Shown here piece after piece: positions 1 to 64,000 of a stretch of DNA of 64,000 nucleotides; within the stretch, counting starts at the first letter, position 1, and each line of letters starts with the position of its first letter. Location: contig NZ_CP012981.1 in the NCBI RefSeq assembly GCF_001411495.1, positions 3,658,001 to 3,722,000 on the forward strand, in the 5' to 3' direction. The notes below the pieces were generated by a model. The model saw nothing but the letters and a program-made list of their open reading frames with translations, ran no database searches and had not been told where the DNA came from. Origin of the DNA: Burkholderia cepacia ATCC 25416 (lineage in GTDB: Bacteria > Pseudomonadota > Gammaproteobacteria > Burkholderiales > Burkholderiaceae). The position numbers were made by a program, and so were the translations under genes.

Positions 1-833
1 TGGTCGGCGCGCTCGCGAGCTGGCTCGACGCGCGCGCGCACGGCGGCGCATGGCTCGTGCGCATCGAGGATCTCGACGGCCCGCGCACGGTCCCCGGCGC
101 GGCCGACGACATCCTCGCGACGCTCGCGCATTTCGGCATGACGCCCGACGAGCCGCCCGTCTGGCAAAGCACCCGCGACGCAGCCTATACGGCCGCGCTC
201 GAACGGCTCGTCTCGGCCGGGCTCGTCTATCCGTGCGGCTGCACGCGCAAGGAAATCGCCGACTCGCTGCGCGCCGCGCACGAGCGCCACACGACGCTCG
301 CCTATCCGGGCACCTGCCGCACCGGCCTGCACGGCAAGCCCGCGCGCGCGTGGCGGCTGCGCGTGCCGGACGGCGCCGCCGCGATCGTCACGTTCGACGA
401 TCGCTGGCAGCACGCGCAAACGCAGAACCTCGCGACCGAAGTCGGCGATTTCGTGCTGAAACGCGCGGACGGGCAATGGGCGTATCAGCTCGCGGTCGTC
501 GTCGACGATGCCGATGCAGGCATCACGCACGTCGTGCGGGGCGCCGACCTGCTCGACTCGACCGCGCGCCAGATCTACCTGCAGCACTGCCTCGGCGTGC
601 CGACCCCGCGATACCTGCACGTGCCCGTGGTGGTCGACGCGAACGGCGAAAAGCTCAGCAAGCAGACGGGCGCGACCGCGCTCGAACGCGACGATCCGCT
701 GCCGGCACTGCAGGCTGCGGCCGCGCATCTGGGCCTCGCGCCGGACGGCGCGCTCGCAGGCACGACTCTCGATGCGTTCTACGCAGCCGCAACGGCCGCG
801 TGGGCGACGCGCTTCGCGCCGCAGGCCGGCTGA
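1..833 (+). CDS. gluQ: Glutamyl-Q tRNA(Asp) synthetase (5' end outside window)
   Basis: Truncated class I synthetase; the open frame runs in from before base 1 (first full codon at base 3), so the N-terminus with the HIGH-type motif is missing. GluQRS activates glutamate and attaches it to the queuosine base of tRNA-Asp; it lacks the anticodon-binding domain of GltX, which fits the short length here. Visible are the RIEDLDGPR motif, a cysteine set (PCGCTRKE, then GTCRTG) that matches the family's zinc site, and EKLSKQTGA, the KMSKS-equivalent loop. It stops just before an 11-base minisatellite and shares a hairpin terminator with the convergent rhlE. The alternative, a true GltX, is unlikely because the protein ends without an anticodon-binding domain. 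Confidence 0.93.
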
Positions 834-838
834 CGCGC

Positions 839-967
839 GGTTTTGCGCTGGTTTTGCGCTGGTTTCGGCTGGTTTCGGCCGGTTTCGGCCGGTTTCGCGC
901 CGGTTTCGCGCCGGTTTCGTGCCGGTTTCGTGCCGGTTTCGTGCCGGTTTCGTGCCGGTTTCGTGCC
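839..967. repeat. 11-base tandem repeat (about 12 units)
   Basis: A run of units of the form GGTTTCGTGCC starts six bases after the gluQ stop. Reading along, the units are two of GGTTTTGCGCT, three 10-base variants (GGTTTCGGCT/C), two GGTTTCGCGCC and five identical GGTTTCGTGCC. The ordered drift from one end to the other is typical of expansion by slippage from the right-hand end. It has no recognisable coding content; it lies between the convergent genes gluQ and rhlE. Confidence 0.95.
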
Positions 968-1056
968 GATCGCGCGCCCGCCGGGTGCCGCTTGCATCGC
1001 TCTCCGCCGGCGCCAAGCGCCCTCTTCCGCTCCACCATTGAACCGCGCCCCCAATG

Positions 1057-1094
1057 AAAAACGGGCACATGCTCATCGCATGCACCCGCTTTTC
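1057..1094. terminator. Bidirectional hairpin terminator between gluQ and rhlE
   Basis: An A-run precedes and a T-run follows an imperfect stem (CGGGCACATGC with GCATGCACCCG, a two-base internal mismatch, loop TCATC). It can serve both convergent genes. Confidence 0.75.
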
Positions 1095-1133
1095 CCGCAG
1101 CGCTCGCGCGCCGCGCCGTCGCGTCCGCCAGGC

Positions 1134-2624
1134 TTACGCCGACGGCTTGCGCGGCATCCCGAACCCGCCGAGCAGCGCGGCGACCTGACGCTTCGGCCCC
1201 TTCTTCTCGGGCTGCTGCGCAGGCTGCGCGTCGTCCCGCTGCTTCGCGGGCGCCGACGGCTCGTACGGCTTCAGGAAGAAATCGTCGACCGGCGTTTCGT
1301 GGCGACGGTGATGACCGCGCTCGGAGCTGCCCGGGCGGCGTCCCGACGCACCGCGATGTTCGTCGCGTTCGCGACGCCCGCCCCGTTCGCCGCCGCGCTC
1401 GCTGTTGCGATCGCCGCCGCGGTCGTTGCCGCGCTCGTCGTGACGATGGCGCGCCGGCTTGTCGAGCGTGAGCGTCTGCATTTCGAGCGGACGCTTGATC
1501 AGCTTCTCGATATCGGCGAGCTGCTTGCGCTCGTTCGGGCTGCACAGCGACAGCGCGTCGCCCGTCGCACCCGCACGGCCGGTACGGCCGATCCGGTGCA
1601 CGTAGTCTTCCGCGCTGAACGGCAGGTCGAAGTTGATCACGGCGGGCAACTCGGCGATGTCGAGGCCGCGCGCGGCCACGTCGGTCGCAACCAGCGCCTC
1701 GATCTCGCCGCGCTTGAACGCGTCGAGCGCCTGCATCCGCTCGATCTGCGTCTTGTCACCGTGGATCGCCGACGCGACCACGCCGTCGCGCTCGAGATTG
1801 CGCGCCAGCCGGCTTGCGCCGATCTTGCTGTTGCAGAACACGATCACCTGCTTGAGCCCGCGATCGCGCAACAGCTGCACGACGGCCGCCTGCTTGTCGC
1901 CTTCGGCGACGTCGTAGACGATCTGCGTGACGTTCGCGTTCGTCGAGTTGCTGCGCGCGACTTCGATCGTCTGCGGGTTGCGCAGGTAGGTCGACGCGAG
2001 CTTCTTGATTTCCGGCGAGAAAGTGGCCGAGAACAGCAGCGTTTGACGCTCCTTCGGCAGCAGGTTCAGGATGCGCTGCAGATCGGGCAGGAAGCCCATG
2101 TCGAGCATCCGGTCGGCTTCGTCGAGCACGAGGATCTGCACCTGGCCGAGATTCGCCGTCTTTTGCTGCACGTGGTCGAGCAGGCGGCCCGGCGTCGCGA
2201 TCAGGATCTCGACGCCGCGGCGCAGTTCGGCCATCTGCGGGTTCATGTCGACGCCGCCGAACACGACCGCGCTGCGCAGCGGCGTGTGCTTCGCATACGC
2301 GTGCACGTTCGCGGCGACCTGGTCGGCGAGTTCGCGGGTCGGCGTGAGGATCAGCGCGCGCACCGGGTGGCGCGCCGGTGACGCGCTCGTGTTGGCCTGC
2401 GGCAGCAGCCGCTGGATGATCGGCAGCGAGAAGCTCGCGGTCTTGCCGGTGCCCGTTTGCGCGGCGCCCATGACGTCGCGGCCGGCGAGCACGACCGGAA
2501 TGGCCTGCGCCTGGATCGGCGTCGGCGTCGTATAGCCCTGCTCCGCAATGGCTTTCAGGATATCGGCGGCAAGGCCGAATTGATCGAAGGTTGCGTCGAC
2601 GGGCTTGGCGACAGAATCGGACAT
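1134..2624 (-). CDS. rhlE: DEAD-box ATP-dependent RNA helicase RhlE
   Basis: 496-residue DEAD-box helicase, acting in the cytoplasm on ribosome assembly and RNA turnover. Motifs are in order: Q-motif region near residue 14 (FDQFGL, then PTPIQAQAIP), Walker A AQTGTGKT, PTRELADQ, VLDEADRMLD, SATFS, then the C-terminal helicase domain ending with HRIGRTGRAG. The last 120 residues are a low-complexity tail rich in Arg, Gly, Glu and His followed by a Lys/Pro-rich end, as in RhlE-type proteins. The start at MSDSVAKP was chosen because the frame extends 45 codons upstream without helicase homology. Short tandem repeats flank the gene on both sides. Confidence 0.95.
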   Translation of the reverse strand: MSDSVAKPVDATFDQFGLAADILKAIAEQGYTTPTPIQAQAIPVVLAGRDVMGAAQTGTGKTASFSLPIIQRLLPQANTSASPARHPVRALILTPTRELADQVAANVHAYAKHTPLRSAVVFGGVDMNPQMAELRRGVEILIATPGRLLDHVQQKTANLGQVQILVLDEADRMLDMGFLPDLQRILNLLPKERQTLLFSATFSPEIKKLASTYLRNPQTIEVARSNSTNANVTQIVYDVAEGDKQAAVVQLLRDRGLKQVIVFCNSKIGASRLARNLERDGVVASAIHGDKTQIERMQALDAFKRGEIEALVATDVAARGLDIAELPAVINFDLPFSAEDYVHRIGRTGRAGATGDALSLCSPNERKQLADIEKLIKRPLEMQTLTLDKPARHRHDERGNDRGGDRNSERGGERGGRRERDEHRGASGRRPGSSERGHHRRHETPVDDFFLKPYEPSAPAKQRDDAQPAQQPEKKGPKRQVAALLGGFGMPRKPSA

Positions 2625-3188
2625 GGTGGCGTTTCGCTCAAAAGGCGCGGCGGGGACATCGTGCGTCAGGCCAGCCGGGCCTGCGCTCATCACAATTCGG
2701 AAATAGACGGAGCCGCGGCGCGCCGCGCGGCGCCGCTCTGGCGCTTGGGACCGGTTCAATGCGAACGCTGGACGCCAGGCCGTGCGGACTCCGTTCGGCG
2801 CGAATGCCGGCGGAAAGGGGCGTATTGTAGCACTGCGCAGCCATCTGTCCGTGACAACGCCGCGAACGGCCCCAACGGCGGTACGCGCGACGGGCCCGGG
2901 CAGGCCCGCGCGGTCGACGAATGCCCCGATCGGGCTATCCCGATCGGTCGACGGATAATTTCAGGGGTCAGATTCCGGATCGTCTTGCCGGATCGTCTTG
3001 CCGGATCGTCTTGCCGGATCGTCTTGCCGGATCGTCTTGCCGGATCGTCTTGCCGGATCGTCTTGCCGGATCGTCTTGCCGGATCGTCTTGCCGGATCGC
3101 CCGCCGCCGGCCCGCGTGGCAGGCAGTCACGTCGGAAGCCTGCCGCCGGCTGCCACCGCCAGGCACGATCCACGTTCCCGCCCGTCGC
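2625..3188. other. Intergenic region upstream of rhlE
   Basis: 564 bases between the rhlE start and the 3' end of the MliC-like gene, both read on the minus strand. It must carry the rhlE promoter, but I see no convincing -35/-10 pair. The only clear structure is the 13-base tandem repeat at 2977-3099. The many frames open across it are products of GC richness. Confidence 0.6.
2977..3099. repeat. 13-base tandem repeat (9 perfect units plus a partial one)
   Basis: GGATCGTCTTGCC is repeated nine times without a mismatch (2977-3093) and followed by GGATCG. Perfect identity between units indicates recent expansion. Since 13 is not a multiple of three, the array is not a coding repeat. It sits between the MliC-like gene and rhlE. 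Confidence 0.97.
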
Positions 3189-3569
3189 TCAGCCCTTCTT
3201 CTTTTTCTTCTCGACCTGGACGCAGTCGCCCAGCAGCGGCGGCGCATTCTGGTCGGCGATCTCGTCGCGCAGCGTCGCTTCCTTGCCCTTCGTCCACCAC
3301 GTATAGCGGCCGGCCTGATAGCGCGCGCCGGACGCCGACACGGTGTCGACGAACAGCATCTGCTTCCCGTTGACCGGCACGAGCGCGAAGCTCTGGCCGT
3401 TGCCCGCGAGCCAGTACGACACGCGCACGGGCTGTTTCTGGTTCGCGCACTGGTAGACGGCGAACTGGCGCGAATCGGCGTCGATCTCTTCGACGGTCAG
3501 TTGCGCGGCATGCGCGACGGAAACGGCGGTGCCGGCGAGCGCGAGCGCGGCGAGCGTTTGGCGAATCAT
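3189..3569 (-). CDS. MliC-family c-type lysozyme inhibitor, exported
   Basis: 126-residue protein with a signal peptide (about residues 1-21, cleaved after SVAHA), then an MliC/YdhA-like beta-barrel: FAVYQCANQKQPVRVSYW near residues 36-53, a later GARYQAGRYTWWTKGKEATL stretch that carries the conserved inhibitory segment, and a closing Cys (LLGDC). The family blocks host c-type lysozyme in the periplasm. There is no lipobox at the cleavage site, so it is probably soluble in the periplasm rather than outer-membrane anchored. The C-terminus ends in a run of lysines. It lies downstream of purT and a small lipoprotein on the same strand. Confidence 0.85.
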   Translation of the reverse strand: MIRQTLAALALAGTAVSVAHAAQLTVEEIDADSRQFAVYQCANQKQPVRVSYWLAGNGQSFALVPVNGKQMLFVDTVSASGARYQAGRYTWWTKGKEATLRDEIADQNAPPLLGDCVQVEKKKKKG

Positions 3570-3650
3570 GCAGGTCCTCTCACGAGACGGGTGGAAACGC
3601 GCCCTCGCGGGGCGCGCAATTATTGTTGGCGATCGCGTCGTATAGCGCGA

Positions 3651-3836
3651 TCAGGGATCGATGACGTCGGCACACGCGTCGGTCGGCGCGGCCGCGAGAT
3701 GGCCGACGAGCGGCACGATCTTGAGCCCGGCCGAGGCCACCCGGCACGGCGCGGCCGCGACGCCGCAACCCGCGAGACTCGCGACCAGCGCCAGTGCGGC
3801 GCCCAGCTTTCCGATACGCAGCCACCTTGGCGTCAT
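3651..3836 (-). CDS. Small lipoprotein (DUF6726-like)
   Basis: 61-residue protein. It has a positively charged start, a hydrophobic stretch and the lipobox LAGC at about residues 21-24, followed by a short, largely hydrophobic tail with two further cysteines. It is predicted to be lipidated and exported. I recognise it as resembling small DUF6726 proteins found in Burkholderia; the function is unknown. It starts 18 bases after the purT stop and could be co-transcribed with purT. Confidence 0.7.
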   Translation of the reverse strand: MTPRWLRIGKLGAALALVASLAGCGVAAAPCRVASAGLKIVPLVGHLAAAPTDACADVIDP

Positions 3837-3854
3837 CGTCCTCTCCTGGTTACG

Positions 3855-5069
3855 TCAGCGCGCCGACACGGGCCGGACGGCCGCGGCGGCACGCTTCGCG
3901 CGTTCGCGGGCTTCGTCGACGGTCGCGCCGGTCGCCAGCGCGACGCCCATGCGCCGCTTCGCAAAACTTTCCGGCTTACCGAACAGGCGCAGGTCGGCGC
4001 CCGGCACCGCAAGCGCGTCGCGCACGCCTTCGAACGCGATGCCGCGCTCGTCGAGGCCGCCGTAGATCACGGCCGACGCGGCCGGCGAACCGAGCGTCGG
4101 ATCGACCGGCAGCCCGAGAATCGCACGCGCGTGCAGCTCGAACTCGGACTGGCGCTGCGACGCGAGCGTGACGAGGCCCGTATCGTGCGGCCGCGGGCTC
4201 ACCTCGGAGAACCACACGTCGTCGCCGCGCACGAACAGCTCGACGCCGAACAGCCCGCGCCCGCCGAGTGCCTCGGTGACCTTGTGCGCGATCTCGCGCG
4301 ACTTCTCGAGCGCCGCCGCGCTCATCGGCTGCGGCTGCCACGACTCGACGTAGTCGCCCGCCACCTGCACGTGGCCGACCGGCTCGCAGAAATAGGTGCG
4401 CGTGGCGTCCGTCGCCGGATCGATCGCGCGCACGGTGAGCTGCGTGATCTCGTAGTCGAAATCGATGAAGCCTTCGACGATCACGCGGCCGTGGTTCACG
4501 CGCCCGCCCGCCATCGCGTAGTCCCACGCCGGCTTCACATCGGCTTCGGTCTTCACGACCGACTGCCCCTTGCCCGACGACGACATCACGGGTTTCACGA
4601 CGCACGGCATGCCGATCTTCGCGACGGCCGCGCTGAACGCTTCGAACGAATCCGCGAACGCATACGGGGACGTCGGCAGACCGAGCTCCTCGGCCGCGAG
4701 CCGGCGGATCCCTTCGCGGTTCATCGTGAGCTGCGTCGCGCGCGCGGTCGGGATCACCTCGGCGAGACCGGCCGCCTCGATCGTCGCGAGCGCGTCGGTC
4801 GCGATCGCCTCGATCTCGGGCACGATCAGGTGCGGGCGTTCGGCCTCGACGATCGCGCGCAGCGCGGCGGCGTCGGTCATGTCGATCACGTGCGCGCGAT
4901 GCGCGACCTGATGGCCGGGTGCGTCCGGATAGCGGTCGACCGCGATGACTTCGACACCGAGACGCTGCAACGCGATGATGACTTCCTTGCCGAGCTCGCC
5001 GGCGCCGAGCAGCATGACGCGCGTGGCCGAGGATGAGAGCGGCGTACCGAGCCGCTGACCGATCTGCAT
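3855..5069 (-). CDS. purT: Formate-dependent phosphoribosylglycinamide formyltransferase PurT
   Basis: 404-residue ATP-grasp enzyme of purine synthesis. It uses formate and ATP to formylate GAR, an alternative to the folate-dependent PurN step. The N-terminal domain starts with [13 protein letters not shown] (about residues 18-30), the ATP-grasp core follows ([14 protein letters not shown], then [14 protein letters not shown] strand written here as [10 protein letters not shown]) and the metal/phosphate site [12 protein letters not shown] lies near residue 270. Length and motif order match the family. The small lipoprotein and lysozyme-inhibitor genes follow on the same strand. Confidence 0.96.
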
Positions 5070-5282
5070 GTGATTACCCGCTTCTGGTGGAGGACGAAAA
5101 CGGCTCCGATGTTAACACGCGCCACGACACCGGTTTGGCGCGTTTCGCCGTGCCGCCGCCCCGCGTCGGGCCGCTCGCGAGCGGGCTGCGAACGTTTTCA
5201 CGCGCGAAGTGTCGGCTCGCCTGCCGCGGGGCGGGTGCGTTACTCTTACGCCTTGATCAGAATCCGATGAGGAACGAGGCTC

Positions 5283-5828
5283 ATGTCCCACCTGTCCGCG
5301 GCCGCACGCGCACGCACCGGCCTGCTTCGCCCGTTGCGCGCGCCGCTCTGCGCGTTGACGCTTGCCACGCTTCTCGCCGCCTGCGCGATGCCGACCCACC
5401 CCGATTCCGCCGCCCCCGCGCCCGACCCGTACAACCCGGCCGCCGTCCAGCTGCTCGACGACACGAGCTGGGAGCTCACCAGCTGGCTGAACGCCGACGG
5501 CACGCCGCGCGCGATCCCGCACGGCGACAACGGCGAGCCGATCAAGCTCGCGCTGTCGACCGAGTCGGGCATCCGGCGCGCGAGCGGGTTCTCGGGCTGC
5601 AACCGCTACATGGGCACCTACGCGATCAAAAACGGCCTGTTGAGCTTCGGGCCGCTCGCCGGCACGCGGATGGCCTGCCCGAATACGCTCGGCGGCCAGC
5701 TCGAACCCGCGTACCTCGACGCACTCGCCCACATCGACAAGACCGGCGTGCAGATGCGCGAGCCGCAGCAGTTGCAGATCGTGACCGCGTCCGGCGCAAC
5801 GCTGACCTTCACGCACCGGAGCCCCTGA
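5283..5828 (+). CDS. META-domain (HslJ-like) lipoprotein
   Basis: 181 residues with a signal peptide whose lipobox is LAAC (about residues 35-38), a short Pro/Ala linker and one META domain: DDTSWELTSWLNADG at the start, the hallmark GFSGCNRYMGTYAI, then FGPLAGTRMACP. META proteins such as E. coli HslJ are linked to heat shock and novobiocin resistance; the biochemical role is unclear. The start has AACGAGGC just upstream. A hairpin without a T-run (arms 5843-5851 and 5861-5869) follows the stop. Confidence 0.85.
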   Translation: MSHLSAAARARTGLLRPLRAPLCALTLATLLAACAMPTHPDSAAPAPDPYNPAAVQLLDDTSWELTSWLNADGTPRAIPHGDNGEPIKLALSTESGIRRASGFSGCNRYMGTYAIKNGLLSFGPLAGTRMACPNTLGGQLEPAYLDALAHIDKTGVQMREPQQLQIVTASGATLTFTHRSP

Positions 5829-6007
5829 TGCAGCACGGCGCGCGCGAAGGCCGACCGACCGCCTTCGCGTGGCGCGCCACGCGCGTGTGCCGCGCACCCA
5901 CGTGCGCGGCGTGAAGCGGATGCACGCCGCGTTAGAGTCTTGTTCGCCGGCCGGTTAAACTCGGCGGGTCGCGCCCCGCGCGCCCCTCCCCACTCCTGTT
6001 TCAAAGC

Positions 6008-9000
6008 ATGCACACGGTTGTCTTCGGCTGGTTCGGCATCTCCGCCGTCTGGTTCCTCCTTCTCTTCTGGCGTCTCGTGCAGGCGATGCTGCCCGGCGGC
6101 GGCGGCCTCGCCGGCCGCGGCTCGATCCGTCTGTGGCTCGGCTTCGCCGCGGTGTTCGTGGCCAGCTGCACGCTGACGAGCCCGCTGTCGGGCCCCGACA
6201 CGAACGCGCTCGGCCATGCGTTCTCGGCAGGCTTCGCCCACGTGCTCGGCCCGATCGGCACGCCGGTCGCGATGGTCGTGCTGTTCTTCGCCGGGCTGCC
6301 CTGGTTGACCGGCATCGGCTGGCGACAGTTCGCCGCCTGGGTCGACACGTCGTTCGGCGTCAAGCTGTCGCGCGACGGCGGCGACGACGACGCCCGCGGC
6401 ATTGCCGACCTGCCGCGCAGCGCGCTGCATCGCGACGACGACGTCGTACAGCCGACCACCGCGCATACCGTCAATTCGATGGCGCCGCGCCAGAACGGCC
6501 GGTATTCGCGTCCGACGCTGTGGAAACCCGATCCGCAGGCGCGGCCGAAGCCGCGCAGCAGCGCGCCCCCGCGCCCCCACGTGGAACCCGTCGCGCCGTC
6601 GGGCTGGTTGAAGCCGACCACGCCCCAGCGCGCGCCGACGCAGCCCGCACCGATCCCCCCGGCCAGCGCGATGCCGCCGCCGACGACCGGCAGCACCGCC
6701 AGCCTGGCGCGCGCAGCAGCGAATTCGCAGGTCCCGCGCCCCGATCCAGCCCCGCTTCCCGTCGGATTCGAACCCGTCCGCCCGCGGCCGACAGCCGCGC
6801 GACCGGCCACGGCCGCATTGAAGCCGACTACGCCGCGTACCACGGTCACGCCGCGGCCGGCCGCCGCGCAGCCGCAGCGCCCGCCGGTACGCCCCGTCGC
6901 AGGCGCAGGTTCGGCCGGCCAGCCTGCGGATACGGCACGACGTCGTCCGGCGCCGCAAACGCCGGCGCGTGCACCGCTCTATGCATGGACGGAAAAACCC
7001 GCCGCGCCGATCGCGCCGGCACCGAGCGTGCACGACACGCTGCGCTCGATCGAGGCCAGCACCGCGCAATGGGCGACGCTGGGCGGTGCGCAGCCGGCCG
7101 ACGCCGGGCACGCTGCCGCCGCAGCCGCTACCGTGGCCGGTGTGGCCGCGGCAGCGGCCGGCGTTGCGGCGCCGGCATCGGCGGCCGCATCGACCGTGCC
7201 GGCCGTGCCGGCCGGGATCGCCGCCGCGACCCACGGCCTCGCCGCGCATGACGCCGCTGTGTCGCTCGCACACGATGCGGCGCCGGCGTACGACGACAAC
7301 GCACCGATCGTGCTCGACGCGTTCATGCCGGCGGCGCCCGCTGTTCATGCACCGGGTGCCGATGCGGGCACCGTGGCGCTCGACGCGGCCGCCCCGCACG
7401 CGCTGCCGAATACCGGCAGCGACGATGCCGCGTTTTCGCATCACGCCGACGACGAGATCCGGTACGCCGACGATGCGCCTGCCGCGCCGACGCCGGGAAT
7501 CCCGTCCGCACCCTCACCTTCGTTCGACGCGCCCATCGACCTCGCACCGTGGGAAGACCTCGCCAGCCGGCCGGTTTCCGCGTTCGACGCATCCGCGTGG
7601 AACCCGGCCGCCGAGTCGTCGACGGACGCGACGGAATCGGAACCGGCCGATGCCGCCGCCGCGCAACCCAGGCGCGAGGCGGCTCGCGACATCGCCGCGA
7701 GCAACCTGCCGGCGCCCGTCGATAACGACGACAGGTACACGGTGCAACCGGCTCCCGCAATCGATCACATCGCATCGGCCCGCATGCCGCAGGGCATCGA
7801 CGATGCGCACGCCGACGTGAAAGCGACAGGGAACATCGCACCGTTCGCGGCCCTCCCCTCTTCGCCGATCACCGAAACGACGTCGCGCGCAAGTGCCGAA
7901 GCCAGGCCGTTTGCGGCGGTGTCGGCAACGTCGGGATCGGCCGTGTCGGGTGCAGCACCGGAAGCCGTCAAGGCAGACGCGGCAGAACTTGCGGCACCGC
8001 CGGCGGCAAGCGCTCAGGGCTCCGCGCCGGCAGCGGAATGGACTTGGAAACCGTCGACGGCACGATCTGCCCCGACGAATACGACCGCCGCCGTGGAATT
8101 GCCGAAATCGTCGGTCGCCGCTCAACCGTTTGCCGCCGCAACGCAGACGGCTTCGGCTGCTGCGTCGCCGCTCGTCGGCACCGCTCAAGGCTTTGCCGCG
8201 CAAGCACCTGCATCCGCTTCGGGGACATCGCCTGTCGCCGAGACCGCTTCAACGGATCGCGTGACCGGCACGGCATCCGGTTCGTCTGCTCAGTCGCCTG
8301 CGTCGGCATCGACCGCTGCATCAGTCGCGTCGACATCCGCAATCGGCGCAACCGGTGCTGCGTTGGCTTCGCTTTCGCAGCCGGCCGCATCGGCATCGAA
8401 CGTTGCGTCCGCCCCATCGGCATCCCTGGTCGGCGAAACCGGTGCTGCGTCAGCTTCACTGCCGCAGCCGACCGCATTGGGATCGAACGCTGCATCCGCC
8501 CCATCGACATCCCCGGTCAGCGTAACCGTTACTGCGTCGGCTCCGCTTTCGCAGCCGGCCGCATCGGCATCGACCGCTGCATCGGGTGCAACAGCATCCT
8601 CAATCGGTGTAACCGGTACTGCGTCGGCTTCACTGCCGCAGCCGTCCGCATTGGCATCGACCGCTACATCCGCCCCATCGACATCCCCGGTCGGCGTAAC
8701 CGGTACTGCGTCGGCTTCGCTTTCGCAGCCGGCCGCATTGGCACCGACACCTGCATCCGCCCCATCAGCATCCCCGGTCGGCGTAACTGGTACTGCGTCG
8801 GCTTCGCCTTCGCAGCCGGCCGCGTCGACATCGACCGTTGCATCGGTTGCGTCGACAGCCCCGGTTAGCGAAACGGGCACGACTTACGGTTCGTTCCCCC
8901 GTGCATCGATGCCCACATCGCCCGTCGTGACTCCGTCGACGGCCGGCACGTCGGCTTCGACATCCGGTTCGACCGCGCCCGCACCGGCTGTCGCTGCGAT

Positions 9001-11086
9001 GCCCGTGAACACAGCGTCCGGCTCGCCCGCGCCGGCGCCGGCGCCGGCCAACCCGGCAAGCTCATCGACGGGTACGACATTCGGCACGTTCGGCACCTCC
9101 GGCGCGGTCACACCGCAGCCGGCCGCAAGCCTGCCCGTGCCTTCGGCCGTTTCCGACACGACTGCACCGTCGCCCGGCGCCGTCGCACCGATCACGTCCG
9201 CCGCAGCGACTCCGGCGCAACCGATCTCCGGCTCGCCCGTCGCTCCGACCGGCTCGCTGCCGTCCTTCGGGACAACCGCCGCGACACCGACTCCGTCGAT
9301 CGCTTCCGCACCTGCCGCAATCGAAGCCACGACGTTCGCAGTCCCGCCCGCCCCGGCCTCGTCGCCGGCAAGCTGGCACGTGCCGAACGTCGCCGCGACA
9401 CCGGCAGCCGCTGCCCCGCAACCCGTCACGACATTCCCCGGCGCGAGCCTGTCCGCACCGGCGGCGGTCACGCCCGTACCGGCGATTCCCGCTGCCCTGC
9501 CGGCAGAAGCGACCGCCGCCACAACAATCGAACCCGCACCGGCCCCCGACACCCCCGCCCGCCCGCCGCGCCCGAACGCGTTCGAATTCCACGCGCCCGC
9601 GACGTTCAACGTCGAACTGCCGACCCTCGACCTGCTCGAACCCGCGTCCGACGACATCGAAACGATCACCGACGAACACCTCGCGCAAACCGCGCAGGTC
9701 ATCGAACAGCGGCTGCAGGAATTCAAGGTGCCGGTAACGGTGGTCGGCGCATCGGCCGGCCCCGTGATCACGCGCTTCGAGATCGAACCCGCGCTCGGCG
9801 TGCGGGGCAGCCAGATCGTCGGGCTGATGAAGGACCTGTCGCGCGGCCTCGGCCTCACGTCGATCCGCGTCGTCGAGACGATTCCCGGCAAGACCTGCAT
9901 GGGCCTCGAACTGCCGAACGCGAAGCGCCAGATGATCCGCCTGTCGGAAATCCTCGAGTCGCGCCAGTACCAGCACTCGGCCTCGCAACTGACGATCGCG
10001 ATGGGCAAGGACATCACCGGCCATCCGGTCGTCACCGATCTCGCGAAGGCGCCGCACATGCTCGTCGCGGGCACGACGGGCTCGGGCAAGTCGGTCGCGA
10101 TCAACGCGATGATCCTGTCGCTGCTGTACAAGGCGACACCCGAGGACGTGCGGCTCATCATGATCGACCCGAAGATGCTGGAGCTGTCGGTCTACGAAGG
10201 CATCCCGCACCTGCTCGCGCCGGTCGTCACCGACATGAAGCTCGCGGCCAACGCGCTGAACTGGTGCGTCGGCGAGATGGAGAAGCGCTACCGGCTGATG
10301 TCGGCCGTCGGCGTGCGCAACCTCGCGGGCTTCAACCAGAAGATCCGCGATGCCGAAGCGAAGGAAAAGAAGATCGGCAACCCGTTCTCGCTGACGCCCG
10401 AGGACCCCGAGCCGCTGTCGACGCTGCCGCTGATCGTCGTCGTGATCGACGAGCTGGCCGACCTGATGATGGTGGCCGGCAAGAAGATCGAGGAACTGAT
10501 CGCCCGTCTCGCGCAGAAGGCGCGCGCGGCCGGCATCCACCTGATCCTCGCGACGCAGCGCCCGTCCGTCGACGTGATCACGGGCCTGATCAAGGCGAAC
10601 ATCCCGACGCGCGTCGCGTTCCAGGTGTCGTCGAAGATCGACTCGCGCACGATTCTCGACCAGATGGGCGCCGAATCGCTGCTCGGGATGGGCGACATGC
10701 TGTTCCTGCCGCCGGGCACCGGTTATCCGCAGCGCGTGCACGGCGCATTCGTCGCCGACGAGGAAGTGCACCGGATCGTCGAGTACCTGAAACAGTTCGG
10801 CGAACCGCAGTACGAGGAAGGGATCCTCGACGGCCCGGCCGCCGACGGCGCGACGCAGGACCTGTTCGGCGATGCGCCGGACGCGGAGGCCGATCCGCTG
10901 TACGACGAAGCCGTCGCTTTCGTCGTGCGCACGCGGCGCGCGTCGATCTCGTCGGTGCAGCGGCAGTTGCGCATCGGCTATAACCGCGCCGCACGGCTCG
11001 TCGAGCAGATGGAGGCGGCCGGGCTGGTGTCGCCGATGGGCATCAACGGCAGCCGCGAGGTGCTCGTGCCGGCCGCGGCCGACTGA
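6008..11086 (+). CDS. ftsK: DNA translocase FtsK with a very long linker
   Basis: 1692 residues, well above E. coli FtsK (1329). FtsK anchors at the septum and pumps chromosomal DNA to allow dimer resolution at dif. The N-terminal part has about three hydrophobic segments (residues 4-28, 38-60, 80-108), fewer than the four of E. coli. Residues about 130-1190 form a low-complexity linker rich in Ala, Ser, Pro and Thr, containing six 29-residue repeats. The motor follows: alpha/beta domain from about 1195, Walker A GTTGSGKS near 1355, Walker [13 protein letters not shown] near 1473. The gamma domain occupies about 1629-1692 and is the KOPS-reading winged helix. Burkholderia commonly carry two FtsK paralogues; the short membrane domain suggests this is the second type. 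Confidence 0.95.
8354..8875 (+). repeat. Six 87-base coding repeats in the FtsK linker
   Basis: In frame with ftsK there are six consecutive 29-codon units. Each has the pattern GTASASLxQPAAxAST followed by an ASAPSxSPVGVT-type ending. The units are diverged at the protein level but share exact length, which indicates internal duplication followed by drift. Confidence 0.9.
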
Positions 11087-11147
11087 GCGCGGCGGCGGCG
11101 GCCGTCCACCGATGCGGGCCACCGGGAAACCGGCCGCCCCGTAAAGC

Positions 11148-11175
11148 AAAGGGCGCTGCATCGGCAGCGCCCTTT
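11148..11175. terminator. Perfect bidirectional terminator between ftsK and the lactonase gene
   Basis: AAAGGGCGCTGC and GCAGCGCCCTTT form a perfect 12-base stem with an ATCG loop, with A/T ends on both sides, between two convergent genes. Confidence 0.92.
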
Positions 11176-11180
11176 GTCAT

Positions 11181-12425
11181 TTACTGCACCGGCACCAGCT
11201 TGAAGTCGACCGGCTTGCCGACCGCCACCTTCTGCGGATTCGGGCCCAGTTGCCCCGTTTCCACATTGCGGCTGAACACGTAGAACGTATCGCTGTCTTG
11301 GTTGCCGACGATCAGCCACTTGCCGGTCGGGTCGATCAGGAACTCGCGCGGCGTCTTGCCGAGGCTCGACTGGCGGCCGACGGGCTTCAACCGGCCGTCG
11401 GCCTGGTTCACCGCGTAGATCACCAGGTCGTTCGCATCGCCGCGGTTGCTCACGTACAGGAAGCGGCCGTCAGGCGACAGGTGGATCGCACCGCCGCCGA
11501 CCTTGCCCTTGAAGCCCGGCGCGGTCATCGATACGGTCTCGACCGGCGTCAGCTTGCCGTCGTGGTAGCCGAACACCTCGACCGCCGCATTGAGCTCGCT
11601 CGTCACGTACGCGTACCGGCCATCGGCGCTGAACACCATGTGACGCGGGCCCGAACCCGCCTTGACCGGCGTGTAGCGCGTGTCGGTCGGGCTGATCAGC
11701 CCGCGGCTGCCGTCCACCGTGTACCGGTAGCCGTAGACCTTGTCCGCGCCGAGATCCTGCACGAACAGGTAATGGCCATCCGGCGAAAACACCGTCGAAT
11801 GCACGTGCGCGCCGTCCTGACGGCCCTTCACGGGCCCCGTGCCCTCGTGGTGCACCGTCAGCACGGCCTGGCCGACCGCGCCGTCGTCGCGCAGCGGAAA
11901 CACCGCGAAGCTGCCGCCCGGGTCCTTCGCGACCGAGTAATTGGCCGTCACGAGGTACTTGCCGTCCGGCGACAGCGCGAGATAGCAAGGATCGTTCCCT
12001 TCCGACGACACGCGGTCGATGAAGCTCAGCGCGCCCGTCTTCGCGTCGAAGCGGAAGGCGCTGACGCCGCCGCGCTGCGACGCCGGCCCGTCGTCGCCGG
12101 GCAGTTCGTTGACCGCGTAGACGGTACGACCGTCGCGGCTCGGCAACAGATACGACGGATTCACCGTCTTCGCCGACGACACCGGCGCGACGCTGCCGGT
12201 TTTCGTATCGAAGCGGTAAACATAGATCCCGTCGCTGCCGCCGCCCGTGTAGGTGCCCACGAGCAGGTTGTACACGCCGTCGGCCGGAGCGGGCGATTGC
12301 TGCGCAAATGCATGGGTCGCGGAAAGGGAGAGCACGATCGCGAAACCTTTCATCCAGTGAGCGAGCCTAAGCGGGAACCCTCGTGTCGAAGCGCGTGCGT
12401 CACGCTCGCGTAAACGGTTGGGCAT
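11181..12425 (-). CDS. Exported lactonase-family beta-propeller protein
   Basis: 414 residues belonging to the 7-bladed 6-phosphogluconolactonase-like family (Lactonase, as in YbhE). Repeated blade signatures are visible: LVGTYTGGGSDGIYVYRFD, HSTVFSPDGHYLFVQDLGAD, HMVFSADGRYAYVTSEL, IHLSPDGRFLYVSNRG. An internal hydrophobic stretch ending THAFAQQ (about residues 25-43) is a signal peptide, so the protein is probably periplasmic; a cytoplasmic sugar lactonase role is then doubtful. The start used has AAGGAGG five bases upstream; an internal ATG at codon 25 would give a shorter, conventional signal peptide. It is divergent from the GH15 gene. Confidence 0.85.
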   Translation of the reverse strand: MPNRLRERDARASTRGFPLRLAHWMKGFAIVLSLSATHAFAQQSPAPADGVYNLLVGTYTGGGSDGIYVYRFDTKTGSVAPVSSAKTVNPSYLLPSRDGRTVYAVNELPGDDGPASQRGGVSAFRFDAKTGALSFIDRVSSEGNDPCYLALSPDGKYLVTANYSVAKDPGGSFAVFPLRDDGAVGQAVLTVHHEGTGPVKGRQDGAHVHSTVFSPDGHYLFVQDLGADKVYGYRYTVDGSRGLISPTDTRYTPVKAGSGPRHMVFSADGRYAYVTSELNAAVEVFGYHDGKLTPVETVSMTAPGFKGKVGGGAIHLSPDGRFLYVSNRGDANDLVIYAVNQADGRLKPVGRQSSLGKTPREFLIDPTGKWLIVGNQDSDTFYVFSRNVETGQLGPNPQKVAVGKPVDFKLVPVQ

Positions 12426-12591
12426 TGAATCCTCCTTGCATCGAGTCGCTTCAAGTGTTGAGATAGGACGAAACGCCGGCCGTTCATGCGCTCCGCCGCC
12501 CGGCCGAGTATACGGGGCGCGGCGCCCGCGCGTGAAGCCTTGGCCGCCGCCGTCCGCATTGTGAACTCGAATACCCAAGGATCGCCTGCCC

Positions 12592-14421
12592 ATGCCTGCC
12601 CTGATCGAAGACTACGCCCTCGTCGGCGACGGCCACACCGCCGCGCTGGTCGCCAAAGACGGCTCCGTAGACTGGCTGTGCTGGCCCCGCTTCGATTCGG
12701 GCGCCTGCTTCGCGGCGCTTCTCGGCACCCCCGAGCACGGCCGCTGGCTGCTCGCGCCGGCCGCCGATGCCGCGATCACGCACACGTCGCGCCGCTATCG
12801 CGGCGACACGCTGATTCTCGAAACCGACTACGAAAGCGCCGACGGTGCCGTCACCGTGGTCGACTTCATGCCGCCCGGCAACGGCTGGTCCGAGCTGGTG
12901 CGGATCGTCATCGGCCGCCACGGCACGATGAAGATGCGCATGGAGCTCGTGCTGCGCTTCGACTACGGTTTCTCGATTCCGTGGGTCACGCAGCTGACCC
13001 GCGAGGACGGCATGAAGGCGATCGCGGGCCCTGACACCGTCGTGCTGCGCACGCCGGTGCCGCTCACCGGCAAAAACCTCCATACGCTCGCGGAATTCAC
13101 CGTAAACGCCGATGAACGCGTGCCGTTCTCGCTCAGCTATGCGGCGTCGCACATGCGGCTGCCGCCCGCACGCGATCCGCTGTCGATGCTCGCGCGCACC
13201 GAGAACTACTGGCTCGAATGGTCGGGCCGCTGCCAGGTGCAGGGCCGCTACGCGGCCGCCGTGCGCCGTTCGCTGATCACGCTGAAGGCGCTGGCGTACG
13301 AGCCGACCGGCGGGATCGTCGCGGCGCCGACCACGTCGCTGCCCGAGAAGATCGGCGGCAATCGCAACTGGGACTACCGCTACTGCTGGCTGCGCGACGC
13401 GACGATCACGCTGCTCGCGCTGATGCGCGGCGGCTACTACGACGAAGCGCGCGCGTGGCGCACGTGGCTCGGCCGCGTGATGGCGGGCTCGCCCGAACAG
13501 ATCCAGATCATGTACGGGATCGCCGGCGAACGCCGGCTGCCGGAAATGGAACTCGACTGGCTGCCCGGCTACCAGGACTCGAAGCCGGTGCGCGTGGGCA
13601 ACGGCGCCGCGAACCAGCTCCAGCTCGACGTGTTCGGCGAGGTGATGGCCGCGCTGCACCTGGCGCGCGTGGGCGGCCTGCAGGCCGACGACACGGTGTG
13701 GTCGGTGCAGTGCGCGCTGCTCGACCATCTCGAGAAGATCTGGCAGGAGCCCGACGAAGGCATCTGGGAAACGCGCGGCGGCCGCCGCCATTTCACGTTC
13801 TCGAAGGTGATGGCGTGGGTCGCGTTCGACCGCGCGATCAAGTCGGCGGAGATGTTCCGGCTGCCCGGCTCGCTCGACCGCTGGCGCGCGCTGCGCGAGC
13901 AGATCCATGCGGACGTGTGCGACAACGCATGGCACGAAAGCAAACGGGCGTTTGCACAGAGCTACGGCAGCGACGAACTCGACGCGAGCGTGCTGCTGAT
14001 GCCGCTGCTCGGCTTCCTGCCGCCGGAAGATCCGCGCATCGTCGGCACGGTCGAAGCGATCGAGCGGGAGTTGCTGCACGACGGGCTCGTGATGCGCTAC
14101 CGCACGACCGAATACGACGACGGCCTGCCGCCCGGCGAAGGCACGTTTCTCGCGTGCAGTTTCTGGCTGGTCGACAACTATGCGCTGCTGGGCCGGATCG
14201 ACGACGCGCACCGCCTGTTCAGCCGGCTGCTCTCGCTGTCGAACGACCTCGGGCTGCTCGCCGAGGAATACGACCCGGTGGCCGGGCGGCTCGTCGGCAA
14301 TTTCCCGCAGGCGTTCTCGCACGTGGCGCTCGTGCATACCGCGATGAACCTGATGCACCACGAGGACGCGATGGCGCGCGCGGCCGGCCAGCCGGCGCCG
14401 GCCGTCGCCACGGGGCGCTGA
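12592..14421 (+). CDS. Glycoside hydrolase family 15 protein
   Basis: 609 residues, the usual length for bacterial GH15 (glucoamylase/trehalase-like) enzymes. An N-terminal beta-sandwich domain opens with the family signature IEDYALVGDGHTAALVAKDG and SVDWLCWPRFDS. The (alpha/alpha)6 barrel has NWDYRYCWLRDAT, then the two likely catalytic glutamates: one in DEGIWETRGG (about residue 385) and one in PPGEGTFLACSFWLVD (about residue 515). There is no signal peptide, so it is cytoplasmic. Substrate cannot be told from sequence; trehalose or alpha-glucan-derived oligosaccharides are typical. It is transcribed away from the lactonase-like gene. Confidence 0.9.
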   Translation: MPALIEDYALVGDGHTAALVAKDGSVDWLCWPRFDSGACFAALLGTPEHGRWLLAPAADAAITHTSRRYRGDTLILETDYESADGAVTVVDFMPPGNGWSELVRIVIGRHGTMKMRMELVLRFDYGFSIPWVTQLTREDGMKAIAGPDTVVLRTPVPLTGKNLHTLAEFTVNADERVPFSLSYAASHMRLPPARDPLSMLARTENYWLEWSGRCQVQGRYAAAVRRSLITLKALAYEPTGGIVAAPTTSLPEKIGGNRNWDYRYCWLRDATITLLALMRGGYYDEARAWRTWLGRVMAGSPEQIQIMYGIAGERRLPEMELDWLPGYQDSKPVRVGNGAANQLQLDVFGEVMAALHLARVGGLQADDTVWSVQCALLDHLEKIWQEPDEGIWETRGGRRHFTFSKVMAWVAFDRAIKSAEMFRLPGSLDRWRALREQIHADVCDNAWHESKRAFAQSYGSDELDASVLLMPLLGFLPPEDPRIVGTVEAIERELLHDGLVMRYRTTEYDDGLPPGEGTFLACSFWLVDNYALLGRIDDAHRLFSRLLSLSNDLGLLAEEYDPVAGRLVGNFPQAFSHVALVHTAMNLMHHEDAMARAAGQPAPAVATGR

Positions 14422-14486
14422 ACGGGGCGCGAGCGGCTTGTTCAGAGAACGTCAAATCGCAAAACTTTGATGAAAAATCGGGGAAA

Positions 14487-14551
14487 TGTTGCATTGCACC
14501 ACCCATCGTTGTCCGATATGATCGACGCGATTGTCCGGCTGCAGTGCAACA
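14487..14551. promoter_or_regulatory. Inverted pair TGTTGCA(T/C)TGCA upstream of phaZ
   Basis: TGTTGCATTGCA at 14487-14498 and TGCAGTGCAACA at 14540-14551 (reverse complement TGTTGCACTGCA) differ at one base and are about 53 bases apart, 82-146 bases before the phaZ start. Two such sites facing each other before a polyhydroxybutyrate gene suggest an operator; the regulator is unknown, with PhaR-like repressors of TGC-rich sites as one possibility. Confidence 0.5.
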
Positions 14552-14632
14552 TGGCCGGCCGCTGACCCACACGGCACGCCGCGACGCCTCACGCCGCCCT
14601 TGCGCACCGTCCCCCACGCGGGAGTAGTCTGC

Positions 14633-16111
14633 ATGCTTTACCAACTGCACGAATTCCAGCGAGCCATGCTGAGCCCGCTGACGGCCTGGGCCCAGGCCGC
14701 GTCCAAATCGTTCGCCAATCCGTCCAGCCCGTTCTCGCTGATGCCCGGCGCGCCGCGGATGGCCGCCGCGTACGAGCTGATGTACCGGCTCGGCAAGGAT
14801 TACGAGAAGCCCGAGTTCAACATTCACCAGATCGTCAAGGACGGCCACAACATCCCGATCGTCGAGCAGACGATCGTCGAGAAGCCGTTCTGCCGGCTGC
14901 TGCGCTTCAAGCGCTATTCGGACGACGCCGATGCCGTCACGCAGCTGAAGGACGAGCCGGTCGTGCTGGTCTGCGCGCCGCTGTCGGGCCACCACTCGAC
15001 GCTGCTGCGCGACACCGTGCGCACGCTGCTGCAGGATCACAAGGTGTACATCACCGACTGGATCGACGCGCGGATGGTGCCGGTCGAGGTCGGCCCGTTC
15101 CACCTGCACGACTACATCGCATACATCCAGGAATTCATCCGTCACATCGGCGCGCGCAACCTGCACGTGATCTCGGTGTGCCAGCCGACGGTGCCGGTGC
15201 TCGCGGCGATCTCGCTGATGGCGAGCCGCGGCGAGGACACGCCGCTCACGATGACAATGATGGGCGGCCCGATCGATGCGCGCCGCAGCCCGACGTCGGT
15301 GAATTCGCTCGCCACGCAGCACTCGACCGCGTGGTTCGAGAACAACGTGATCCACACGGTGCCCGCGAACTACCCGGGCGAAGGCCGCCAGGTGTATCCG
15401 GGCTTCCTTCAGCACACGGGTTTCGTCGCGATGAACCCGGAGCGGCACGCACAGTCGCACTGGGATTTCTACCAGAGCCTGCTGCGCGGCGACGAGGAAG
15501 ACGCCGAAGCGCACCGCCAGTTCTATGACGAATACAACGCGGTGCTCGACATGGCCGCCGAGTATTACCTCGAGACGATCCGCATCGTGTTCCAGGAATT
15601 CCGGCTGGCAGAGGGCACGTGGGATGTCGAAGGCGAGCGCGTGCGTCCGCAGGACATCAAGCGTACCGCGCTGATGACGATCGAAGGCGAACTCGACGAC
15701 ATCTCCGGCAGCGGCCAGACGCACGTCGCGCACGAGCTGTGCACGGGCATCCCGCAGGACCAGCGCCGCAGCCTGACCGCCGAGAAGTGCGGTCACTACG
15801 GGATTTTCTCGGGCCGCCGCTGGCGCACGATCATCTATCCGCAACTGCGCGACTTCATCCGCGAGCATGCGCCGGAGCCGAAGCACGGCGCGACGAAGGA
15901 TGCCGCGGATGCGCCGGCGCCCAAGACGCTCTCCGCCGTGCCGGCCAGCCATGCGCCGCTCGAAACGACGCGCGCCACCGCGGCGAAGCGCACGCGCGCG
16001 AAGGCCCCCGCCAAGGCAGTCGCAGCGGCGCCGGCCAAGGCCGCACCGGCCGCGAAACGCGCCGCCAGCGGCCCGCGCGTCAAGGCCGTGCGTACGCGCA
16101 AGGCCGCCTGA
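14633..16111 (+). CDS. phaZ: Intracellular polyhydroxybutyrate depolymerase
   Basis: 492 residues. This class degrades stored PHB granules in the cytoplasm and uses a cysteine, not a serine, nucleophile: HVISVCQPTVPVLA places Cys183 at the position known for the Cupriavidus necator enzyme. The other catalytic features of the alpha/beta hydrolase are seen near GELDDISGSGQT (acid) and EKCGHYGIFSGRRW (histidine). After about residue 425 a 65-residue basic Ala/Lys/Pro/Arg tail follows, resembling PhaM/phasin-like or histone-like tails; it may bind granules or DNA. The start at MLYQLHEFQ has GGGAGTAG upstream; the frame is open for 34 more codons without homology. Confidence 0.92.
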   Translation: MLYQLHEFQRAMLSPLTAWAQAASKSFANPSSPFSLMPGAPRMAAAYELMYRLGKDYEKPEFNIHQIVKDGHNIPIVEQTIVEKPFCRLLRFKRYSDDADAVTQLKDEPVVLVCAPLSGHHSTLLRDTVRTLLQDHKVYITDWIDARMVPVEVGPFHLHDYIAYIQEFIRHIGARNLHVISVCQPTVPVLAAISLMASRGEDTPLTMTMMGGPIDARRSPTSVNSLATQHSTAWFENNVIHTVPANYPGEGRQVYPGFLQHTGFVAMNPERHAQSHWDFYQSLLRGDEEDAEAHRQFYDEYNAVLDMAAEYYLETIRIVFQEFRLAEGTWDVEGERVRPQDIKRTALMTIEGELDDISGSGQTHVAHELCTGIPQDQRRSLTAEKCGHYGIFSGRRWRTIIYPQLRDFIREHAPEPKHGATKDAADAPAPKTLSAVPASHAPLETTRATAAKRTRAKAPAKAVAAAPAKAAPAAKRAASGPRVKAVRTRKAA

Positions 16112-16128
16112 CGCACCGCGTTCCGACG

Positions 16129-16166
16129 AAAAAACGCCGCCGTTGCCTGCGCACGGCGGCGTTTTT
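16129..16166. terminator. Hairpin terminator between phaZ and the TetR gene
   Basis: ACGCCGCCGT and ACGGCGGCGT form a perfect 10-base stem with a 9-base loop, preceded by six A and followed by five T, so it can stop both convergent genes. Confidence 0.92.
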
Positions 16167-16198
16167 GCATCCTTCGACCGCTTCAGCCGGCCGGTGCG

Positions 16199-16831
16199 TC
16201 AGCGACGCAGCAGATACGCGAGCAGCAACTCGGTGTTCATGCGGACCATCTCGGCGCGTTCGTCGGTGTCGGTGAAATCGCGGCCGAGCGTCGCGGCGAG
16301 CGTGAAGCGGTTCGACACGATGTAGTAGCCGAGCCCCGACAGCGTCACGTAGAAGCGCAGCGGATCGACGTCGGTGCGGAACAGCCCGGCCTTCTGGCCG
16401 CGCGTCAGCACGTTGCCGAGCTTCGCGACGATCGGCGACATCATCTCGCGGATCCGCGTCGACTTGTGCAGGTAGCGCGCTTCGTGCAGGTTCTCGTTGT
16501 TGATGAGCCTGAGCAGTTCCGGATGGTCGCGGTAGTAGTCCCAGACGAAATGCGCGAGCCGCGTGACGGCTTCCACCGGCGCGACGCCGTCGAGGTCGAG
16601 CACGCGCTCGGCCTCGGTCAGCGCGGAGAACGCGTGTTCGAGCACGGCCGTGAACAGCTGCTCCTTGCTGCCGAAGTAGTAATAGAGCATGCGCTCGTTG
16701 GTTTCGGCCCGGCGCGCGATCTGGTCGACGCGCGCGCCGAACAGCCCTCCACTCGCGAACTCTTCGGCTGCCGCCATCAGGATGCGGCGGCGCGTACCTT
16801 CAGGATCTCTTTTGATTTTTGGCTGATTCAT
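16199..16831 (-). CDS. TetR/AcrR-family transcriptional regulator
   Basis: 210 residues. The N-terminal helix-turn-helix is clear: [20 protein letters not shown], then [27 protein letters not shown] (about residues 14-62). The C-terminal ligand domain is of the kind found in RutR/NemR-like regulators, with [19 protein letters not shown]. The ligand and targets are not visible. It is convergent with phaZ and divergent from rnfB, so either could be a target only if it acts on the rnfB side. Confidence 0.88.
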
Positions 16832-17083
16832 GGTGGCGTTTTGCTATGTGAGCCGCTTGATCCGGACCGGCACCCCCACCGCCTCGGCGCCGGCCGCCCT
16901 GGAACGGGCGCGCCGCGGGCGGCCGCCCTCCTGCTGAGCCCCTGCAAAAAAGCGGTTCGATTATGCGCACAGACGGCGTCCAGCGCAATGCGGGAAATCG
17001 GCGATAATCGAGCTTTGGCAAACCTTTCCGGCCGCGCCCGAAGCGGCCGAGAGCCATTCGGCGCCGCTGCGCCCGTTGTCACC

Positions 17084-17971
17084 GTGACCGACTCCAAAAC
17101 ACTCGCGGATCGCATCGAAGATCTGCTTCCCCAGACGCAATGCACGAAGTGCGGCTATAACGGCTGCCGGCCGTACGCCGAGGCGATCGCCGCCGGCGAC
17201 GCGAACTACAACCAGTGCCCGCCCGGCGGCGCCGAAGGCATCGCGCGCCTCGCGGGCCTGCTCGGCAAGCCCGTGATTCCGTTGAACCCCGTGAACGGCA
17301 GCGAGCATCCGCGCGCCGTCGCCTTCATCGACGAAAGCCTGTGCATCGGCTGCACGCTGTGCATGCAGGCGTGCCCGGTCGACGCGATCGTCGGTGCGCC
17401 GAAGCAGATGCATACGATCGTCGAGTCGCTGTGCACGGGTTGCGACCTGTGCGTGCCGCCCTGCCCGGTCGACTGCATCGCGATGCTGCCGGTGACCGGC
17501 GAACGCACCGGCTGGGACGCGTGGTCGCAGGAACAGGCCGATGCCGCACGCGAACGCCACGACCTGCGGCTCGCGCGCCAGCGCCGCGAACGCGAAGCCG
17601 CCGAAGCGCGCGCGGCCGCACGCCGCGCGGCCAGCGCCGCGAAGCCGGCCGCGGCCTCCGCGGGAACGCCATCCGCCGCACCGGCTGCGGATGACGCCGA
17701 AGCGAAGAAGCGCGCGATCATCGCCGCCGCGCTCGAGCGTGCGCGCAAGAAGAAGGAAGAACTGTCCGGGCAAGGTGCCGGGCCGAAGAACACCGAGGGC
17801 GTGAGCGCGGCCGTCCAGGCGCAGATCGACGCCGCCGAGGCGCGCCGCAAGCGGCTCGCGGAACAGCAGGCCCAACGCGACGCCGAAGCGGCGGCCGCGA
17901 GCGGCAACGACGAAGAAAACGACGCAGGCGACGACGGCCCGTCCGCACCGCCCGACCAGAACGCTCCATGA
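17084..17971 (+). CDS. rnfB: RnfB/RsxB-type electron-transport iron-sulfur protein
   Basis: 295 residues from a GTG start (the frame is open upstream, and the real start could be earlier). The N-terminus has the Fes domain cluster [16 protein letters not shown] ... NQCPPGG, followed by two 4Fe-4S ferredoxin motifs [12 protein letters not shown] and [12 protein letters not shown]. The usual N-terminal membrane helix of RnfB is absent. After about residue 150 there is a charged Ala/Arg/Glu/Lys coiled-coil-like tail of about 140 residues. No other rnf genes are nearby. It overlaps the nth start by four bases, a pairing typical of beta-proteobacteria, so it may deliver electrons or clusters independently of an Rnf pump. 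Confidence 0.88.
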
Positions 17972-18612
17972 ACACCAGCAAACGACGCGCGATCTACGAA
18001 ACGCTGCAGAGCCTCAATCCGCATCCGACCACCGAGCTCGAATACTCGACGCCGTTCGAGCTGCTGATCGCCGTGATGCTGTCCGCTCAGGCGACCGACG
18101 TATCGGTCAACAAGGCGATGCGGAAGATGTTTCCGGTCGCGAACACCCCGCGACAAATCGTCGCACTCGGCGAAGAAGGCGTCACCGAGTACATCAAGAC
18201 GATCGGCCTGTACCGGACCAAGGCGAAGAACGTGGTCGCGACGTGCCGGATCCTGCTCGACCGCTACGACGGCGAGGTGCCGGCCGATCGCGAAGCGCTG
18301 GAAGGCCTGCCGGGCGTCGGCCGCAAGACCGCGAACGTCGTGTTGAACACCGCGTTCGGCCAGCCGACGATCGCGGTGGACACGCACATCTTCCGCGTCG
18401 CGAACCGCACGGGGCTCGCGCCGGGCAAGGACGTGCGCGCCGTCGAGGCCGCGCTCGAGAAGTTCACGCCGAAGGAGTTCCTGCAGGACGCGCATCACTG
18501 GCTGATCCTGCACGGGCGCTACGTGTGCAAGGCCCGCAAGCCCGAATGCTGGCATTGCGCGATCGAGCCGCTGTGCGAATTCAAGCCGAAGACCCCGCCG
18601 CCCAACGAGTGA
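17968..18612 (+). CDS. nth: Endonuclease III (DNA glycosylase/AP lyase)
   Basis: 214 residues, the usual length. Base-excision enzyme removing oxidised pyrimidines. The helix-hairpin-helix [20 protein letters not shown] contains the catalytic Lys, followed by [14 protein letters not shown] with the catalytic Asp. The C-terminal 4Fe-4S loop is complete: [17 protein letters not shown]. It is translationally coupled to rnfB by an ATGA overlap. Confidence 0.97.
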
Positions 18613-18755
18613 CGCGCAACCGCGGCCGGCCTGCCGCAAGCCGCCGGACGCCATGCGGCCCGACGCTCGACGCACGCCCCACCGGCCGCCCTCCGCCGGC
18701 AAACCGCGGCCGCGACAGCGCGTAGCCATCCGCGCCGCCGCTTTCCCCTTCCCGA

Positions 18756-19685
18756 CTATGCGTTGGAGGTCGCGGTCGCATCGTCGGCCGCCGCGCCACC
18801 CGCGCGCACCAGCGCCAGCACGGCAGCCAGGATCGCGACGCCGCCCGCCCACTGCAGCGGCGACAGCGCCTCGCCGAACAGCAGCGCCGCCAGCGCGACC
18901 GTCACGACCGGTTCGAGCGTCGACAGCATCGACGTGCGCGCGGCCCCAAGCCGTTCGAGCCCCGCAAAGAACGCGATCATCGCCGCGACCGTCGACACGA
19001 GTGCGATCGCAAGCATCGACGCCCAGCCGCCGGCCGTCGCGGGCCAGCGCGGCGGCGCGCCGAACGCCGCGGTCCGCACGACGGCGATCGCCACGAGCGT
19101 CGCGGTCGCCGACAGGCAGATGATCGCGGTGGTCGCGAGCGGATCGACGCCTCGCGTCGCCTTCGTGCCGCCGACGATGTACAGCGAATAGATCACCGCG
19201 GCGGCCAGCGCGAGCGCGATCCCGAGCGGCTCGCCATGCCCGCCGCCGACCATCAGCGCCGAACCCGCGACGCACAGCACGAGCGCGACGGCCTTCGCGC
19301 GCGTGAGGTGCTCGCCGAGCCACCACGCGGCCAGCAGCGTGACGAAGGCCGGATACAGGTACAGCAGCAGCGCGACAAGGCTCGCCTGCGCGTGCTGCAG
19401 CGCGCTGAAGTAGCAGAACGACTGCCCGACGTAGCCGAGCGCGCCCATCGCCACGAGCGGCGCGAGCGAGCGCCCGCGCGGCCACGTGACGCGGCGATGC
19501 CGTGCGATCGCGGCGAGCACCGCGCCGCCGATCGCGAAGCGCACGATCAGCAGCCCGAGCACGTCGACACCGGCCGCATACGCGTAGCGGCCGAAGATCG
19601 CCATCGCGCCGAACGCGGCGGCGGATAGCGCGACGTAGAGCGTGCCCTGCAGGGCTGCGGACGATGGGCGAGCGGTGGCGGTCAT
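18756..19685 (-). CDS. EamA-family (DMT) membrane transporter
   Basis: 309 residues with about ten hydrophobic helices in two EamA halves (for example FGAMAIFGRYAYAAGV in the first, TVAAMIAFFAGLERLGAART in the second). These proteins export or exchange small metabolites such as amino acids; the substrate is not inferable. The C-terminus is Ala-rich. It converges with nth and is divergent from the DUF1841 gene. Confidence 0.88.
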   Translation of the reverse strand: MTATARPSSAALQGTLYVALSAAAFGAMAIFGRYAYAAGVDVLGLLIVRFAIGGAVLAAIARHRRVTWPRGRSLAPLVAMGALGYVGQSFCYFSALQHAQASLVALLLYLYPAFVTLLAAWWLGEHLTRAKAVALVLCVAGSALMVGGGHGEPLGIALALAAAVIYSLYIVGGTKATRGVDPLATTAIICLSATATLVAIAVVRTAAFGAPPRWPATAGGWASMLAIALVSTVAAMIAFFAGLERLGAARTSMLSTLEPVVTVALAALLFGEALSPLQWAGGVAILAAVLALVRAGGAAADDATATSNA

Positions 19686-19756
19686 GACGGAACGGATGAG
19701 AACGGTGCGGTGACGGGAAGCGTTGGAGTGTAACGGCGCGGCGGCCGCGAGCCTAG

Positions 19757-19789
19757 CCCGCGCTTACCCCGCGCTTACCCCACGCTTAC
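19757..19789. repeat. Short 11-base tandem repeat (3 units)
   Basis: CCCGCGCTTAC, CCCGCGCTTAC and CCCACGCTTAC follow each other, then a degenerate CCGTTACCC. It lies in the 283-base gap upstream of the DUF1841 gene. The unit length is the same as in the array at 839-967 but the sequence is unrelated. Confidence 0.85.
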
Positions 19790-19968
19790 CCGTTACCCGG
19801 CACCGGCGGCGCACGCCACCGGCCCGCGCCGCTCACCCGCAAGGCCCGCGGAACCCCCGCCGCTGCGGCCACGCGATCGCGCCAAACCCGCCGCCAGCGC
19901 CGCCCGCCGACCCGGCGTACAATGCGCGACGCGGCATCAAGCCGTCCGAATCACGACGTTTCCCCACC

Positions 19969-20403
19969 ATGTTCAATCCAAGCCGCGACGAAGTGCGTCG
20001 CTTTTTCACCGAGACCTGGCGCAAGCAGCGCGCCGGCGAGATCCTGACGCCGCTGGAAGCGATGGCAGCCGACTGGATCGTCGAGCATCCCGAATACCAC
20101 GACGAACTCGCCGACGCCGATGGCGCCACCGCGCGCGAGTACACGCCCGAGGAAGGCCGCACGAACCCGTTCCTGCACCTGTCGATGCATCTCGCGATCA
20201 GCGAGCAGCTGTCGATCGACCAGCCGCCCGGCATCCGCGCCGCGCACGACAAGCTCGCGGCGAAGCTCGACTCGACCCACGACGCGCAGCACGTGATCAT
20301 GGAATGCCTCGGCGAGACGATCTGGGAAGCCCAGCGCACGAACACGCCGCCCGATACCGACGCGTACCTGCAGCGCATCCTGCGCCGCGCATCGCGCGAC
20401 TGA
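19969..20403 (+). CDS. DUF1841-family protein
   Basis: 144 residues. It opens MFNPSRDEVRRFFTETWRK and includes WIVEHPEYHDEL and NPFLHLSMHLAISEQ, the characteristic segments of DUF1841. It is soluble, with no signal or membrane segment; the His-rich helix LHLSMHL suggests possible metal binding. Function unknown. It is a single-gene unit, convergent with the cytochrome genes. Confidence 0.88.
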   Translation: MFNPSRDEVRRFFTETWRKQRAGEILTPLEAMAADWIVEHPEYHDELADADGATAREYTPEEGRTNPFLHLSMHLAISEQLSIDQPPGIRAAHDKLAAKLDSTHDAQHVIMECLGETIWEAQRTNTPPDTDAYLQRILRRASRD

Positions 20404-20441
20404 GCGCCGCCGCGGCGCCCCGCGGGCGCCGGCGCGCGGGC

Positions 20442-20469
20442 AAAAAAATACCCCGCCAGGGCGGGGTAT
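20442..20469 (-). terminator. Terminator of the cytochrome c genes
   Basis: ATACCCCGCC and GGCGGGGTAT form a hairpin (the tight loop will open a few pairs), and on the minus strand a run of seven T follows. It lies 34 bases after the cytochrome stop and may also act on the DUF1841 transcript, but the T-run favours the minus strand. Confidence 0.85.
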
Positions 20470-20502
20470 CCTTGCTGCGCGGGCCCGCCGGGCCCGTCGC
20501 GC

Positions 20503-20862
20503 TTACTTCTTGAACACGAGATCGGTCTCTTTCAGCGACTCGATGTAGGCCGCGATGTCCTTCATGTCGCTGACCGACAGGCTCTGCACCTGTGCCTGCA
20601 TGATCGCGTTGTTGCGGCCGAGCAGCGGATTCGTCAGGCCCATCTGGTACTGGCGCATCGCCCACACGAGGTAGTCGGCATGCTGGCCGGCGAGGCGCGG
20701 GTATTCGGCGTTGATCGGCTTGTTCATCTGCGCGCCGTGGCAGGCGGCGCAGTTGTGCGATTCGACCAGTTCCTTGCCCTTCGTGATGTCCGCCGCGTGC
20801 GCGGTACCGATCGCGAGGCCGGCCGCCAGTGCAACCGCCGCCGTCTTGAATGCGTTGTTCAT
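20503..20862 (-). CDS. Periplasmic c-type cytochrome (second of pair)
   Basis: 119 residues with a cleavable signal peptide (AIGTAHA, about residues 1-23) and one haem motif CAACH at residues 38-42. The distal Met is probably in NNAIMQAQVQ. Class I cytochrome of the c553/c5 kind, carrying electrons in the periplasm. It is 38 bases downstream of a second monohaem cytochrome gene, and the two probably form one transcript ended by the hairpin at 20442-20469. Confidence 0.9.
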   Translation of the reverse strand: MNNAFKTAAVALAAGLAIGTAHAADITKGKELVESHNCAACHGAQMNKPINAEYPRLAGQHADYLVWAMRQYQMGLTNPLLGRNNAIMQAQVQSLSVSDMKDIAAYIESLKETDLVFKK

Positions 20863-20900
20863 GAATGCTCCTGTCCCGCCGAGAGATCGGCGGCGCGCGC

Positions 20901-21260
20901 TTACTTGTAGGGGTTGTCCTTCGAGTCGGCCTTCTGGGCGGCGTAGTACGCCGACAGATCCGCGATGTCCTGGTCCGTCAGCGAACCGGCGATCGCATTC
21001 ATCGACGGGAAGTGACGATCCTTCTTGCGGTAGGCCTTCAGCGCGTTCTCGAGGTATTGCTGGTTCTGGCCGCCGAGGACAGGCACCCGGTAGACCTCCG
21101 GGTACGCCGCGCGGTAGTCCTGGATGCCGTGGCAACCGATGCACATGGCGACCTTGCTCGCCCCGTCCTTCGGGTTGCCGACCACACCGGCCGCCTGCGC
21201 GCTGCCCGCGAGCGCCACGAGCGCTGCGACAACGACGTGTTTGCCGACGAATTTGTTCAT
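20901..21260 (-). CDS. Periplasmic c-type cytochrome (first of pair)
   Basis: 119 residues with a signal peptide (ending GSAQA, about residue 23), a single haem motif CIGCH at residues 40-44 and a Met-containing distal region (HFPSMNAIAGSLTDQD). Same length and similar layout as the downstream cytochrome, to which it is distantly related; together they resemble the two halves of a cytochrome c4. The partner oxidase is not in this window. Confidence 0.9.
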   Translation of the reverse strand: MNKFVGKHVVVAALVALAGSAQAAGVVGNPKDGASKVAMCIGCHGIQDYRAAYPEVYRVPVLGGQNQQYLENALKAYRKKDRHFPSMNAIAGSLTDQDIADLSAYYAAQKADSKDNPYK

Positions 21261-21495
21261 AGCTCTTGTAACCTAGCTTGAGGGGAAACTGGCGCCGAAG
21301 CGGCAACGGCCCGCGCCGTTTTGCTTGTCGGTCGCCACGCAGGCCAAAAAAAACGGCCAGATTGTACCGCGTCGGCGGGGAACCCGTCCACAAGGCGCCC
21401 CCGCCACAGTCCCGCAACGATACGCGGGCGCGGCCCAACCGGACAGCCCTTCTGACTTATACTGGGTTTTTTTCGCGATTGAGAAGAGCGCCGCC

Positions 21496-22338
<843 letters not shown>

Positions 22339-22364
22339 TCCCCCTCACCCGCGAAGGCCCGGCC

Positions 22365-23540
22365 ATGCTGCTCAATTTCTTCTACGCGCTGCGCGCAGCC
22401 AAGCTGCCCGTCTCGGTGAAGGAATACCTGACGCTGCTCGAAGCGCTGAAGGCCGGGCTGATCTCGCCGTCGATCGACGCGTTCTACTTCCTCGCACGGA
22501 TGACGCTCGTCAAGGACGAGCAGTACTTCGACAAGTTCGACCAGGCGTTCGGCGCGTATTTCCACGGCGTGTCCGCGCTGCCGTCGGATGCATTCGACAT
22601 TCCGCTCGACTGGCTCGAAAAGCGCCTCGAGCGCGAGCTGTCGCCGGAGGAGAAGGCGCAGATCGAGGCGATGGGCGGCCTCGACAAGCTGATGGAGCGC
22701 CTGAAGGCGCTGCTCGACGAGCAGAAGGAGCGCCACGAAGGCGGCAACAAGTGGATCGGCACCGGCGGCACGTCGCCGTTCGGGCACGGCGGCTACAACC
22801 CGGAAGGCGTGCGCATCGGCGGCCCGTCGAACGGCAACCGCACCGCGGTCAAGGTGTGGGAGGCGCGCGCATACCGCGACTACGACGATTCCGTCGAGAT
22901 CGGCACGCGCAACATCAAGGTCGCGCTGCGGCGGCTGCGCCGCTTCGCGCGCGAAGGCGCAGCCGAGGAGCTCGACCTGCCCGGCACGATCCGCAGCACC
23001 GCCGCGAACGCGGGCTGGCTCGACCTGCGGATGGTGCCCGAGCGCCACAACAACGTGAAGGTGCTGATGCTGCTCGACGTCGGCGGCTCGATGGACGATC
23101 ACATCAAGCGCACCGAAGAGCTGTTCTCGGCCGCGAAGGCCGAATTCAAGCACCTGGAGTTCTTCTACTTCCACAACTGCGTGTACGACCACCTGTGGAA
23201 GAACAACCGCCGCCGCCACTCGGAACGCACCGCGACGTGGGACGTGCTGCACAAGTTCACGCCCGACTACAAGCTGATCTTCGTCGGCGACGCGACGATG
23301 AGCCCGTACGAAGTGCTGCAGCCCGGCGGCTCGGTCGAATACAACAACCCGGAAGCCGGCGCCGTGTGGCTGCGCCGCCTCGCCGACCAGTTCCCCCATC
23401 ATGCATGGCTGAACCCGGAGCCCGAGCGGCTATGGGAATACCGGCAGTCGGTCGCGGTGATCCGCGACCTGCTCGGCCATCGCATGTATCCGCTCACGCT
23501 CGCGGGCCTCGAAACCGCGATGCGCGCACTCAGCAAGTAA
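22365..23540 (+). CDS. VWA-domain protein (CoxE-like), partner of the MoxR ATPase
   Basis: 391 residues. The C-terminal half is a von Willebrand A domain with an altered metal site DVGGSMDDH (about residue 233; canonical DxSxS has Gly at the first Ser). Before it lie a helical region and a Gly/Asn-rich linker (GTGGTSPFGHGGYNPEG). Proteins of this type work with MoxR ATPases in metallocentre assembly, as CoxD/CoxE do for CO dehydrogenase. No client enzyme gene is adjacent. Confidence 0.88.
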   Translation: MLLNFFYALRAAKLPVSVKEYLTLLEALKAGLISPSIDAFYFLARMTLVKDEQYFDKFDQAFGAYFHGVSALPSDAFDIPLDWLEKRLERELSPEEKAQIEAMGGLDKLMERLKALLDEQKERHEGGNKWIGTGGTSPFGHGGYNPEGVRIGGPSNGNRTAVKVWEARAYRDYDDSVEIGTRNIKVALRRLRRFAREGAAEELDLPGTIRSTAANAGWLDLRMVPERHNNVKVLMLLDVGGSMDDHIKRTEELFSAAKAEFKHLEFFYFHNCVYDHLWKNNRRRHSERTATWDVLHKFTPDYKLIFVGDATMSPYEVLQPGGSVEYNNPEAGAVWLRRLADQFPHHAWLNPEPERLWEYRQSVAVIRDLLGHRMYPLTLAGLETAMRALSK

Positions 23541-23596
23541 CGACCCCCACCAAGACACGAAGGTCGCCTCCGAGCGGCCTCCCCCCCGGAGATAGC

Positions 23597-24808
23597 ATGA
23601 ACCCCTCGCCCACCGCGAGCGCCAGCCGCGCCGGCGGCCGCCGTTTTTTTGCCGATACGTCCGTGTCCGCGCTCGTCGCCGGCTTCGTCGCGATGATGAC
23701 CGGCTACACGAGCTCGCTCGTGCTGATGTTCCAGGCCGGCCGCGCCGCCCACCTCACCGATGCGCAGATCTCGTCGTGGATCTGGGCGCTGTCGATCGGC
23801 ATGGCGCTGACGACGATCGGCCTGTCGCTGCGCTTTCGCGCGCCCGTCGTCGTCGCGTGGTCGACGCCCGGCGCCGCGCTGCTGATCGCGTCGCTGCCCG
23901 GCGTGCCCTACCCCGAGGCGATCGGCGCATTCGTCGTCTGCGCGGTGCTGCTGACGGCCGTCGGCGTGAGCGGGCTGTTCGACACGCTGATGCGCAAGAT
24001 TCCGGCCGGCATCGCCGCCGCCCTGCTCGCGGGCATCCTGTTCGAGATCGGCATCGAGATCTTCCGCGCCGCGCAGTTCCAGACCGCGCTCGTGCTCGCG
24101 ATGTTCTTCACGTACCTGATCGTCAAGCGGCTCGCGCCGCGCTACGCGATTCCGACGACGCTGATCGTCGGCACGGCGGTGGCCGGCGGTCTCGGCCTGC
24201 TCGACTTCAGCGGCTTTCACATCGCGTTCGCGAAGCCCGTGTTCACGATGCCGGCGTTCTCGATCGCGTCGATCGTCAGCATCGGCATTCCGCTGTTCGT
24301 CGTCGCGATGGCGTCGCAGAACGTGCCGGGCATCGCGGTGCTGCGCGCGGACGGTTATCAGACCCCGTCGTCGCCGCTGATCGCGACCACAGGCCTCGCA
24401 TCGCTGCTGCTCGCGCCGTTCGGCTCGCACGGCGTGAACCTCGCGGCGATCACGGCCGCGATCTGCACGGGCCCGGAAGCGCACGAGGATCACGCGAAGC
24501 GTTACACGGCCGCCGTGTGGTGCGGCATGTTCTACCTGGTCGCCGGTGTCTTCGGCGCGACGATCGCCGCGCTGTTCGCGGCGCTGCCGAAGGCGCTCGT
24601 CGTGTCGGTCGCCGCGCTCGCGTTGTTCGGCTCGATCATGAGCGGCCTCGCGAACGCGATGCAGGACGTGAAGCAGCGCGAAGCCGCACTCGTCACGTTC
24701 ATGGTCACCGCGTCGGGCCTCACGCTGCTGTCGATCGGCTCGGCCTTCTGGGGGCTCGTCGCGGGGATCGTCACGCAGGTGATCCTGAACGCGCGCCGCC
24801 CCGAATAA
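23597..24808 (+). CDS. benE: BenE-family benzoate/H+ symporter
   Basis: 403 residues with about 11-12 membrane helices. Typical BenE segments are VVVAWSTPGAALLIASLPG, VVAMASQNVPGIAVLRADGY and SHGVNLAAITAAICTGPEAH. The family is annotated for benzoate uptake, though the substrate here is not shown. CGGAGATAG lies before the start. No benzoate-degradation genes are nearby, so benzoate itself is a family-level guess. Confidence 0.9.
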   Translation: MNPSPTASASRAGGRRFFADTSVSALVAGFVAMMTGYTSSLVLMFQAGRAAHLTDAQISSWIWALSIGMALTTIGLSLRFRAPVVVAWSTPGAALLIASLPGVPYPEAIGAFVVCAVLLTAVGVSGLFDTLMRKIPAGIAAALLAGILFEIGIEIFRAAQFQTALVLAMFFTYLIVKRLAPRYAIPTTLIVGTAVAGGLGLLDFSGFHIAFAKPVFTMPAFSIASIVSIGIPLFVVAMASQNVPGIAVLRADGYQTPSSPLIATTGLASLLLAPFGSHGVNLAAITAAICTGPEAHEDHAKRYTAAVWCGMFYLVAGVFGATIAALFAALPKALVVSVAALALFGSIMSGLANAMQDVKQREAALVTFMVTASGLTLLSIGSAFWGLVAGIVTQVILNARRPE

Positions 24809-24964
24809 TCCGGCACGGCGCTCGCCGGCCATGCCAAAACGTGCTCGACGCGAATCGGGCCTAGAATGATGGCTTGGAAGCGGCGCCCGGCGCCGCTTCG
24901 CTTCGCCGCCGCGCTCGCGCGGCCCGTGAGAACCCGGCGCCTTGCGCCCTTCTTCCGAATCGCC

Positions 24965-25918
24965 ATGACTACCGCACTCGACCAGCTGAAGCAGTACACG
25001 ACCGTCGTCGCCGACACGGGCGATTTCCAGCAGCTTGCGCAATACCAGCCGCAGGACGCGACCACGAACCCTTCGCTGATCCTGAAGGCCGTCCAGAAGG
25101 ACGCGTACAAACCGATCCTCGAGAAAACCGTCCGCGATCATCGCAACGAAAGCACCGACTTCATCATCGACCGCCTGCTGATCGCATTCGGCACCGAGAT
25201 CCTGAAGCTGATCCCAGGCCGCGTGTCGACCGAGGTCGACGCGCGCCTGTCGTTCGACACCCAGCGCTCGATCGACAAGGGCCGCGAGCTCATCAAGCTG
25301 TACGAAGCAGCCGGCATCGGCCGCGAGCGCATCCTGATCAAGCTCGCGTCGACGTGGGAAGGCATCCGCGCGGCCGAAGTGCTGCAGAAGGACGGGATCA
25401 AGTGCAACATGACCCTGCTTTTCTCGCTCGTGCAGGCCGCCGCCTGCGCGGAAGCCGGCGCGCAGCTGATCTCGCCGTTCGTCGGCCGCATCTACGACTG
25501 GTTCAAGAAGCAGGCCGGCGCGGAGTGGAATGAAGAGAAGGACGGCGGCGCGAACGATCCGGGCGTGCAGTCGGTGCGCCGCATCTACACGTACTACAAG
25601 ACGTTCGGCTACAAGACCGAAGTGATGGGCGCGAGCTTCCGCACGACCAGCCAGATCACCGAACTCGCCGGCTGCGACCTGCTGACGATCAGTCCCGATT
25701 TGCTGCAGAAGCTGCAGGACAGCAATGAGACGGTCACGCGCAAGCTGTCGCCGGAAGCGCTGCACGACAAGCCCGCCGCGCGTGTCGCGATCGACGAGGC
25801 AGCGTTCCGCTTCCAGCTGAACGACGACGCGATGGCAACCGAAAAGCTCGCCGAAGGCATCCGCGTATTCGCCGCCGATGCGGTGAAGCTCGAGAAGCTG
25901 ATCGACTCGCTGCGCTGA
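24965..25918 (+). CDS. tal: Transaldolase
   Basis: 317 residues, the length of TalB-type enzymes. It interconverts sedoheptulose-7-P + glyceraldehyde-3-P and erythrose-4-P + fructose-6-P in the pentose phosphate pathway. Signatures: DATTNPSLI near residue 31, the Schiff-base Lys126 in [11 protein letters not shown], and [10 protein letters not shown] strong terminator follows at 25982-26020, so it forms its own unit. Confidence 0.97.
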
Positions 25919-25981
25919 GCCGCGATACGCGTCAGCAGCTGTCGGCAACACTGACAACAGCCGTCAGCAAGCGCGACGCAT

Positions 25982-26020
25982 ACGGCCGCGAACGTCATGT
26001 TCGCGGCCGTTTTTATTTTT
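25982..26020 (+). terminator. Terminator downstream of transaldolase
   Basis: ACGGCCGCGAAC and GTTCGCGGCCGT make a perfect 12-base stem with a GTCAT loop, followed by TTTTATTTTT. Confidence 0.95.
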
Positions 26021-26160
26021 CATTCCATCGTCAAGCACGCGCACTACAATCCACGTCACGGGTGCGGCGGCCGCCTCCCGATGCCCCCCTTTTCCCGGTC
26101 AGTCTTGTTCGACGCCGAACCCGCGCCGATGCGCAGGCCGGCTCATCACAGGAGACAACG

Positions 26161-26616
26161 ATGCAAGTTCAACCGTACCTGACGTTCTACGGTCGCGCCG
26201 ACGAAGCCCTTCAGTTCTACGAAAAGGCACTCGGTGCGAAGACGATGTTCAAGATGCACTTCAAGGACGCGCCGCCGAATCCTGACTACCCGATGGCGCC
26301 GGAGATGGGCGACAAGGTGATGCATGCGAGCTTCACGATCGGCGACTCGATGATCATGTGCTCGGACGGCGACTGCAGCCAGCCGGCAGGCGCCGCGCAC
26401 GCCGGCTATTCGCTGTCGCTGAACCCGGAGACGGTCGAGGAAGGCCAGAAGCTGTTCAATGCGCTCGCCGACGGCGGCGAAGTGACGATGCCGTTCGGCA
26501 AGACGTTCTGGGCGCTCGGCTTCGGGATGGCCAAGGATCGCTTCGGCGTGCACTGGATGGTCAACGTCGAAGACCTGTCGCAGCGCGAGGAGCTCGCGAA
26601 ACGCGCGCAGGGCTGA
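26161..26616 (+). CDS. VOC-fold protein of the PhnB/YjdN type
   Basis: 151 residues. It opens MQVQPYLTFYGRADEALQFY and contains YSLSLNPETVEEG and MPFGKTFWALGFGMAKDRFG, all typical of PhnB-like glyoxalase/bleomycin-resistance superfamily proteins. Such proteins bind metal or small ligands; no specific activity can be given. AGGAGACA precedes the ATG. A shared terminator follows. Confidence 0.9.
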   Translation: MQVQPYLTFYGRADEALQFYEKALGAKTMFKMHFKDAPPNPDYPMAPEMGDKVMHASFTIGDSMIMCSDGDCSQPAGAAHAGYSLSLNPETVEEGQKLFNALADGGEVTMPFGKTFWALGFGMAKDRFGVHWMVNVEDLSQREELAKRAQG

Positions 26617-26622
26617 CGCAGG

Positions 26623-26656
26623 AAAACGCCCGCCACCGTGAGGTGGCGGGCGTTTT
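26623..26656. terminator. Bidirectional terminator between the VOC gene and the symporter gene
   Basis: CGCCCGCCAC and GTGGCGGGCG form a perfect stem with a six-base loop, flanked by AAAA and TTTT, between convergent genes. Confidence 0.93.
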
Positions 26657-26677
26657 CGTTACCGCGCGTCGTCCGTC

Positions 26678-28228
26678 TCAGCCTTCGACGACGTCGAGAT
26701 AGTCCTCCGGCCGCGTGCGATCCTCCGCATGCGCCATGCCCATCACGCGCACCAGCACGCTCACCACCACCGCCACCACCAGGTTCACGACCAGCGACCA
26801 CACGGCCGCGTAGCCGGGAATCGCGAGACCGAACAGGTGGATCGTGAAGATCGATCCGGCCAGCTTCAGCGAAATCGCCATCCACGTGCCGCACACGATG
26901 CCGGCCGCCCAGCCGGCCAGCAGGCCGCGATGGTCGAGCACGCGCGTGTAGAGGCCGAGCACGATCGCGGGGAGCGTCTGGATGATCCAGATCCCGCCGA
27001 GCAGCTGCAGCTGGATCGCATAGGTCAGCGGCAGCCCGAGGATGAACGCGACCGCGCCGACCTTCACGATCAGCGACACGAGCTTCGCGACGTGCGTCTC
27101 CTGCTCGTGCGACATGTTGCGGTTCACGAACTCGCGGTGAATGTTGCGCGTGTACAGGTTCGCGGCCGCGATCGACATGATGGCCGCGGGCACCAGCGCG
27201 CCGATGCCGATCGCCGCGAACGCGACGCCGACGAACCACGACGGGAAATACTCGAGGAACAGCGCGGGCACCGCGAAGTTCGGGCCGAACGCCTTGAAGT
27301 ACGGCGCGTACTGCGGCATGTCCTTCACGCCCGCCGCGAGCGCCATGTAGCCGAGCAGCGCGAGCAGGCCGAGCACGAACGAGTACGCGGGCAGCATCGC
27401 CATGTTGCGGCGGATCGAGTTGCCGGACGACGACGACAGGATCGCCGTGACCGAGTGCGGATACAGGAACAACGCGAGCGCCGAGCCGATCGCGAGCGTC
27501 GCGTACGCGCTGTAGCCGTTCAGGCTCATCGCGTCGGGCGCCTTCAGCAGCAGCTTGGCCGGCGGCACGCTCGCGAAGATGTGTCCGAAGCCGCCGAGCT
27601 TCGCCGGGATCACGATGACCGCCGCGGCGATCGTGATGTAGATCAGGATGTCCTTGACGATCGCGATCATCGCGGGCGCGCGCAGGCCCGACGTGTACGT
27701 GTACGCGGCGAGGATCGCGAACGCGATGATCAGCGGCAGGTCGCCGACGAAGCCGGTCGTGTCGAAACCGAGTGCGCCGATCACCACTTCGATGCCGACG
27801 AGCTGCAGCGCGATGTACGGCATCGTCGCGAGGATGCCCGTCACCGCGATCGCGAGCGCGAGCATCCGGCTGCCGTAGCGCGCGTTGACGAAGTCGGCGG
27901 CCGTCACGTAGCCGTGCCGCTTCGCGATGCTCCACAGCTTCGGGAACACGACGAACGCGAACGGATAGATCAGGATCGTATAGGGCAGTGCGAAGAAACC
28001 CATCGCACCAGCGCCGAACACGAGCGCGGGCACCGCGACGAACGTGTACGCCGTATAGAGGTCGCCGCCGAGCAGGAACCACGTGACGATCGTGCCGAAG
28101 CGGCGTCCGCCGAGGCCCCATTCGTCGAGATGGGCGAGATCGCCGCGCCGCCAGTTCGCGGCCAGGAAACCGATGATCGTGACGCCGATGAACAGCAGGA
28201 CGAAGACGAAGGTTGCGCCGAGATTCAT
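26678..28228 (-). CDS. mctP: Sodium:solute symporter, monocarboxylate permease MctP type
   Basis: 516 residues, about 13 membrane helices, SSS family. Segments typical of MctP-like monocarboxylate/acetate permeases include WFLLGGDLYTAYTFVAVPA, YVTAADFVNARYGSR and FAAIGIGALVPAAIMSIAAA. It would import small acids such as lactate, pyruvate or alanine. The start used follows GGGAGGTGC and overlaps the stop of the upstream DUF3311 gene by four bases; the pair is a standard two-gene transporter unit. Confidence 0.9.
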   Translation of the reverse strand: MNLGATFVFVLLFIGVTIIGFLAANWRRGDLAHLDEWGLGGRRFGTIVTWFLLGGDLYTAYTFVAVPALVFGAGAMGFFALPYTILIYPFAFVVFPKLWSIAKRHGYVTAADFVNARYGSRMLALAIAVTGILATMPYIALQLVGIEVVIGALGFDTTGFVGDLPLIIAFAILAAYTYTSGLRAPAMIAIVKDILIYITIAAAVIVIPAKLGGFGHIFASVPPAKLLLKAPDAMSLNGYSAYATLAIGSALALFLYPHSVTAILSSSSGNSIRRNMAMLPAYSFVLGLLALLGYMALAAGVKDMPQYAPYFKAFGPNFAVPALFLEYFPSWFVGVAFAAIGIGALVPAAIMSIAAANLYTRNIHREFVNRNMSHEQETHVAKLVSLIVKVGAVAFILGLPLTYAIQLQLLGGIWIIQTLPAIVLGLYTRVLDHRGLLAGWAAGIVCGTWMAISLKLAGSIFTIHLFGLAIPGYAAVWSLVVNLVVAVVVSVLVRVMGMAHAEDRTRPEDYLDVVEG

Positions 28229-28467
28229 CGTGCACCTCCCTGCGGGCCGCTCGCCTTCCACGCGTTCTTGGTCTTGAAGTACACGAACGCGGTGATCACC
28301 GCGCTGATGAAGACCCAAAGCAGCTGGTACCAGTAGAAAAACGGAAAACCGAACACCTGCGGTTCGATCTTGCTGTACGACGGTACCCAGACCATCGCGA
28401 TCAACGGCAGTACCAGCAGCCAGAGCCAGCGCTTGGCGGCCCGGTTGGCGTCGGCATCGTGAGCCAT
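28225..28467 (-). CDS. DUF3311 small membrane protein
   Basis: 80 residues with two membrane helices (LWLLVLPLIAMVWVP and FYWYQLLWVFISAVITAFVYF). DUF3311 proteins are almost always encoded directly before SSS-family symporters and are thought to be small accessory subunits. Here the stop overlaps the mctP start. AAGAGGAGA precedes the ATG. Confidence 0.9.
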   Translation of the reverse strand: MAHDADANRAAKRWLWLLVLPLIAMVWVPSYSKIEPQVFGFPFFYWYQLLWVFISAVITAFVYFKTKNAWKASGPQGGAR

Positions 28468-28665
28468 GACGTCTCCTCTTCTTTCCCGGTTATCGATCTT
28501 GTTGAGCGGGTACGGCGCCGAGAGGAGCGCAAAACGGGTAGGCTGCGGCTCCCCTGGCTTCGCGCCAGTATAGGAGCCGCGAGCACGCGGTCAAGCGGGG
28601 GCGAACCCGAGGTGATCCGCCCCTTGCCGCGTGGTTGCACCGGCCTGCCGCCGGTGCCTGAAGCG

Positions 28666-29583
28666 TCAGATCGCGAACGAGGTATCGCGCGCGCCGATCG
28701 TTTCTTTCAAAGCTTTCACCCACTTGCGTGCGGGCAGCTTCAGCGTGTCCTCGATCAGCTTCGCACGCGCGTCGAGCTGCGCGAACGACACGTCGAGCGC
28801 AGGGCCCGAGAACGCGATCGCGATCCGGTTGCCGTCATGCACTTCCGGCAGCGCGATCACGCGATGATCGAACGCCGCGTTCAGGTGCTTCATGTTGCGC
28901 ACGAAGCTCGGATGGTCGCCGAACAGATTGATCGTCGCGATGCCCGCGTCGGCAAGGCAGCCGCGCACCGCACGGTAGAACGCGACGCTGTCGAGCACCG
29001 GGCCGCGCGCGGTCGCGTCGTACAGGTCGATCTGGATCGCGCCCGTCGTGCCGCGGTTGGCCGGGTCGTTGACGAAGTCCCACGCGTCGGCTTCGTGCAC
29101 GACGAGACGTGCGTCGTCGGGCGGCATCGCGAACATCGTGCGCGCGGCGACGATCACGGCCGGGTTCAGCTCGACGGCCTCGACCTTCGCCTGCGGGAGG
29201 AAGTGGTGCGAGAACTTGGTCAGCGCGCCGGTGCCGAGCCCGAGCTGGACGATCCGCCCGGGCGTTTCGAGGAACAGCAGCCACGCCATCATCTGCTGCG
29301 CGTATTCGAGCTCGATGTGCAGCGGCTTCGAGATCCGCATCGCACCCTGTACCCACTCGGTGCCGAAATGCAGGAAGCGCACGCCGCCCTCTTCCGAGAA
29401 CGTGACGGGCGCGAAGCGCGGCTTGCGCGGCGCTTCGAGCACGGGCACGTCGTCGTGTTCGTCGATGTCCGGGCGGCGCTTCACGCGCGGCGGCTGGAGT
29501 TTTTCGGAGCCGTTATAGGAGGACGGCTTGCGATTCTTGAACGCGCGCGCCTCGGCGGACGCGCGCTTGATCAGTCGGGTCAT
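28666..29583 (-). CDS. Spermidine-synthase-like protein
   Basis: 305 residues with a Rossmann methyltransferase fold of the spermidine synthase superfamily. The cofactor loop is VQLGLGTGALTKF, the acidic strand end is VEAVELNPAV, and IQIDLYDATARGP replaces the usual D-x-x-D-P catalytic region. The first 55 residues are a basic, low-complexity extension. Because the catalytic loop departs from SpeE, it may be a related aminopropyl- or methyltransferase rather than true spermidine synthase. It borders the left side of the accessory island. Confidence 0.8.
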   Translation of the reverse strand: MTRLIKRASAEARAFKNRKPSSYNGSEKLQPPRVKRRPDIDEHDDVPVLEAPRKPRFAPVTFSEEGGVRFLHFGTEWVQGAMRISKPLHIELEYAQQMMAWLLFLETPGRIVQLGLGTGALTKFSHHFLPQAKVEAVELNPAVIVAARTMFAMPPDDARLVVHEADAWDFVNDPANRGTTGAIQIDLYDATARGPVLDSVAFYRAVRGCLADAGIATINLFGDHPSFVRNMKHLNAAFDHRVIALPEVHDGNRIAIAFSGPALDVSFAQLDARAKLIEDTLKLPARKWVKALKETIGARDTSFAI

Positions 29584-29736
29584 GATTGAATCTCGCTGGG
29601 TGACGCTGGTTTTAGCGGACGAGAGGATAGCATTGGTGCAAGGAAGCGACTGTCGAAGACAGGCTCACCGTTACGCTCCGTCGATCGGTCGGCGTGGACG
29701 ATAGTGCATCGCAACCGTGTTGGAGGACGTTGCCTA

Positions 29737-29993
29737 ATGAAAACCGACGCATTTCCATCCGTCCGCGTCGAGCCGGAACTGCTTGCTACGGCCAAACGCG
29801 TCCTATGTGATGGCGAAACACTATCGAACTTCATCAAGCAATCAATCCGTAAAGCTACCGAGCGTCGCCGGCTTCAAAGCGCGTTCATTGCGCGCGGCAC
29901 TGCGTCCCGTAATGAGGAAATGCACACTGACCAGTCTTTCTCCTCGCACGACTAGAACGGCGCCTCGATGCATTCCGCGTTCGCCAAGAGTAA
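29737..29993 (+). pseudogene. Frameshifted antitoxin-like gene (YlcI/YnfO, ribbon-helix-helix type)
   Basis: The ATG-initiated frame (29737-29955, 72 codons) opens MKTDAFPSVRVEPELLATAK and continues GETLSNFIKQSIRKATERR, which resembles small RHH antitoxins. After about 29940 it ends at a stop, but another frame continues LLARLERRLDAFRVRQE to a TAA at 29991-29993. That is what the C-terminus of this family looks like. A short indel near 29930-29945 is therefore likely. No toxin gene follows. GGAGGA lies upstream of the ATG. First gene of the accessory island. Confidence 0.6.
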
Positions 29994-30044
29994 GCTTGCT
30001 GATCAAATTGTTCGCGTCACAACCGTCAGACGACGAGGAACCGT

Positions 30045-30299
30045 ATGGCCTCAAGTGACAAGAAAATCTGGTTTCCGGAGAAACGCTATGGCTGAGGATG
30101 AGGGTCGCCGGTTGCGTGGCAGGGCTGGGGCGTAATGCTGCTGTTCGTGATCGCAATAATTGCGACCGTTTGGCTGCTGCCGCCACACAAGTCACCGTTC
30201 GCGTATAACGCCTGCATCGTGGCGCTGTTCGCTATGCTGATCGCTGTATGGTGGATAAAGGGTGAAAAAACCCTGCGGAGATGGGGCAAGGATGATTGA
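30045..30299 (+). pseudogene. Small membrane protein gene interrupted by two in-frame TGA codons
   Basis: One frame reads MASSDKKIWFPEKRYG, stop (TGA 30093-30095), G, stop (TGA 30099-30101), GSPVAWQGWGVMLLFVIAII and on to WWIKGEKTLRRWGKDD and a TGA at 30297-30299. I recall similar small proteins having KRYGWGWG at this place, so both TGAs appear to replace tryptophan TGG. Other tryptophans in the frame are TGG. A shortened product could start at ATG 30135 and would carry two membrane helices in 54 residues. Function unknown. Confidence 0.65.
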
Positions 30300-30448
30300 A
30301 CGTCGAAGTGGTCATGATAGAAAATGGAATATACCTACATCCCTGATGGCGCTTGATACATGTCGCCACATCTTGTCAACACTTGATTATTTTGTTGAAA
30401 TATCTCACCGGCTCACTCCTGAACAACCATCGATAGACTCAAAAACAG

Positions 30449-31963
30449 ATGACCATATCGACGCGAGAAGACGCCATTCAAAATCTCTCTCTTTCGGGAG
30501 GAGGATTTCGTGCAGCGTTTTTTCATTTTGGCGCACTTTATGCGCTTGCAGCAGCCGGTCGCTTACGTGATCTGAAAGTATTGATTACTGTTTCGGGCGG
30601 CTCAATCGCTGGGGCGTTCTTTTTACAAGCCATACATAAAGCAGGTCCATCGACGTGGAGAGATGACAGAAAGCTCGCGGACTGTGCCATCCACGCATGC
30701 CAAGCCCTCTATTATCAATCGAAAAGAAATCCTCGAGGGCGCATACTTTCTTCCTTTCGTGCGCTATGCCAAGGTTTGGTCCGTCACGAATGGGGATTCT
30801 CCAAAGCCCTCGTTCGCCTGATGAACCGCTGGTTCAAAGATCTGGCAAATGCCTCGTCACAACAAACATTGACGGCTATGCCCGAATGGCGAATCGCCGC
30901 TACTAGCTACACTACTCCCAAACGCGTGCTTCTAGTGAGCGCACAAAACAAGCATCAGCATCGAAGCGACGCCCACTACGTCGAACTGTCCAACAAGGAC
31001 ATCCCCGTCGCCATCGCAGCATCCAGTGCCCTTCCCGGCATCTTTGAACCAGTAATGCTCAACGACCTATTACTTGGTGACGGTGGCATCCTCGACAATC
31101 TCGGCGTGCACGAACTCGCAACTTCGGATACTTCTGCAGTATGCGTAGACGCGTCAGCAGAAGCGGCTCCATTAGACCATATCGACGGATGGAGTACGCC
31201 GATGCGAGCAATGGATATGTTACTTGATCAGGATCGAACGAACGCAATTCGTTCGACAAAAATGCAGATTATTTCACTCCGCGAGTCGAGGCCAGACAAC
31301 CAGGCGTGGCGCAATGCACTGCGCTCAGTTCGAACCGATCTTGACGATTTCACATTTTGCGAAGCAAATCTCCTCTACTTAGCGGGATATCAGGCTGCAA
31401 GCGGGACGTCTTTCATGCCGCCTCAGGAACCGATTCCGAACGCAAGTTATATTTGGCGCCTCATGGTATTGGGAGATACTGCAGATTCCTCAAATAATCA
31501 CAAAAACCAATCAGCAAAGATTCGAAAATCCATATTAAACGAGCTTGAACGCGGAAAGTTTGGAATTGCATCCGGATTCAGGAAGCCATCCACTGCATCG
31601 ATTTTAATGTCGCTCGCCTCCATATATATGGCCCTCGCCGGAACACTAATCGTTGTGCTTTACGCCTTGTTAGTCTTCGCTGGAATTGTTCAAAAGCTAC
31701 CGCTATCGTGGCAAAAATTTCCTTTGGAAATACTTGTACTCATAGCGTGGGCCGCGTCGAGTGTCTGGCTCTTTTTCTCGTACGCCGAATGGCGTAAGCG
31801 CAACGTCGGTTGGTTCTCCCGGGTACGGCAGGGTCTTGGTTCAATCGTGGGGCCGCCCCTGCTGCCTGCAGTTCTAATCGTGTCGCTGCTCCTCAAATTC
31901 GGCCCGCTGTTCCCCGTTCGCGAACACTCCAGATTCACTAGGATCCGTGCATGCAAACTCTGA
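30449..31963 (+). CDS. Patatin-like phospholipase with C-terminal membrane segments
   Basis: 504 residues. The patatin domain covers about 10-330: oxyanion loop SGGGFRAAFFHFG (residues 16-28), nucleophile Ser52 in VSGGSIAGAF and catalytic Asp211 in LLLGDGGILDNLG. Residues 379-490 have about four hydrophobic helices, so it is membrane attached. The likely activity is acyl hydrolysis of lipids. Codon use is markedly less GC-rich than in the flanking genes, a sign of transfer. Patatin effectors are common in bacterial anti-phage systems, where they damage the membrane; no nucleotide cyclase or other sensor gene is adjacent, so its trigger is unknown. The ATG at 30449 has no strong ribosome-binding site. 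Confidence 0.82.
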   Translation: MTISTREDAIQNLSLSGGGFRAAFFHFGALYALAAAGRLRDLKVLITVSGGSIAGAFFLQAIHKAGPSTWRDDRKLADCAIHACQALYYQSKRNPRGRILSSFRALCQGLVRHEWGFSKALVRLMNRWFKDLANASSQQTLTAMPEWRIAATSYTTPKRVLLVSAQNKHQHRSDAHYVELSNKDIPVAIAASSALPGIFEPVMLNDLLLGDGGILDNLGVHELATSDTSAVCVDASAEAAPLDHIDGWSTPMRAMDMLLDQDRTNAIRSTKMQIISLRESRPDNQAWRNALRSVRTDLDDFTFCEANLLYLAGYQAASGTSFMPPQEPIPNASYIWRLMVLGDTADSSNNHKNQSAKIRKSILNELERGKFGIASGFRKPSTASILMSLASIYMALAGTLIVVLYALLVFAGIVQKLPLSWQKFPLEILVLIAWAASSVWLFFSYAEWRKRNVGWFSRVRQGLGSIVGPPLLPAVLIVSLLLKFGPLFPVREHSRFTRIRACKL

Positions 31964-32011
31964 CGCCCAATACTCGTTAGTGTGTTCTGAAAGCGTTAGC
32001 TCGCCCTTCAA

Positions 32012-32375
32012 TCAACCTAGAATCACCCACCGCTGCTCCCGCTTCTGCTCGAATGACAGAACCGCATTCGCTGGACTTGACGACGGCAGTATGAACGTCT
32101 GGTATCCGACCTTGCCGATCACGTCAGCAAACCGCCACACCGTCTTGCCGTTTAAGCACACCTTCGTCAGCAACGGCGTATGCGCGCGCAACGACGCGAA
32201 GTCGTTCGGCTTCGCATGCCGGATCGCAGAGTCGAGAATGCCTTGCCGATGGCAGGCATTCGAGCACGTCCCAGATGCCGATGCCATGCCCAAGCACGCG
32301 CACGAACCGCGCGTCTTACGCCAGTTCGTATGGCCTGTGGCTCGCCGAGCACCGCCCCAAACAATCGCTGGAGCG
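32012..32375 (-). pseudogene. Decayed 3' part of a DNA glycosylase gene (copy of 35492-35850)
   Basis: On the minus strand the frame ending at 32012 reads SAIRHAKPNDFASLRAHTPL, then CLNGKTVWRFADVIG and LPSSSPANAVLSFEQK, clearly matching the C-terminal half of the intact glycosylase at 35492-35968. The frame shifts near 32265 (the upstream part is in another frame), and similarity ends around 32375; the 5' half of the gene is missing. Substitutions are spread throughout, so it is not a recent duplication. It is in direct orientation with the intact gene and marks a boundary of the island. Confidence 0.85.
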
Positions 32376-32669
32376 GTTTGATGTTTTGGCCGATTTGACA
32401 TCCAGAAGCAATCGCCATCGGTAGTCGCCAGACAGATAATGCCGATATTCATTTGACGGGATCCGAACAGACGCACGTGCTGCAAAGCGGCTGGTCAGTG
32501 CTGGCAATGGCCATCCTATCGGACTCCCTGTCTCAAGCATTTCCCTCGTCCAGGGAGCACTCAACGATCTCCGTCCAAGCTGGCAATTTGCTCCGCATTT
32601 TCCGGAATGCGGTAGGATTTGCTTGCAAATCCAGCGTGTCGGAAGCATCCAAAGGGAATCAAGACCAAC
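32376..32669. other. Intergenic stretch before the TIR module
   Basis: 294 bases of lower-GC sequence with no recognisable gene. It must contain the promoter of the TIR module. I see no clear operator or hairpin. Confidence 0.5.
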
Positions 32670-33620
32670 ATGGCCGCGAAGAAAACGCCAGCAGCAAAAA
32701 CACAAAGCCGAAAGCCAGCGCCAGCCCGTTCTTCGACTCATCGATTCGAGCCAGCCAAACTCGACTCGTTGTTTGTAGTTCTTGACGCTATTGCTTGGCT
32801 CGACACCCCGGGCACGACGCAAGTGGCGCAGTTCGCGGGCATCGACCCACGTACCGCAGGGAAACTGCTCAAAAATGCATGTCAAATCGGACTCGCTGAT
32901 GTGGTGGGGTCTGGCTACGCGCTAGTCCTCCCGTATCCATACAAGGGGGCAAAGGACCAGAAGGAGGCCGTTGTCAAAGAGGCATTGGTTCGGCTGCCTC
33001 TGCTCACTGGTGTTCGCCAATTCTTGCGGTTGGGGGACACGACTGACGCGGCGCTTCGGAAAGCAGCCACGATTGCCGGAATTTCTCCGTTCGTAGCGTC
33101 TGACCTTAACCCGTTGTTAGAATGGGCCCAGACTTTGGGCGCGCTTCAACCCAACATCCTTGCCGAAGATCTCGTGGATGCAGCAACGGAGAAGAAAGAG
33201 CAGCGTCATCAGCAAGAGAAGGATCGTCGTATCGCGTTCCTTTCGCATAGCTCCGTGGATAAGCCGTTCATTCGACAACTCGCGGGCGACCTTACCGCGA
33301 ATGGCGTCGATGTGTGGCTAGATGAACAGCGGATCCGGGTCGGTGACTCGATCCCAGAAAAGTTAGCTCAGGGATTGGCTGGGTCGGACTTCTTTCTCAT
33401 TGCCATGAGCGAACATTCGTCCGGGTCTGCATGGGTGCAAAAGGAACTGAACAACGCGCTTGTCAATGAGGTGCAACGACGCAAGGTTCACATCCTTCCA
33501 CTTCGGCTGGATGACACACCTATGCCACCGATTATCGCTGACAAAAAGTACGCCGACTTTTCAAAGTCGTATAAAGCCGGCCTTGAGGATCTATTGACGG
33601 CTATGAAGGGGGACGTATGA
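32670..33620 (+). CDS. TIR-domain protein with N-terminal winged-helix-like region
   Basis: 316 residues from ATG 32670 (AAAGGGAATC upstream; the frame is open 17 codons further up). Residues 1-27 are basic and low-complexity. About 28-92 look like a winged helix (LDSLFVVLDAIAWLD, then TTQVAQFAGIDPRTAGKLLK), 95-160 form a second helical region, and 187-312 form a TIR domain: RRIAFLSHSSVDKPFIRQLA, VDVWLDEQRIRVGDSIPEKL (BB loop), SDFFLIAMSEHS and WVQKELNNAL. Glu259 of WVQKEL sits at the NADase catalytic position, so NAD+ cleavage is plausible. It overlaps the next gene by four bases. Composition is unlike the core genome. Likely role is an abortive-infection effector; this is inference. Confidence 0.85.
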   Translation: MAAKKTPAAKTQSRKPAPARSSTHRFEPAKLDSLFVVLDAIAWLDTPGTTQVAQFAGIDPRTAGKLLKNACQIGLADVVGSGYALVLPYPYKGAKDQKEAVVKEALVRLPLLTGVRQFLRLGDTTDAALRKAATIAGISPFVASDLNPLLEWAQTLGALQPNILAEDLVDAATEKKEQRHQQEKDRRIAFLSHSSVDKPFIRQLAGDLTANGVDVWLDEQRIRVGDSIPEKLAQGLAGSDFFLIAMSEHSSGSAWVQKELNNALVNEVQRRKVHILPLRLDDTPMPPIIADKKYADFSKSYKAGLEDLLTAMKGDV

Positions 33621-34441
33621 CCACAGCTGGCAAGAAGCCCAGGCAGATGCCCAAGGGTGGACGCAAGGGAGGAACTGTCTTTCCACGAGTGGCACTCAGT
33701 GATGCATTGCAATACGCAAAGAAGCTGGTGAGCAAGACTCATACAAGTGCCCAACCGAAGGATGTGATTCTGTCGGGCGTAGTAGGGGCCAAGTCGGGTA
33801 TCGGCGAAGTACGTATGTCTGCGATGAAGCAATACGGTTTTCTGAAAGGGGATGTCAAGACAGGGTTTTCAGCAGACGAATTGGCCAAAAGAATTGCGTC
33901 TGCACCAGCAGAAGAACTTACGCCGCTTTATCAGCAAGCGATGCTGCGCCCAACGGTTTTCAAGAGGCTGTTCGACACATATCACGGCGACACAGTCGCC
34001 AAGGCGAAACTCAAGCAAAGAGCGTCCGATTTAAAGGTCCACCCTGACGAAACCGAGACGTGCGTCGAACTCTACATGTCCGGAATGGTGACCGCCGGGC
34101 TCGTGACAATCAATGGTGACCGCGTCGTTCATAAGGCTTCTAGCGATCTCGACAAAACGGACACAAAAATAAAGGAGCCTGGGCAGATCGAACAAGACAT
34201 TTCTGAGTCGCCGTCAGACGAAGATAATGTGGGAAACAAATCTTTAGGTACGGATACTGTTGCGGGGAGCAGCGCTGCCGCCGAACGAGCGAACGGAGCC
34301 CTGCCAAGTGATCCCGCCGGTGAGCCGAACCAGCATGGGCCTCGGGCCGTTTTCAACGTCAACGTCACGCTCGACTCCAGTTTGGATATCGAAAAGCTAC
34401 AGAAGCAACTGGAATTGCTCAAGCGCTTCGGTGCGATCTAG
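33617..34441 (+). CDS. Unrecognised partner of the TIR protein
   Basis: 274 residues, starting inside the stop of the TIR gene (ATGA). Residues 1-20 are basic. About 21-175 form a mostly helical region (VALSDALQYAKKLVSKTH, RMSAMKQYGFLKGD, RPTVFKRLFDTYHGD, YMSGMVTAGLVTINGD) with the look of paired winged-helix domains (DUF5343-like, by impression only). A Ser/Asp/Gly-rich linker (about 176-242) follows, then a short conserved-looking end FNVNVTLDSSLDIEKLQKQL with LELLKRFGAI. There is no membrane segment, nuclease, SIR2, SLOG, cyclase or PIWI motif. It could sense or regulate for the TIR effector. I cannot name a family. Confidence 0.75.
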   Translation: MTTAGKKPRQMPKGGRKGGTVFPRVALSDALQYAKKLVSKTHTSAQPKDVILSGVVGAKSGIGEVRMSAMKQYGFLKGDVKTGFSADELAKRIASAPAEELTPLYQQAMLRPTVFKRLFDTYHGDTVAKAKLKQRASDLKVHPDETETCVELYMSGMVTAGLVTINGDRVVHKASSDLDKTDTKIKEPGQIEQDISESPSDEDNVGNKSLGTDTVAGSSAAAERANGALPSDPAGEPNQHGPRAVFNVNVTLDSSLDIEKLQKQLELLKRFGAI

Positions 34442-34519
34442 CTGTGAAGCTTCAATAGGTTGTGTCAATGATTCAGCCGAACTGAGTCTGGGAGACTGGA
34501 AGTCGCCAAACACCCAACC

Positions 34520-35481
34520 GTCCAGGAACCCAGCCGGACGAACACCAATAAGGACGCCAGACTCGCCTTTGCCCTTCGACTTGAGATGGCTCAGGAGATC
34601 ATCGAATTCGGTTTGACTTTGCCGCAGGCGGCAGCCGACCAGGGAGTGATGTACGCAAATGGCTGGGACGCTATTTGGCGAGCGGTGCGGCTGCGCTGGC
34701 CGACGCATCTTCTCACCAGCCCGTTCGCCTCGCGCGATCGCACCGGCCACGGCTCTGCTAATCGTAGAGTTGCGCCTGCAGCGCTTGTTGCAGCGTCAGA
34801 TCGCACGCGAGGTCGGCGTTTCTGCGTCGCCCACCGATGGGGTCTTGGCTCGTGCTGGATAGTCTTGTTTGAACTATCTGCAGCCGAGCGAGCCGATCCA
34901 GCGATACGAGCATGGGGCTCCGGTGTATTTTCTCCACATCGACACTGAGAAGCTCGGCAGCATCGCACGCCCCAGCCCTCGCGCACGGGCGATCGGCGCG
35001 ATTCGGTAGTGAATGGTATCGGCTTGGAATATCTGTTTATGGCCGTAGATGACCACGCTCGTATTGCCTTCACGGCAATGCATCCGGATGAGAAACGGGC
35101 CAGCGCCGTGCAGTTCTCGCGTGACGCCGTGGCTTGGTATGCAGAACTCGGCGTGCGCGTCCGCAGGCTGTTGACCGACGCAGTCTCAGCGCTCCGTTCA
35201 TGCGAATTCGCTCGGGCCTGCTAGGATCTGGGTATTCGGCACAAATTCATAGGGCGTATCGTCTGCAGACCAACGGTAAGGCTGAACGCTTCATCCAATC
35301 AACCTCGCGCGAGTGAGCATACGTCTGGACTTACCAAAGCTCCGCCCACCGCAGCGACGCCGTGGCAAGCCGGCAGCATCACAACAACTTGCATCGTGCC
35401 CACAGCACCATCGGTTGAATTGCGTCAATGGCCAGACTTCCCGCGTCGAAAAACAACCTCTTGACGACGCTTCACCTCTAG
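34520..35481 (+). pseudogene. Degenerate IS481-family transposase
   Basis: Pieces of one transposase appear in successive frames. They are EIIEFGLTLPQAAADQGV near 34600, then SPRAIAPATALLIVELRLQR and QIAREVGVSAS near 34735-34830, then PSEPIQRYEHGAP near 34880. Further on are LFMAVDDHARIAFTAMHPDE (35035-35095), AYRLQTNGKAERFIQST (35255-35305) and a final NLLTTLHL with TAG at 35479-35481. The DDE core is split by several frameshifts and the start codon is altered, so it is inactive. I could not find terminal inverted repeats. Confidence 0.85.
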
Positions 35482-35491
35482 CTTGCAAAAT

Positions 35492-35968
35492 TCAAGAACG
35501 AATTGCGCGCCAACGCGACAGCTTCTGCTCGAACGTCAGCACCGCATTCGCTGGACTTGACGACGGCAATACGAGCGTGTCATAACCCGCGTCTCCGATC
35601 ACGTCGGCGAACCGCCCTGCCGTCTTGCCGTTGAAGCACACGCGCTTGAGCAACGGCGCATGTTCCCGCAACGAATCGAAGTCGTTCGGCTTCGCATTCC
35701 GGATCGCCGAGTCGAGACTGCCTTTCCGATGGCATGCATCGAGGACGTCCCAGATGCCGATGCCATGCGAAAGCACGCACACGAGCCGCGCATCGTACGG
35801 CAGGTCATGAAGCGTCGGCTCGCCGAGCACCGCCCCCAGCAACCGCCAGAACTGGTTGCGCGGATGCGCGTAATACTGCGCGGCGTCGAGCGACGCCTCG
35901 CCCGGAAAACTGCCGAGGATCATCGTGTGCGTATCCGGCCCGACGACCGGCGCAAACCCCTGCAGCAT
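35492..35968 (-). CDS. Hypoxanthine/deoxyinosine DNA glycosylase (UDG superfamily, family 6)
   Basis: 158 residues. Motifs of the Mug-like/HDG class: ILGSFPGEASL near residue 17, QYYAHPRNQFWRLL near 31, GIGIWDVLDACHRKGSLDS near 70 and a late LPSSSPANA (about 136), which corresponds to the superfamily's HPSP-type motif. It excises deaminated adenine (hypoxanthine) from DNA. The ATG shares one base with the ubiC stop, so it is the third gene of the htpG-ubiC chain. A decayed copy of its 3' half lies at 32012-32375; the intact gene is the right border of the accessory island. Confidence 0.88.
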   Translation of the reverse strand: MLQGFAPVVGPDTHTMILGSFPGEASLDAAQYYAHPRNQFWRLLGAVLGEPTLHDLPYDARLVCVLSHGIGIWDVLDACHRKGSLDSAIRNAKPNDFDSLREHAPLLKRVCFNGKTAGRFADVIGDAGYDTLVLPSSSPANAVLTFEQKLSRWRAIRS

Positions 35969-36579
35969 CACGCGACTCCACGCGGCCCGACGGACCGGGG
36001 CCCGTCGCCGTGCGCATCGAGATGACGCCACAGCGCCGGCAGCATGCATTCGGTGACCATCAACGGCTTGCCGTGACGCTGAAACACCGAGCGTCGCGCG
36101 GCAAACGCATGCGGCGCGCGCACGCCCGCGCCCAGCGCATGGCTCGCGAGCGCATACAGCGGATGGCCGGCGATCACGCGCCGGCTGACGAGCGCAGAAC
36201 GTTCGACCTGCGGATCGCTGTACAGCAACTCGGCCAGCGGCCGCGTGCGCAGCCGCCGCATTGCCTGCCACACGCCCTTGCTGGCCGCGAGCGGCGCGAT
36301 GCTGTGCGCGGCAACAAAAGGCGTGCCGTCGACCGACAGGATCACCTCGCGCACCCACATCGGCGCGCGCGGCGAACTGGCGAGCGCGTCCGGCTCGTCG
36401 AACCACGGGCAGTCGACGGCCTCGCGCGTCACCCGCACGTTCACGCGGCCGAGCCGCGCGAGGTGCGCGGTCAGCGATCCGCTGCGCGTCAGCCAGTCGC
36501 GCTGGTCGAGCGTGCAGCCAGGCCGCGGCGTCTCGCGCCAGCCGGCCTGCCCGCCGTCGAATCGCAAGCGCGCGTTCAC
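35968..36579 (-). CDS. ubiC: Chorismate lyase UbiC
   Basis: 203 residues from a GTG that overlaps the htpG stop by four bases (GTGA). UbiC converts chorismate to 4-hydroxybenzoate and pyruvate, the first step of ubiquinone synthesis. Recognisable segments: [49 protein letters not shown] and a C-terminal [20 protein letters not shown] with the active-site Glu. Length is somewhat above that of E. coli (165). The stop overlaps the glycosylase start by one base. Confidence 0.93.
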
Positions 36580-38474
36580 GCGGTGCGCGACAGCAGCAGC
36601 GCGTTGGTCCGCTTCACGAAGCTCGCCGGATCGTCCAGCATGCCGCCTTCGGCCAGCAGCGCCTGATCGAACAACAGATGGGCCCAGTCGCCGAAATCGG
36701 CGCTGTCGGCCTTCAGTTGCTTGACGAGCGCGTGCTCCGGGTTGATCTCGAGGATCGGCTGCATCGCCGGCGCATTCTGGCCGGCCGCCTTCAGCATCCG
36801 CTGCAGGTAGCCGCTCATGTCGTTGTCGTCGGCGACGAGGCACGACGGCGAATCGGTCAGGCGGAACGTGACGCGCACTTCCTTCACCTTGTCGCCGAGC
36901 GCTTCCTTCATCTTCTCGACGACGGGCTTGATCGCCTCGCCCGCTTCTTCCTGCGCCTTCTTCTCTTCGTCGTTCAGCTCGCCGAGGTCGAGGTCGCCGC
37001 GCGCCACGCTCGCGAGCGGCTTGCCGTCGAATTCATGCAGGAACGACAGCATCCATTCGTCGACGCGGTCGGTCAGCAGCAGCACCTCGACGCCCTTCTT
37101 GCGGAACACTTCAAGGTGCGGGCTGTTCTTCGCGGCCTGCCACGTGTCGGCCGTCACGTAGTAGATCTTGCTCTGCTCGGGCTTCATGCGCGACACGTAG
37201 TCGGCGAGCGACACGTCCTGCGCGTCGGTGTCGCCGTGCGTCGACGCGAAGCGCAGCAGCTTCGCGATGCGCTCGCGGTTCGCGTGATCCTCGCCGAGGC
37301 CTTCCTTCAGCACCTGGCCGAACGCGCCCCAGAACGTCTTGTACTTCTCCTTGCCGGCATCCTCTTCCGCGTTCGCGAGTTCCTCGAGCATCGACAGCGC
37401 GCGCTTGGTCACGCCTTCGCGGATCGCCTTCACGTCGCGGCTTTCCTGCAGGATTTCACGCGACACGTTCAGCGGCAGGTCGGCCGAATCGACGACGCCC
37501 TTCACGAAGCGCAGGTATTGCGGCAGCAGCTGCTCGGCGTCGTCCATGATGAACACGCGCTTCACGTACAGCTTCAGGCCGCCGCGGTAGTCGCGGTTCC
37601 ACAGGTCGAACGGCGCGTGCGCCGGCACGAACAGCAGCTGCGTGTATTCGCTGCGGCCCTCGACGCGGTTGTGCGTCCACGTGAGCGGATCCTGGTGGTC
37701 GTGCGCGATGTGCTGGTAGAACTGCGTGTACTGCTCGTCGGTGACGTCGCTCTTCGAACGCGTCCACAGCGCGCTCGCCTGGTTGACGGTCTCGTCCTCG
37801 TCCTTCAGGACCATCTCGCCCTTTTCCTGATCCCACTCTTCCTTCTGCATCAGGATCGGCAGCGCGATGTGATCGGAATACTTCTGGATGATCGACTTCA
37901 GGCGGTGCGACGACAGCAGATCATCCTCGCCTTCGCGCAGGTGCAGCGTGATCGTCGTGCCGCGCTGCGCGCGCTCGATCGCGTCGATCGTGAAGTCGCC
38001 CTCGCCCGCGCTTTCCCAGCGCACGGCTTCGTTCGCCGGCAGGCCCGCGCGGCGCGTCTCGACGGTGATCTTGTCCGCGACGATGAAGCCCGAGTAGAAA
38101 CCGACGCCGAACTGGCCGATCAGCGCCGCGTCCTTCTGCTGGTCGCCGGACAGCTTCGTGAAGAATTCCTTGGTGCCCGAACGCGCGATCGTGCCGAGGT
38201 TCGCGATCGCCTCGTCGCGGCTCATGCCGATGCCGTTGTCCTCGATCGTGATCGTGCGGGCGGCCTTGTCGAAGCCGATGCGGATGCGCAGGTTCGGATC
38301 GTTCTCGTACAGCGCGTTGTCCGCGAGCGCTTCGAAACGCAGCTTGTCGGCCGCGTCGGACGCGTTCGACACCAGTTCGCGCAGGAAGATTTCCTTGTTG
38401 CTGTAGAGCGAATGGATCATCAGGTGGAGAAGTTGCTTGACCTCTGCCTGAAAGCTCATCGTTTCATGTGCCAT
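36576..38474 (-). CDS. htpG: Chaperone HtpG (Hsp90)
   Basis: 632 residues, the usual length. GHKL ATPase domain at the N-terminus: [12 protein letters not shown] near residue 31, [14 protein letters not shown] near 84, [12 protein letters not shown] near 122, all intact; the middle domain has [10 protein letters not shown] and the C-terminal dimerisation domain ends the protein. It is a cytoplasmic ATP-dependent chaperone. It heads a coupled chain with ubiC and the glycosylase gene. I saw no clear heat-shock promoter upstream. Confidence 0.98.
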
Positions 38475-38631
38475 GGATGCTGTTTCCTCTTACTTGAACT
38501 TGAATGGTGTGGCGCAGGCGCCCGGCGCGCGATGCCGGACGGCCCTGAAGGGCCACCGCCTGGCGCAAGCGGTTTGCGCGCGTATCTGGGGATCGCACGC
38601 CCGATTTCAAGGGCCGGCGTGCCGTGCCGGG

Positions 38632-40092
38632 TCACGACGCGCGGCGTACGGCCGAATCGATATAGCGCGACAGCAGCCCCGGCAGCGCCGGATCGCCGCA
38701 GTTCGCGACGTTGAAGCGCATCCACGTCGACGGCGATTGCTGCGGCGAGAACAGGCTGCCCGGCGTCAGCAGAAAGCCGGCCTCGTGCGCGACCGCCGCG
38801 AGCGCGTCGGAGTCGACGCCCGTGTCGGCCCACAGGAACATCCCGGCCGCCGGCATCGTGAAGAGGCCGAGCCCGGTGCGCTCGAGCATCCGCGCGGTCT
38901 TGTCGCGCACGCCGTCGAGCCGCGCGCGCAGCCGCTCGACGTGGCGCCGGTAATGCCCTTCGGTCAGGATCTTGTAGAGCACGCGCTCGTTGAGCTCGGG
39001 CGTCGTCATCCCGACCAGCATCTTCTGGTCGGTGACCGCCTTTGCGATCTCCGGCGCGCACGCGACATAGCCGACCCGCAGGTTCGCCGCGAGCGTCTTC
39101 GAATAGCTGCCGAGGTAGATCACGCGCTTCAGCTGGTCGAGGCTCGCGAGGCGCGTAGCCGGATAGCTCGGCGGGCACAGGTCGCCGTACACGTCGTCCT
39201 CGACGACGAGGAAGTCGTACGCCTCCGCGAGCTTCAGGATCCGGAACGCCTGCGCGGCCGACAGCGACGTGCCGGTCGGGTTCTGCAGCACCGAGTTGAT
39301 CACGAGCATCTTCGGCCGCCACATCTGCACCAGGGTTTCGAGCGCGTCGAGATCGGGGCCGTCGGGCGTGTAAGGCATCCCGACGAGTTGCGCGCCCTGC
39401 GCCGCGAAACGCCCGAACATCTGGAACCAGGCCGGATCGCCGACGATCACCGCGTCGCCAGGCCGCATGTAGATCCGCGAAATCAGGTCAATCGCCTGCG
39501 TGATCCCCGAGACGAGCACGATCTGCTCGGGTTTCGCGCCGATCTCCACTTCGGCGAGGCGCGTCTGCAGTTGCTGGCGCAGCGGCAGGAAGCCCTGCGC
39601 GGTGCCGAAGCCGAGCATCTGCGCGCCGGACTGGCGCCCGAGCGCGCGCAGCGCGCCGGTAATCAGTTCGCCGTCGAGCCAGCGGCCCGGCAGATAGCCG
39701 AGACCCGGCCCCTTTTCCGGGCTGACGGTGTGCAGCATGTTGCGCAGCAGCCAGACGACGTCGATCGTGTTGTGCACCGGCGCGGCCTCGGCCACGCGCG
39801 CGACGCTGTCGGCCGGCTGCGGGCCGGCGGCCGTGCGCTCGCGCACGTAGAAACCCGAGCCGCGCCGCGAGTCGAGATAGCCCTGCGCGACGAGCCGCTC
39901 ATAGGCCTCGACGACGGTGAAGCGGGATACGCTCTTGTCGAGCGCGAGCTTGCGGATCGACGGCATCCGCATGCCGGGCCGGAACACGCGTTCGTCGATA
40001 CGCCGCCGCGCCCACTGGACCAGCTGGTCGACGAGCGTGAGCGTGGCCGTATCGTGCGGCGCGGGAATCTGGGCGAGTGGGACGGTGGACAT
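38632..40092 (-). CDS. MocR-type GntR regulator fused to an aminotransferase domain
   Basis: 486 residues. GntR winged helix at about 20-90 (MPSIRKLALDKSVSRFTVVE, then AYERLVAQGYLDSRRGSGFY), a linker, and a class I aminotransferase fold from about 130 with the PLP motif YLGSYSKTLAANLRVGY (Lys of SYSKT). MocR proteins regulate vitamin B6, GABA, taurine or amino acid genes, using PLP as a ligand. It is divergent from the VOC, EamA, aminotransferase and RidA run, which may be its target. Confidence 0.92.
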   Translation of the reverse strand: MSTVPLAQIPAPHDTATLTLVDQLVQWARRRIDERVFRPGMRMPSIRKLALDKSVSRFTVVEAYERLVAQGYLDSRRGSGFYVRERTAAGPQPADSVARVAEAAPVHNTIDVVWLLRNMLHTVSPEKGPGLGYLPGRWLDGELITGALRALGRQSGAQMLGFGTAQGFLPLRQQLQTRLAEVEIGAKPEQIVLVSGITQAIDLISRIYMRPGDAVIVGDPAWFQMFGRFAAQGAQLVGMPYTPDGPDLDALETLVQMWRPKMLVINSVLQNPTGTSLSAAQAFRILKLAEAYDFLVVEDDVYGDLCPPSYPATRLASLDQLKRVIYLGSYSKTLAANLRVGYVACAPEIAKAVTDQKMLVGMTTPELNERVLYKILTEGHYRRHVERLRARLDGVRDKTARMLERTGLGLFTMPAAGMFLWADTGVDSDALAAVAHEAGFLLTPGSLFSPQQSPSTWMRFNVANCGDPALPGLLSRYIDSAVRRAS

Positions 40093-40322
40093 GGGCGGCA
40101 GCTCCAACTGTACCGAAGGCTATCGCGCCGATTGTACCGTTACTGTGCCGGTAGCGACGATTACAGTTGACCGGACTGGCGACCGTGCGGCTGCCGTTCC
40201 GGCACCGCCGCACCCGGCACAGCGCCCACCGGCCCGCATCGCGGCCGGTACGCCGGCCGGTTCGGCCACCGCCCGGCGCCTCGCCTGCCCACCATGACAC
40301 TTTCGCTTCCCAACCGACGTTC

Positions 40323-41015
40323 ATGCCAGCCCGCTCCCTGACACTCGACCATCTCGTGATCGCCGCGCGCACGCTCAACGAAGGCGTACGCCATGTCGCC
40401 GACGCGCTCGGCATCGAACCGGCCGGCGGCGGCCGCCACCCGCTGATGCGGACCCACAATGCGCTGTTCGGCGCGTGGGGCGGGCTGTATCTCGAGGTGA
40501 TCGCGATCGACCCCGACGCGCCGGCGCCGAACGACGGCGCCGAGCCGCCGCGCGCCCGGCTGTTCGCGCTCGACGAGCCGGCCATGCAAGCGCGGCTCGC
40601 GCAAGGCCCGTTTCTCGCGCACTGGGTCGCGCGCGTCGACCGTCCGCGCCAGCTCGCGCTGTGGCAGAGCCAGTACCCGGCACGCATCGCGCCGGTCGTC
40701 GCGATGCGGCGCGGCGACCTGAGCTGGGGCCTCACCGTGCCCGACGACGGCGCATTCCCCGCGTGGCAAGGCGCGGGCGACGGGCTCGTGCCGTCGCTGA
40801 TCCAGTGGGACAGCCCGCGCCACCCGGCCGAGTCGCTGCCGGATAACGGCATCGCGCTGAAGGCGCTCAAGGGCATCCACCCGCGTGCCGACGCTGTCCG
40901 CGAGCAGCTCGACTGGCTCGGCGCCGCCCATCTGCTCGACCTCGAAGCCGCCGACGGCCCGCCCGCGCTCGTCGCCGAATTCGACACGCCGCAGGGCCCG
41001 CGCACGCTGCGCTGA
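40323..41015 (+). CDS. VOC-fold protein (glyoxalase-like domain)
   Basis: 230 residues. It opens LTLDHLVIAARTLNEGVRHV and has GGGRHPLMRTHNALFGAWGG and YLEVIAIDPDAPAP, typical of the glyoxalase-like domain 3 group in which two VOC halves are joined. Function unknown; isomerase or dioxygenase chemistry is possible. It heads a plus-strand run of small metabolic genes with an EamA exporter, aminotransferase, RidA and PhzF, all with short gaps. Confidence 0.85.
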   Translation: MPARSLTLDHLVIAARTLNEGVRHVADALGIEPAGGGRHPLMRTHNALFGAWGGLYLEVIAIDPDAPAPNDGAEPPRARLFALDEPAMQARLAQGPFLAHWVARVDRPRQLALWQSQYPARIAPVVAMRRGDLSWGLTVPDDGAFPAWQGAGDGLVPSLIQWDSPRHPAESLPDNGIALKALKGIHPRADAVREQLDWLGAAHLLDLEAADGPPALVAEFDTPQGPRTLR

Positions 41016-41069
41016 GCTCCCGCCGCCCCGCCCCCACCCCAATACCGGCAACACGGAGACACTTACCCC

Positions 41070-41978
41070 ATGAATTCGCGCGAAACCCGAGGCATGCTGC
41101 TCGGCCTCATCGGCGTCATGATCTTCAGCCTGACGCTGCCGATGACGCGGATCGTCGTCTTCGAACTCCATCCGCTGCTCAACGGGCTCGGCCGCGCGCT
41201 CGCCGCCGCCGTACCGGCCGGCCTGCTGCTGTGGTGGCGCCGCGAGCCGCTGCCGACCCGCGCGCAACTGAAAAGCCTCGCGATCACGTCGGCGGGCGTG
41301 ATCATCGCGTATCCGGTGTTCTCCGCGTGGGCGATGAAATCGGTACCGGCGTCGCACGGCGCGGTGGTCAACGGCCTCCAGCCGCTGTTCGTCGCGCTGT
41401 ACGCGGCATGGCTGTCGCACGAGCGGCCGTCGAAGGCGTTCTGGGCCAGCGCGGTGGCCGGCAGCGCGCTCGTGATCGCGTTCGCGCTGCGCGACGGCGG
41501 CGGCACCGTGCAGGCCGGCGACGCGCTGATGCTCGTCGCGGTCGGCATCGGCGCGCTCGGCTATGCGGAAGGCGCGCGCCTCGCGCGCCAGATCGGCGGC
41601 TGGCAGGTGATCTGCTGGGCGCTCGTCGTGTCCGCGCCGTTCCTCGTGCTGCCGGTCGGCTGGCTCGCATGGATGCAGCATGCCGCGCATCCGGGCCCGC
41701 TCGCCCTGCGCACGTGGCTCGCCTTCGGCTACGTGACCCTCTTTTCGCAATTCATCGGCTTTTTCGCGTGGTACGCGGGGCTCGCGATGGGCGGCATCGC
41801 GCGCGTGGGCCAGGTGCAACTGCTGCAGATTTTCTTCACGATCGCCTTTTCCGCGCTGCTGTTCGGCGAAACGGTCACGTCGTCCACGTGGCTGTTCGCG
41901 GCCGCGGTGATCGCCACCGTGGTGCTCGGGCGCCGCTCGGCGGTCGCCACGGCCGCGCAACCGGCTCGCGCCGGCTGA
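41070..41978 (+). CDS. EamA-family (DMT) exporter
   Basis: 302 residues, ten predicted helices in two halves. Segments: LLGLIGVMIFSLTLPMTRIV, MKSVPASHGAVVNGLQPLFV and FSQFIGFFAWYAGLAMGGIA. The family moves amino acids and related metabolites. The position just before a PLP aminotransferase and RidA suggests amino-acid export. An upstream GGAGACAC precedes the ATG. Confidence 0.9.
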   Translation: MNSRETRGMLLGLIGVMIFSLTLPMTRIVVFELHPLLNGLGRALAAAVPAGLLLWWRREPLPTRAQLKSLAITSAGVIIAYPVFSAWAMKSVPASHGAVVNGLQPLFVALYAAWLSHERPSKAFWASAVAGSALVIAFALRDGGGTVQAGDALMLVAVGIGALGYAEGARLARQIGGWQVICWALVVSAPFLVLPVGWLAWMQHAAHPGPLALRTWLAFGYVTLFSQFIGFFAWYAGLAMGGIARVGQVQLLQIFFTIAFSALLFGETVTSSTWLFAAAVIATVVLGRRSAVATAAQPARAG

Positions 41979-42130
41979 ACAGGTGCGCCATAATGGACGT
42001 TTTGCCTGATCGGTTTTGCCCACCCGGCCGCGAAGGCTCGATCGCGCTCGCGCATGCCCACCCGGCAGCGTCGAAGCGATTTGCCCGAACGACCTTTCTT
42101 GACTGACCACGATATCCGAACGAGGAGACT

Positions 42131-43312
42131 ATGAATCCGAGCGACCTGCATCCGCCGCACTGGCAGCTTTCCGAACGCGCCCGCAAGCTGACGAGCTCTG
42201 CGATCCGCGAAATCCTGAAGGTCACGGAACGCCCCGAGGTCATCTCGTTCGCCGGCGGCCTGCCCGCCCCCGCGACGTTCCCGGCCGAACGCATGCGCGC
42301 CGCCGCCGATCGCGTGCTGCGCGACGCGCCGGCCGCCGCGCTCCAGTACAGCGCAACCGAAGGCTACCTGCCGCTGCGCGAATGGATCGCCGAGCGCTAT
42401 AGCGTGCGCGTGTCGCAGGTGCTGATCACGACCGGCTCGCAGCAGGCGCTCGACCTGCTCGGCAAGGCGCTCGTCGATCCGGGCAGCCCGATCCTCGTCG
42501 AAACCCCGACCTACCTCGGCGCACTGCAGTCGTTCTCGCTGTACGAGCCGCGCTACGTGCAGGTGCCGACCGACGAGCAGGGCCTGCTGCCGGAAGGCCT
42601 GACGCCGGAACTCACGCAAGGCGCGCGCCTGCTGTACGCGCAGCCGAACTTCCAGAACCCGACCGGCCGCCGCCTGCCCGTCGAGCGCCGCCGCGCGCTC
42701 GCCGCGTTCGCGCAGTCGAGCCCGTTCCCGGTGCTGGAAGACGATCCGTACGGCGCGCTGAACTACCGCGGCGAGCCGCTGCCGACGATGCTGTCGATGG
42801 CGCCCGATCATATCGTGCACCTCGGCACGTTCTCGAAGGTGCTCGCGCCGGGCCTGCGGATCGGCTACATCATTGCGCCCGAGGAACTCCACTTCAAGCT
42901 CGTGCAGGCCAAGCAGGCCACCGACCTGCATACGCCGACGCTCACGCAGCGCATCGCGCACGAAGTGATCAAGGACGGTTTCCTCGACGAGCACATCCCG
43001 ACGATCCGCGAGCTGTACAGCGCGCAGTGCGACGCGATGCTCGGCTCGCTCGAGCGCCACATGCCGGAAGGCGTCACGTGGAACCGGCCGGAAGGCGGGA
43101 TGTTCATCTGGGTGAACCTGCCCGCGCAGATCGACAGCATGAAGCTGCTCGCCGCGGCCGTCGACAACCACGTCGCCTTCGTGCCGGGCGCGCCGTTCTT
43201 CGCGGACAACGCGCAGCAGAACACGCTGCGCCTGTCGTTCGTGACGGTGCCGCCCGAGAAGATCGAGGAAGGCGTCGCTCGCCTCGGCAAGCTGCTGCGC
43301 GAGCGCCTCTGA
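42131..43312 (+). CDS. PLP-dependent aminotransferase (2-aminoadipate/LysN-like)
   Basis: 393 residues, class I/II aminotransferase without an N-terminal regulator domain. Key segments: ISFAGGLPAPATFPAERM, TTGSQQALDLLGKAL, YAQPNFQNPTGR, LEDDPYGALNY and the PLP lysine in HLGTFSKVLAPGLRIGYI. Similar proteins transaminate 2-aminoadipate, aromatic or branched amino acids. CGAGGAGAC lies before the start. RidA follows 42 bases later, consistent with removal of reactive enamine by-products of PLP enzymes. Confidence 0.92.
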   Translation: MNPSDLHPPHWQLSERARKLTSSAIREILKVTERPEVISFAGGLPAPATFPAERMRAAADRVLRDAPAAALQYSATEGYLPLREWIAERYSVRVSQVLITTGSQQALDLLGKALVDPGSPILVETPTYLGALQSFSLYEPRYVQVPTDEQGLLPEGLTPELTQGARLLYAQPNFQNPTGRRLPVERRRALAAFAQSSPFPVLEDDPYGALNYRGEPLPTMLSMAPDHIVHLGTFSKVLAPGLRIGYIIAPEELHFKLVQAKQATDLHTPTLTQRIAHEVIKDGFLDEHIPTIRELYSAQCDAMLGSLERHMPEGVTWNRPEGGMFIWVNLPAQIDSMKLLAAAVDNHVAFVPGAPFFADNAQQNTLRLSFVTVPPEKIEEGVARLGKLLRERL

Positions 43313-43354
43313 TCCCCTTTTTCCTGTCACGACTCTCTACGAGGAATCGAATCC

Positions 43355-43813
43355 ATGGCTAACGTCTACGACAAGCTGAAGTCGCTCGGCATCGAGCTCC
43401 CGACCGCCGGCGCACCGGCCGCCGCCTACGTGATGAGCGCGCAAAGCGGCAATACGGTCTACCTGTCGGGCCACATCGCGAAGAAGGACGGCAAGGTCTG
43501 GGCCGGCAAGCTCGGCGCGGATCTTCAGACGGAAGACGGCAAGGCGGCCGCGCGCTCGATCGCGATCGACCTGCTCGCGACGCTGCACGCGCACACCGGC
43601 GACCTGAACAAGGTCACGCGCATCGTCAAGCTGATGAGCCTCGTCAACTCGACGCTCGACTTCACCGAACAGCACGTCGTGACGAACGGCGCGTCGGAAC
43701 TGATCGCCGAAGTGTTCGGCGACGCGGGCAAGCACGCACGCTCGGCTTTCGGCGTCGCGCAGATCCCGCTCGGCGCGTGCGTCGAGATCGAGCTGATCGC
43801 CGAAGTTGCGTAA
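43355..43813 (+). CDS. RidA-family enamine/imine deaminase
   Basis: 152 residues, the YjgF/YER057c/UK114 family. Recognised from VYDKLKSLGIELP, MSAQSGNTVYLSGHIAKKDG, VTRIVKLMSLVNST and a C-terminal RSAFGVAQIPLGACVEIELI. The conserved active-site Arg is in RSAFGV. It hydrolyses reactive 2-aminoacrylate-type intermediates. It is adjacent to a PLP aminotransferase; the following PhzF gene starts within or just after its end. Confidence 0.93.
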   Translation: MANVYDKLKSLGIELPTAGAPAAAYVMSAQSGNTVYLSGHIAKKDGKVWAGKLGADLQTEDGKAAARSIAIDLLATLHAHTGDLNKVTRIVKLMSLVNSTLDFTEQHVVTNGASELIAEVFGDAGKHARSAFGVAQIPLGACVEIELIAEVA

Positions 43814-43826
43814 CGGGCGCAACGCA

Positions 43827-44708
43827 GTGCCCGGCCGTCTCGTCCGCTTCAAGCAGGTCGACGTGTTCACGTCGGTGCCGTTCAAGGGCAACGCGCTCGC
43901 CGTGGTGTTCGACGCCGATTCGCTCGGCGACGACGCCATGCTCGAGATCGCCCGCTGGACGAACCTGTCGGAAACCACGTTCGTCTGCACGCCGACCGAT
44001 CCGGAAGCCGACTACCGCGTCCGGATCTTCACGACGGCCGGTGAACTGCCGTTCGCCGGCCACCCGACGCTCGGCACCGCGCATGCGTTCCTGGAAAGCG
44101 GCGCGCGGCCGCGGACGCCGGGCCGGCTGATCCAGCAGTGCGGGGTCGGTCTGGTTGCGCTGCGCGAGCAGGCCGACGGCTGGGCGTTCGCCGCGCCGCC
44201 GGCCCGCGTCACGCCGCTCGACCGTTCGGACTACGCGGCGCTGGCTGCCGCGCTGCGCAGCGACGCGATCGACCTGGAAGCCGAGCCGTGCGCGGTCGAC
44301 AACGGCGCGCCGTGGCTGGTCGTGCGGCTGAAGTCGGCCGACGCATGCATCGGCCTGTCGCCCGATCCGGCCGCGCTGGAGGCGCTCACGCACCGTTACG
44401 GCATGGACGGCCTCGCGGTCTACGCACCGCACGCCGAAGGCGGCCCCGCGACGTTCGAAATCCGCTGCCTGATGACGGGCGGCAACTTCGGCTTCGGCGA
44501 GGATCCCGTCACCGGCAGCGCAAACGCCGCACTGGCGGGGCTGCTGACGCGGCAGGAGCGCCCCCCCGGCCCGTCGTATACGGCCCGCCAGGGTACGGCG
44601 ATCGGCCGCGACGGCCGCATCTTCGTCAGCTATGCCGAAGACGGCACCACCTGGATCGGCGGCCATGTCGTCACGGTCGTCGACGGCACCTTCCTGTCAC
44701 CCGTGTGA
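43827..44708 (+). CDS. PhzF-family isomerase
   Basis: 293 residues from a GTG (a TTG at 43806 overlapping ridA is the other candidate). Signatures of PhzF: RFKQVDVFTSVPFKGNALAV, SETTFVCTPT with the catalytic Glu, FTTAGELPFAGHPTLGTAHA and a second-half FGFGEDPVTGSANAAL. These enzymes are diaminopimelate-epimerase-like isomerases; only some act in phenazine synthesis, and no phenazine genes are here. It is the last gene of the metabolic run. Confidence 0.92.
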   Translation: MPGRLVRFKQVDVFTSVPFKGNALAVVFDADSLGDDAMLEIARWTNLSETTFVCTPTDPEADYRVRIFTTAGELPFAGHPTLGTAHAFLESGARPRTPGRLIQQCGVGLVALREQADGWAFAAPPARVTPLDRSDYAALAAALRSDAIDLEAEPCAVDNGAPWLVVRLKSADACIGLSPDPAALEALTHRYGMDGLAVYAPHAEGGPATFEIRCLMTGGNFGFGEDPVTGSANAALAGLLTRQERPPGPSYTARQGTAIGRDGRIFVSYAEDGTTWIGGHVVTVVDGTFLSPV

Positions 44709-44893
44709 CATTTCGCGATGTGCGATGGCGCCGGCCCGCCCGGCGCCCCCTACGCTTCGCCCAACTATCGCAAAAACGTTCCAGCCAGTAATATCGGGCC
44801 TAATCCGTTGTTTCGGAGGTCTGTCCATGGTTGCGTGTCCCGCGAACGAACAGACGTCGGGACAACCCGAACCATAGCCAGCCATCCTGACGG

Positions 44894-47266
44894 ATGGCGC
44901 ACGCGAGCAGGACGCCACCCTCTTCGATGAGCTCCGCCCGGTCCAACCACACGCCGCCGACCCGGCCGCTTCGCGCGCCGCGCAAATCGCGCCGGCGTGC
45001 GCTATTTGCGATCCCGCTGCTCGGGATGCTGGCGCTTGCGCTGCTGTGGGCTGTGATCATCGCGCGTCTCTCGGTGGAAAAGGACAGCGCCTACAAGGAG
45101 GCGGCGGCTTCCGCGGCGATCCTGTCCTCCGCGCTCGAGCAGCATACGGTCAAGGCGATCCACCAGGTCGACCAGATCACCCGCTTCGTCAAGTTCGAAT
45201 TCGAGAAGTCCCCCGCGCGCTTCAACCTCGCGAGCGCCGTCGAGAAAGGCGTCGTGCCGAGCGACACGCTGATCCAGGTGTCGCTCGTCAACGCGAAGGG
45301 CATCCTGTTCGCGAACACGGCCGAGCTGCATCCGCAGCCGATCAACCTGTCCGACCGCGAGCACTTCAAGGTCCACCTCGCGCACAACGACGACCGCCTC
45401 TTCATCAGCAAGCCCGTGCTCGGCCGCGTATCGAGCCACTGGACGCTGCAGATGACACGCCGCCTGAACAACCCGGACGGCAGCTTCGCGGGCATCGTCG
45501 TCGTGTCGGAAGACCCGAGCTACTTCACGAACGACTTCTACAACAACGCGGCGATCGGCAAGGAAGGCGTGATCGCGGTGGTGTCCGATACGGGCGGCGT
45601 GCTCGCGCGGCGCACGGGCTCGGTCAGCAACGCGCCGGGCGCGTTTTCGGCGTCGGGCGTCTACCCGATCGCCGAGCGCGTGACGGGCACGATCATCGAC
45701 CCGATCGACGGCGTGACGCGCATCGTGTCGTACCGCCACCTCGACGGCTACCCGCTCGCGGTGATGGTCGGGCTGTCGCAGACCGAGGAATTCGCGGACT
45801 ACTACCACACGCGCAACGTCTACCTGCTGATGACGAGCTTCATCACGCTCGCGATGCTCGCGTTCTTCGGCGTCGCGACGGGGCTGATCGGCAAGCTGCT
45901 CGGCCGCGAGCGGGAAATGACGCAGCTCGCCGAATACGACCTGCTCACCGGCCTCGCGAACCGCTATGCGACGCTGCGCGGGCTGCGCAACGACGTGTCG
46001 ATGCCGACGAGCCTGTCGCGGCTCGGGCTGCTGTTCATCGACCTCGACAACTTCAAGACCGTCAACGACACGCTCGGCCACAACGCCGGCGACATCGTGC
46101 TGCAGATGACCGCGTCGCGCCTGGCCGATGCGGTCGGCGACGAAGGCTCGCTCGCGCGGATCGGCGGCGACGAGTTCGTCGTCGTGATGAAGGGCGACGA
46201 CGTCGAGCGGCGCGCGGTGCGGCTCGCGGAAGCGATCATCCGGATGTTCAGCGAGCCGTTCGACGTGCGCGGCAGCTCGTTCGTCCTGCACGCGAGCATC
46301 GGCATCGCGCTGCACACGGTCGCGAACGAAAGCGAGATCGACCTGCTGAAGAAGGCCGATCTCGCGATGTACAGCGCGAAGGACGCCGGCAAGAACTGCT
46401 ACCAGTTCTACGCGCCGCACCTGTCGCACCGCGCCGACCACCTGATGCGCTGGGAGCAGCAACTCCGCGTCGCGCTCGCCGAGGGGCAGCTGTTTCTCGC
46501 GTACCAGCCGAAGATCGACCTCACGCACCGCCACATCACCGGCTTCGAGGCGCTCGCGCGCTGGGATCACCCGGAGCACGGGATCATCTCCGCGAACGAA
46601 TTCATTTCGATTGCCGAATCGACCGGCCTGATCGTGCCGATCGGCGACTTCGTGATCCGTACCGCGTGCGAGCAGATCGCACGCTGGCGCGACGAGGGCC
46701 ACGATACGCTGACGCTCGCGGTCAACATCTCGCCGGTGCAGTTCTGGCGCGGCGATCTGATCGAGACGATCTCGAGCACGCTGCAGGAAACCGGCATCGA
46801 CGCGAACCGGCTCGAAATCGAGATCACCGAAACCGCGATGATGGAATATCCGGAGCTCGTGTCCGAGAAGATCGTCGCACTGAAGAAACTCGGCATCCGG
46901 ATCGCACTCGACGATTTCGGCACCGGCTATTCGTCGCTGTCGTACCTGCACCGCTTCTCAGTCGACACGCTGAAGGTCGACCGCTCGTTCGTGCAGGCGA
47001 TCCCGAACGATCGCAGCGTGTGCGTGATGGTGTCGTCGATCGTGCATCTCGCGCGCTCGCTCGGGCTGACCGTCGTCGTCGAGGGCACGGAAACCGAGGA
47101 GCAGATCACGTGGCTGTCCGCGCTCGGCGAAATCGAGGCGCAGGGCTTCCTGTTCTCGCGACCGGTGCCGGCCGACGCGATTCCCGCGCTGATCGCACGC
47201 TTCGGCGTGCGCAGCGATTCACCGAACGTGATCGCGCACCGCGCGACGGGCAGCACGGGCGCGTAA
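44894..47266 (+). CDS. Membrane sensor with GGDEF and EAL domains
   Basis: 790 residues. One helix at about 35-59, a periplasmic dCache-like sensor region (60-305) and a second helix (308-335). The GGDEF domain follows, with an intact motif GGDEF at residue 424 preceded by LLFIDLDNFKTVNDTLGH; the RxxD inhibitory site is absent. The EAL domain has all main residues: FEALARWDHP (EAL at 552), NISPVQF, EITETAMM, DDFGTGYSSLSYL, KVDRSF and VVVEGTET. Both cyclic-di-GMP synthesis and degradation are possible. The start is uncertain; ATG 44927 would shorten the cytoplasmic N-terminus. Confidence 0.92.
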   Translation: MAHASRTPPSSMSSARSNHTPPTRPLRAPRKSRRRALFAIPLLGMLALALLWAVIIARLSVEKDSAYKEAAASAAILSSALEQHTVKAIHQVDQITRFVKFEFEKSPARFNLASAVEKGVVPSDTLIQVSLVNAKGILFANTAELHPQPINLSDREHFKVHLAHNDDRLFISKPVLGRVSSHWTLQMTRRLNNPDGSFAGIVVVSEDPSYFTNDFYNNAAIGKEGVIAVVSDTGGVLARRTGSVSNAPGAFSASGVYPIAERVTGTIIDPIDGVTRIVSYRHLDGYPLAVMVGLSQTEEFADYYHTRNVYLLMTSFITLAMLAFFGVATGLIGKLLGREREMTQLAEYDLLTGLANRYATLRGLRNDVSMPTSLSRLGLLFIDLDNFKTVNDTLGHNAGDIVLQMTASRLADAVGDEGSLARIGGDEFVVVMKGDDVERRAVRLAEAIIRMFSEPFDVRGSSFVLHASIGIALHTVANESEIDLLKKADLAMYSAKDAGKNCYQFYAPHLSHRADHLMRWEQQLRVALAEGQLFLAYQPKIDLTHRHITGFEALARWDHPEHGIISANEFISIAESTGLIVPIGDFVIRTACEQIARWRDEGHDTLTLAVNISPVQFWRGDLIETISSTLQETGIDANRLEIEITETAMMEYPELVSEKIVALKKLGIRIALDDFGTGYSSLSYLHRFSVDTLKVDRSFVQAIPNDRSVCVMVSSIVHLARSLGLTVVVEGTETEEQITWLSALGEIEAQGFLFSRPVPADAIPALIARFGVRSDSPNVIAHRATGSTGA

Positions 47267-47462
47267 GCGCACCGTAGCCGTGGCGGGCGTGGCGTGCACC
47301 GTCATTGTTTCGTTTTCCGATCCGATTGTCCGGTTCATGAACTAGCGTTTTCGCTCATGGTCGTGTCACGATGCGCGGCGGACAATCGGGAGGGGCAACG
47401 TGTCGGCGGGCCGCCGGCATGGCCATACGCGAGAGATCGGGCCCCGAGCCCATACCACCAAG

Positions 47463-48671
47463 ATGACAACCGTCGAAATCGAAGCGACCGCTGATGTCGA
47501 ACAGGCACAGGCTTCCCTGTGGGACCTGTTCAAGGTCGTCGCCAGCATTTCGGCGGTCTCGTGGGGCGGGCTTTCGATGATGGCGCAGCTCGAACGCCAC
47601 TACGTGGAGCGGCTGCAGCGCATCGAGCCTCACGTATTCGGCGATCTCGTCGCGCTGGCCTGGCTCGTGCCGGGCCCCGTAGGCTGCAACGTGGCGGTAC
47701 AGGTCGGCCAGATACTGCATGGCCGCGTCGGCGCATGGGTTGCCGGCATCGCGAGCGTGCTGCCCTTCTCCATCCTGATGACGCTGTTCGCGATCTTCTA
47801 TCGCACGCCATTCGTGCGCTCGCTGGCGGCGCCGATGCTGATCAATCACTTCGGGATGGTGCTCGCCGCACTGATCGGCGTGACGTGGGTCAAGCAGTTG
47901 CGCTCGCTCGCGCGCACACGGGGCGAACAGCTGATCGCCGCGCTGTCGACGATTCTGCTTGCTTTCGCGCATAATCCGGCCGCTTTCGTCGGGATTCTTT
48001 TCGCCGCATTCGCGGCGGGCTGGCTGACCGGGCCGCCGCAGCGCGACGCGGTCGATTTCACGCTGTCGGCCCGCGACCGCAACCTGCTCGTGCTGCTCGG
48101 CGTGCTGGTCACGCTGTTCGCGGTGCCGCTGCCCGGCGATTACCAGGCGACGCTGCTGTGGCCGCGCCTCGCCGGCGCCGGCATGACGCTGTTCGGCGGC
48201 GGCTTTTCCGCGCTGCCCGTGCTCAAGACGCTGTTCGTCACGCCGGCAACCGGCATCTCCGATCACGACTTCACGCTTGCGTTCGCGCTGTCGCCCGTCG
48301 CGCCCGGGCCGCTGCTGAACGTCGTGCCGTTTCTCGGCTACCTGACCGACGGCTGGGTCGGCGCGCTGCTCGCGACGGCCGCGCTGTTCATTCCGTCGGG
48401 CTGCCTCGTCGTGTTTGCGCAGAACCATCTGTCCCGGCTCAAGCGCCATTCGCGTTTCGAGCACGGGATGCGCCTGCTGCGCGCGGCGACCACGGGTTTT
48501 CTCGTCGTCGCGGTCGTGAGGATCCTGCACCGCGAACCGGCCGACCCCGTTTACTGGCTGACAGGCGCCTTCGCGACGCTTTGCTTCGCGCGCTTCAAGG
48601 TGCCCGTCTATGCCGTGTACGGCACGGTCGCGGTTGCGTGCGGCGTGTGGCTGTGGGCCGCCGCGCGCTGA
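47463..48671 (+). CDS. chrA: Chromate transporter, ChrA-type (two-domain)
   Basis: 402 residues with two CHR domains, the usual length for long-chain ChrA. The first half has SWGGLSMMAQLERHYVERL and LVPGPVGCNVAVQVGQIL; the second repeats the pattern as MTLFGGGFSALPVLKTLFV and LSPVAPGPLLNVVPFLGYL. ChrA proteins expel chromate, coupled to the proton gradient. There is no chrB regulator nearby, so a role in chromate resistance is a family-level inference. Confidence 0.9.
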   Translation: MTTVEIEATADVEQAQASLWDLFKVVASISAVSWGGLSMMAQLERHYVERLQRIEPHVFGDLVALAWLVPGPVGCNVAVQVGQILHGRVGAWVAGIASVLPFSILMTLFAIFYRTPFVRSLAAPMLINHFGMVLAALIGVTWVKQLRSLARTRGEQLIAALSTILLAFAHNPAAFVGILFAAFAAGWLTGPPQRDAVDFTLSARDRNLLVLLGVLVTLFAVPLPGDYQATLLWPRLAGAGMTLFGGGFSALPVLKTLFVTPATGISDHDFTLAFALSPVAPGPLLNVVPFLGYLTDGWVGALLATAALFIPSGCLVVFAQNHLSRLKRHSRFEHGMRLLRAATTGFLVVAVVRILHREPADPVYWLTGAFATLCFARFKVPVYAVYGTVAVACGVWLWAAAR

Positions 48672-48719
48672 CGGGCGGCCGCCACCGCCCCGTCGGCCTT
48701 GACCGGCATTCGCCCGTCC

Positions 48720-49166
48720 TCACCCTGCCTGCACCGCGACCCGGCGTGCCATCCAGCGGGCGCGCAGCGCGTCGTACGCAAGGTTGAAGGCGAACGTGTA
48801 AGGCAGGAAGAACAGCACGATACCGAGGTCGAGCAGCAGCGCCTCGACGAGGCTCACGTTCAGCCACCACGCGGCGACCGGCACCACCAGCACGACGAGG
48901 CCGAGCTCGAACAAGGCCGCATGCGCGATCCGCACGCCGAGCGTGCGCGACCACCCCGCGCGTCGCTCGACGCGGTCGAACAGCGTATTGAACGCCATGT
49001 TCCACGCCATCGCGATCAGCGACACCATCACCGTCAGCACACCGACGTGCGACACCGGTATGTCGAGCAGCCACGCGCCGAGCGGCGCGCACAGCGCGAT
49101 CGCGACCAGTTCGAACGTCAGTGCATGCAGCAACCGTTCCGTCACCGTTTTGTTGACCTGTTTCAT
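48720..49166 (-). CDS. PACE-family biocide efflux transporter
   Basis: 148 residues with four helices in two BTP repeats. The first begins RLLHALTFELVAIALCAPLG with the conserved membrane Glu, then VSLIAMAWNMAFNTLFDRVE; the second has RIAHAALFELGLVVLVVPVA and PYTFAFNLAYDALRARW. PACE proteins such as AceI pump chlorhexidine and related biocides. CGGAGGGAATC precedes the ATG. Divergent from a LysR-type gene 113 bases away, the usual arrangement for these pumps. Confidence 0.93.
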   Translation of the reverse strand: MKQVNKTVTERLLHALTFELVAIALCAPLGAWLLDIPVSHVGVLTVMVSLIAMAWNMAFNTLFDRVERRAGWSRTLGVRIAHAALFELGLVVLVVPVAAWWLNVSLVEALLLDLGIVLFFLPYTFAFNLAYDALRARWMARRVAVQAG

Positions 49167-49279
49167 GATTCCCTCCGATTCGTCTGCTTCGTTGATGGCC
49201 GCCATTTTGATCGGCACAACCGTATGAATCCAGTTTGATATCATCGGTTTTTCCGATATAACGCCATCAGGAGCGCCGC

Positions 49280-50164
49280 ATGCGCCACGCCCCCGAAGCC
49301 CTGCTCGCATTCGCCGAAGCCGCGCTGCTCGGTTCGTTCACGGCCGCCGCGCGCAAGCTCGGCAAGCGCCAGTCGACCGTGTCGGAGGCGATCGCGAACC
49401 TCGAGATCGATCTCGGCGTGCAGTTGTTCGACCGCTCGACGCGCGCGCCGACGCTGACCGACGCCGGGCGGGCGCTGCTGCCGCAGGTGCAGCGCGCACT
49501 CGAGGCCGGCGCGGCAATCGACCGCACGGCCGCGCGGCTCGCGCGCGGCGAGGAAGCGCGGCTGACGCTCGTCGTGTCCGATACGTACCAGTCGAAGCGC
49601 TACGAGGAAACGTTGATGGCACTCGAGCGGCGCTTTCCGGCGCTCGAGTTCGAATGCCAGATCGCCGAGCACGACGACGTGCTCGACCTGATCCAGCAGG
49701 GACGCGCGCAGCTCGGGCTGATGGCCGCGCGCGCGGCCTACCCGGCCGACATCGGCGCGGCGACGATCGCGGAGGAATCGGAGATCGGGTTGTTCGTCGG
49801 CCGCATGCACGCGCTCGCCGAATACGGCGACGCCGACGTGCCGCACGCCGCGCTGCGCGACGTGCGCGAACTGCGCCTCAATACCTATGTGAAACCGGAA
49901 GGTCGCGGCACCGGCGACCGGATCGTCGTCGGCACGCACCACTGGCTGGCGCCGAGCTACCTGATGCTGCTGGAGATGGCCGTGCAGGGGTTCGGCTGGG
50001 CCGAACTGCCGCGCTGGATGGTCGACCACTTTGCGCGCGATCGCCTGTGCGAACTGCGTGCGCGCGGCTGGCCGCGCCGCGTGCGGGTCGATGCGGTCTG
50101 GTCGCGCAACCGGCCGCTCGGCCCGGTCGGCTCATGGCTGCTCGATGCGATGCTGGCCGCGTAG
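49280..50164 (+). CDS. LysR-family transcriptional regulator
   Basis: 294 residues. N-terminal winged helix (ALLAFAEAALLGSFTAAARK, then RQSTVSEAIANLEIDLGVQL) and a C-terminal substrate-binding domain. It is divergent from the PACE efflux gene, which suggests that it activates that pump in response to a biocide or polyamine, as AceR does for AceI. The intergenic region is AT-richer than the genes and includes ATTTTGATCGGC and TTTGATATCATC; no firm binding site was assigned. Confidence 0.92.
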   Translation: MRHAPEALLAFAEAALLGSFTAAARKLGKRQSTVSEAIANLEIDLGVQLFDRSTRAPTLTDAGRALLPQVQRALEAGAAIDRTAARLARGEEARLTLVVSDTYQSKRYEETLMALERRFPALEFECQIAEHDDVLDLIQQGRAQLGLMAARAAYPADIGAATIAEESEIGLFVGRMHALAEYGDADVPHAALRDVRELRLNTYVKPEGRGTGDRIVVGTHHWLAPSYLMLLEMAVQGFGWAELPRWMVDHFARDRLCELRARGWPRRVRVDAVWSRNRPLGPVGSWLLDAMLAA

Positions 50165-50213
50165 CGACGCAGGCCGATGCGCCGGCGGCTGCGCGCCGGC
50201 CGGCACCGACAGG

Positions 50214-50672
50214 TCAGAAACCGCGCGACAACACCGCCGCGCCGATCGTCACGACGCCGAGCACGAGGTTCACGAGGACGAGCAGGCGCACCGTATTCAC
50301 CGCGCGCGCGCCGTCGGGCCACTTCTGCGCCTGCACCGCACGACGGATGCGCGGGAACAGCGCGAACCGGATATGCCCGAAGATCAGCATCATCACGACG
50401 CCGAGCCCGGCCATCGCATGCAGCGACCACGTTGCGTGCGCGCCGCCGAATTCCACGAGCAGGAAGCCGCCGGACAGCAGGATCACGATCACGGCGCCCG
50501 ACACCCAGTTGAAGAAGCGGCCGAACACGCCTTCGATCAGCGGCAACCGAAGCTGCGGCGACAGGTCGGACAGCGCCGGACGCAGGCAGAAGTTGGCGAA
50601 GACCATCCCGCCCACCCACACGGCGACGGCCAGCAGATGAAGAAACAGCGCGACGGAGACAGCATGGGACAT
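50214..50672 (-). CDS. CopD-family membrane protein
   Basis: 152 residues, four membrane helices. It opens AVSVALFLHLLAVAVWVGGM (His and Trp of the CopD signature), then LIEGVFGRFFNWVSGAVIVI and LHAMAGLGVVMMLIFGHIRF. CopD-like proteins are linked to copper handling, though short members of this type may bind haem. Function uncertain. It is alone on its strand, between lysR and parC. Confidence 0.8.
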   Translation of the reverse strand: MSHAVSVALFLHLLAVAVWVGGMVFANFCLRPALSDLSPQLRLPLIEGVFGRFFNWVSGAVIVILLSGGFLLVEFGGAHATWSLHAMAGLGVVMMLIFGHIRFALFPRIRRAVQAQKWPDGARAVNTVRLLVLVNLVLGVVTIGAAVLSRGF

Positions 50673-50840
50673 GACGGCAATCCTGTGAGGAGTGGGGTAC
50701 GGCGAACGGCCGCGTCGCACGCGGCATCGAGCGACGTTCGACCGGATTGTCGCCGCCCGGTTCAGACCCCAGGCGCGATTTCACACTATTTTGCAAGTTC
50801 CGCGTGACAGCGCCACGCTTGCTTACCCGAATCCCCGCTC

Positions 50841-50884
50841 AAAAAGAACAGGCCGCACGCCCGCCGAAGCGGAGGTGCGGCCTT
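50841..50884 (-). terminator. Terminator of parC
   Basis: On the minus strand AGGCCGCAC pairs with GTGCGGCCT across a 16-base loop that can itself fold further; the stem is followed by TTCTTTTT. It lies 38 bases past the parC stop. Confidence 0.85.
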
Positions 50885-50922
50885 CGATCACGGCCGAACC
50901 GGCCGATCGATCGTGCGTCGCG

Positions 50923-53244
50923 TCAGCCGAGCAGCGGACGCAGCTCGTTGACGACCTTGAGCTTCGTCTCCGGTGCGCGGCCCTTGCGCGCGCGCTTGCC
51001 GACGTGCGGCGCCAGCCCCGCGTACGACAGCGTCTCGTCCTGCGCCTTGCCGCCGCGGCCGGTACCGATCAGCACGACGCCGGCCGGATCGATCGCGAGC
51101 GCCTGAACGAGCGTTTCCTTGTCGTCGAGCGCCATCAGGATCACGCCGCGACCGCCGCCGGACAGCGTCTTCATCTCGTCCATCCCGAACACCAGCAGGC
51201 GGCCGCCGCTCGACAGGCACGCGACCTGCGTCGCGTTCGGCAGCACCGGCATCGGCGCGAGCGGCACCGCGCCCGCATCGATGGTCATGAACGACTTGCC
51301 GGCCTTCACGCGGCTCACCATGTCGCCGACCTTCGCGAGGAAGCCGAAACCGTTGCTCGACGCGAGCAGCAGTTGCTGGTCGGCCGGCGCCGCGTAGTAG
51401 TGCATCAGGTGCGAGCCCGATTCGAGCTCGATCAGCGACGTGACCGGCACGCCGTCACCGCGCCCGCCCGGCAGCACCGACACGTCGACCGAGTACACGC
51501 GGCCGCTGCTGCCCCACGCGATCAGGCGGTCCGGCGTGCGGCACTGGAACGCCGCGTACAGATGGTCGCCGGCCTTGAACGTGAAGCCGGCCGGGTCGAG
51601 CCCGTGGCCCTTCAGCGCACGCACCCAGCCCTTCTGCGACACGACCACCGTCACCGGTTCGTCGACCACCTTCGCCTCGAACGTCGCGCGCTTTTCCTGC
51701 TGGATCAGCGTGCGGCGATCGTCGCCGTACTGCTTCGCGTCGGCCTCGATCTCCTTGATCATCAGCCGCTTCATCGCGTTTTCGTTCGCGAGCAGCTCCT
51801 CGAGCTTCGCCTTCTCGTCGCGCAACGCTTCGAGTTCCTTCTCGATCTTGATCTTCTCGAGCCGCGCGAGCTGGCGCAGCCGGATTTCGAGAATGTCTTC
51901 CGCCTGCCGTTCACTGAGGCCGAACGCGCTCATCAGCGCGGCCTTCGGCTCGTCCGACTCGCGGATGATGCGGATCACCTCGTCGATGTTCAGGAAGACG
52001 ATCATCCGCCCTTCGAGGATGTGGATGCGGTCGTCGACCTTCGCGAGACGATGGCGGCAACGGCGCGTCATCGTCAGCTGGCGGAACTTCACCCATTCGT
52101 CGAGGATCGTCAGCAGGCCCTTCTGGCCCGGCCGGCCATCGGCGCCGATCATCACGAGGTTCAGCGTCGCGTTCGACTCGAGGCTCGTGTATGCGAGCAG
52201 CGTGTTCACGAATTCCGTCTGGTCGATCGTGCGCGACTTCGGCTCGAACACGAGCCGCACCGCCGCTTCCTTGCCCGACTCGTCGCGCACCGCGTCGAGC
52301 AGGTCGAGCATCGCCTTCTTCGTGTTGAGCTGCTCGGGCGTGAGCGTCTTCTTGCCGAGCTTGAGCTTCGGGTTCGTCAGCTCCTCGATTTCCTCGAGCA
52401 CCTTCTGGCCCGACGTGTTCGGCGGCAGCTCGGTGACGACCAGTTGCCACTGGCCGCGCGCGAGATCCTCGATCTTCCAGCGTGCGCGCACCTTCAGGCT
52501 GCCACGGCCGGTTTCATAGGCCGCCGCGATTTCCGTGTCGCTCGAGATGATCTGGCCGCCGCCCGGGAAATCCGGGCCGGGGATCAGGTTCATCAGCTCC
52601 GCATGCGAGAGCTTCGGATTGCGGATCAACGCGACCGCCGCCGCCGCGACCTCGCGCAGGTTGTGCGACGGGATTTCGGTGGCGAGACCGACCGCGATAC
52701 CCGACGCGCCGTTCAGCAGCACGAACGGCATGCGGCTCGGCAGCGTCTTCGGCTCCTCGAACGAGCCGTCGTAGTTCGGCATGAAGTCGACCGTGCCCTG
52801 GTCGATCTCGTCGAGCAGCAGCTTCGAGATCGGCGTGAGCCGCGCTTCGGTGTATCGCATCGCCGCCGCGCCGTCGCCGTCGCGCGAGCCGAAGTTGCCC
52901 TGCCCGTCGATCAGCGGATAGCGCAGCGAGAAATCCTGCGCGAGACGCACGAGCGCGTCGTACGCCGACTGGTCGCCGTGCGGGTGGTATTTACCGAGCA
53001 CGTCGCCCACGACGCGCGCCGACTTCACCGGCTTCGCGTCCGGGCCGAGGCCCATTTCGTTCATCGCGAACAGGATCCGGCGCTGCACCGGCTTCTGGCC
53101 GTCGCACACGTCGGGCAGCGCGCGGCTCTTCACGACGCTGACCGCGTAGCTGAGATACGCCTGCTCCGCGTAGTTGCCGAGCGTCAGCGCATCGCTCTCT
53201 GGCGCGCCGGAGTCGGCAAAGAGATCGGAGGTGTTGTCGTCCAT
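50923..53244 (-). CDS. parC: DNA topoisomerase IV subunit A
   Basis: 773 residues. Type IIA topoisomerase subunit that unlinks daughter chromosomes. The 5Y-CAP region has [29 protein letters not shown] and the active-site Tyr in [13 protein letters not shown]; a coiled coil follows, then the C-terminal beta-propeller. Residue 92 at the main quinolone-resistance position (Ser80 in E. coli) is Gln in this sequence. It is 69 bases downstream of parE and probably in one transcript. Confidence 0.97.
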
Positions 53245-53313
53245 CTGAATTCCGTATTCGTAAGTGGCGTGAGGCCGGGCCGGGCGTCATGCCCGGCCGC
53301 GCGGATTCCCGGC

Positions 53314-55296
53314 TTAAATGTCCGCTTCGACGTCGTTGCCCTTTTCCTCGAGCCAGCCGCGTCGCGCGGCTGCCTCGCCCTTGCCCATCAGCATCGTCAT
53401 GCGCGCGACGGTCGCCTCGTAGTCGAGTTCGCCGAGCTTCACCGGCATCAGGCGGCGCGTGTCGGGGTTCATCGTGGTATCCCACAGCTGCTCGGCGCTC
53501 ATTTCGCCGAGCCCCTTGAAGCGGCTGATGCTCCATTGCGTCTCGCGCACGCCGTCCTTGCGCAGCTTGTCGAGAATCGCTTCCAGTTCGCCCTCGTCGA
53601 GCGCATAGAGCTTCTGCGCCGCCTTCTTGCCGCGTGCCGGCGCATCGACGCGGAACAGCGGAGGCCGCGCGACGCACACGTGGCCGCGCTCGATCAGTTG
53701 CGGGAAATGCTTGAAGAACAGCGTGAGCAGCAGCACCTGGATGTGCGAGCCGTCGACGTCCGCGTCCGACAGGATGCAGATCTTGCCGTAGCGCAGGTTC
53801 GACAGGTCGACGCTTTCATCGGGGCTGTGCGGATCGACGCCGATCGCCACCGAGATGTCGTGCACCTCGTTGTTCGCGAACAGGCGGTCGCGCTCGGTTT
53901 CCCAGGTATTCAGCACCTTGCCGCGCAGCGGCAGGATCGCCTGGTATTCCTTGTCGCGGCCCATCTTCGCGGAACCGCCCGCCGAGTCGCCCTCGACGAG
54001 GAACAGCTCGTTGCGCGTGATGTCCTCGGTTTCGCAGTCGGTCAGCTTGCCGGGCAGCACCGCGACGCCCGAGCTCTTGCGCTTCTCGACCTTCTGGCCC
54101 GCGCGCGTGCGCGCCTGGGCCTGCTTGATCACGAGTTCGGCGAGCTTCTTGCCGTGCTCGACGTGCTGGTTCAGCCACAGCTCCAGCGCCGGACGCGAGA
54201 ACGACGACACGAGCTTCACCGCGTCGCGGCTGTTCAGGCGCTCCTTGATCTGCCCCTGGAACTGCGGATCGAGCACCTTCGCCGACAGCACGAACGACAC
54301 GCGCGCGAATACGTCTTCCGCGAGCAGCTTCACGCCCTTCGGCTGCAGGTTGTGCAGTTCGACGAAGCTTTTCACCGCCTGGTAGAGACCGTCGCGCAGG
54401 CCGGATTCATGCGTGCCGCCGGCCGGCGTCGGGATCAGGTTCACGTACGACTCGCGCACGAGCGAACCTTCCTCGCTCCAGGCGACGACCCACGACGCGC
54501 CCTCGCCTTCGGCGAAGGTGTCGTCGCCCGAACGCGAATCGGCGAAACGCTCGCCTTCGAACAACGGGATCAGCAACTCGCTGCCGTTCATTTCGTCGAG
54601 CAGGTAGCCGCGCAGGCCGTCTTCATATTTCCACGTCTGGCGCTCGCCGCTCTTTTCGTTGACGAGCACGACCTCGACGCCCGGCAGCAGCACGGCCTTC
54701 GAGCGCAGCAGGCGCTGCAGCTCGCCGAGCGGCAGGTTCGGCGAGTCGAAGTACTTCGGATTCGGCCACACCTGCACGCGCGTGCCGGATTTCTTTTCGC
54801 CGCGGCCCGCGCCCTGCGTCGCGAGCGGTTTCACCACATCGCCTTCGGCGAAGCCGAGTTCCGCGATCTTGCCGTCGCGCCAGACGGTGACGTCGAGGCG
54901 CGTCGCGAGCGCGTTCGTCACCGACACGCCGACGCCGTGCAGGCCGCCCGAGAACGTATAGGCGCCGCCCGCGGCCTTGTCGAACTTGCCGCCCGCGTGC
55001 AGGCGCGTGAATACGATCTCGACGACCGGCACACCCTCTTCCGGGTGCATGCCGAACGGGATGCCGCGGCCGTCGTCTTCGACCGAGACCGACTGGTCGG
55101 CGTGCAGCGTGACCGTGATCTGCTTGCCGTAGCCGCCGAGCGCTTCGTCGGACGCGTTGTCGATGACTTCCTGGATGATGTGCAGCGGATTCTCGGTACG
55201 GGTGTACATGCCGGGCCGCTGCTTGACCGGCTCGAGACCCTTGAGCACCTTGATCGATGCTTCGCTATAGGCCGCGCTGGGTTTCTTCGTTGACAT
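53314..55296 (-). CDS. parE: DNA topoisomerase IV subunit B
   Basis: 660 residues, GHKL ATPase plus TOPRIM. Motifs: QEVIDNASDEALGGYGKQI near residue 36, VEDDGRGIPFGMHPEEG, FSGGLHGVGVSVTNAL, then TOPRIM: FLVEGDSAGGSAKMGRDKEY, RGKVLNTWE and ILSDADVDGSHI. It pairs with parC directly downstream. A DnaA-box-like palindrome sits 32-53 bases before the start. Confidence 0.97.
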   Translation of the reverse strand: MSTKKPSAAYSEASIKVLKGLEPVKQRPGMYTRTENPLHIIQEVIDNASDEALGGYGKQITVTLHADQSVSVEDDGRGIPFGMHPEEGVPVVEIVFTRLHAGGKFDKAAGGAYTFSGGLHGVGVSVTNALATRLDVTVWRDGKIAELGFAEGDVVKPLATQGAGRGEKKSGTRVQVWPNPKYFDSPNLPLGELQRLLRSKAVLLPGVEVVLVNEKSGERQTWKYEDGLRGYLLDEMNGSELLIPLFEGERFADSRSGDDTFAEGEGASWVVAWSEEGSLVRESYVNLIPTPAGGTHESGLRDGLYQAVKSFVELHNLQPKGVKLLAEDVFARVSFVLSAKVLDPQFQGQIKERLNSRDAVKLVSSFSRPALELWLNQHVEHGKKLAELVIKQAQARTRAGQKVEKRKSSGVAVLPGKLTDCETEDITRNELFLVEGDSAGGSAKMGRDKEYQAILPLRGKVLNTWETERDRLFANNEVHDISVAIGVDPHSPDESVDLSNLRYGKICILSDADVDGSHIQVLLLTLFFKHFPQLIERGHVCVARPPLFRVDAPARGKKAAQKLYALDEGELEAILDKLRKDGVRETQWSISRFKGLGEMSAEQLWDTTMNPDTRRLMPVKLGELDYEATVARMTMLMGKGEAAARRGWLEEKGNDVEADI

Positions 55297-55327
55297 AGGC
55301 GCTGAATTTCGTCATTCATCGGGACGT

Positions 55328-55349
55328 TGTCCACACCTCGTGTGGATAA
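55328..55349. promoter_or_regulatory. Palindrome of two DnaA-box-like sites upstream of parE
   Basis: TTGTCCACA (55328-55336) and TGTGGATAA (55341-55349, reverse complement TTATCCACA, the consensus DnaA box) face each other across four bases (CCTCGin part); the centre TCCACACCTCGTGTGGA is nearly symmetrical. It lies 32-53 bases upstream of the parE ATG, in promoter position. Confidence 0.5.
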
Positions 55350-55538
55350 CGTCGTGGACAAAACGTTGAGTTCCGTAAAAAAGCGAATCGAAACAACGGT
55401 GTGCTTGGACTGCTCCGAAAGCGGGCGCGCGGCGTTGGCTGCGCTGCCCGGGACGCGCGGTATTTTACTGGTTCCGCGTGGCGCGCCAATCGCGCAATCG
55501 CGCGCGGCGGCCGCCGGCCGCGCGACGCGTCATGCGGA

Positions 55539-57488
55539 TTACGCCGGCTTGCGCTTCGCCTCGAGCGTTTCCCACCGTTCGAGCGCCGCGAGCAATTCGT
55601 CGTCGATCGCCGCGAACCGCTCGGTCAGGCGCGTGCCTTCCTGCGGATCCTTCGCGAAGATCGAACCGTCTTCGAGCCGGGCATTGATCGTCCTCTGCTC
55701 CTCCTCGAGCGCGGCGATCTTCTCCGGCAGCGAATCGAGCTCGCGCTGCTCGTTGAACGACAGCTTCACCGTGCGCTGCGCATTGCGGCCCGCGGCGCTT
55801 TTTGCCGGCTCCTCCTTGACGGGCGCCGCTTCCTTCACCGCACGCTTCGCGGCTTCCTGCTGCGCGAGCTGATCCGCGCGCGCGCTCTGGATCTGCCAGT
55901 CTGTGAAGCCGCCGACATATTCACGCCACTTGCCGTCGCCCTCGGACGCGATCACCGACGTCACGACGTTGTCGAGGAACGCGCGATCGTGGCTGACGAG
56001 CAGCACCGTGCCGTCGTAGTCGGCCAGCAGCTCCTCGAGCAGTTCGAGCGTCGGGATGTCGAGGTCGTTGGTCGGTTCGTCGAGCACCAGCACGTTGGCC
56101 GGACGCGCGAACAGCCGCGCAAGCAGCAGCCGGTTGCGCTCGCCGCCCGACAGCGACTTCACCGGCGAACGCGCGCGCTCCGGCGCGAACAGGAAATCGC
56201 CGAGATAGCTCATCACGTGCTTGCGCACGCCGCCGATCTCGACCCATTCGCTGCCGGGGCTGATGGTATCCGCGAGGCTCTTTTCCTGGTCGAGCTGCGC
56301 GCGCATCTGGTCGAAATACGCGACCTGCAGGTTCGTGCCGGTGCGCACCGTGCCTTCGTCGGGCTTCAGTTCGCCGAGAATCAGCTTGAGCAGCGTCGTC
56401 TTGCCGGCGCCGTTCGGGCCGATGAAGCCGATCTTGTCGCCACGCATCACCGTCGTCGAGAAGCGATCGACGACCGTGCGGCCGCCGTAGCGCTTCGTCA
56501 CGTCGGTCAGCTCCGCGACGATCTTGCCGGACTTCTCGCCCTGCGCGACGTCGAGCTTCACGTTGCCCTGCGAATTGCGGCGCTCCGCGCGCTCGTTGCG
56601 CATCTGCACGAGCCGCGCGATGCGGCCGACGCTGCGCGTGCGGCGCGCTTCGACCCCCTTGCGGATCCACACTTCCTCCTGCGCGAGCAGCTTGTCGAAC
56701 TTCTCGTTTTCCACGCGCTCGACTTCGAGCTGCTGCGCCTTGCGCGTCTGGTACGCCGAGAAATTGCCCGGGTACGACAACAGCCGGCCGCGGTCGAGAT
56801 CGACGATGCGCGTCGCGACGCGGTCGAGGAACGCGCGATCGTGCGTGATGAACAGCAGGCCCGCACGCTGCGCGACGAGCAGCTCTTCCAGCCAGCGGAT
56901 GCCGTCGAAGTCGAGGTGGTTGGTCGGTTCGTCGAGCAGCAGCACGTCAGGCTGCAGCACCAGCGCGCGCGCCAGCGCGACCCGCTTCTGCATCCCGCCC
57001 GACAGCGCGTCGACGCGCGCGTCGACGTCCGCCAGGCCGATCTGCGCGAGCGTCATCGACACGCGCGTGCGCCAGTTCCACGCGTCGTGCGCGTCGAGCG
57101 ACGACTGCAGCGCGTTCATTCGCGCGAGCAACGCATCGTGTTCGGCGCCTTCGGGCGTATCCGCGAGGCGGTGCGCGATCGAGTCGTATTCTTCGAGCAC
57201 TTCACGCGTGTGCGCGAGCCCCGACGCGACCGCATCGAACACCGTCGCACCCGGCTCGAATTCGGGCTCCTGGGGCACATAGACGGTCACGAGCTCCTGC
57301 TGGCGCGTGACCAGCCCGTCGTCGGGCTTCGCGAGCCCGGCGACGATCTTCAGCAGCGACGACTTGCCCGCGCCGTTGCGGCCGATCAGGCCGACGCGCT
57401 CGCCGGCTTCCAGCGAGAAATCCGCGTGATCGAGCAACGCGACGTGACCGAACGCGAGCTGCGCGCCGGTAATGGAATAGAGCGACAT
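55539..57488 (-). CDS. uup: ABC-F ATPase Uup
   Basis: 649 residues with two ATPase domains and no membrane helices. First: Walker A GLIGRNGAGKSSLLK, signature LSGGMQKRVALARAL, Walker B VLLLDEPTNHLD. Second: GFIGPNGAGKTTLLKLIL, LSGGERNRLLLARLF, VLVLDEPTNDLD. The C-terminal coiled coil after about residue 545 (with RELDSLPEKIAALEEEQRTI) is the DNA/ribosome-binding arm of Uup. Uup acts on ribosomes and limits transposon precise excision. The start MSLYSITGAQLAFG follows GTCTCCCCAT on the complement. Confidence 0.93.
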   Translation of the reverse strand: MSLYSITGAQLAFGHVALLDHADFSLEAGERVGLIGRNGAGKSSLLKIVAGLAKPDDGLVTRQQELVTVYVPQEPEFEPGATVFDAVASGLAHTREVLEEYDSIAHRLADTPEGAEHDALLARMNALQSSLDAHDAWNWRTRVSMTLAQIGLADVDARVDALSGGMQKRVALARALVLQPDVLLLDEPTNHLDFDGIRWLEELLVAQRAGLLFITHDRAFLDRVATRIVDLDRGRLLSYPGNFSAYQTRKAQQLEVERVENEKFDKLLAQEEVWIRKGVEARRTRSVGRIARLVQMRNERAERRNSQGNVKLDVAQGEKSGKIVAELTDVTKRYGGRTVVDRFSTTVMRGDKIGFIGPNGAGKTTLLKLILGELKPDEGTVRTGTNLQVAYFDQMRAQLDQEKSLADTISPGSEWVEIGGVRKHVMSYLGDFLFAPERARSPVKSLSGGERNRLLLARLFARPANVLVLDEPTNDLDIPTLELLEELLADYDGTVLLVSHDRAFLDNVVTSVIASEGDGKWREYVGGFTDWQIQSARADQLAQQEAAKRAVKEAAPVKEEPAKSAAGRNAQRTVKLSFNEQRELDSLPEKIAALEEEQRTINARLEDGSIFAKDPQEGTRLTERFAAIDDELLAALERWETLEAKRKPA

Positions 57489-57697
57489 GGGGAGACGGCG
57501 AAGAGAGAAATCGGAAGCGCCCATTGTACCGGTCGCGGGCGCCGGCACCGGTATGGCCGGACGGATAAGGTGCAGGACCGCTCGCGCGGGCCGGTTGCCG
57601 GAGGTCGAGTGCCGCGCGTGCGGCGGGCACCCGCGCCCGCTGGCGCGGGCTCACTCCGTCGCGAGGACGGCACGGCCGCCCTCGCGGATATGCGTGC

Positions 57698-58102
57698 TTA
57701 CTTGACGTTCACGGAGATCGTCGAGCTCATTTCGGGACCGTACGAGCGGTGCGCGCCGTCGCCAAACTGCAGCGTCAGCGTGTGCTGGCCGGGCGGCAGC
57801 CTGAGCTCGGTTTCGGTCTGCGCCTTGCCGAAGTGCAGCGAACGTTCGCCAGCGGGAATCACGTCGCCCTTCGGAATCGGCCGGCCGTCGATCAGCAGAT
57901 GATGATGGCCGGTATCCGGCGTCATGTCGCCGGCGGGCCGAAGCGCCATCCCTTCGAGCCCGAACTTCACGAGCACCGGATTCGACACCGTCGCGCCGTC
58001 TCTCGGCGCTTCGAAAAACACGCGCGCCTCGGCCCGCGCGACCGTCGACACGGCCATCGCCGCCACGCATACCGCACTCGCGATCCACTTTTTGTTCAGC
58101 AT
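57698..58102 (-). CDS. Exported DUF4399 protein
   Basis: 134 residues. Signal peptide (ends VARAEA, about residue 24), then a single DUF4399 domain: RVFFEAPRDGATVSNPVLVK, DTGHHHLLIDGRPIPKG and LPPGQHTLTLQFGDGAHRSY. The His-rich HHH segment suggests metal binding. Function unknown. TAAGGAGAAT lies before the ATG. Confidence 0.87.
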   Translation of the reverse strand: MLNKKWIASAVCVAAMAVSTVARAEARVFFEAPRDGATVSNPVLVKFGLEGMALRPAGDMTPDTGHHHLLIDGRPIPKGDVIPAGERSLHFGKAQTETELRLPPGQHTLTLQFGDGAHRSYGPEMSSTISVNVK

Positions 58103-58302
58103 CGCATTCTCCTTATGGTTGGACAGCCCGGGAAGCATACACCGCACGTACGGCATGCGTGTTCCGGTTGCGTTGTTCGCGATGCGTACGTTTAAAACGA
58201 CGTTGCGGAGCCGTTCGGCGAAATTCCGGTACCATTGCGCCTTTCGTCCGCCGGCCAGGCCGCGGACGGCATCACCGGATTTCCATTTTTACCGAGCGCC
58301 AC

Positions 58303-58485
58303 ATGAGCGAAGTCACCGAATACCAGAGCTGGGTCTGCCTGATTTGCGGGTGGGTCTACAACGAAGCGGAAGGGCTGCCCGACGAAGGCATCGCACCCGG
58401 CACCCGTTTCGCCGACATTCCCGCCGACTGGCGCTGCCCGCTGTGCGACGTGGGCAAGGAAGATTTTGTTGTCGTCGATTTCTGA
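58303..58485 (+). CDS. Rubredoxin
   Basis: 60 residues, one Fe(Cys)4 site: CLICGWVYNEAEGLPDEG and CPLCDVGKEDF. Small soluble electron carrier, here probably for an alkane or other oxygenase elsewhere in the genome. Single gene, oriented away from the DUF4399 gene. Confidence 0.96.
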   Translation: MSEVTEYQSWVCLICGWVYNEAEGLPDEGIAPGTRFADIPADWRCPLCDVGKEDFVVVDF

Positions 58486-58635
58486 TTCGACGATGTTCTG
58501 ATCGCGGCTGATTGCGCGATCGCGCGCGTCGGCGTGCATTCCACCCCGCCGACGCGCCGCGCGTTTGCTATACTCTGCGCGCTGTCCACACTGCCGTCCG
58601 GTTCGCGTTTTTTGTGCGAGCACCCGGACATGGCG

Positions 58636-58710
58636 CTCCCCGTAGTTCAATGGATAGAACAAGCGCCTCCTAAGCGCTAGATACAGGTTCGATTCCTGTC
58701 GGGGGGACCA
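58636..58710 (+). tRNA. tRNA-Arg (anticodon CCT)
   Basis: Cloverleaf with acceptor CTCCCCG/CGGGGGG, D arm GTTC/GAAC, anticodon stem AGCGC/GCGCT with loop CTCCTAA (anticodon CCT at 58669-58671), T arm ACAGG/CCTGT with TTCGATT, and encoded CCA. It reads AGG, a rare codon in this GC-rich genome. Confidence 0.95.
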
Positions 58711-58965
58711 GCCAAGCTCTCAGCCATCCCCCGGATTCACAAGAATCTCCCCGCTTCGCCCCCGTCTGGCGCCACTCTGCCTCCCAGCCGTACCCGAGAC
58801 TCTTGCGATTTTCGTTGGTATCAGCAGATACCAACCACACCTCTCACGGACGCGCAGTTATCGCGTCAGCTCGCTAACGCATCAACACTGGCCGCGCCCC
58901 AACTCGCCCTTTCCGCCCCACCGCCGGCGACGGGCGAGGCGCGACGATGTTGGACTGCCGCCAGC

Positions 58966-59301
58966 TTACTCGTCGAACGGCCCGGCTTCGAACGTAGCCA
59001 CTCCGTCGGCATACTCTCGCACCCATATATCGCGGTGATCCTCGCCGGAGCCCTTTACCGCGAACGACGCGTTCGGCAGGCATGAAGCCAACTTGTCGAA
59101 CAGCATGACGATCGCCATGCTGTTCAGAAAGAAGAGAGTTGACGTTGGTAGAGCCGAACCACATGCTTCGGTGAGGTTGGTCAATACGTCGTGGCTTAGC
59201 GAATATTCGTCAAGAAACCTCAAGAGTTCCTCACGGACACTGGCAACATTCAACGGCTCACCATCGAACGGATGAACCGAAACCTGAGTGTGAAAGCTCA
59301 T
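58966..59301 (-). CDS. Hypothetical protein between two tRNA genes
   Basis: 111 residues, not recognised. It opens MSFHTQVSVHPFDGEPLNVA, with helices (REELLRFLDEYSLSHDVLTN) and a hydrophobic middle (LFFLNSMAIVMLFDKLASCL). Codon use is less GC-biased than in neighbours and the surrounding 250-base flanks are empty, so it is probably a transferred gene. GGAG lies 13 bases before the ATG. The overall look of a small soluble acidic protein would fit an orphan immunity protein, but there is no sequence support for that. Confidence 0.55.
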   Translation of the reverse strand: MSFHTQVSVHPFDGEPLNVASVREELLRFLDEYSLSHDVLTNLTEACGSALPTSTLFFLNSMAIVMLFDKLASCLPNASFAVKGSGEDHRDIWVREYADGVATFEAGPFDE

Positions 59302-59541
59302 TCGAACCTACTCCATTATTTTTTTCATTCAAATACGGCTCTTCACGGTGTGCGGAGCGAATCGTGATTTTTGACGATCTACCGACCGTTGTCGATCGGC
59401 CAAGTTTGGCCTTTCGTGGGCAGCTCACCCTTCTGTGCGGCCTTCACGATGCGTGCCGAGCCTGCCGGTGAACCACGGCTTCCATTCGACACAAATCAAA
59501 GATCGTTTGACTCTCGGCATCAGCCCAAGTACACTTCGCGC

Positions 59542-59618
<77 letters not shown>

Positions 59619-59624
59619 ATACCG

Positions 59625-59656
59625 AAGCCCGCTTTGCGAAAGCAAGCGGGCTTTTT
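59625..59656 (+). terminator. Terminator of the initiator tRNA gene
   Basis: AAGCCCGCTT and AAGCGGGCTT form a perfect stem with a nine-base loop, followed by TTTTT, seven bases after the tRNA end. Confidence 0.93.
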
Positions 59657-59831
59657 GCTTTCCGCATGCACTGCTGCGTGCGCACCGCCTGGCCGGCATC
59701 GCCGACAAACTGCGGAACATTCAGCCGCCGGCACCACCTGCGACACACGATCGCATCTTGCCCGATCGCCGCAGCCTCACGTCAGACATTGCGTAGAATT
59801 CCGAACCTTCTTCAGCATCCGGACTTCCGTA

Positions 59832-60164
59832 ATGATTCGAACGATCGCGGCACTCGCCGCGCTTTCCGCGATTACCGGCACGGCGAACGCCGCCGACACT
59901 ATCACCGCGCCCGCGAAGCGGCGCTATGTCAGCCCCGGCATCGCCAACGTCGCGAACGCAGCGGCACCGCGCCCGGAAAAAACCTCCTCCGACTCACGCT
60001 GCCGTGAACTGGCTGCCGGCATCGACGCCGTGACGCACACCCCCGACCGCGGCCAGAAGGTCGTGCGCAGGATGGGCCCGGACGGCAAGCTGCGCAACGA
60101 ACTGCGCGCTTACGACAAGCGCGCCGATCTCGAAGCCGAGCATCAACGGCTCGGCTGCCGATAA
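59832..60164 (+). CDS. Small exported protein, function unknown
   Basis: 110 residues. Signal peptide (AALAALSAITGTANA, about residues 6-20), then a basic, low-complexity mature part with two cysteines (SRCREL near residue 57, LGCR at the end) that could form a disulfide. No known domain. It ends before a hairpin shared with the SDR gene. Confidence 0.7.
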   Translation: MIRTIAALAALSAITGTANAADTITAPAKRRYVSPGIANVANAAAPRPEKTSSDSRCRELAAGIDAVTHTPDRGQKVVRRMGPDGKLRNELRAYDKRADLEAEHQRLGCR

Positions 60165-60176
60165 CGAACGCAACGC

Positions 60177-60200
60177 CGCCCGGTCAACTCACACCGGGCG
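60177..60200. terminator. Hairpin between convergent genes
   Basis: CGCCCGGT and ACCGGGCG form a perfect eight-base stem with an eight-base loop, between the small exported protein and the SDR gene. There is no T-run on either side, so termination is only probable. Confidence 0.5.
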
Positions 60201-60216
60201 TCCCGCCATCACGCGA

Positions 60217-60957
60217 TCACGCGTTCGCGCCGCCGTCGATCGTCAACCCGGTCCCGTTGATCGACCGCCCTTCCGGCCCGACGACGAACGCGACGAGCGC
60301 CGCGACGTCGTCGGCCTTGCCGTACTGCGGGATCGCCATCCGCGAACGCTGCGCGCCGGCGTGTTCGCCGTCGGCCGGGTTCATGTCGGTATCCGTCGAC
60401 CCCGGATGCACGATGTTGACCGTGATGCCGCGCGGGCCCAGATCGCGCGCGAGCCCCTGAGTCCAGCCGATCAGCGCGGCCTTGCTCGCCGCATAGAGGC
60501 TCATCCCCGCATCGGGCACGCGCGTGGCGAGGCAACTGCCGGTCGACACGATGCGCCCGCCCTCGCCGAGATGCCGCGCCGCCGCCTGCGACGCGACGAT
60601 CACCGCGCGCACGTTCACGTTCAGCGTCGCGTCGATATCGTCGAGCGTGAGATCGTCCAGCCCGCCGGCCCGGAAAATCCCCGCGTTGTTGACGAGGATG
60701 TCGAGACCGCCGAACGCCTCCGCGGCACGATCCACTGCGTCGCGCACGGCCACCGGATCGGCGCTGTCGGCCTGGATCGCGACGGCGCGCCGGCCCAGCG
60801 CCTCGATGCCGGCAACGACGGCCTGCGCCCGCTCGGCCGATTTCTCGTAGGTAATCGCGACGTCCGCGCCGTCGGCCGCCAGCCGTTTCGCGATCGCCGC
60901 ACCGATGCCGCGGCTGCCGCCCGTGATGAGTGCACGCTTGCCCTGAAGTCGATTCAT
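60217..60957 (-). CDS. Short-chain dehydrogenase/reductase
   Basis: 246 residues, classical SDR. Cofactor loop TGGSRGIGAAIAKRL at about residues 13-27, structural NNAG in ILVNNAGIF, catalytic Ser in IVSTGSCLA and YAASKAALIGW (Tyr-x-x-x-Lys). It probably uses NADP(H), given the Arg in the cofactor loop. The substrate is unknown. It is divergent from a TetR gene, the likely regulator. Confidence 0.93.
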   Translation of the reverse strand: MNRLQGKRALITGGSRGIGAAIAKRLAADGADVAITYEKSAERAQAVVAGIEALGRRAVAIQADSADPVAVRDAVDRAAEAFGGLDILVNNAGIFRAGGLDDLTLDDIDATLNVNVRAVIVASQAAARHLGEGGRIVSTGSCLATRVPDAGMSLYAASKAALIGWTQGLARDLGPRGITVNIVHPGSTDTDMNPADGEHAGAQRSRMAIPQYGKADDVAALVAFVVGPEGRSINGTGLTIDGGANA

Positions 60958-60984
60958 GTCGGTTCCTTTCCTCATTTATGTAAC

Positions 60985-61050
60985 GACCGGCACAGAATGT
61001 GGCAAGTTGCGCGGCACAGTCAATTGATTTATTTTATCGATCGACACAGA
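60985..61050. promoter_or_regulatory. Possible operator: two near-identical elements between SDR and TetR genes
   Basis: GACCGGCACAGA (60985-60996) and GATCGACACAGA (61039-61050) match at 10 of 12 bases, same orientation, 54 bases apart, in the 115-base divergent gap. Each is preceded by TTAT a few bases upstream. They could be binding sites of the adjacent TetR protein. Confidence 0.35.
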
Positions 61051-61072
61051 TATCGACGAAGGAACGGACGCA

Positions 61073-61687
61073 ATGGCTGAACGGGGCCGACCGAGGAGCT
61101 TCGACAAGGAAGCGGCGCTGGAACGCGCGATGGAGGTGTTCTGGCGCCTCGGCTACGAGGGCGCGTCGATGACCGACCTGACGGCCGCGATGGGCATCGC
61201 ATCGCCGAGCCTGTATGCGGCGTTCGGCAGCAAGGAAGCATTGTTCCGGCAGGCGCTCGAGCACTACCGCGCAACGGAGGGAAAAGAAATCTGGGGGGGC
61301 GTCGAGGAGGCCGGCAGCGCACACGACGCCGTGCGGAACTACCTGATGGATACCGCACGCGTGTTCACGCGGCGGTCGAAGCCGGCTGGCTGCCTGGTCG
61401 TGCTGTCGGCGCTGCATCCGGCCGAGCGCTCCGATACGGTTCGGCAAACGCTGATCGCGATGCGCGAGGGCACGGTCGAGAGCCTGCGCGAACGCCTCAG
61501 GCAAGGTGTCGCGACCGGCGAGATCTCGGCGCACGCGAACCTCGACGCGATCGCGCGGTACTACGTAACCGTCCAGCAGGGGATGTCGATCCAGGCCCGC
61601 GATGGTGCGAGCCGTCGCGATCTCGAGGCCGTCGCGATGGCTGCGCTGGCCGCATGGCCAGCGCTCGTCGGTATGGGCGGCGCGTAG
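61073..61687 (+). CDS. TetR/AcrR-family regulator
   Basis: 204 residues. HTH at about 8-60: RSFDKEAALERAMEVFWRLG, YEGASMTDLTAAMGIASPSL, YAAFGSKEALF. The ligand domain carries VFTRRSKPAGCLVVLSALHP with a Cys that may be a redox or electrophile sensor, as in related regulators. It is divergent from the SDR gene, the likely target. Confidence 0.9.
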   Translation: MAERGRPRSFDKEAALERAMEVFWRLGYEGASMTDLTAAMGIASPSLYAAFGSKEALFRQALEHYRATEGKEIWGGVEEAGSAHDAVRNYLMDTARVFTRRSKPAGCLVVLSALHPAERSDTVRQTLIAMREGTVESLRERLRQGVATGEISAHANLDAIARYYVTVQQGMSIQARDGASRRDLEAVAMAALAAWPALVGMGGA

Positions 61688-61723
61688 CGGCAGGACTCCG
61701 CCGCGCACGGCCGCACCCGCGCG

Positions 61724-62224
61724 TTACTGCCTTTCAGCGTGCTGCACGTCCTTCGACGCATGCCACACGCGATAGCGCACCTCGAAACCGTCCGGCACAT
61801 AGACGACGAGCGGCAGGCGGCTGTTGTAGCGCAGCAGCTGGCCATCGCCGCGCACCTGCACGAACCGCTGCTGCGGCGCCTGGCCCGGGCACGCCATCAG
61901 CGTCGACGCCGGGCCCTTCACGTCGGTGAGCTGGTAGTACGTATAGCCCCAGCCCTTCACGTCCTCGGCGGTCAGCTCGCCGCCGAACCACTGCTGGTTG
62001 CAGTCGGTCTGCAACGTCTTGCCGATCATCAGTTCGACGCGCGCATCGCCTTCGTTCTCGAGCGCGGGCAGCGCGATCACGACGCGCTGCTGGCCGGCCG
62101 CTGCCTGCGGAAACATCTTGATCGACTCGGCCGGCACGGCGGGCGCCGATGCAGGCGCGGCCACGCAGGCGGCGGCAGTCGTCACGCACAAGGCGGCCAG
62201 CGCGGCCCGGATCGCGAATTTCAT
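61724..62224 (-). CDS. eco: Ecotin, periplasmic serine protease inhibitor
   Basis: 166 residues. Signal peptide (residues 1-22 or so), followed by the ecotin fold: AESIKMFPQAAAGQQRVVIA, LPALENEGDARVELMIGKTL, DCNQQWFGGEL, WGYTYYQLTDV. The reactive loop is ASTLMACPG, with Met at P1 as in E. coli and the disulfide Cys next to it. It protects the cell against host elastase and trypsin-like enzymes. Confidence 0.95.
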   Translation of the reverse strand: MKFAIRAALAALCVTTAAACVAAPASAPAVPAESIKMFPQAAAGQQRVVIALPALENEGDARVELMIGKTLQTDCNQQWFGGELTAEDVKGWGYTYYQLTDVKGPASTLMACPGQAPQQRFVQVRGDGQLLRYNSRLPLVVYVPDGFEVRYRVWHASKDVQHAERQ

Positions 62225-62367
62225 CGAGGTACTCCTGGAAAACAAATGAGCTCCGGATGCTAACACTTTCGTCGCATGACCTTACGGCGCTGTAATTTGA
62301 CGACACAATTGCAAACAGCTGGCAATCCCCTTGCGCGGTACTTATACGGGAACCAACGGAGAACATC

Positions 62368-62673
62368 ATGCTGAAGCTCATTGCTGCCGCCGGCGTCGCG
62401 ACCTTGCTGGCCGGCTGCGTCGTCGCCCCGGACGCCGGATACGGCTACGGCCAGCCCTACTATTCCGACCCGGGCTACGCCTACGCGCCGTCCCCCGTGT
62501 ACGGCACGGTCAACATCTGGGGCGGTGGCGGCGGACGCGACTGGGATCGCGGCCGGCGCGACTACCATCGCTGGGACGGCGATCGCGGCAACCGCGGCAA
62601 CGGCTGGGGGCACGGCGGCGGACGCCGAGGCGACTGGAACGATGGCGGCGGAGGCGGCGGCCATCGCCACTGA
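62368..62673 (+). CDS. Glycine-rich lipoprotein
   Basis: 101 residues. Signal peptide with lipobox LAGC (about residues 14-17), then Tyr/Pro-rich and Gly/Arg/Asp-rich low complexity (YGYGQPYYSDPG, then RGNRGNGWGHGGGRRG) ending GGGGGGHRH. Probably surface or periplasmic. Function unknown. GGAGAACATC before the ATG. Confidence 0.75.
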   Translation: MLKLIAAAGVATLLAGCVVAPDAGYGYGQPYYSDPGYAYAPSPVYGTVNIWGGGGGRDWDRGRRDYHRWDGDRGNRGNGWGHGGGRRGDWNDGGGGGGHRH

Positions 62674-62777
62674 CGCACAATTGCAACCGTTTGTATCCGC
62701 GCACGGCCCGCCGATGAGCGGTCGTGCCGGTCTTGCCGGTCGTGCGTTACGCAGACGAACGGACTCCCGCGCAAAAG

Positions 62778-62812
62778 ACAAAGGCCCTCGCACGAAGCGA
62801 GGGCCTTTTGTC
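62778..62812. terminator. Terminator between the Gly-rich lipoprotein and the next minus-strand gene
   Basis: AAAGGCCCTCGC and GCGAGGGCCTTTT form a perfect stem with an ACGAA loop; the flanks GACA/TGTC extend the pairing. Works for both convergent genes. Confidence 0.9.
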
Positions 62813-62888
62813 GTCCGGTGCGGCAAAGCGAACGTCGGCGACGCAGGTCGCCCGGCACCGACCGTTCACGCGTCACGCATCCGCTCGC

Positions 62889-63251
62889 TTACCACCCGGC
62901 CGGCTGCGCGTAGCCGCCCCGCACCGGCGCGCCGCACACGTACGCGCGCTGGTAGCGGTCGTAGCAATAGTTCGGGCCGTCGTCCTGATACTGCGCCTGC
63001 TGGTAGGTCGGATAGGCAGGCTGCTGGTACGCGGGTGCCTGGTAGTACGTCGGCGGCTGATAGGCCGGTGCCTGGTACACGGGCGCCTGATACGCGACGG
63101 GCGGATTCATCGCGGACGTCACGATCGCGCCCAGCACCGCGCCGCCGATCAATGCGCCGATGACAGCGCCGCCGTCGCGGCCATGCGCGGACGCCGGACC
63201 CGCCACGGCAAGCGAACCGGCGAGGACACACACTGCGGCAATTTTTTTCAT
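62889..63251 (-). CDS. Exported glycine-zipper-like protein with Tyr/Gln/Pro repeats
   Basis: 120 residues. Signal peptide (residues 1-22, ends GPASA), a glycine-zipper-like hydrophobic segment (GGAVIGALIGGAVLGAIVTS) and a low-complexity part with repeated YQAPAYQ/PAYQPP units, then a Cys pair (YCYDRYQRAYVC). It is probably an outer-membrane or cell-envelope protein. Function unknown. Confidence 0.75.
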   Translation of the reverse strand: MKKIAAVCVLAGSLAVAGPASAHGRDGGAVIGALIGGAVLGAIVTSAMNPPVAYQAPVYQAPAYQPPTYYQAPAYQQPAYPTYQQAQYQDDGPNYCYDRYQRAYVCGAPVRGGYAQPAGW

Positions 63252-63407
63252 GATGGGCTCCCACGCGAAGTGGTACTGGATGCGATGCATTGTGGCGGCA
63301 GGCGGCCGTAATAGATGCAGCAAGTGGTAACGCGCGATTACCGCTATCACGCACACCGAAACGCGGCGCCGCCATGCTAGGATTTTCGGCATACAGGAGA
63401 CGCCTTC

Positions 63408-63788
63408 ATGCAGCCCGAAACCGCCCGCCGTTTCGATACAGAATTCGCCCCGCGCATCGCACAGGCGATCGCCGCCTTCTTCGCCGATCACGTGCTGACC
63501 GACGTCGTCCCGTATGGCGGCCACGGGCATCCGACGCGCGTGCAGATCCGCAGCGCGCCGCACGAGCATGTCAGCGGCTTCGAGCATCCGCTGAATCTCG
63601 AACTGACCTGGGACACCGACGAAATCGAGCGGCTGATGGAGCCGGACGGCCCGCGGCACTTCGAGCACTACCTGGCCGCCCTCCCGAAAAAACTGGGCGC
63701 ATGGCAGGGCGCGCGCGACATCGATCTCCTGTCGCGCACGCAGGCCGACCCGCTCGTGCGGCTCGGCGGCCTCGACTTCGAAGGCTGA
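63408..63788 (+). CDS. DUF5594-like protein
   Basis: 126 residues, soluble. It begins MQPETARRFDTEFAPRIAQA and has VQIRSAPHEHVSGFEHPLNL and RLMEPDGPRHFEHYLAALPK. I recognise it as a Burkholderia-restricted conserved protein (DUF5594 by memory). Function unknown. Confidence 0.65.
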   Translation: MQPETARRFDTEFAPRIAQAIAAFFADHVLTDVVPYGGHGHPTRVQIRSAPHEHVSGFEHPLNLELTWDTDEIERLMEPDGPRHFEHYLAALPKKLGAWQGARDIDLLSRTQADPLVRLGGLDFEG

Positions 63789-63947
63789 GTGCCGACGTCG
63801 CGCCATGCGGCCCGGTGATACACTCGGCCGGCCACGCCCCGGTGCAGTTGCGCCGGCCGGGCCGCTCATCGCCGCCTCCACCCTTCCGCATGGTTGCGCA
63901 CGCAACCGGCAGCCGGGCGCGCGGACAACCACGCATCTGCTCCCGCC

Positions 63948-64000
63948 ATGAACGCCGATACCGGCCTGCCGCTTCCGCAACGCTACTGGGCGATCCTCTG
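63948..64000 (+). CDS. Start of a probable membrane transporter gene (3' end outside window)
   Basis: ATG at 63948, then MNADTGLPLPQRYWAIL running off the window end. A short polar start followed by PQRYWAIL is typical of MFS drug transporters, where the first helix begins. Too short for a firm call. Confidence 0.4.
   Translation, partial: MNADTGLPLPQRYWAIL

Follow-up and report, generated by a model that had tools for sequence, protein, structure and literature searches.

Multi-wHTH modules of the FokI, SspB and DndG type are DNA-binding, target-recognising units of defence systems, and TIR domains are found on Orc/CDC6 proteins in related neighbourhoods (PMC10853773). The TIR NADase SpbK is switched on by clustering via its N-terminal domain, which binds the portal protein of the phage (PMC12847820), and Thoeris has ThsA besides its TIR protein (PMC7272460). 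Here, we analyzed a TIR gene of Burkholderia cepacia ATCC 25416 together with the gene directly behind it, called the partner gene in the following. Both are located in a window of 64,000 nucleotides, the whole stretch of DNA under study (Table 1). A first-pass annotation of the window had described them as a two-gene TIR module, translationally coupled by ATGA, with a partner that it could not place. The coupling and the coordinates proved to be exact.

Table 1. Features of the TIR/partner locus and its surroundings (window positions)
Feature	Position	Strand	Remarks
'speE', polyamine-aminopropyltransferase-like gene, left slot border	28666-29583		family match under cut-off
Patatin-like phospholipase gene, in the low-GC slot, outside the conserved pair	30449..31963	+	Pfam Patatin 5.6e-18
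Incomplete, degenerate copy of the 3' part of 'mug'	32020..32380	-	80-87% repeats of stretches within 35500-35858
TIR protein gene	32670..33620	+	316 aa, stop included; ATG at 32670, stop at 33618-33620
TIR protein, predicted winged helix, residues 31-91	32760..32942	+	AlphaFold2 model, pLDDT block means 90-96
TIR protein, predicted four-helix HTH-like part without clear wing, residues 95-155	32952..33134	+	AlphaFold2 model
TIR domain, residues 187-316	33228..33617	+
Glu259 codon (WVQKEL), presumed TIR-type catalytic glutamate	33444..33446	+	E in 118/118 aligned relatives
ATGA overlap, TIR stop and partner start	33617..33620	+	4 bases
Partner gene	33617..34441	+	274 aa, stop included; ATG at 33617, stop at 34439-34441
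Partner, basic motif MPKGGRKGG..FPR, residues 11-24, nearly invariant	33647..33688	+	mean majority-residue share 0.93, 138 rows
Partner, tandem winged-helix core, residues 21-178	33677..34150	+	predicted model
Partner, acidic variable linker, residues 179-240, predicted disordered	34151..34336	+	pLDDT block means 45-54
Partner, C-terminal tail, residues 241-274, almost invariant; helix 258-270	34337..34438	+	majority-residue share 0.94; pLDDT block means 66-87
'mug', presumed DNA glycosylase gene, right slot edge	35492..35980	-
htpG, beside the slot	36576-38474		family match

Domain architecture of the two proteins

The C-terminal part of the TIR protein matched TIR_2 in Pfam (E 7e-28, residues 190-309), and its predicted model has a TIR fold that resembles the TIR domains of SPARTA and SARM1. 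Glu259, already pointed out in the first-pass annotation, is kept in the structural model as well as in the alignment, where it corresponds to the WTEYEL-type glutamate of 7uxr; we take it to be the catalytic residue. The protein is a predicted NADase that would cleave NAD+. All 19 PADLOC matches, including Thoeris ThsB, TIR-Ago, RT-TIR and PDC-S66, begin at residue 141 or later and thus rest on the TIR part, and in a fold search with the whole protein the TIR domain dominated the match list. From residue 23 on, conservation of the TIR protein amounts to 0.78-0.90 (share of the majority residue).

The partner reached no family cut-off in Pfam and had no match in NCBIfam or PADLOC, which speaks against membership in a defence family covered there. 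A Pfam match to the ATPase inhibitor zeta (E 0.17) and matches of the tail to de novo TIM barrels were read as chance, and single-sequence and profile searches against PDB sequences gave no convincing match. The predicted model contains a tandem winged helix with pLDDT block means of 92-98 for residues 21-170. Its widest fold matches in the PDB are the DNA-recognition parts of FokI, N.BspD6I, BpuJI and SspB, and the modelled tandem fits the fold of multi-winged-helix readers of the FokI/SspB/DndG type. The partner is therefore unplaceable only as far as family cut-offs are concerned, and can be placed by its predicted fold and by its kinship to a wider family of N-terminal modules, described below. 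Conservation reaches 0.76-0.79 in the core and drops to 0.31 in the linker (residues 176-240); the net charge of the linker has a median of -10 and is negative in every one of the 127 of 138 rows in which the tail pattern was found.

Both proteins start with a basic tail, as had been noted before, with a net charge of +6 in residues 1-24 of the TIR protein and 1-20 of the partner. Paired helical or winged-helix-like regions had also been proposed for both; the modelled partner has a tandem winged helix, and in the TIR protein the first N-terminal domain is modelled as a winged helix and the second is helical without a clear wing. A profile of the winged-helix part of the TIR protein matched one protein of genome G522 (E 1.5e-4), presumably of the IclR type. 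Helix order and spacing look alike in the models of the TIR N-terminus and the partner, judged by eye without superposition, and a profile comparison of the two detected no sequence kinship (score 14.4; shuffles reach 16.0).

Co-inheritance, spread and genomic setting

At E <= 0.001, protein searches found 422 sequences related to the partner and 722 related to the TIR protein, so the pair is not a chance arrangement. Names and sequences were taken from the best 120 of the 422 and the best 120 of the 722. When 84,980 species genomes were scanned for sequence patterns, nine loci were returned. In all eight with a full or near-full partner, the TIR gene is directly upstream on the same strand, and the two genes thus do co-occur elsewhere; seven of these eight public loci have the 4-base ATGA overlap, and L009 has a 3-base gap instead. 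One component is broken in two of the eight, by a stop in the TIR gene of L004 and a frameshift in the partner gene of L006. The ninth locus (L010, Solimonas) retains no more of the partner than a frameshifted piece of its tail, which suggests a loss of the module. This remnant (L010:10001-10100) sits right before another ORF.

For an analysis of co-divergence, clusters of both families were matched by a unique identical size of the longest source sequence. Among 117 x 116 listed rows from the best 120 of each family, this resulted in 39 partner/TIR cluster pairs; ten small offset shifts gave one to three matches. The distance matrices of the 39 pairs correlated with r = 0.68, compared with at most 0.31 in 2000 permutations, and a correlation of 0.54, a value without permutation control, was obtained with the partner core alone. 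Mean distances were 0.37 for the partner, 0.27 for its core and 0.19 for the TIR protein. Taken together, the TIR gene and the partner gene are a real co-inherited unit, whose members diverge together.

The pair is rare and patchily distributed. It was detected in one of 101 relatives and in one of 398 genomes sampled from the phylum, in both cases the genome of the window itself, and an order sample of 399 genomes gave this genome and two weak matches. A weak partner match in G587 (L012; E 2.6e-4), with an open frame of 58 aa and two stops, looked like chance. Hosts of the loci from the species scan include Paraburkholderia, Caballeronia, Achromobacter, Mitsuaria, Pseudoxanthomonas, Lysobacterales, Hydrogenophilales and a Syntrophus MAG; protein names among the best 120 of each family add Mesorhizobium, Variovorax, Burkholderia contaminans and Luteimonas. 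The TIR protein was absent from 72,556 plasmid records (E limit 1e-40) and from 50,697 phage records (E limit 1e-20), and pattern scans of viral contigs confirmed neither the TIR protein nor the partner. The two genes travel between bacteria as a unit, and we predict that they represent an undescribed anti-virus system.

Within the window, the pair is part of a low-GC slot. In a profile from 26 to 40 kb, the GC content is 0.47-0.58 at 29.5-34.5 kb, 0.56-0.62 on to 35.75 kb and 0.62-0.72 elsewhere. The right edge is formed by a gene which we take to be mug. It was matched in all 61 same-genus genomes, 54 times at 75-100% and seven times at 48-50% identity, and ten of the 61, including the genome under study, contain extra fragments of its 3' end. 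We compared the slot in 20 same-genus regions, nine of them picked for mug fragments and 11 others. While mug and speE border it in all 20 and htpG comes next in 19 (the contig ends earlier in the remaining one), the spacing between mug and speE ranges from 430 to 7,805 bases, and the TIR, partner and patatin genes had no match in any of these regions at E 1e-3. Because the borders are constant and both size and content vary, the speE-mug interval (28666-36020) is an insertion or recombination hotspot. A PADLOC scan of 30 of the 78 slot-cargo ORFs (>= 100 aa) revealed one NsnA-like ORF (E 2e-61) and two PDC-S02 matches among the 25 of 42 matching families listed. Other contents of the slot in the window are an 83-aa ORF at 29704-29955 without Pfam match, which has relatives in the same slot of six of the 20 regions, and short ORFs at 34500-35470, which we assume to be transposase remnants. 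The product of the patatin gene has hydrophobic C-terminal stretches by eye, and the mug fragment lies between this gene and the TIR pair.

The neighbourhoods at other loci were scanned with Pfam (20 ORFs of the six loci other than L004 and L008) and PADLOC (10 ORFs of four loci). Defence genes were found near the pair in two of the four loci scanned with PADLOC: in L002 (Paraburkholderia susongensis) RmrA (E 3e-130) and a retron-type RT-Toprim protein (E 3e-220) are encoded within 8 kb, and the neighbours in L009 (a Lysobacterales MAG) comprise a PDC-M28B match, a patatin, a TIR_2/SLOG-cluster-2 pair, a transposase and integrases. A phage-type integrase is present near the pair in L003. The TIR_2 gene in L009 is followed by the SLOG cluster 2 gene in a Thoeris-like order (L009:4496-6767), without PADLOC match at E 0.001.

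Homologous N-terminal modules and the DUF5343 parallel

A weak match, L011, led to proteins with an N-terminal half homologous to the partner core, termed N-module in the following. Alignment of the core with L011 alone gave an hhalign E of 3e-7, and with a seven-member N-module 98.4% and E 1e-14 over 152 columns (10 shuffles <= 21). When L011 was searched against 300 genomes of the order, 32 had a match, and 27 of the 36 match rows covered the C-terminal domain only. N-module ORFs were present in seven loci, including that of L011 itself, and one more (L050) was found in a phylum sample of 299. In L026, L029 and L035 the module is fused to CAP12-PCTIR_TIR. L011 ends in a TIR-like effector part (PADLOC E 1e-4); the C-terminus of L022 is similar, with no family match, and L020 has a weak nucleoside-deoxyribosyltransferase match under the cut-off (E 0.0044). 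L028 and L050 are solo N-module proteins with a common, different C-terminus, and no effector was seen alongside; L028 is located after an elongation factor P gene. The fused proteins resemble the pair in combining a homologous core with a TIR-type effector, but they are encoded by one gene and belong to another branch of TIR-type domains, and neither the conserved tail nor the MPKGGRKGG motif is present in them. A profile comparison of the TIR N-terminus with the N-module (score 27.5; shuffle maximum 18.7) is suggestive only.

Ribonucleotide reductase recurs beside these modules: the two-gene module in L005 begins 107 bases after the small-chain gene, and the fused modules L029 (= L055) and L035 (= L056) are also directly downstream of such a gene. 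In the family of G512, six of seven genomes were matched, one being G512 itself, and the slot holds other ORFs in the remaining five, where tblastn gave no match in the slot for the TIR protein, the partner or the N-module. An insertion slot is therefore the simpler reading, and a functional coupling to ribonucleotide reductase is disfavoured.

A possible parallel two-gene system is formed by DUF5343 and HEPN genes. In five of six fetched cases (L013, L014, L016, L017, L018), the DUF5343 gene is beside a HEPN_Swt1 gene, and four of the six proteins (L013, L014, L016, L018) have a strand-helix-like tail by eye. Like the pair, these systems combine core, linker and strand-helix tail with an adjacent effector gene; unlike in the pair, the effector is a HEPN protein, and the profile kinship to the partner (score 25.9, E 0.004; 10 shuffles <= 17.4) is only suggestive. 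The Pfam family itself (PF17278) had no match to the partner at E 1 and none in the genome of the window, and no mention of DUF5343 was found in open-licence PMC articles.

Proposed mechanism and comparison with known systems

We propose, with moderate confidence, that the pair is a two-gene module for abortive infection: the partner would read (foreign) DNA and cluster or license the TIR NADase. The TIR protein would be a dormant NADase and the partner its sensor; this role had been suggested in general terms in the first-pass annotation, and the predicted tandem winged-helix domain of the FokI/SspB/DndG kind narrows it to that of a putative DNA reader. The basic N-terminal motif would grip the DNA backbone, motif and winged helices both contacting nucleic acid and both being shielded by the acidic linker at rest, while the conserved C-terminal tail would dock on the TIR protein. 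Several partners on invading (or processed) DNA would bring TIR proteins together, composite TIR active sites would form and destroy NAD+, and the loss of NAD+ would stop the cell before phage release.

A narrower form of this proposal, restriction without cutting, is put forward tentatively: a split-off restriction-type reader may sense a sequence, an end or a modification on foreign DNA and fire a TIR NADase in trans. As the same reader is also fused to CAP12-type TIR domains, a DNA-read, NAD+-depleting class may exist in one-gene and two-gene forms. If true, this would join the winged-helix readers of restriction systems with the TIR NADases common to bacteria, plants and animals, in a small pair for which trigger (DNA), switch (the conserved tail) and output (NAD+ loss) can all be predicted, and with a family of several hundred relatives, mostly without informative name.

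An unlikely alternative is a guard or toxin-antitoxin-like pair, in which the tail of the partner inhibits the TIR protein, the winged helices may regulate the operon and the TIR protein is released once a phage attacks the partner or transcription. Two translationally coupled genes, the high conservation of the tail and of most of the TIR protein, and a partner more variable than the TIR protein are all in agreement with this idea, and many autoregulating antitoxins contain winged helices. However, the effector gene stands first in the pair, whereas most toxin-antitoxin operons have the antitoxin gene first, and homologous modules at the N-terminus of TIR domains in single proteins are a better fit to a sensor or receptor than to a labile antitoxin.

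It is also quite improbable that the partner or the N-terminal domains of the TIR protein bind a phage protein, with the winged helices as a protein-binding scaffold. SpbK and the portal protein provide a precedent (PMC12847820), and DNA binding of the partner is itself a prediction; yet the structures that match the partner most widely by fold are DNA-recognition domains, and the nearly invariant motif of the partner (residues 11-24) is strongly basic. It is very unlikely, in our view, that the pair acts in stress response or gene regulation and is carried along as accessory cargo. Although the slot carries varied cargo in the genus, much of it without PADLOC match among the matches listed, the retained catalytic residue of the TIR protein, the patchy spread in the relatives and the phylum sample and the defence neighbours in L002 and L009 favour defence. 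Also very unlikely is Thoeris-like signalling, in which the TIR protein makes a cyclic ADP-ribose to which an effector located elsewhere in the cell responds: TIR proteins of bacteria are able to produce signals of this kind (PMC11312562), but among the 20 neighbour ORFs from six of the eight loci (those other than L004 and L008), the only SLOG gene (L009) has its own adjacent TIR gene.

The pair had initially been set apart from Thoeris, CBASS, Pycsar and short Argonaute systems, and the Pfam, PADLOC and NCBIfam model matches argue against all of them. Thoeris was rejected, as the partner, a predicted tandem winged helix, has no ThsA, SLOG or SIR2 model match. For CBASS and Pycsar, neither the partner nor the N-terminal part of the TIR protein nor the patatin gene upstream matched a cyclase, SAVED, STING or cyclic-nucleotide model. 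SPARTA has the closest TIR fold by Z (14.1) and, by entry titles, nucleic-acid-bound TIR complexes; in contrast to the pair, it has APAZ and Argonaute in place of a predicted winged-helix protein. The TIR-Ago PADLOC models do not reach beyond the TIR part (residues 141-313 at most), and the partner is no Argonaute. A retron with TIR effector was likewise rejected: the pair contains no reverse transcriptase, and NF042941 matches the TIR end only (78 bits, cut-off 600). In Retron-Eco1 (Ec86), effector and winged helix are reportedly combined in one chain; it matched with one winged helix and differs from the pair by its reverse transcriptase.

SpbK and Thoeris ThsB share with the TIR protein a TIR domain behind an N-terminal domain, which is the sensing one in SpbK, and NAD+ chemistry, and their PADLOC models match only its TIR part. 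Unlike the pair, SpbK is a single protein with a 4-helix N-terminal domain (PMC12847820). The domains of FokI, N.BspD6I and BpuJI and the SspB/DndG subunits have 7-14% identity to the partner; the module of FokI, SspB and DndG is described with three winged helices (PMC10853773), compared with two modelled in the partner, and FokI-type systems use a nuclease as effector, where the locus studied here has a TIR domain. In titles and abstract starts of open-licence PMC articles, we found no description of a two-gene system of TIR and winged-helix proteins. With the FokI/SspB/DndG module on one side and the clustering of SpbK on the other, a DNA reader placed before a TIR domain has a precedent for each half.
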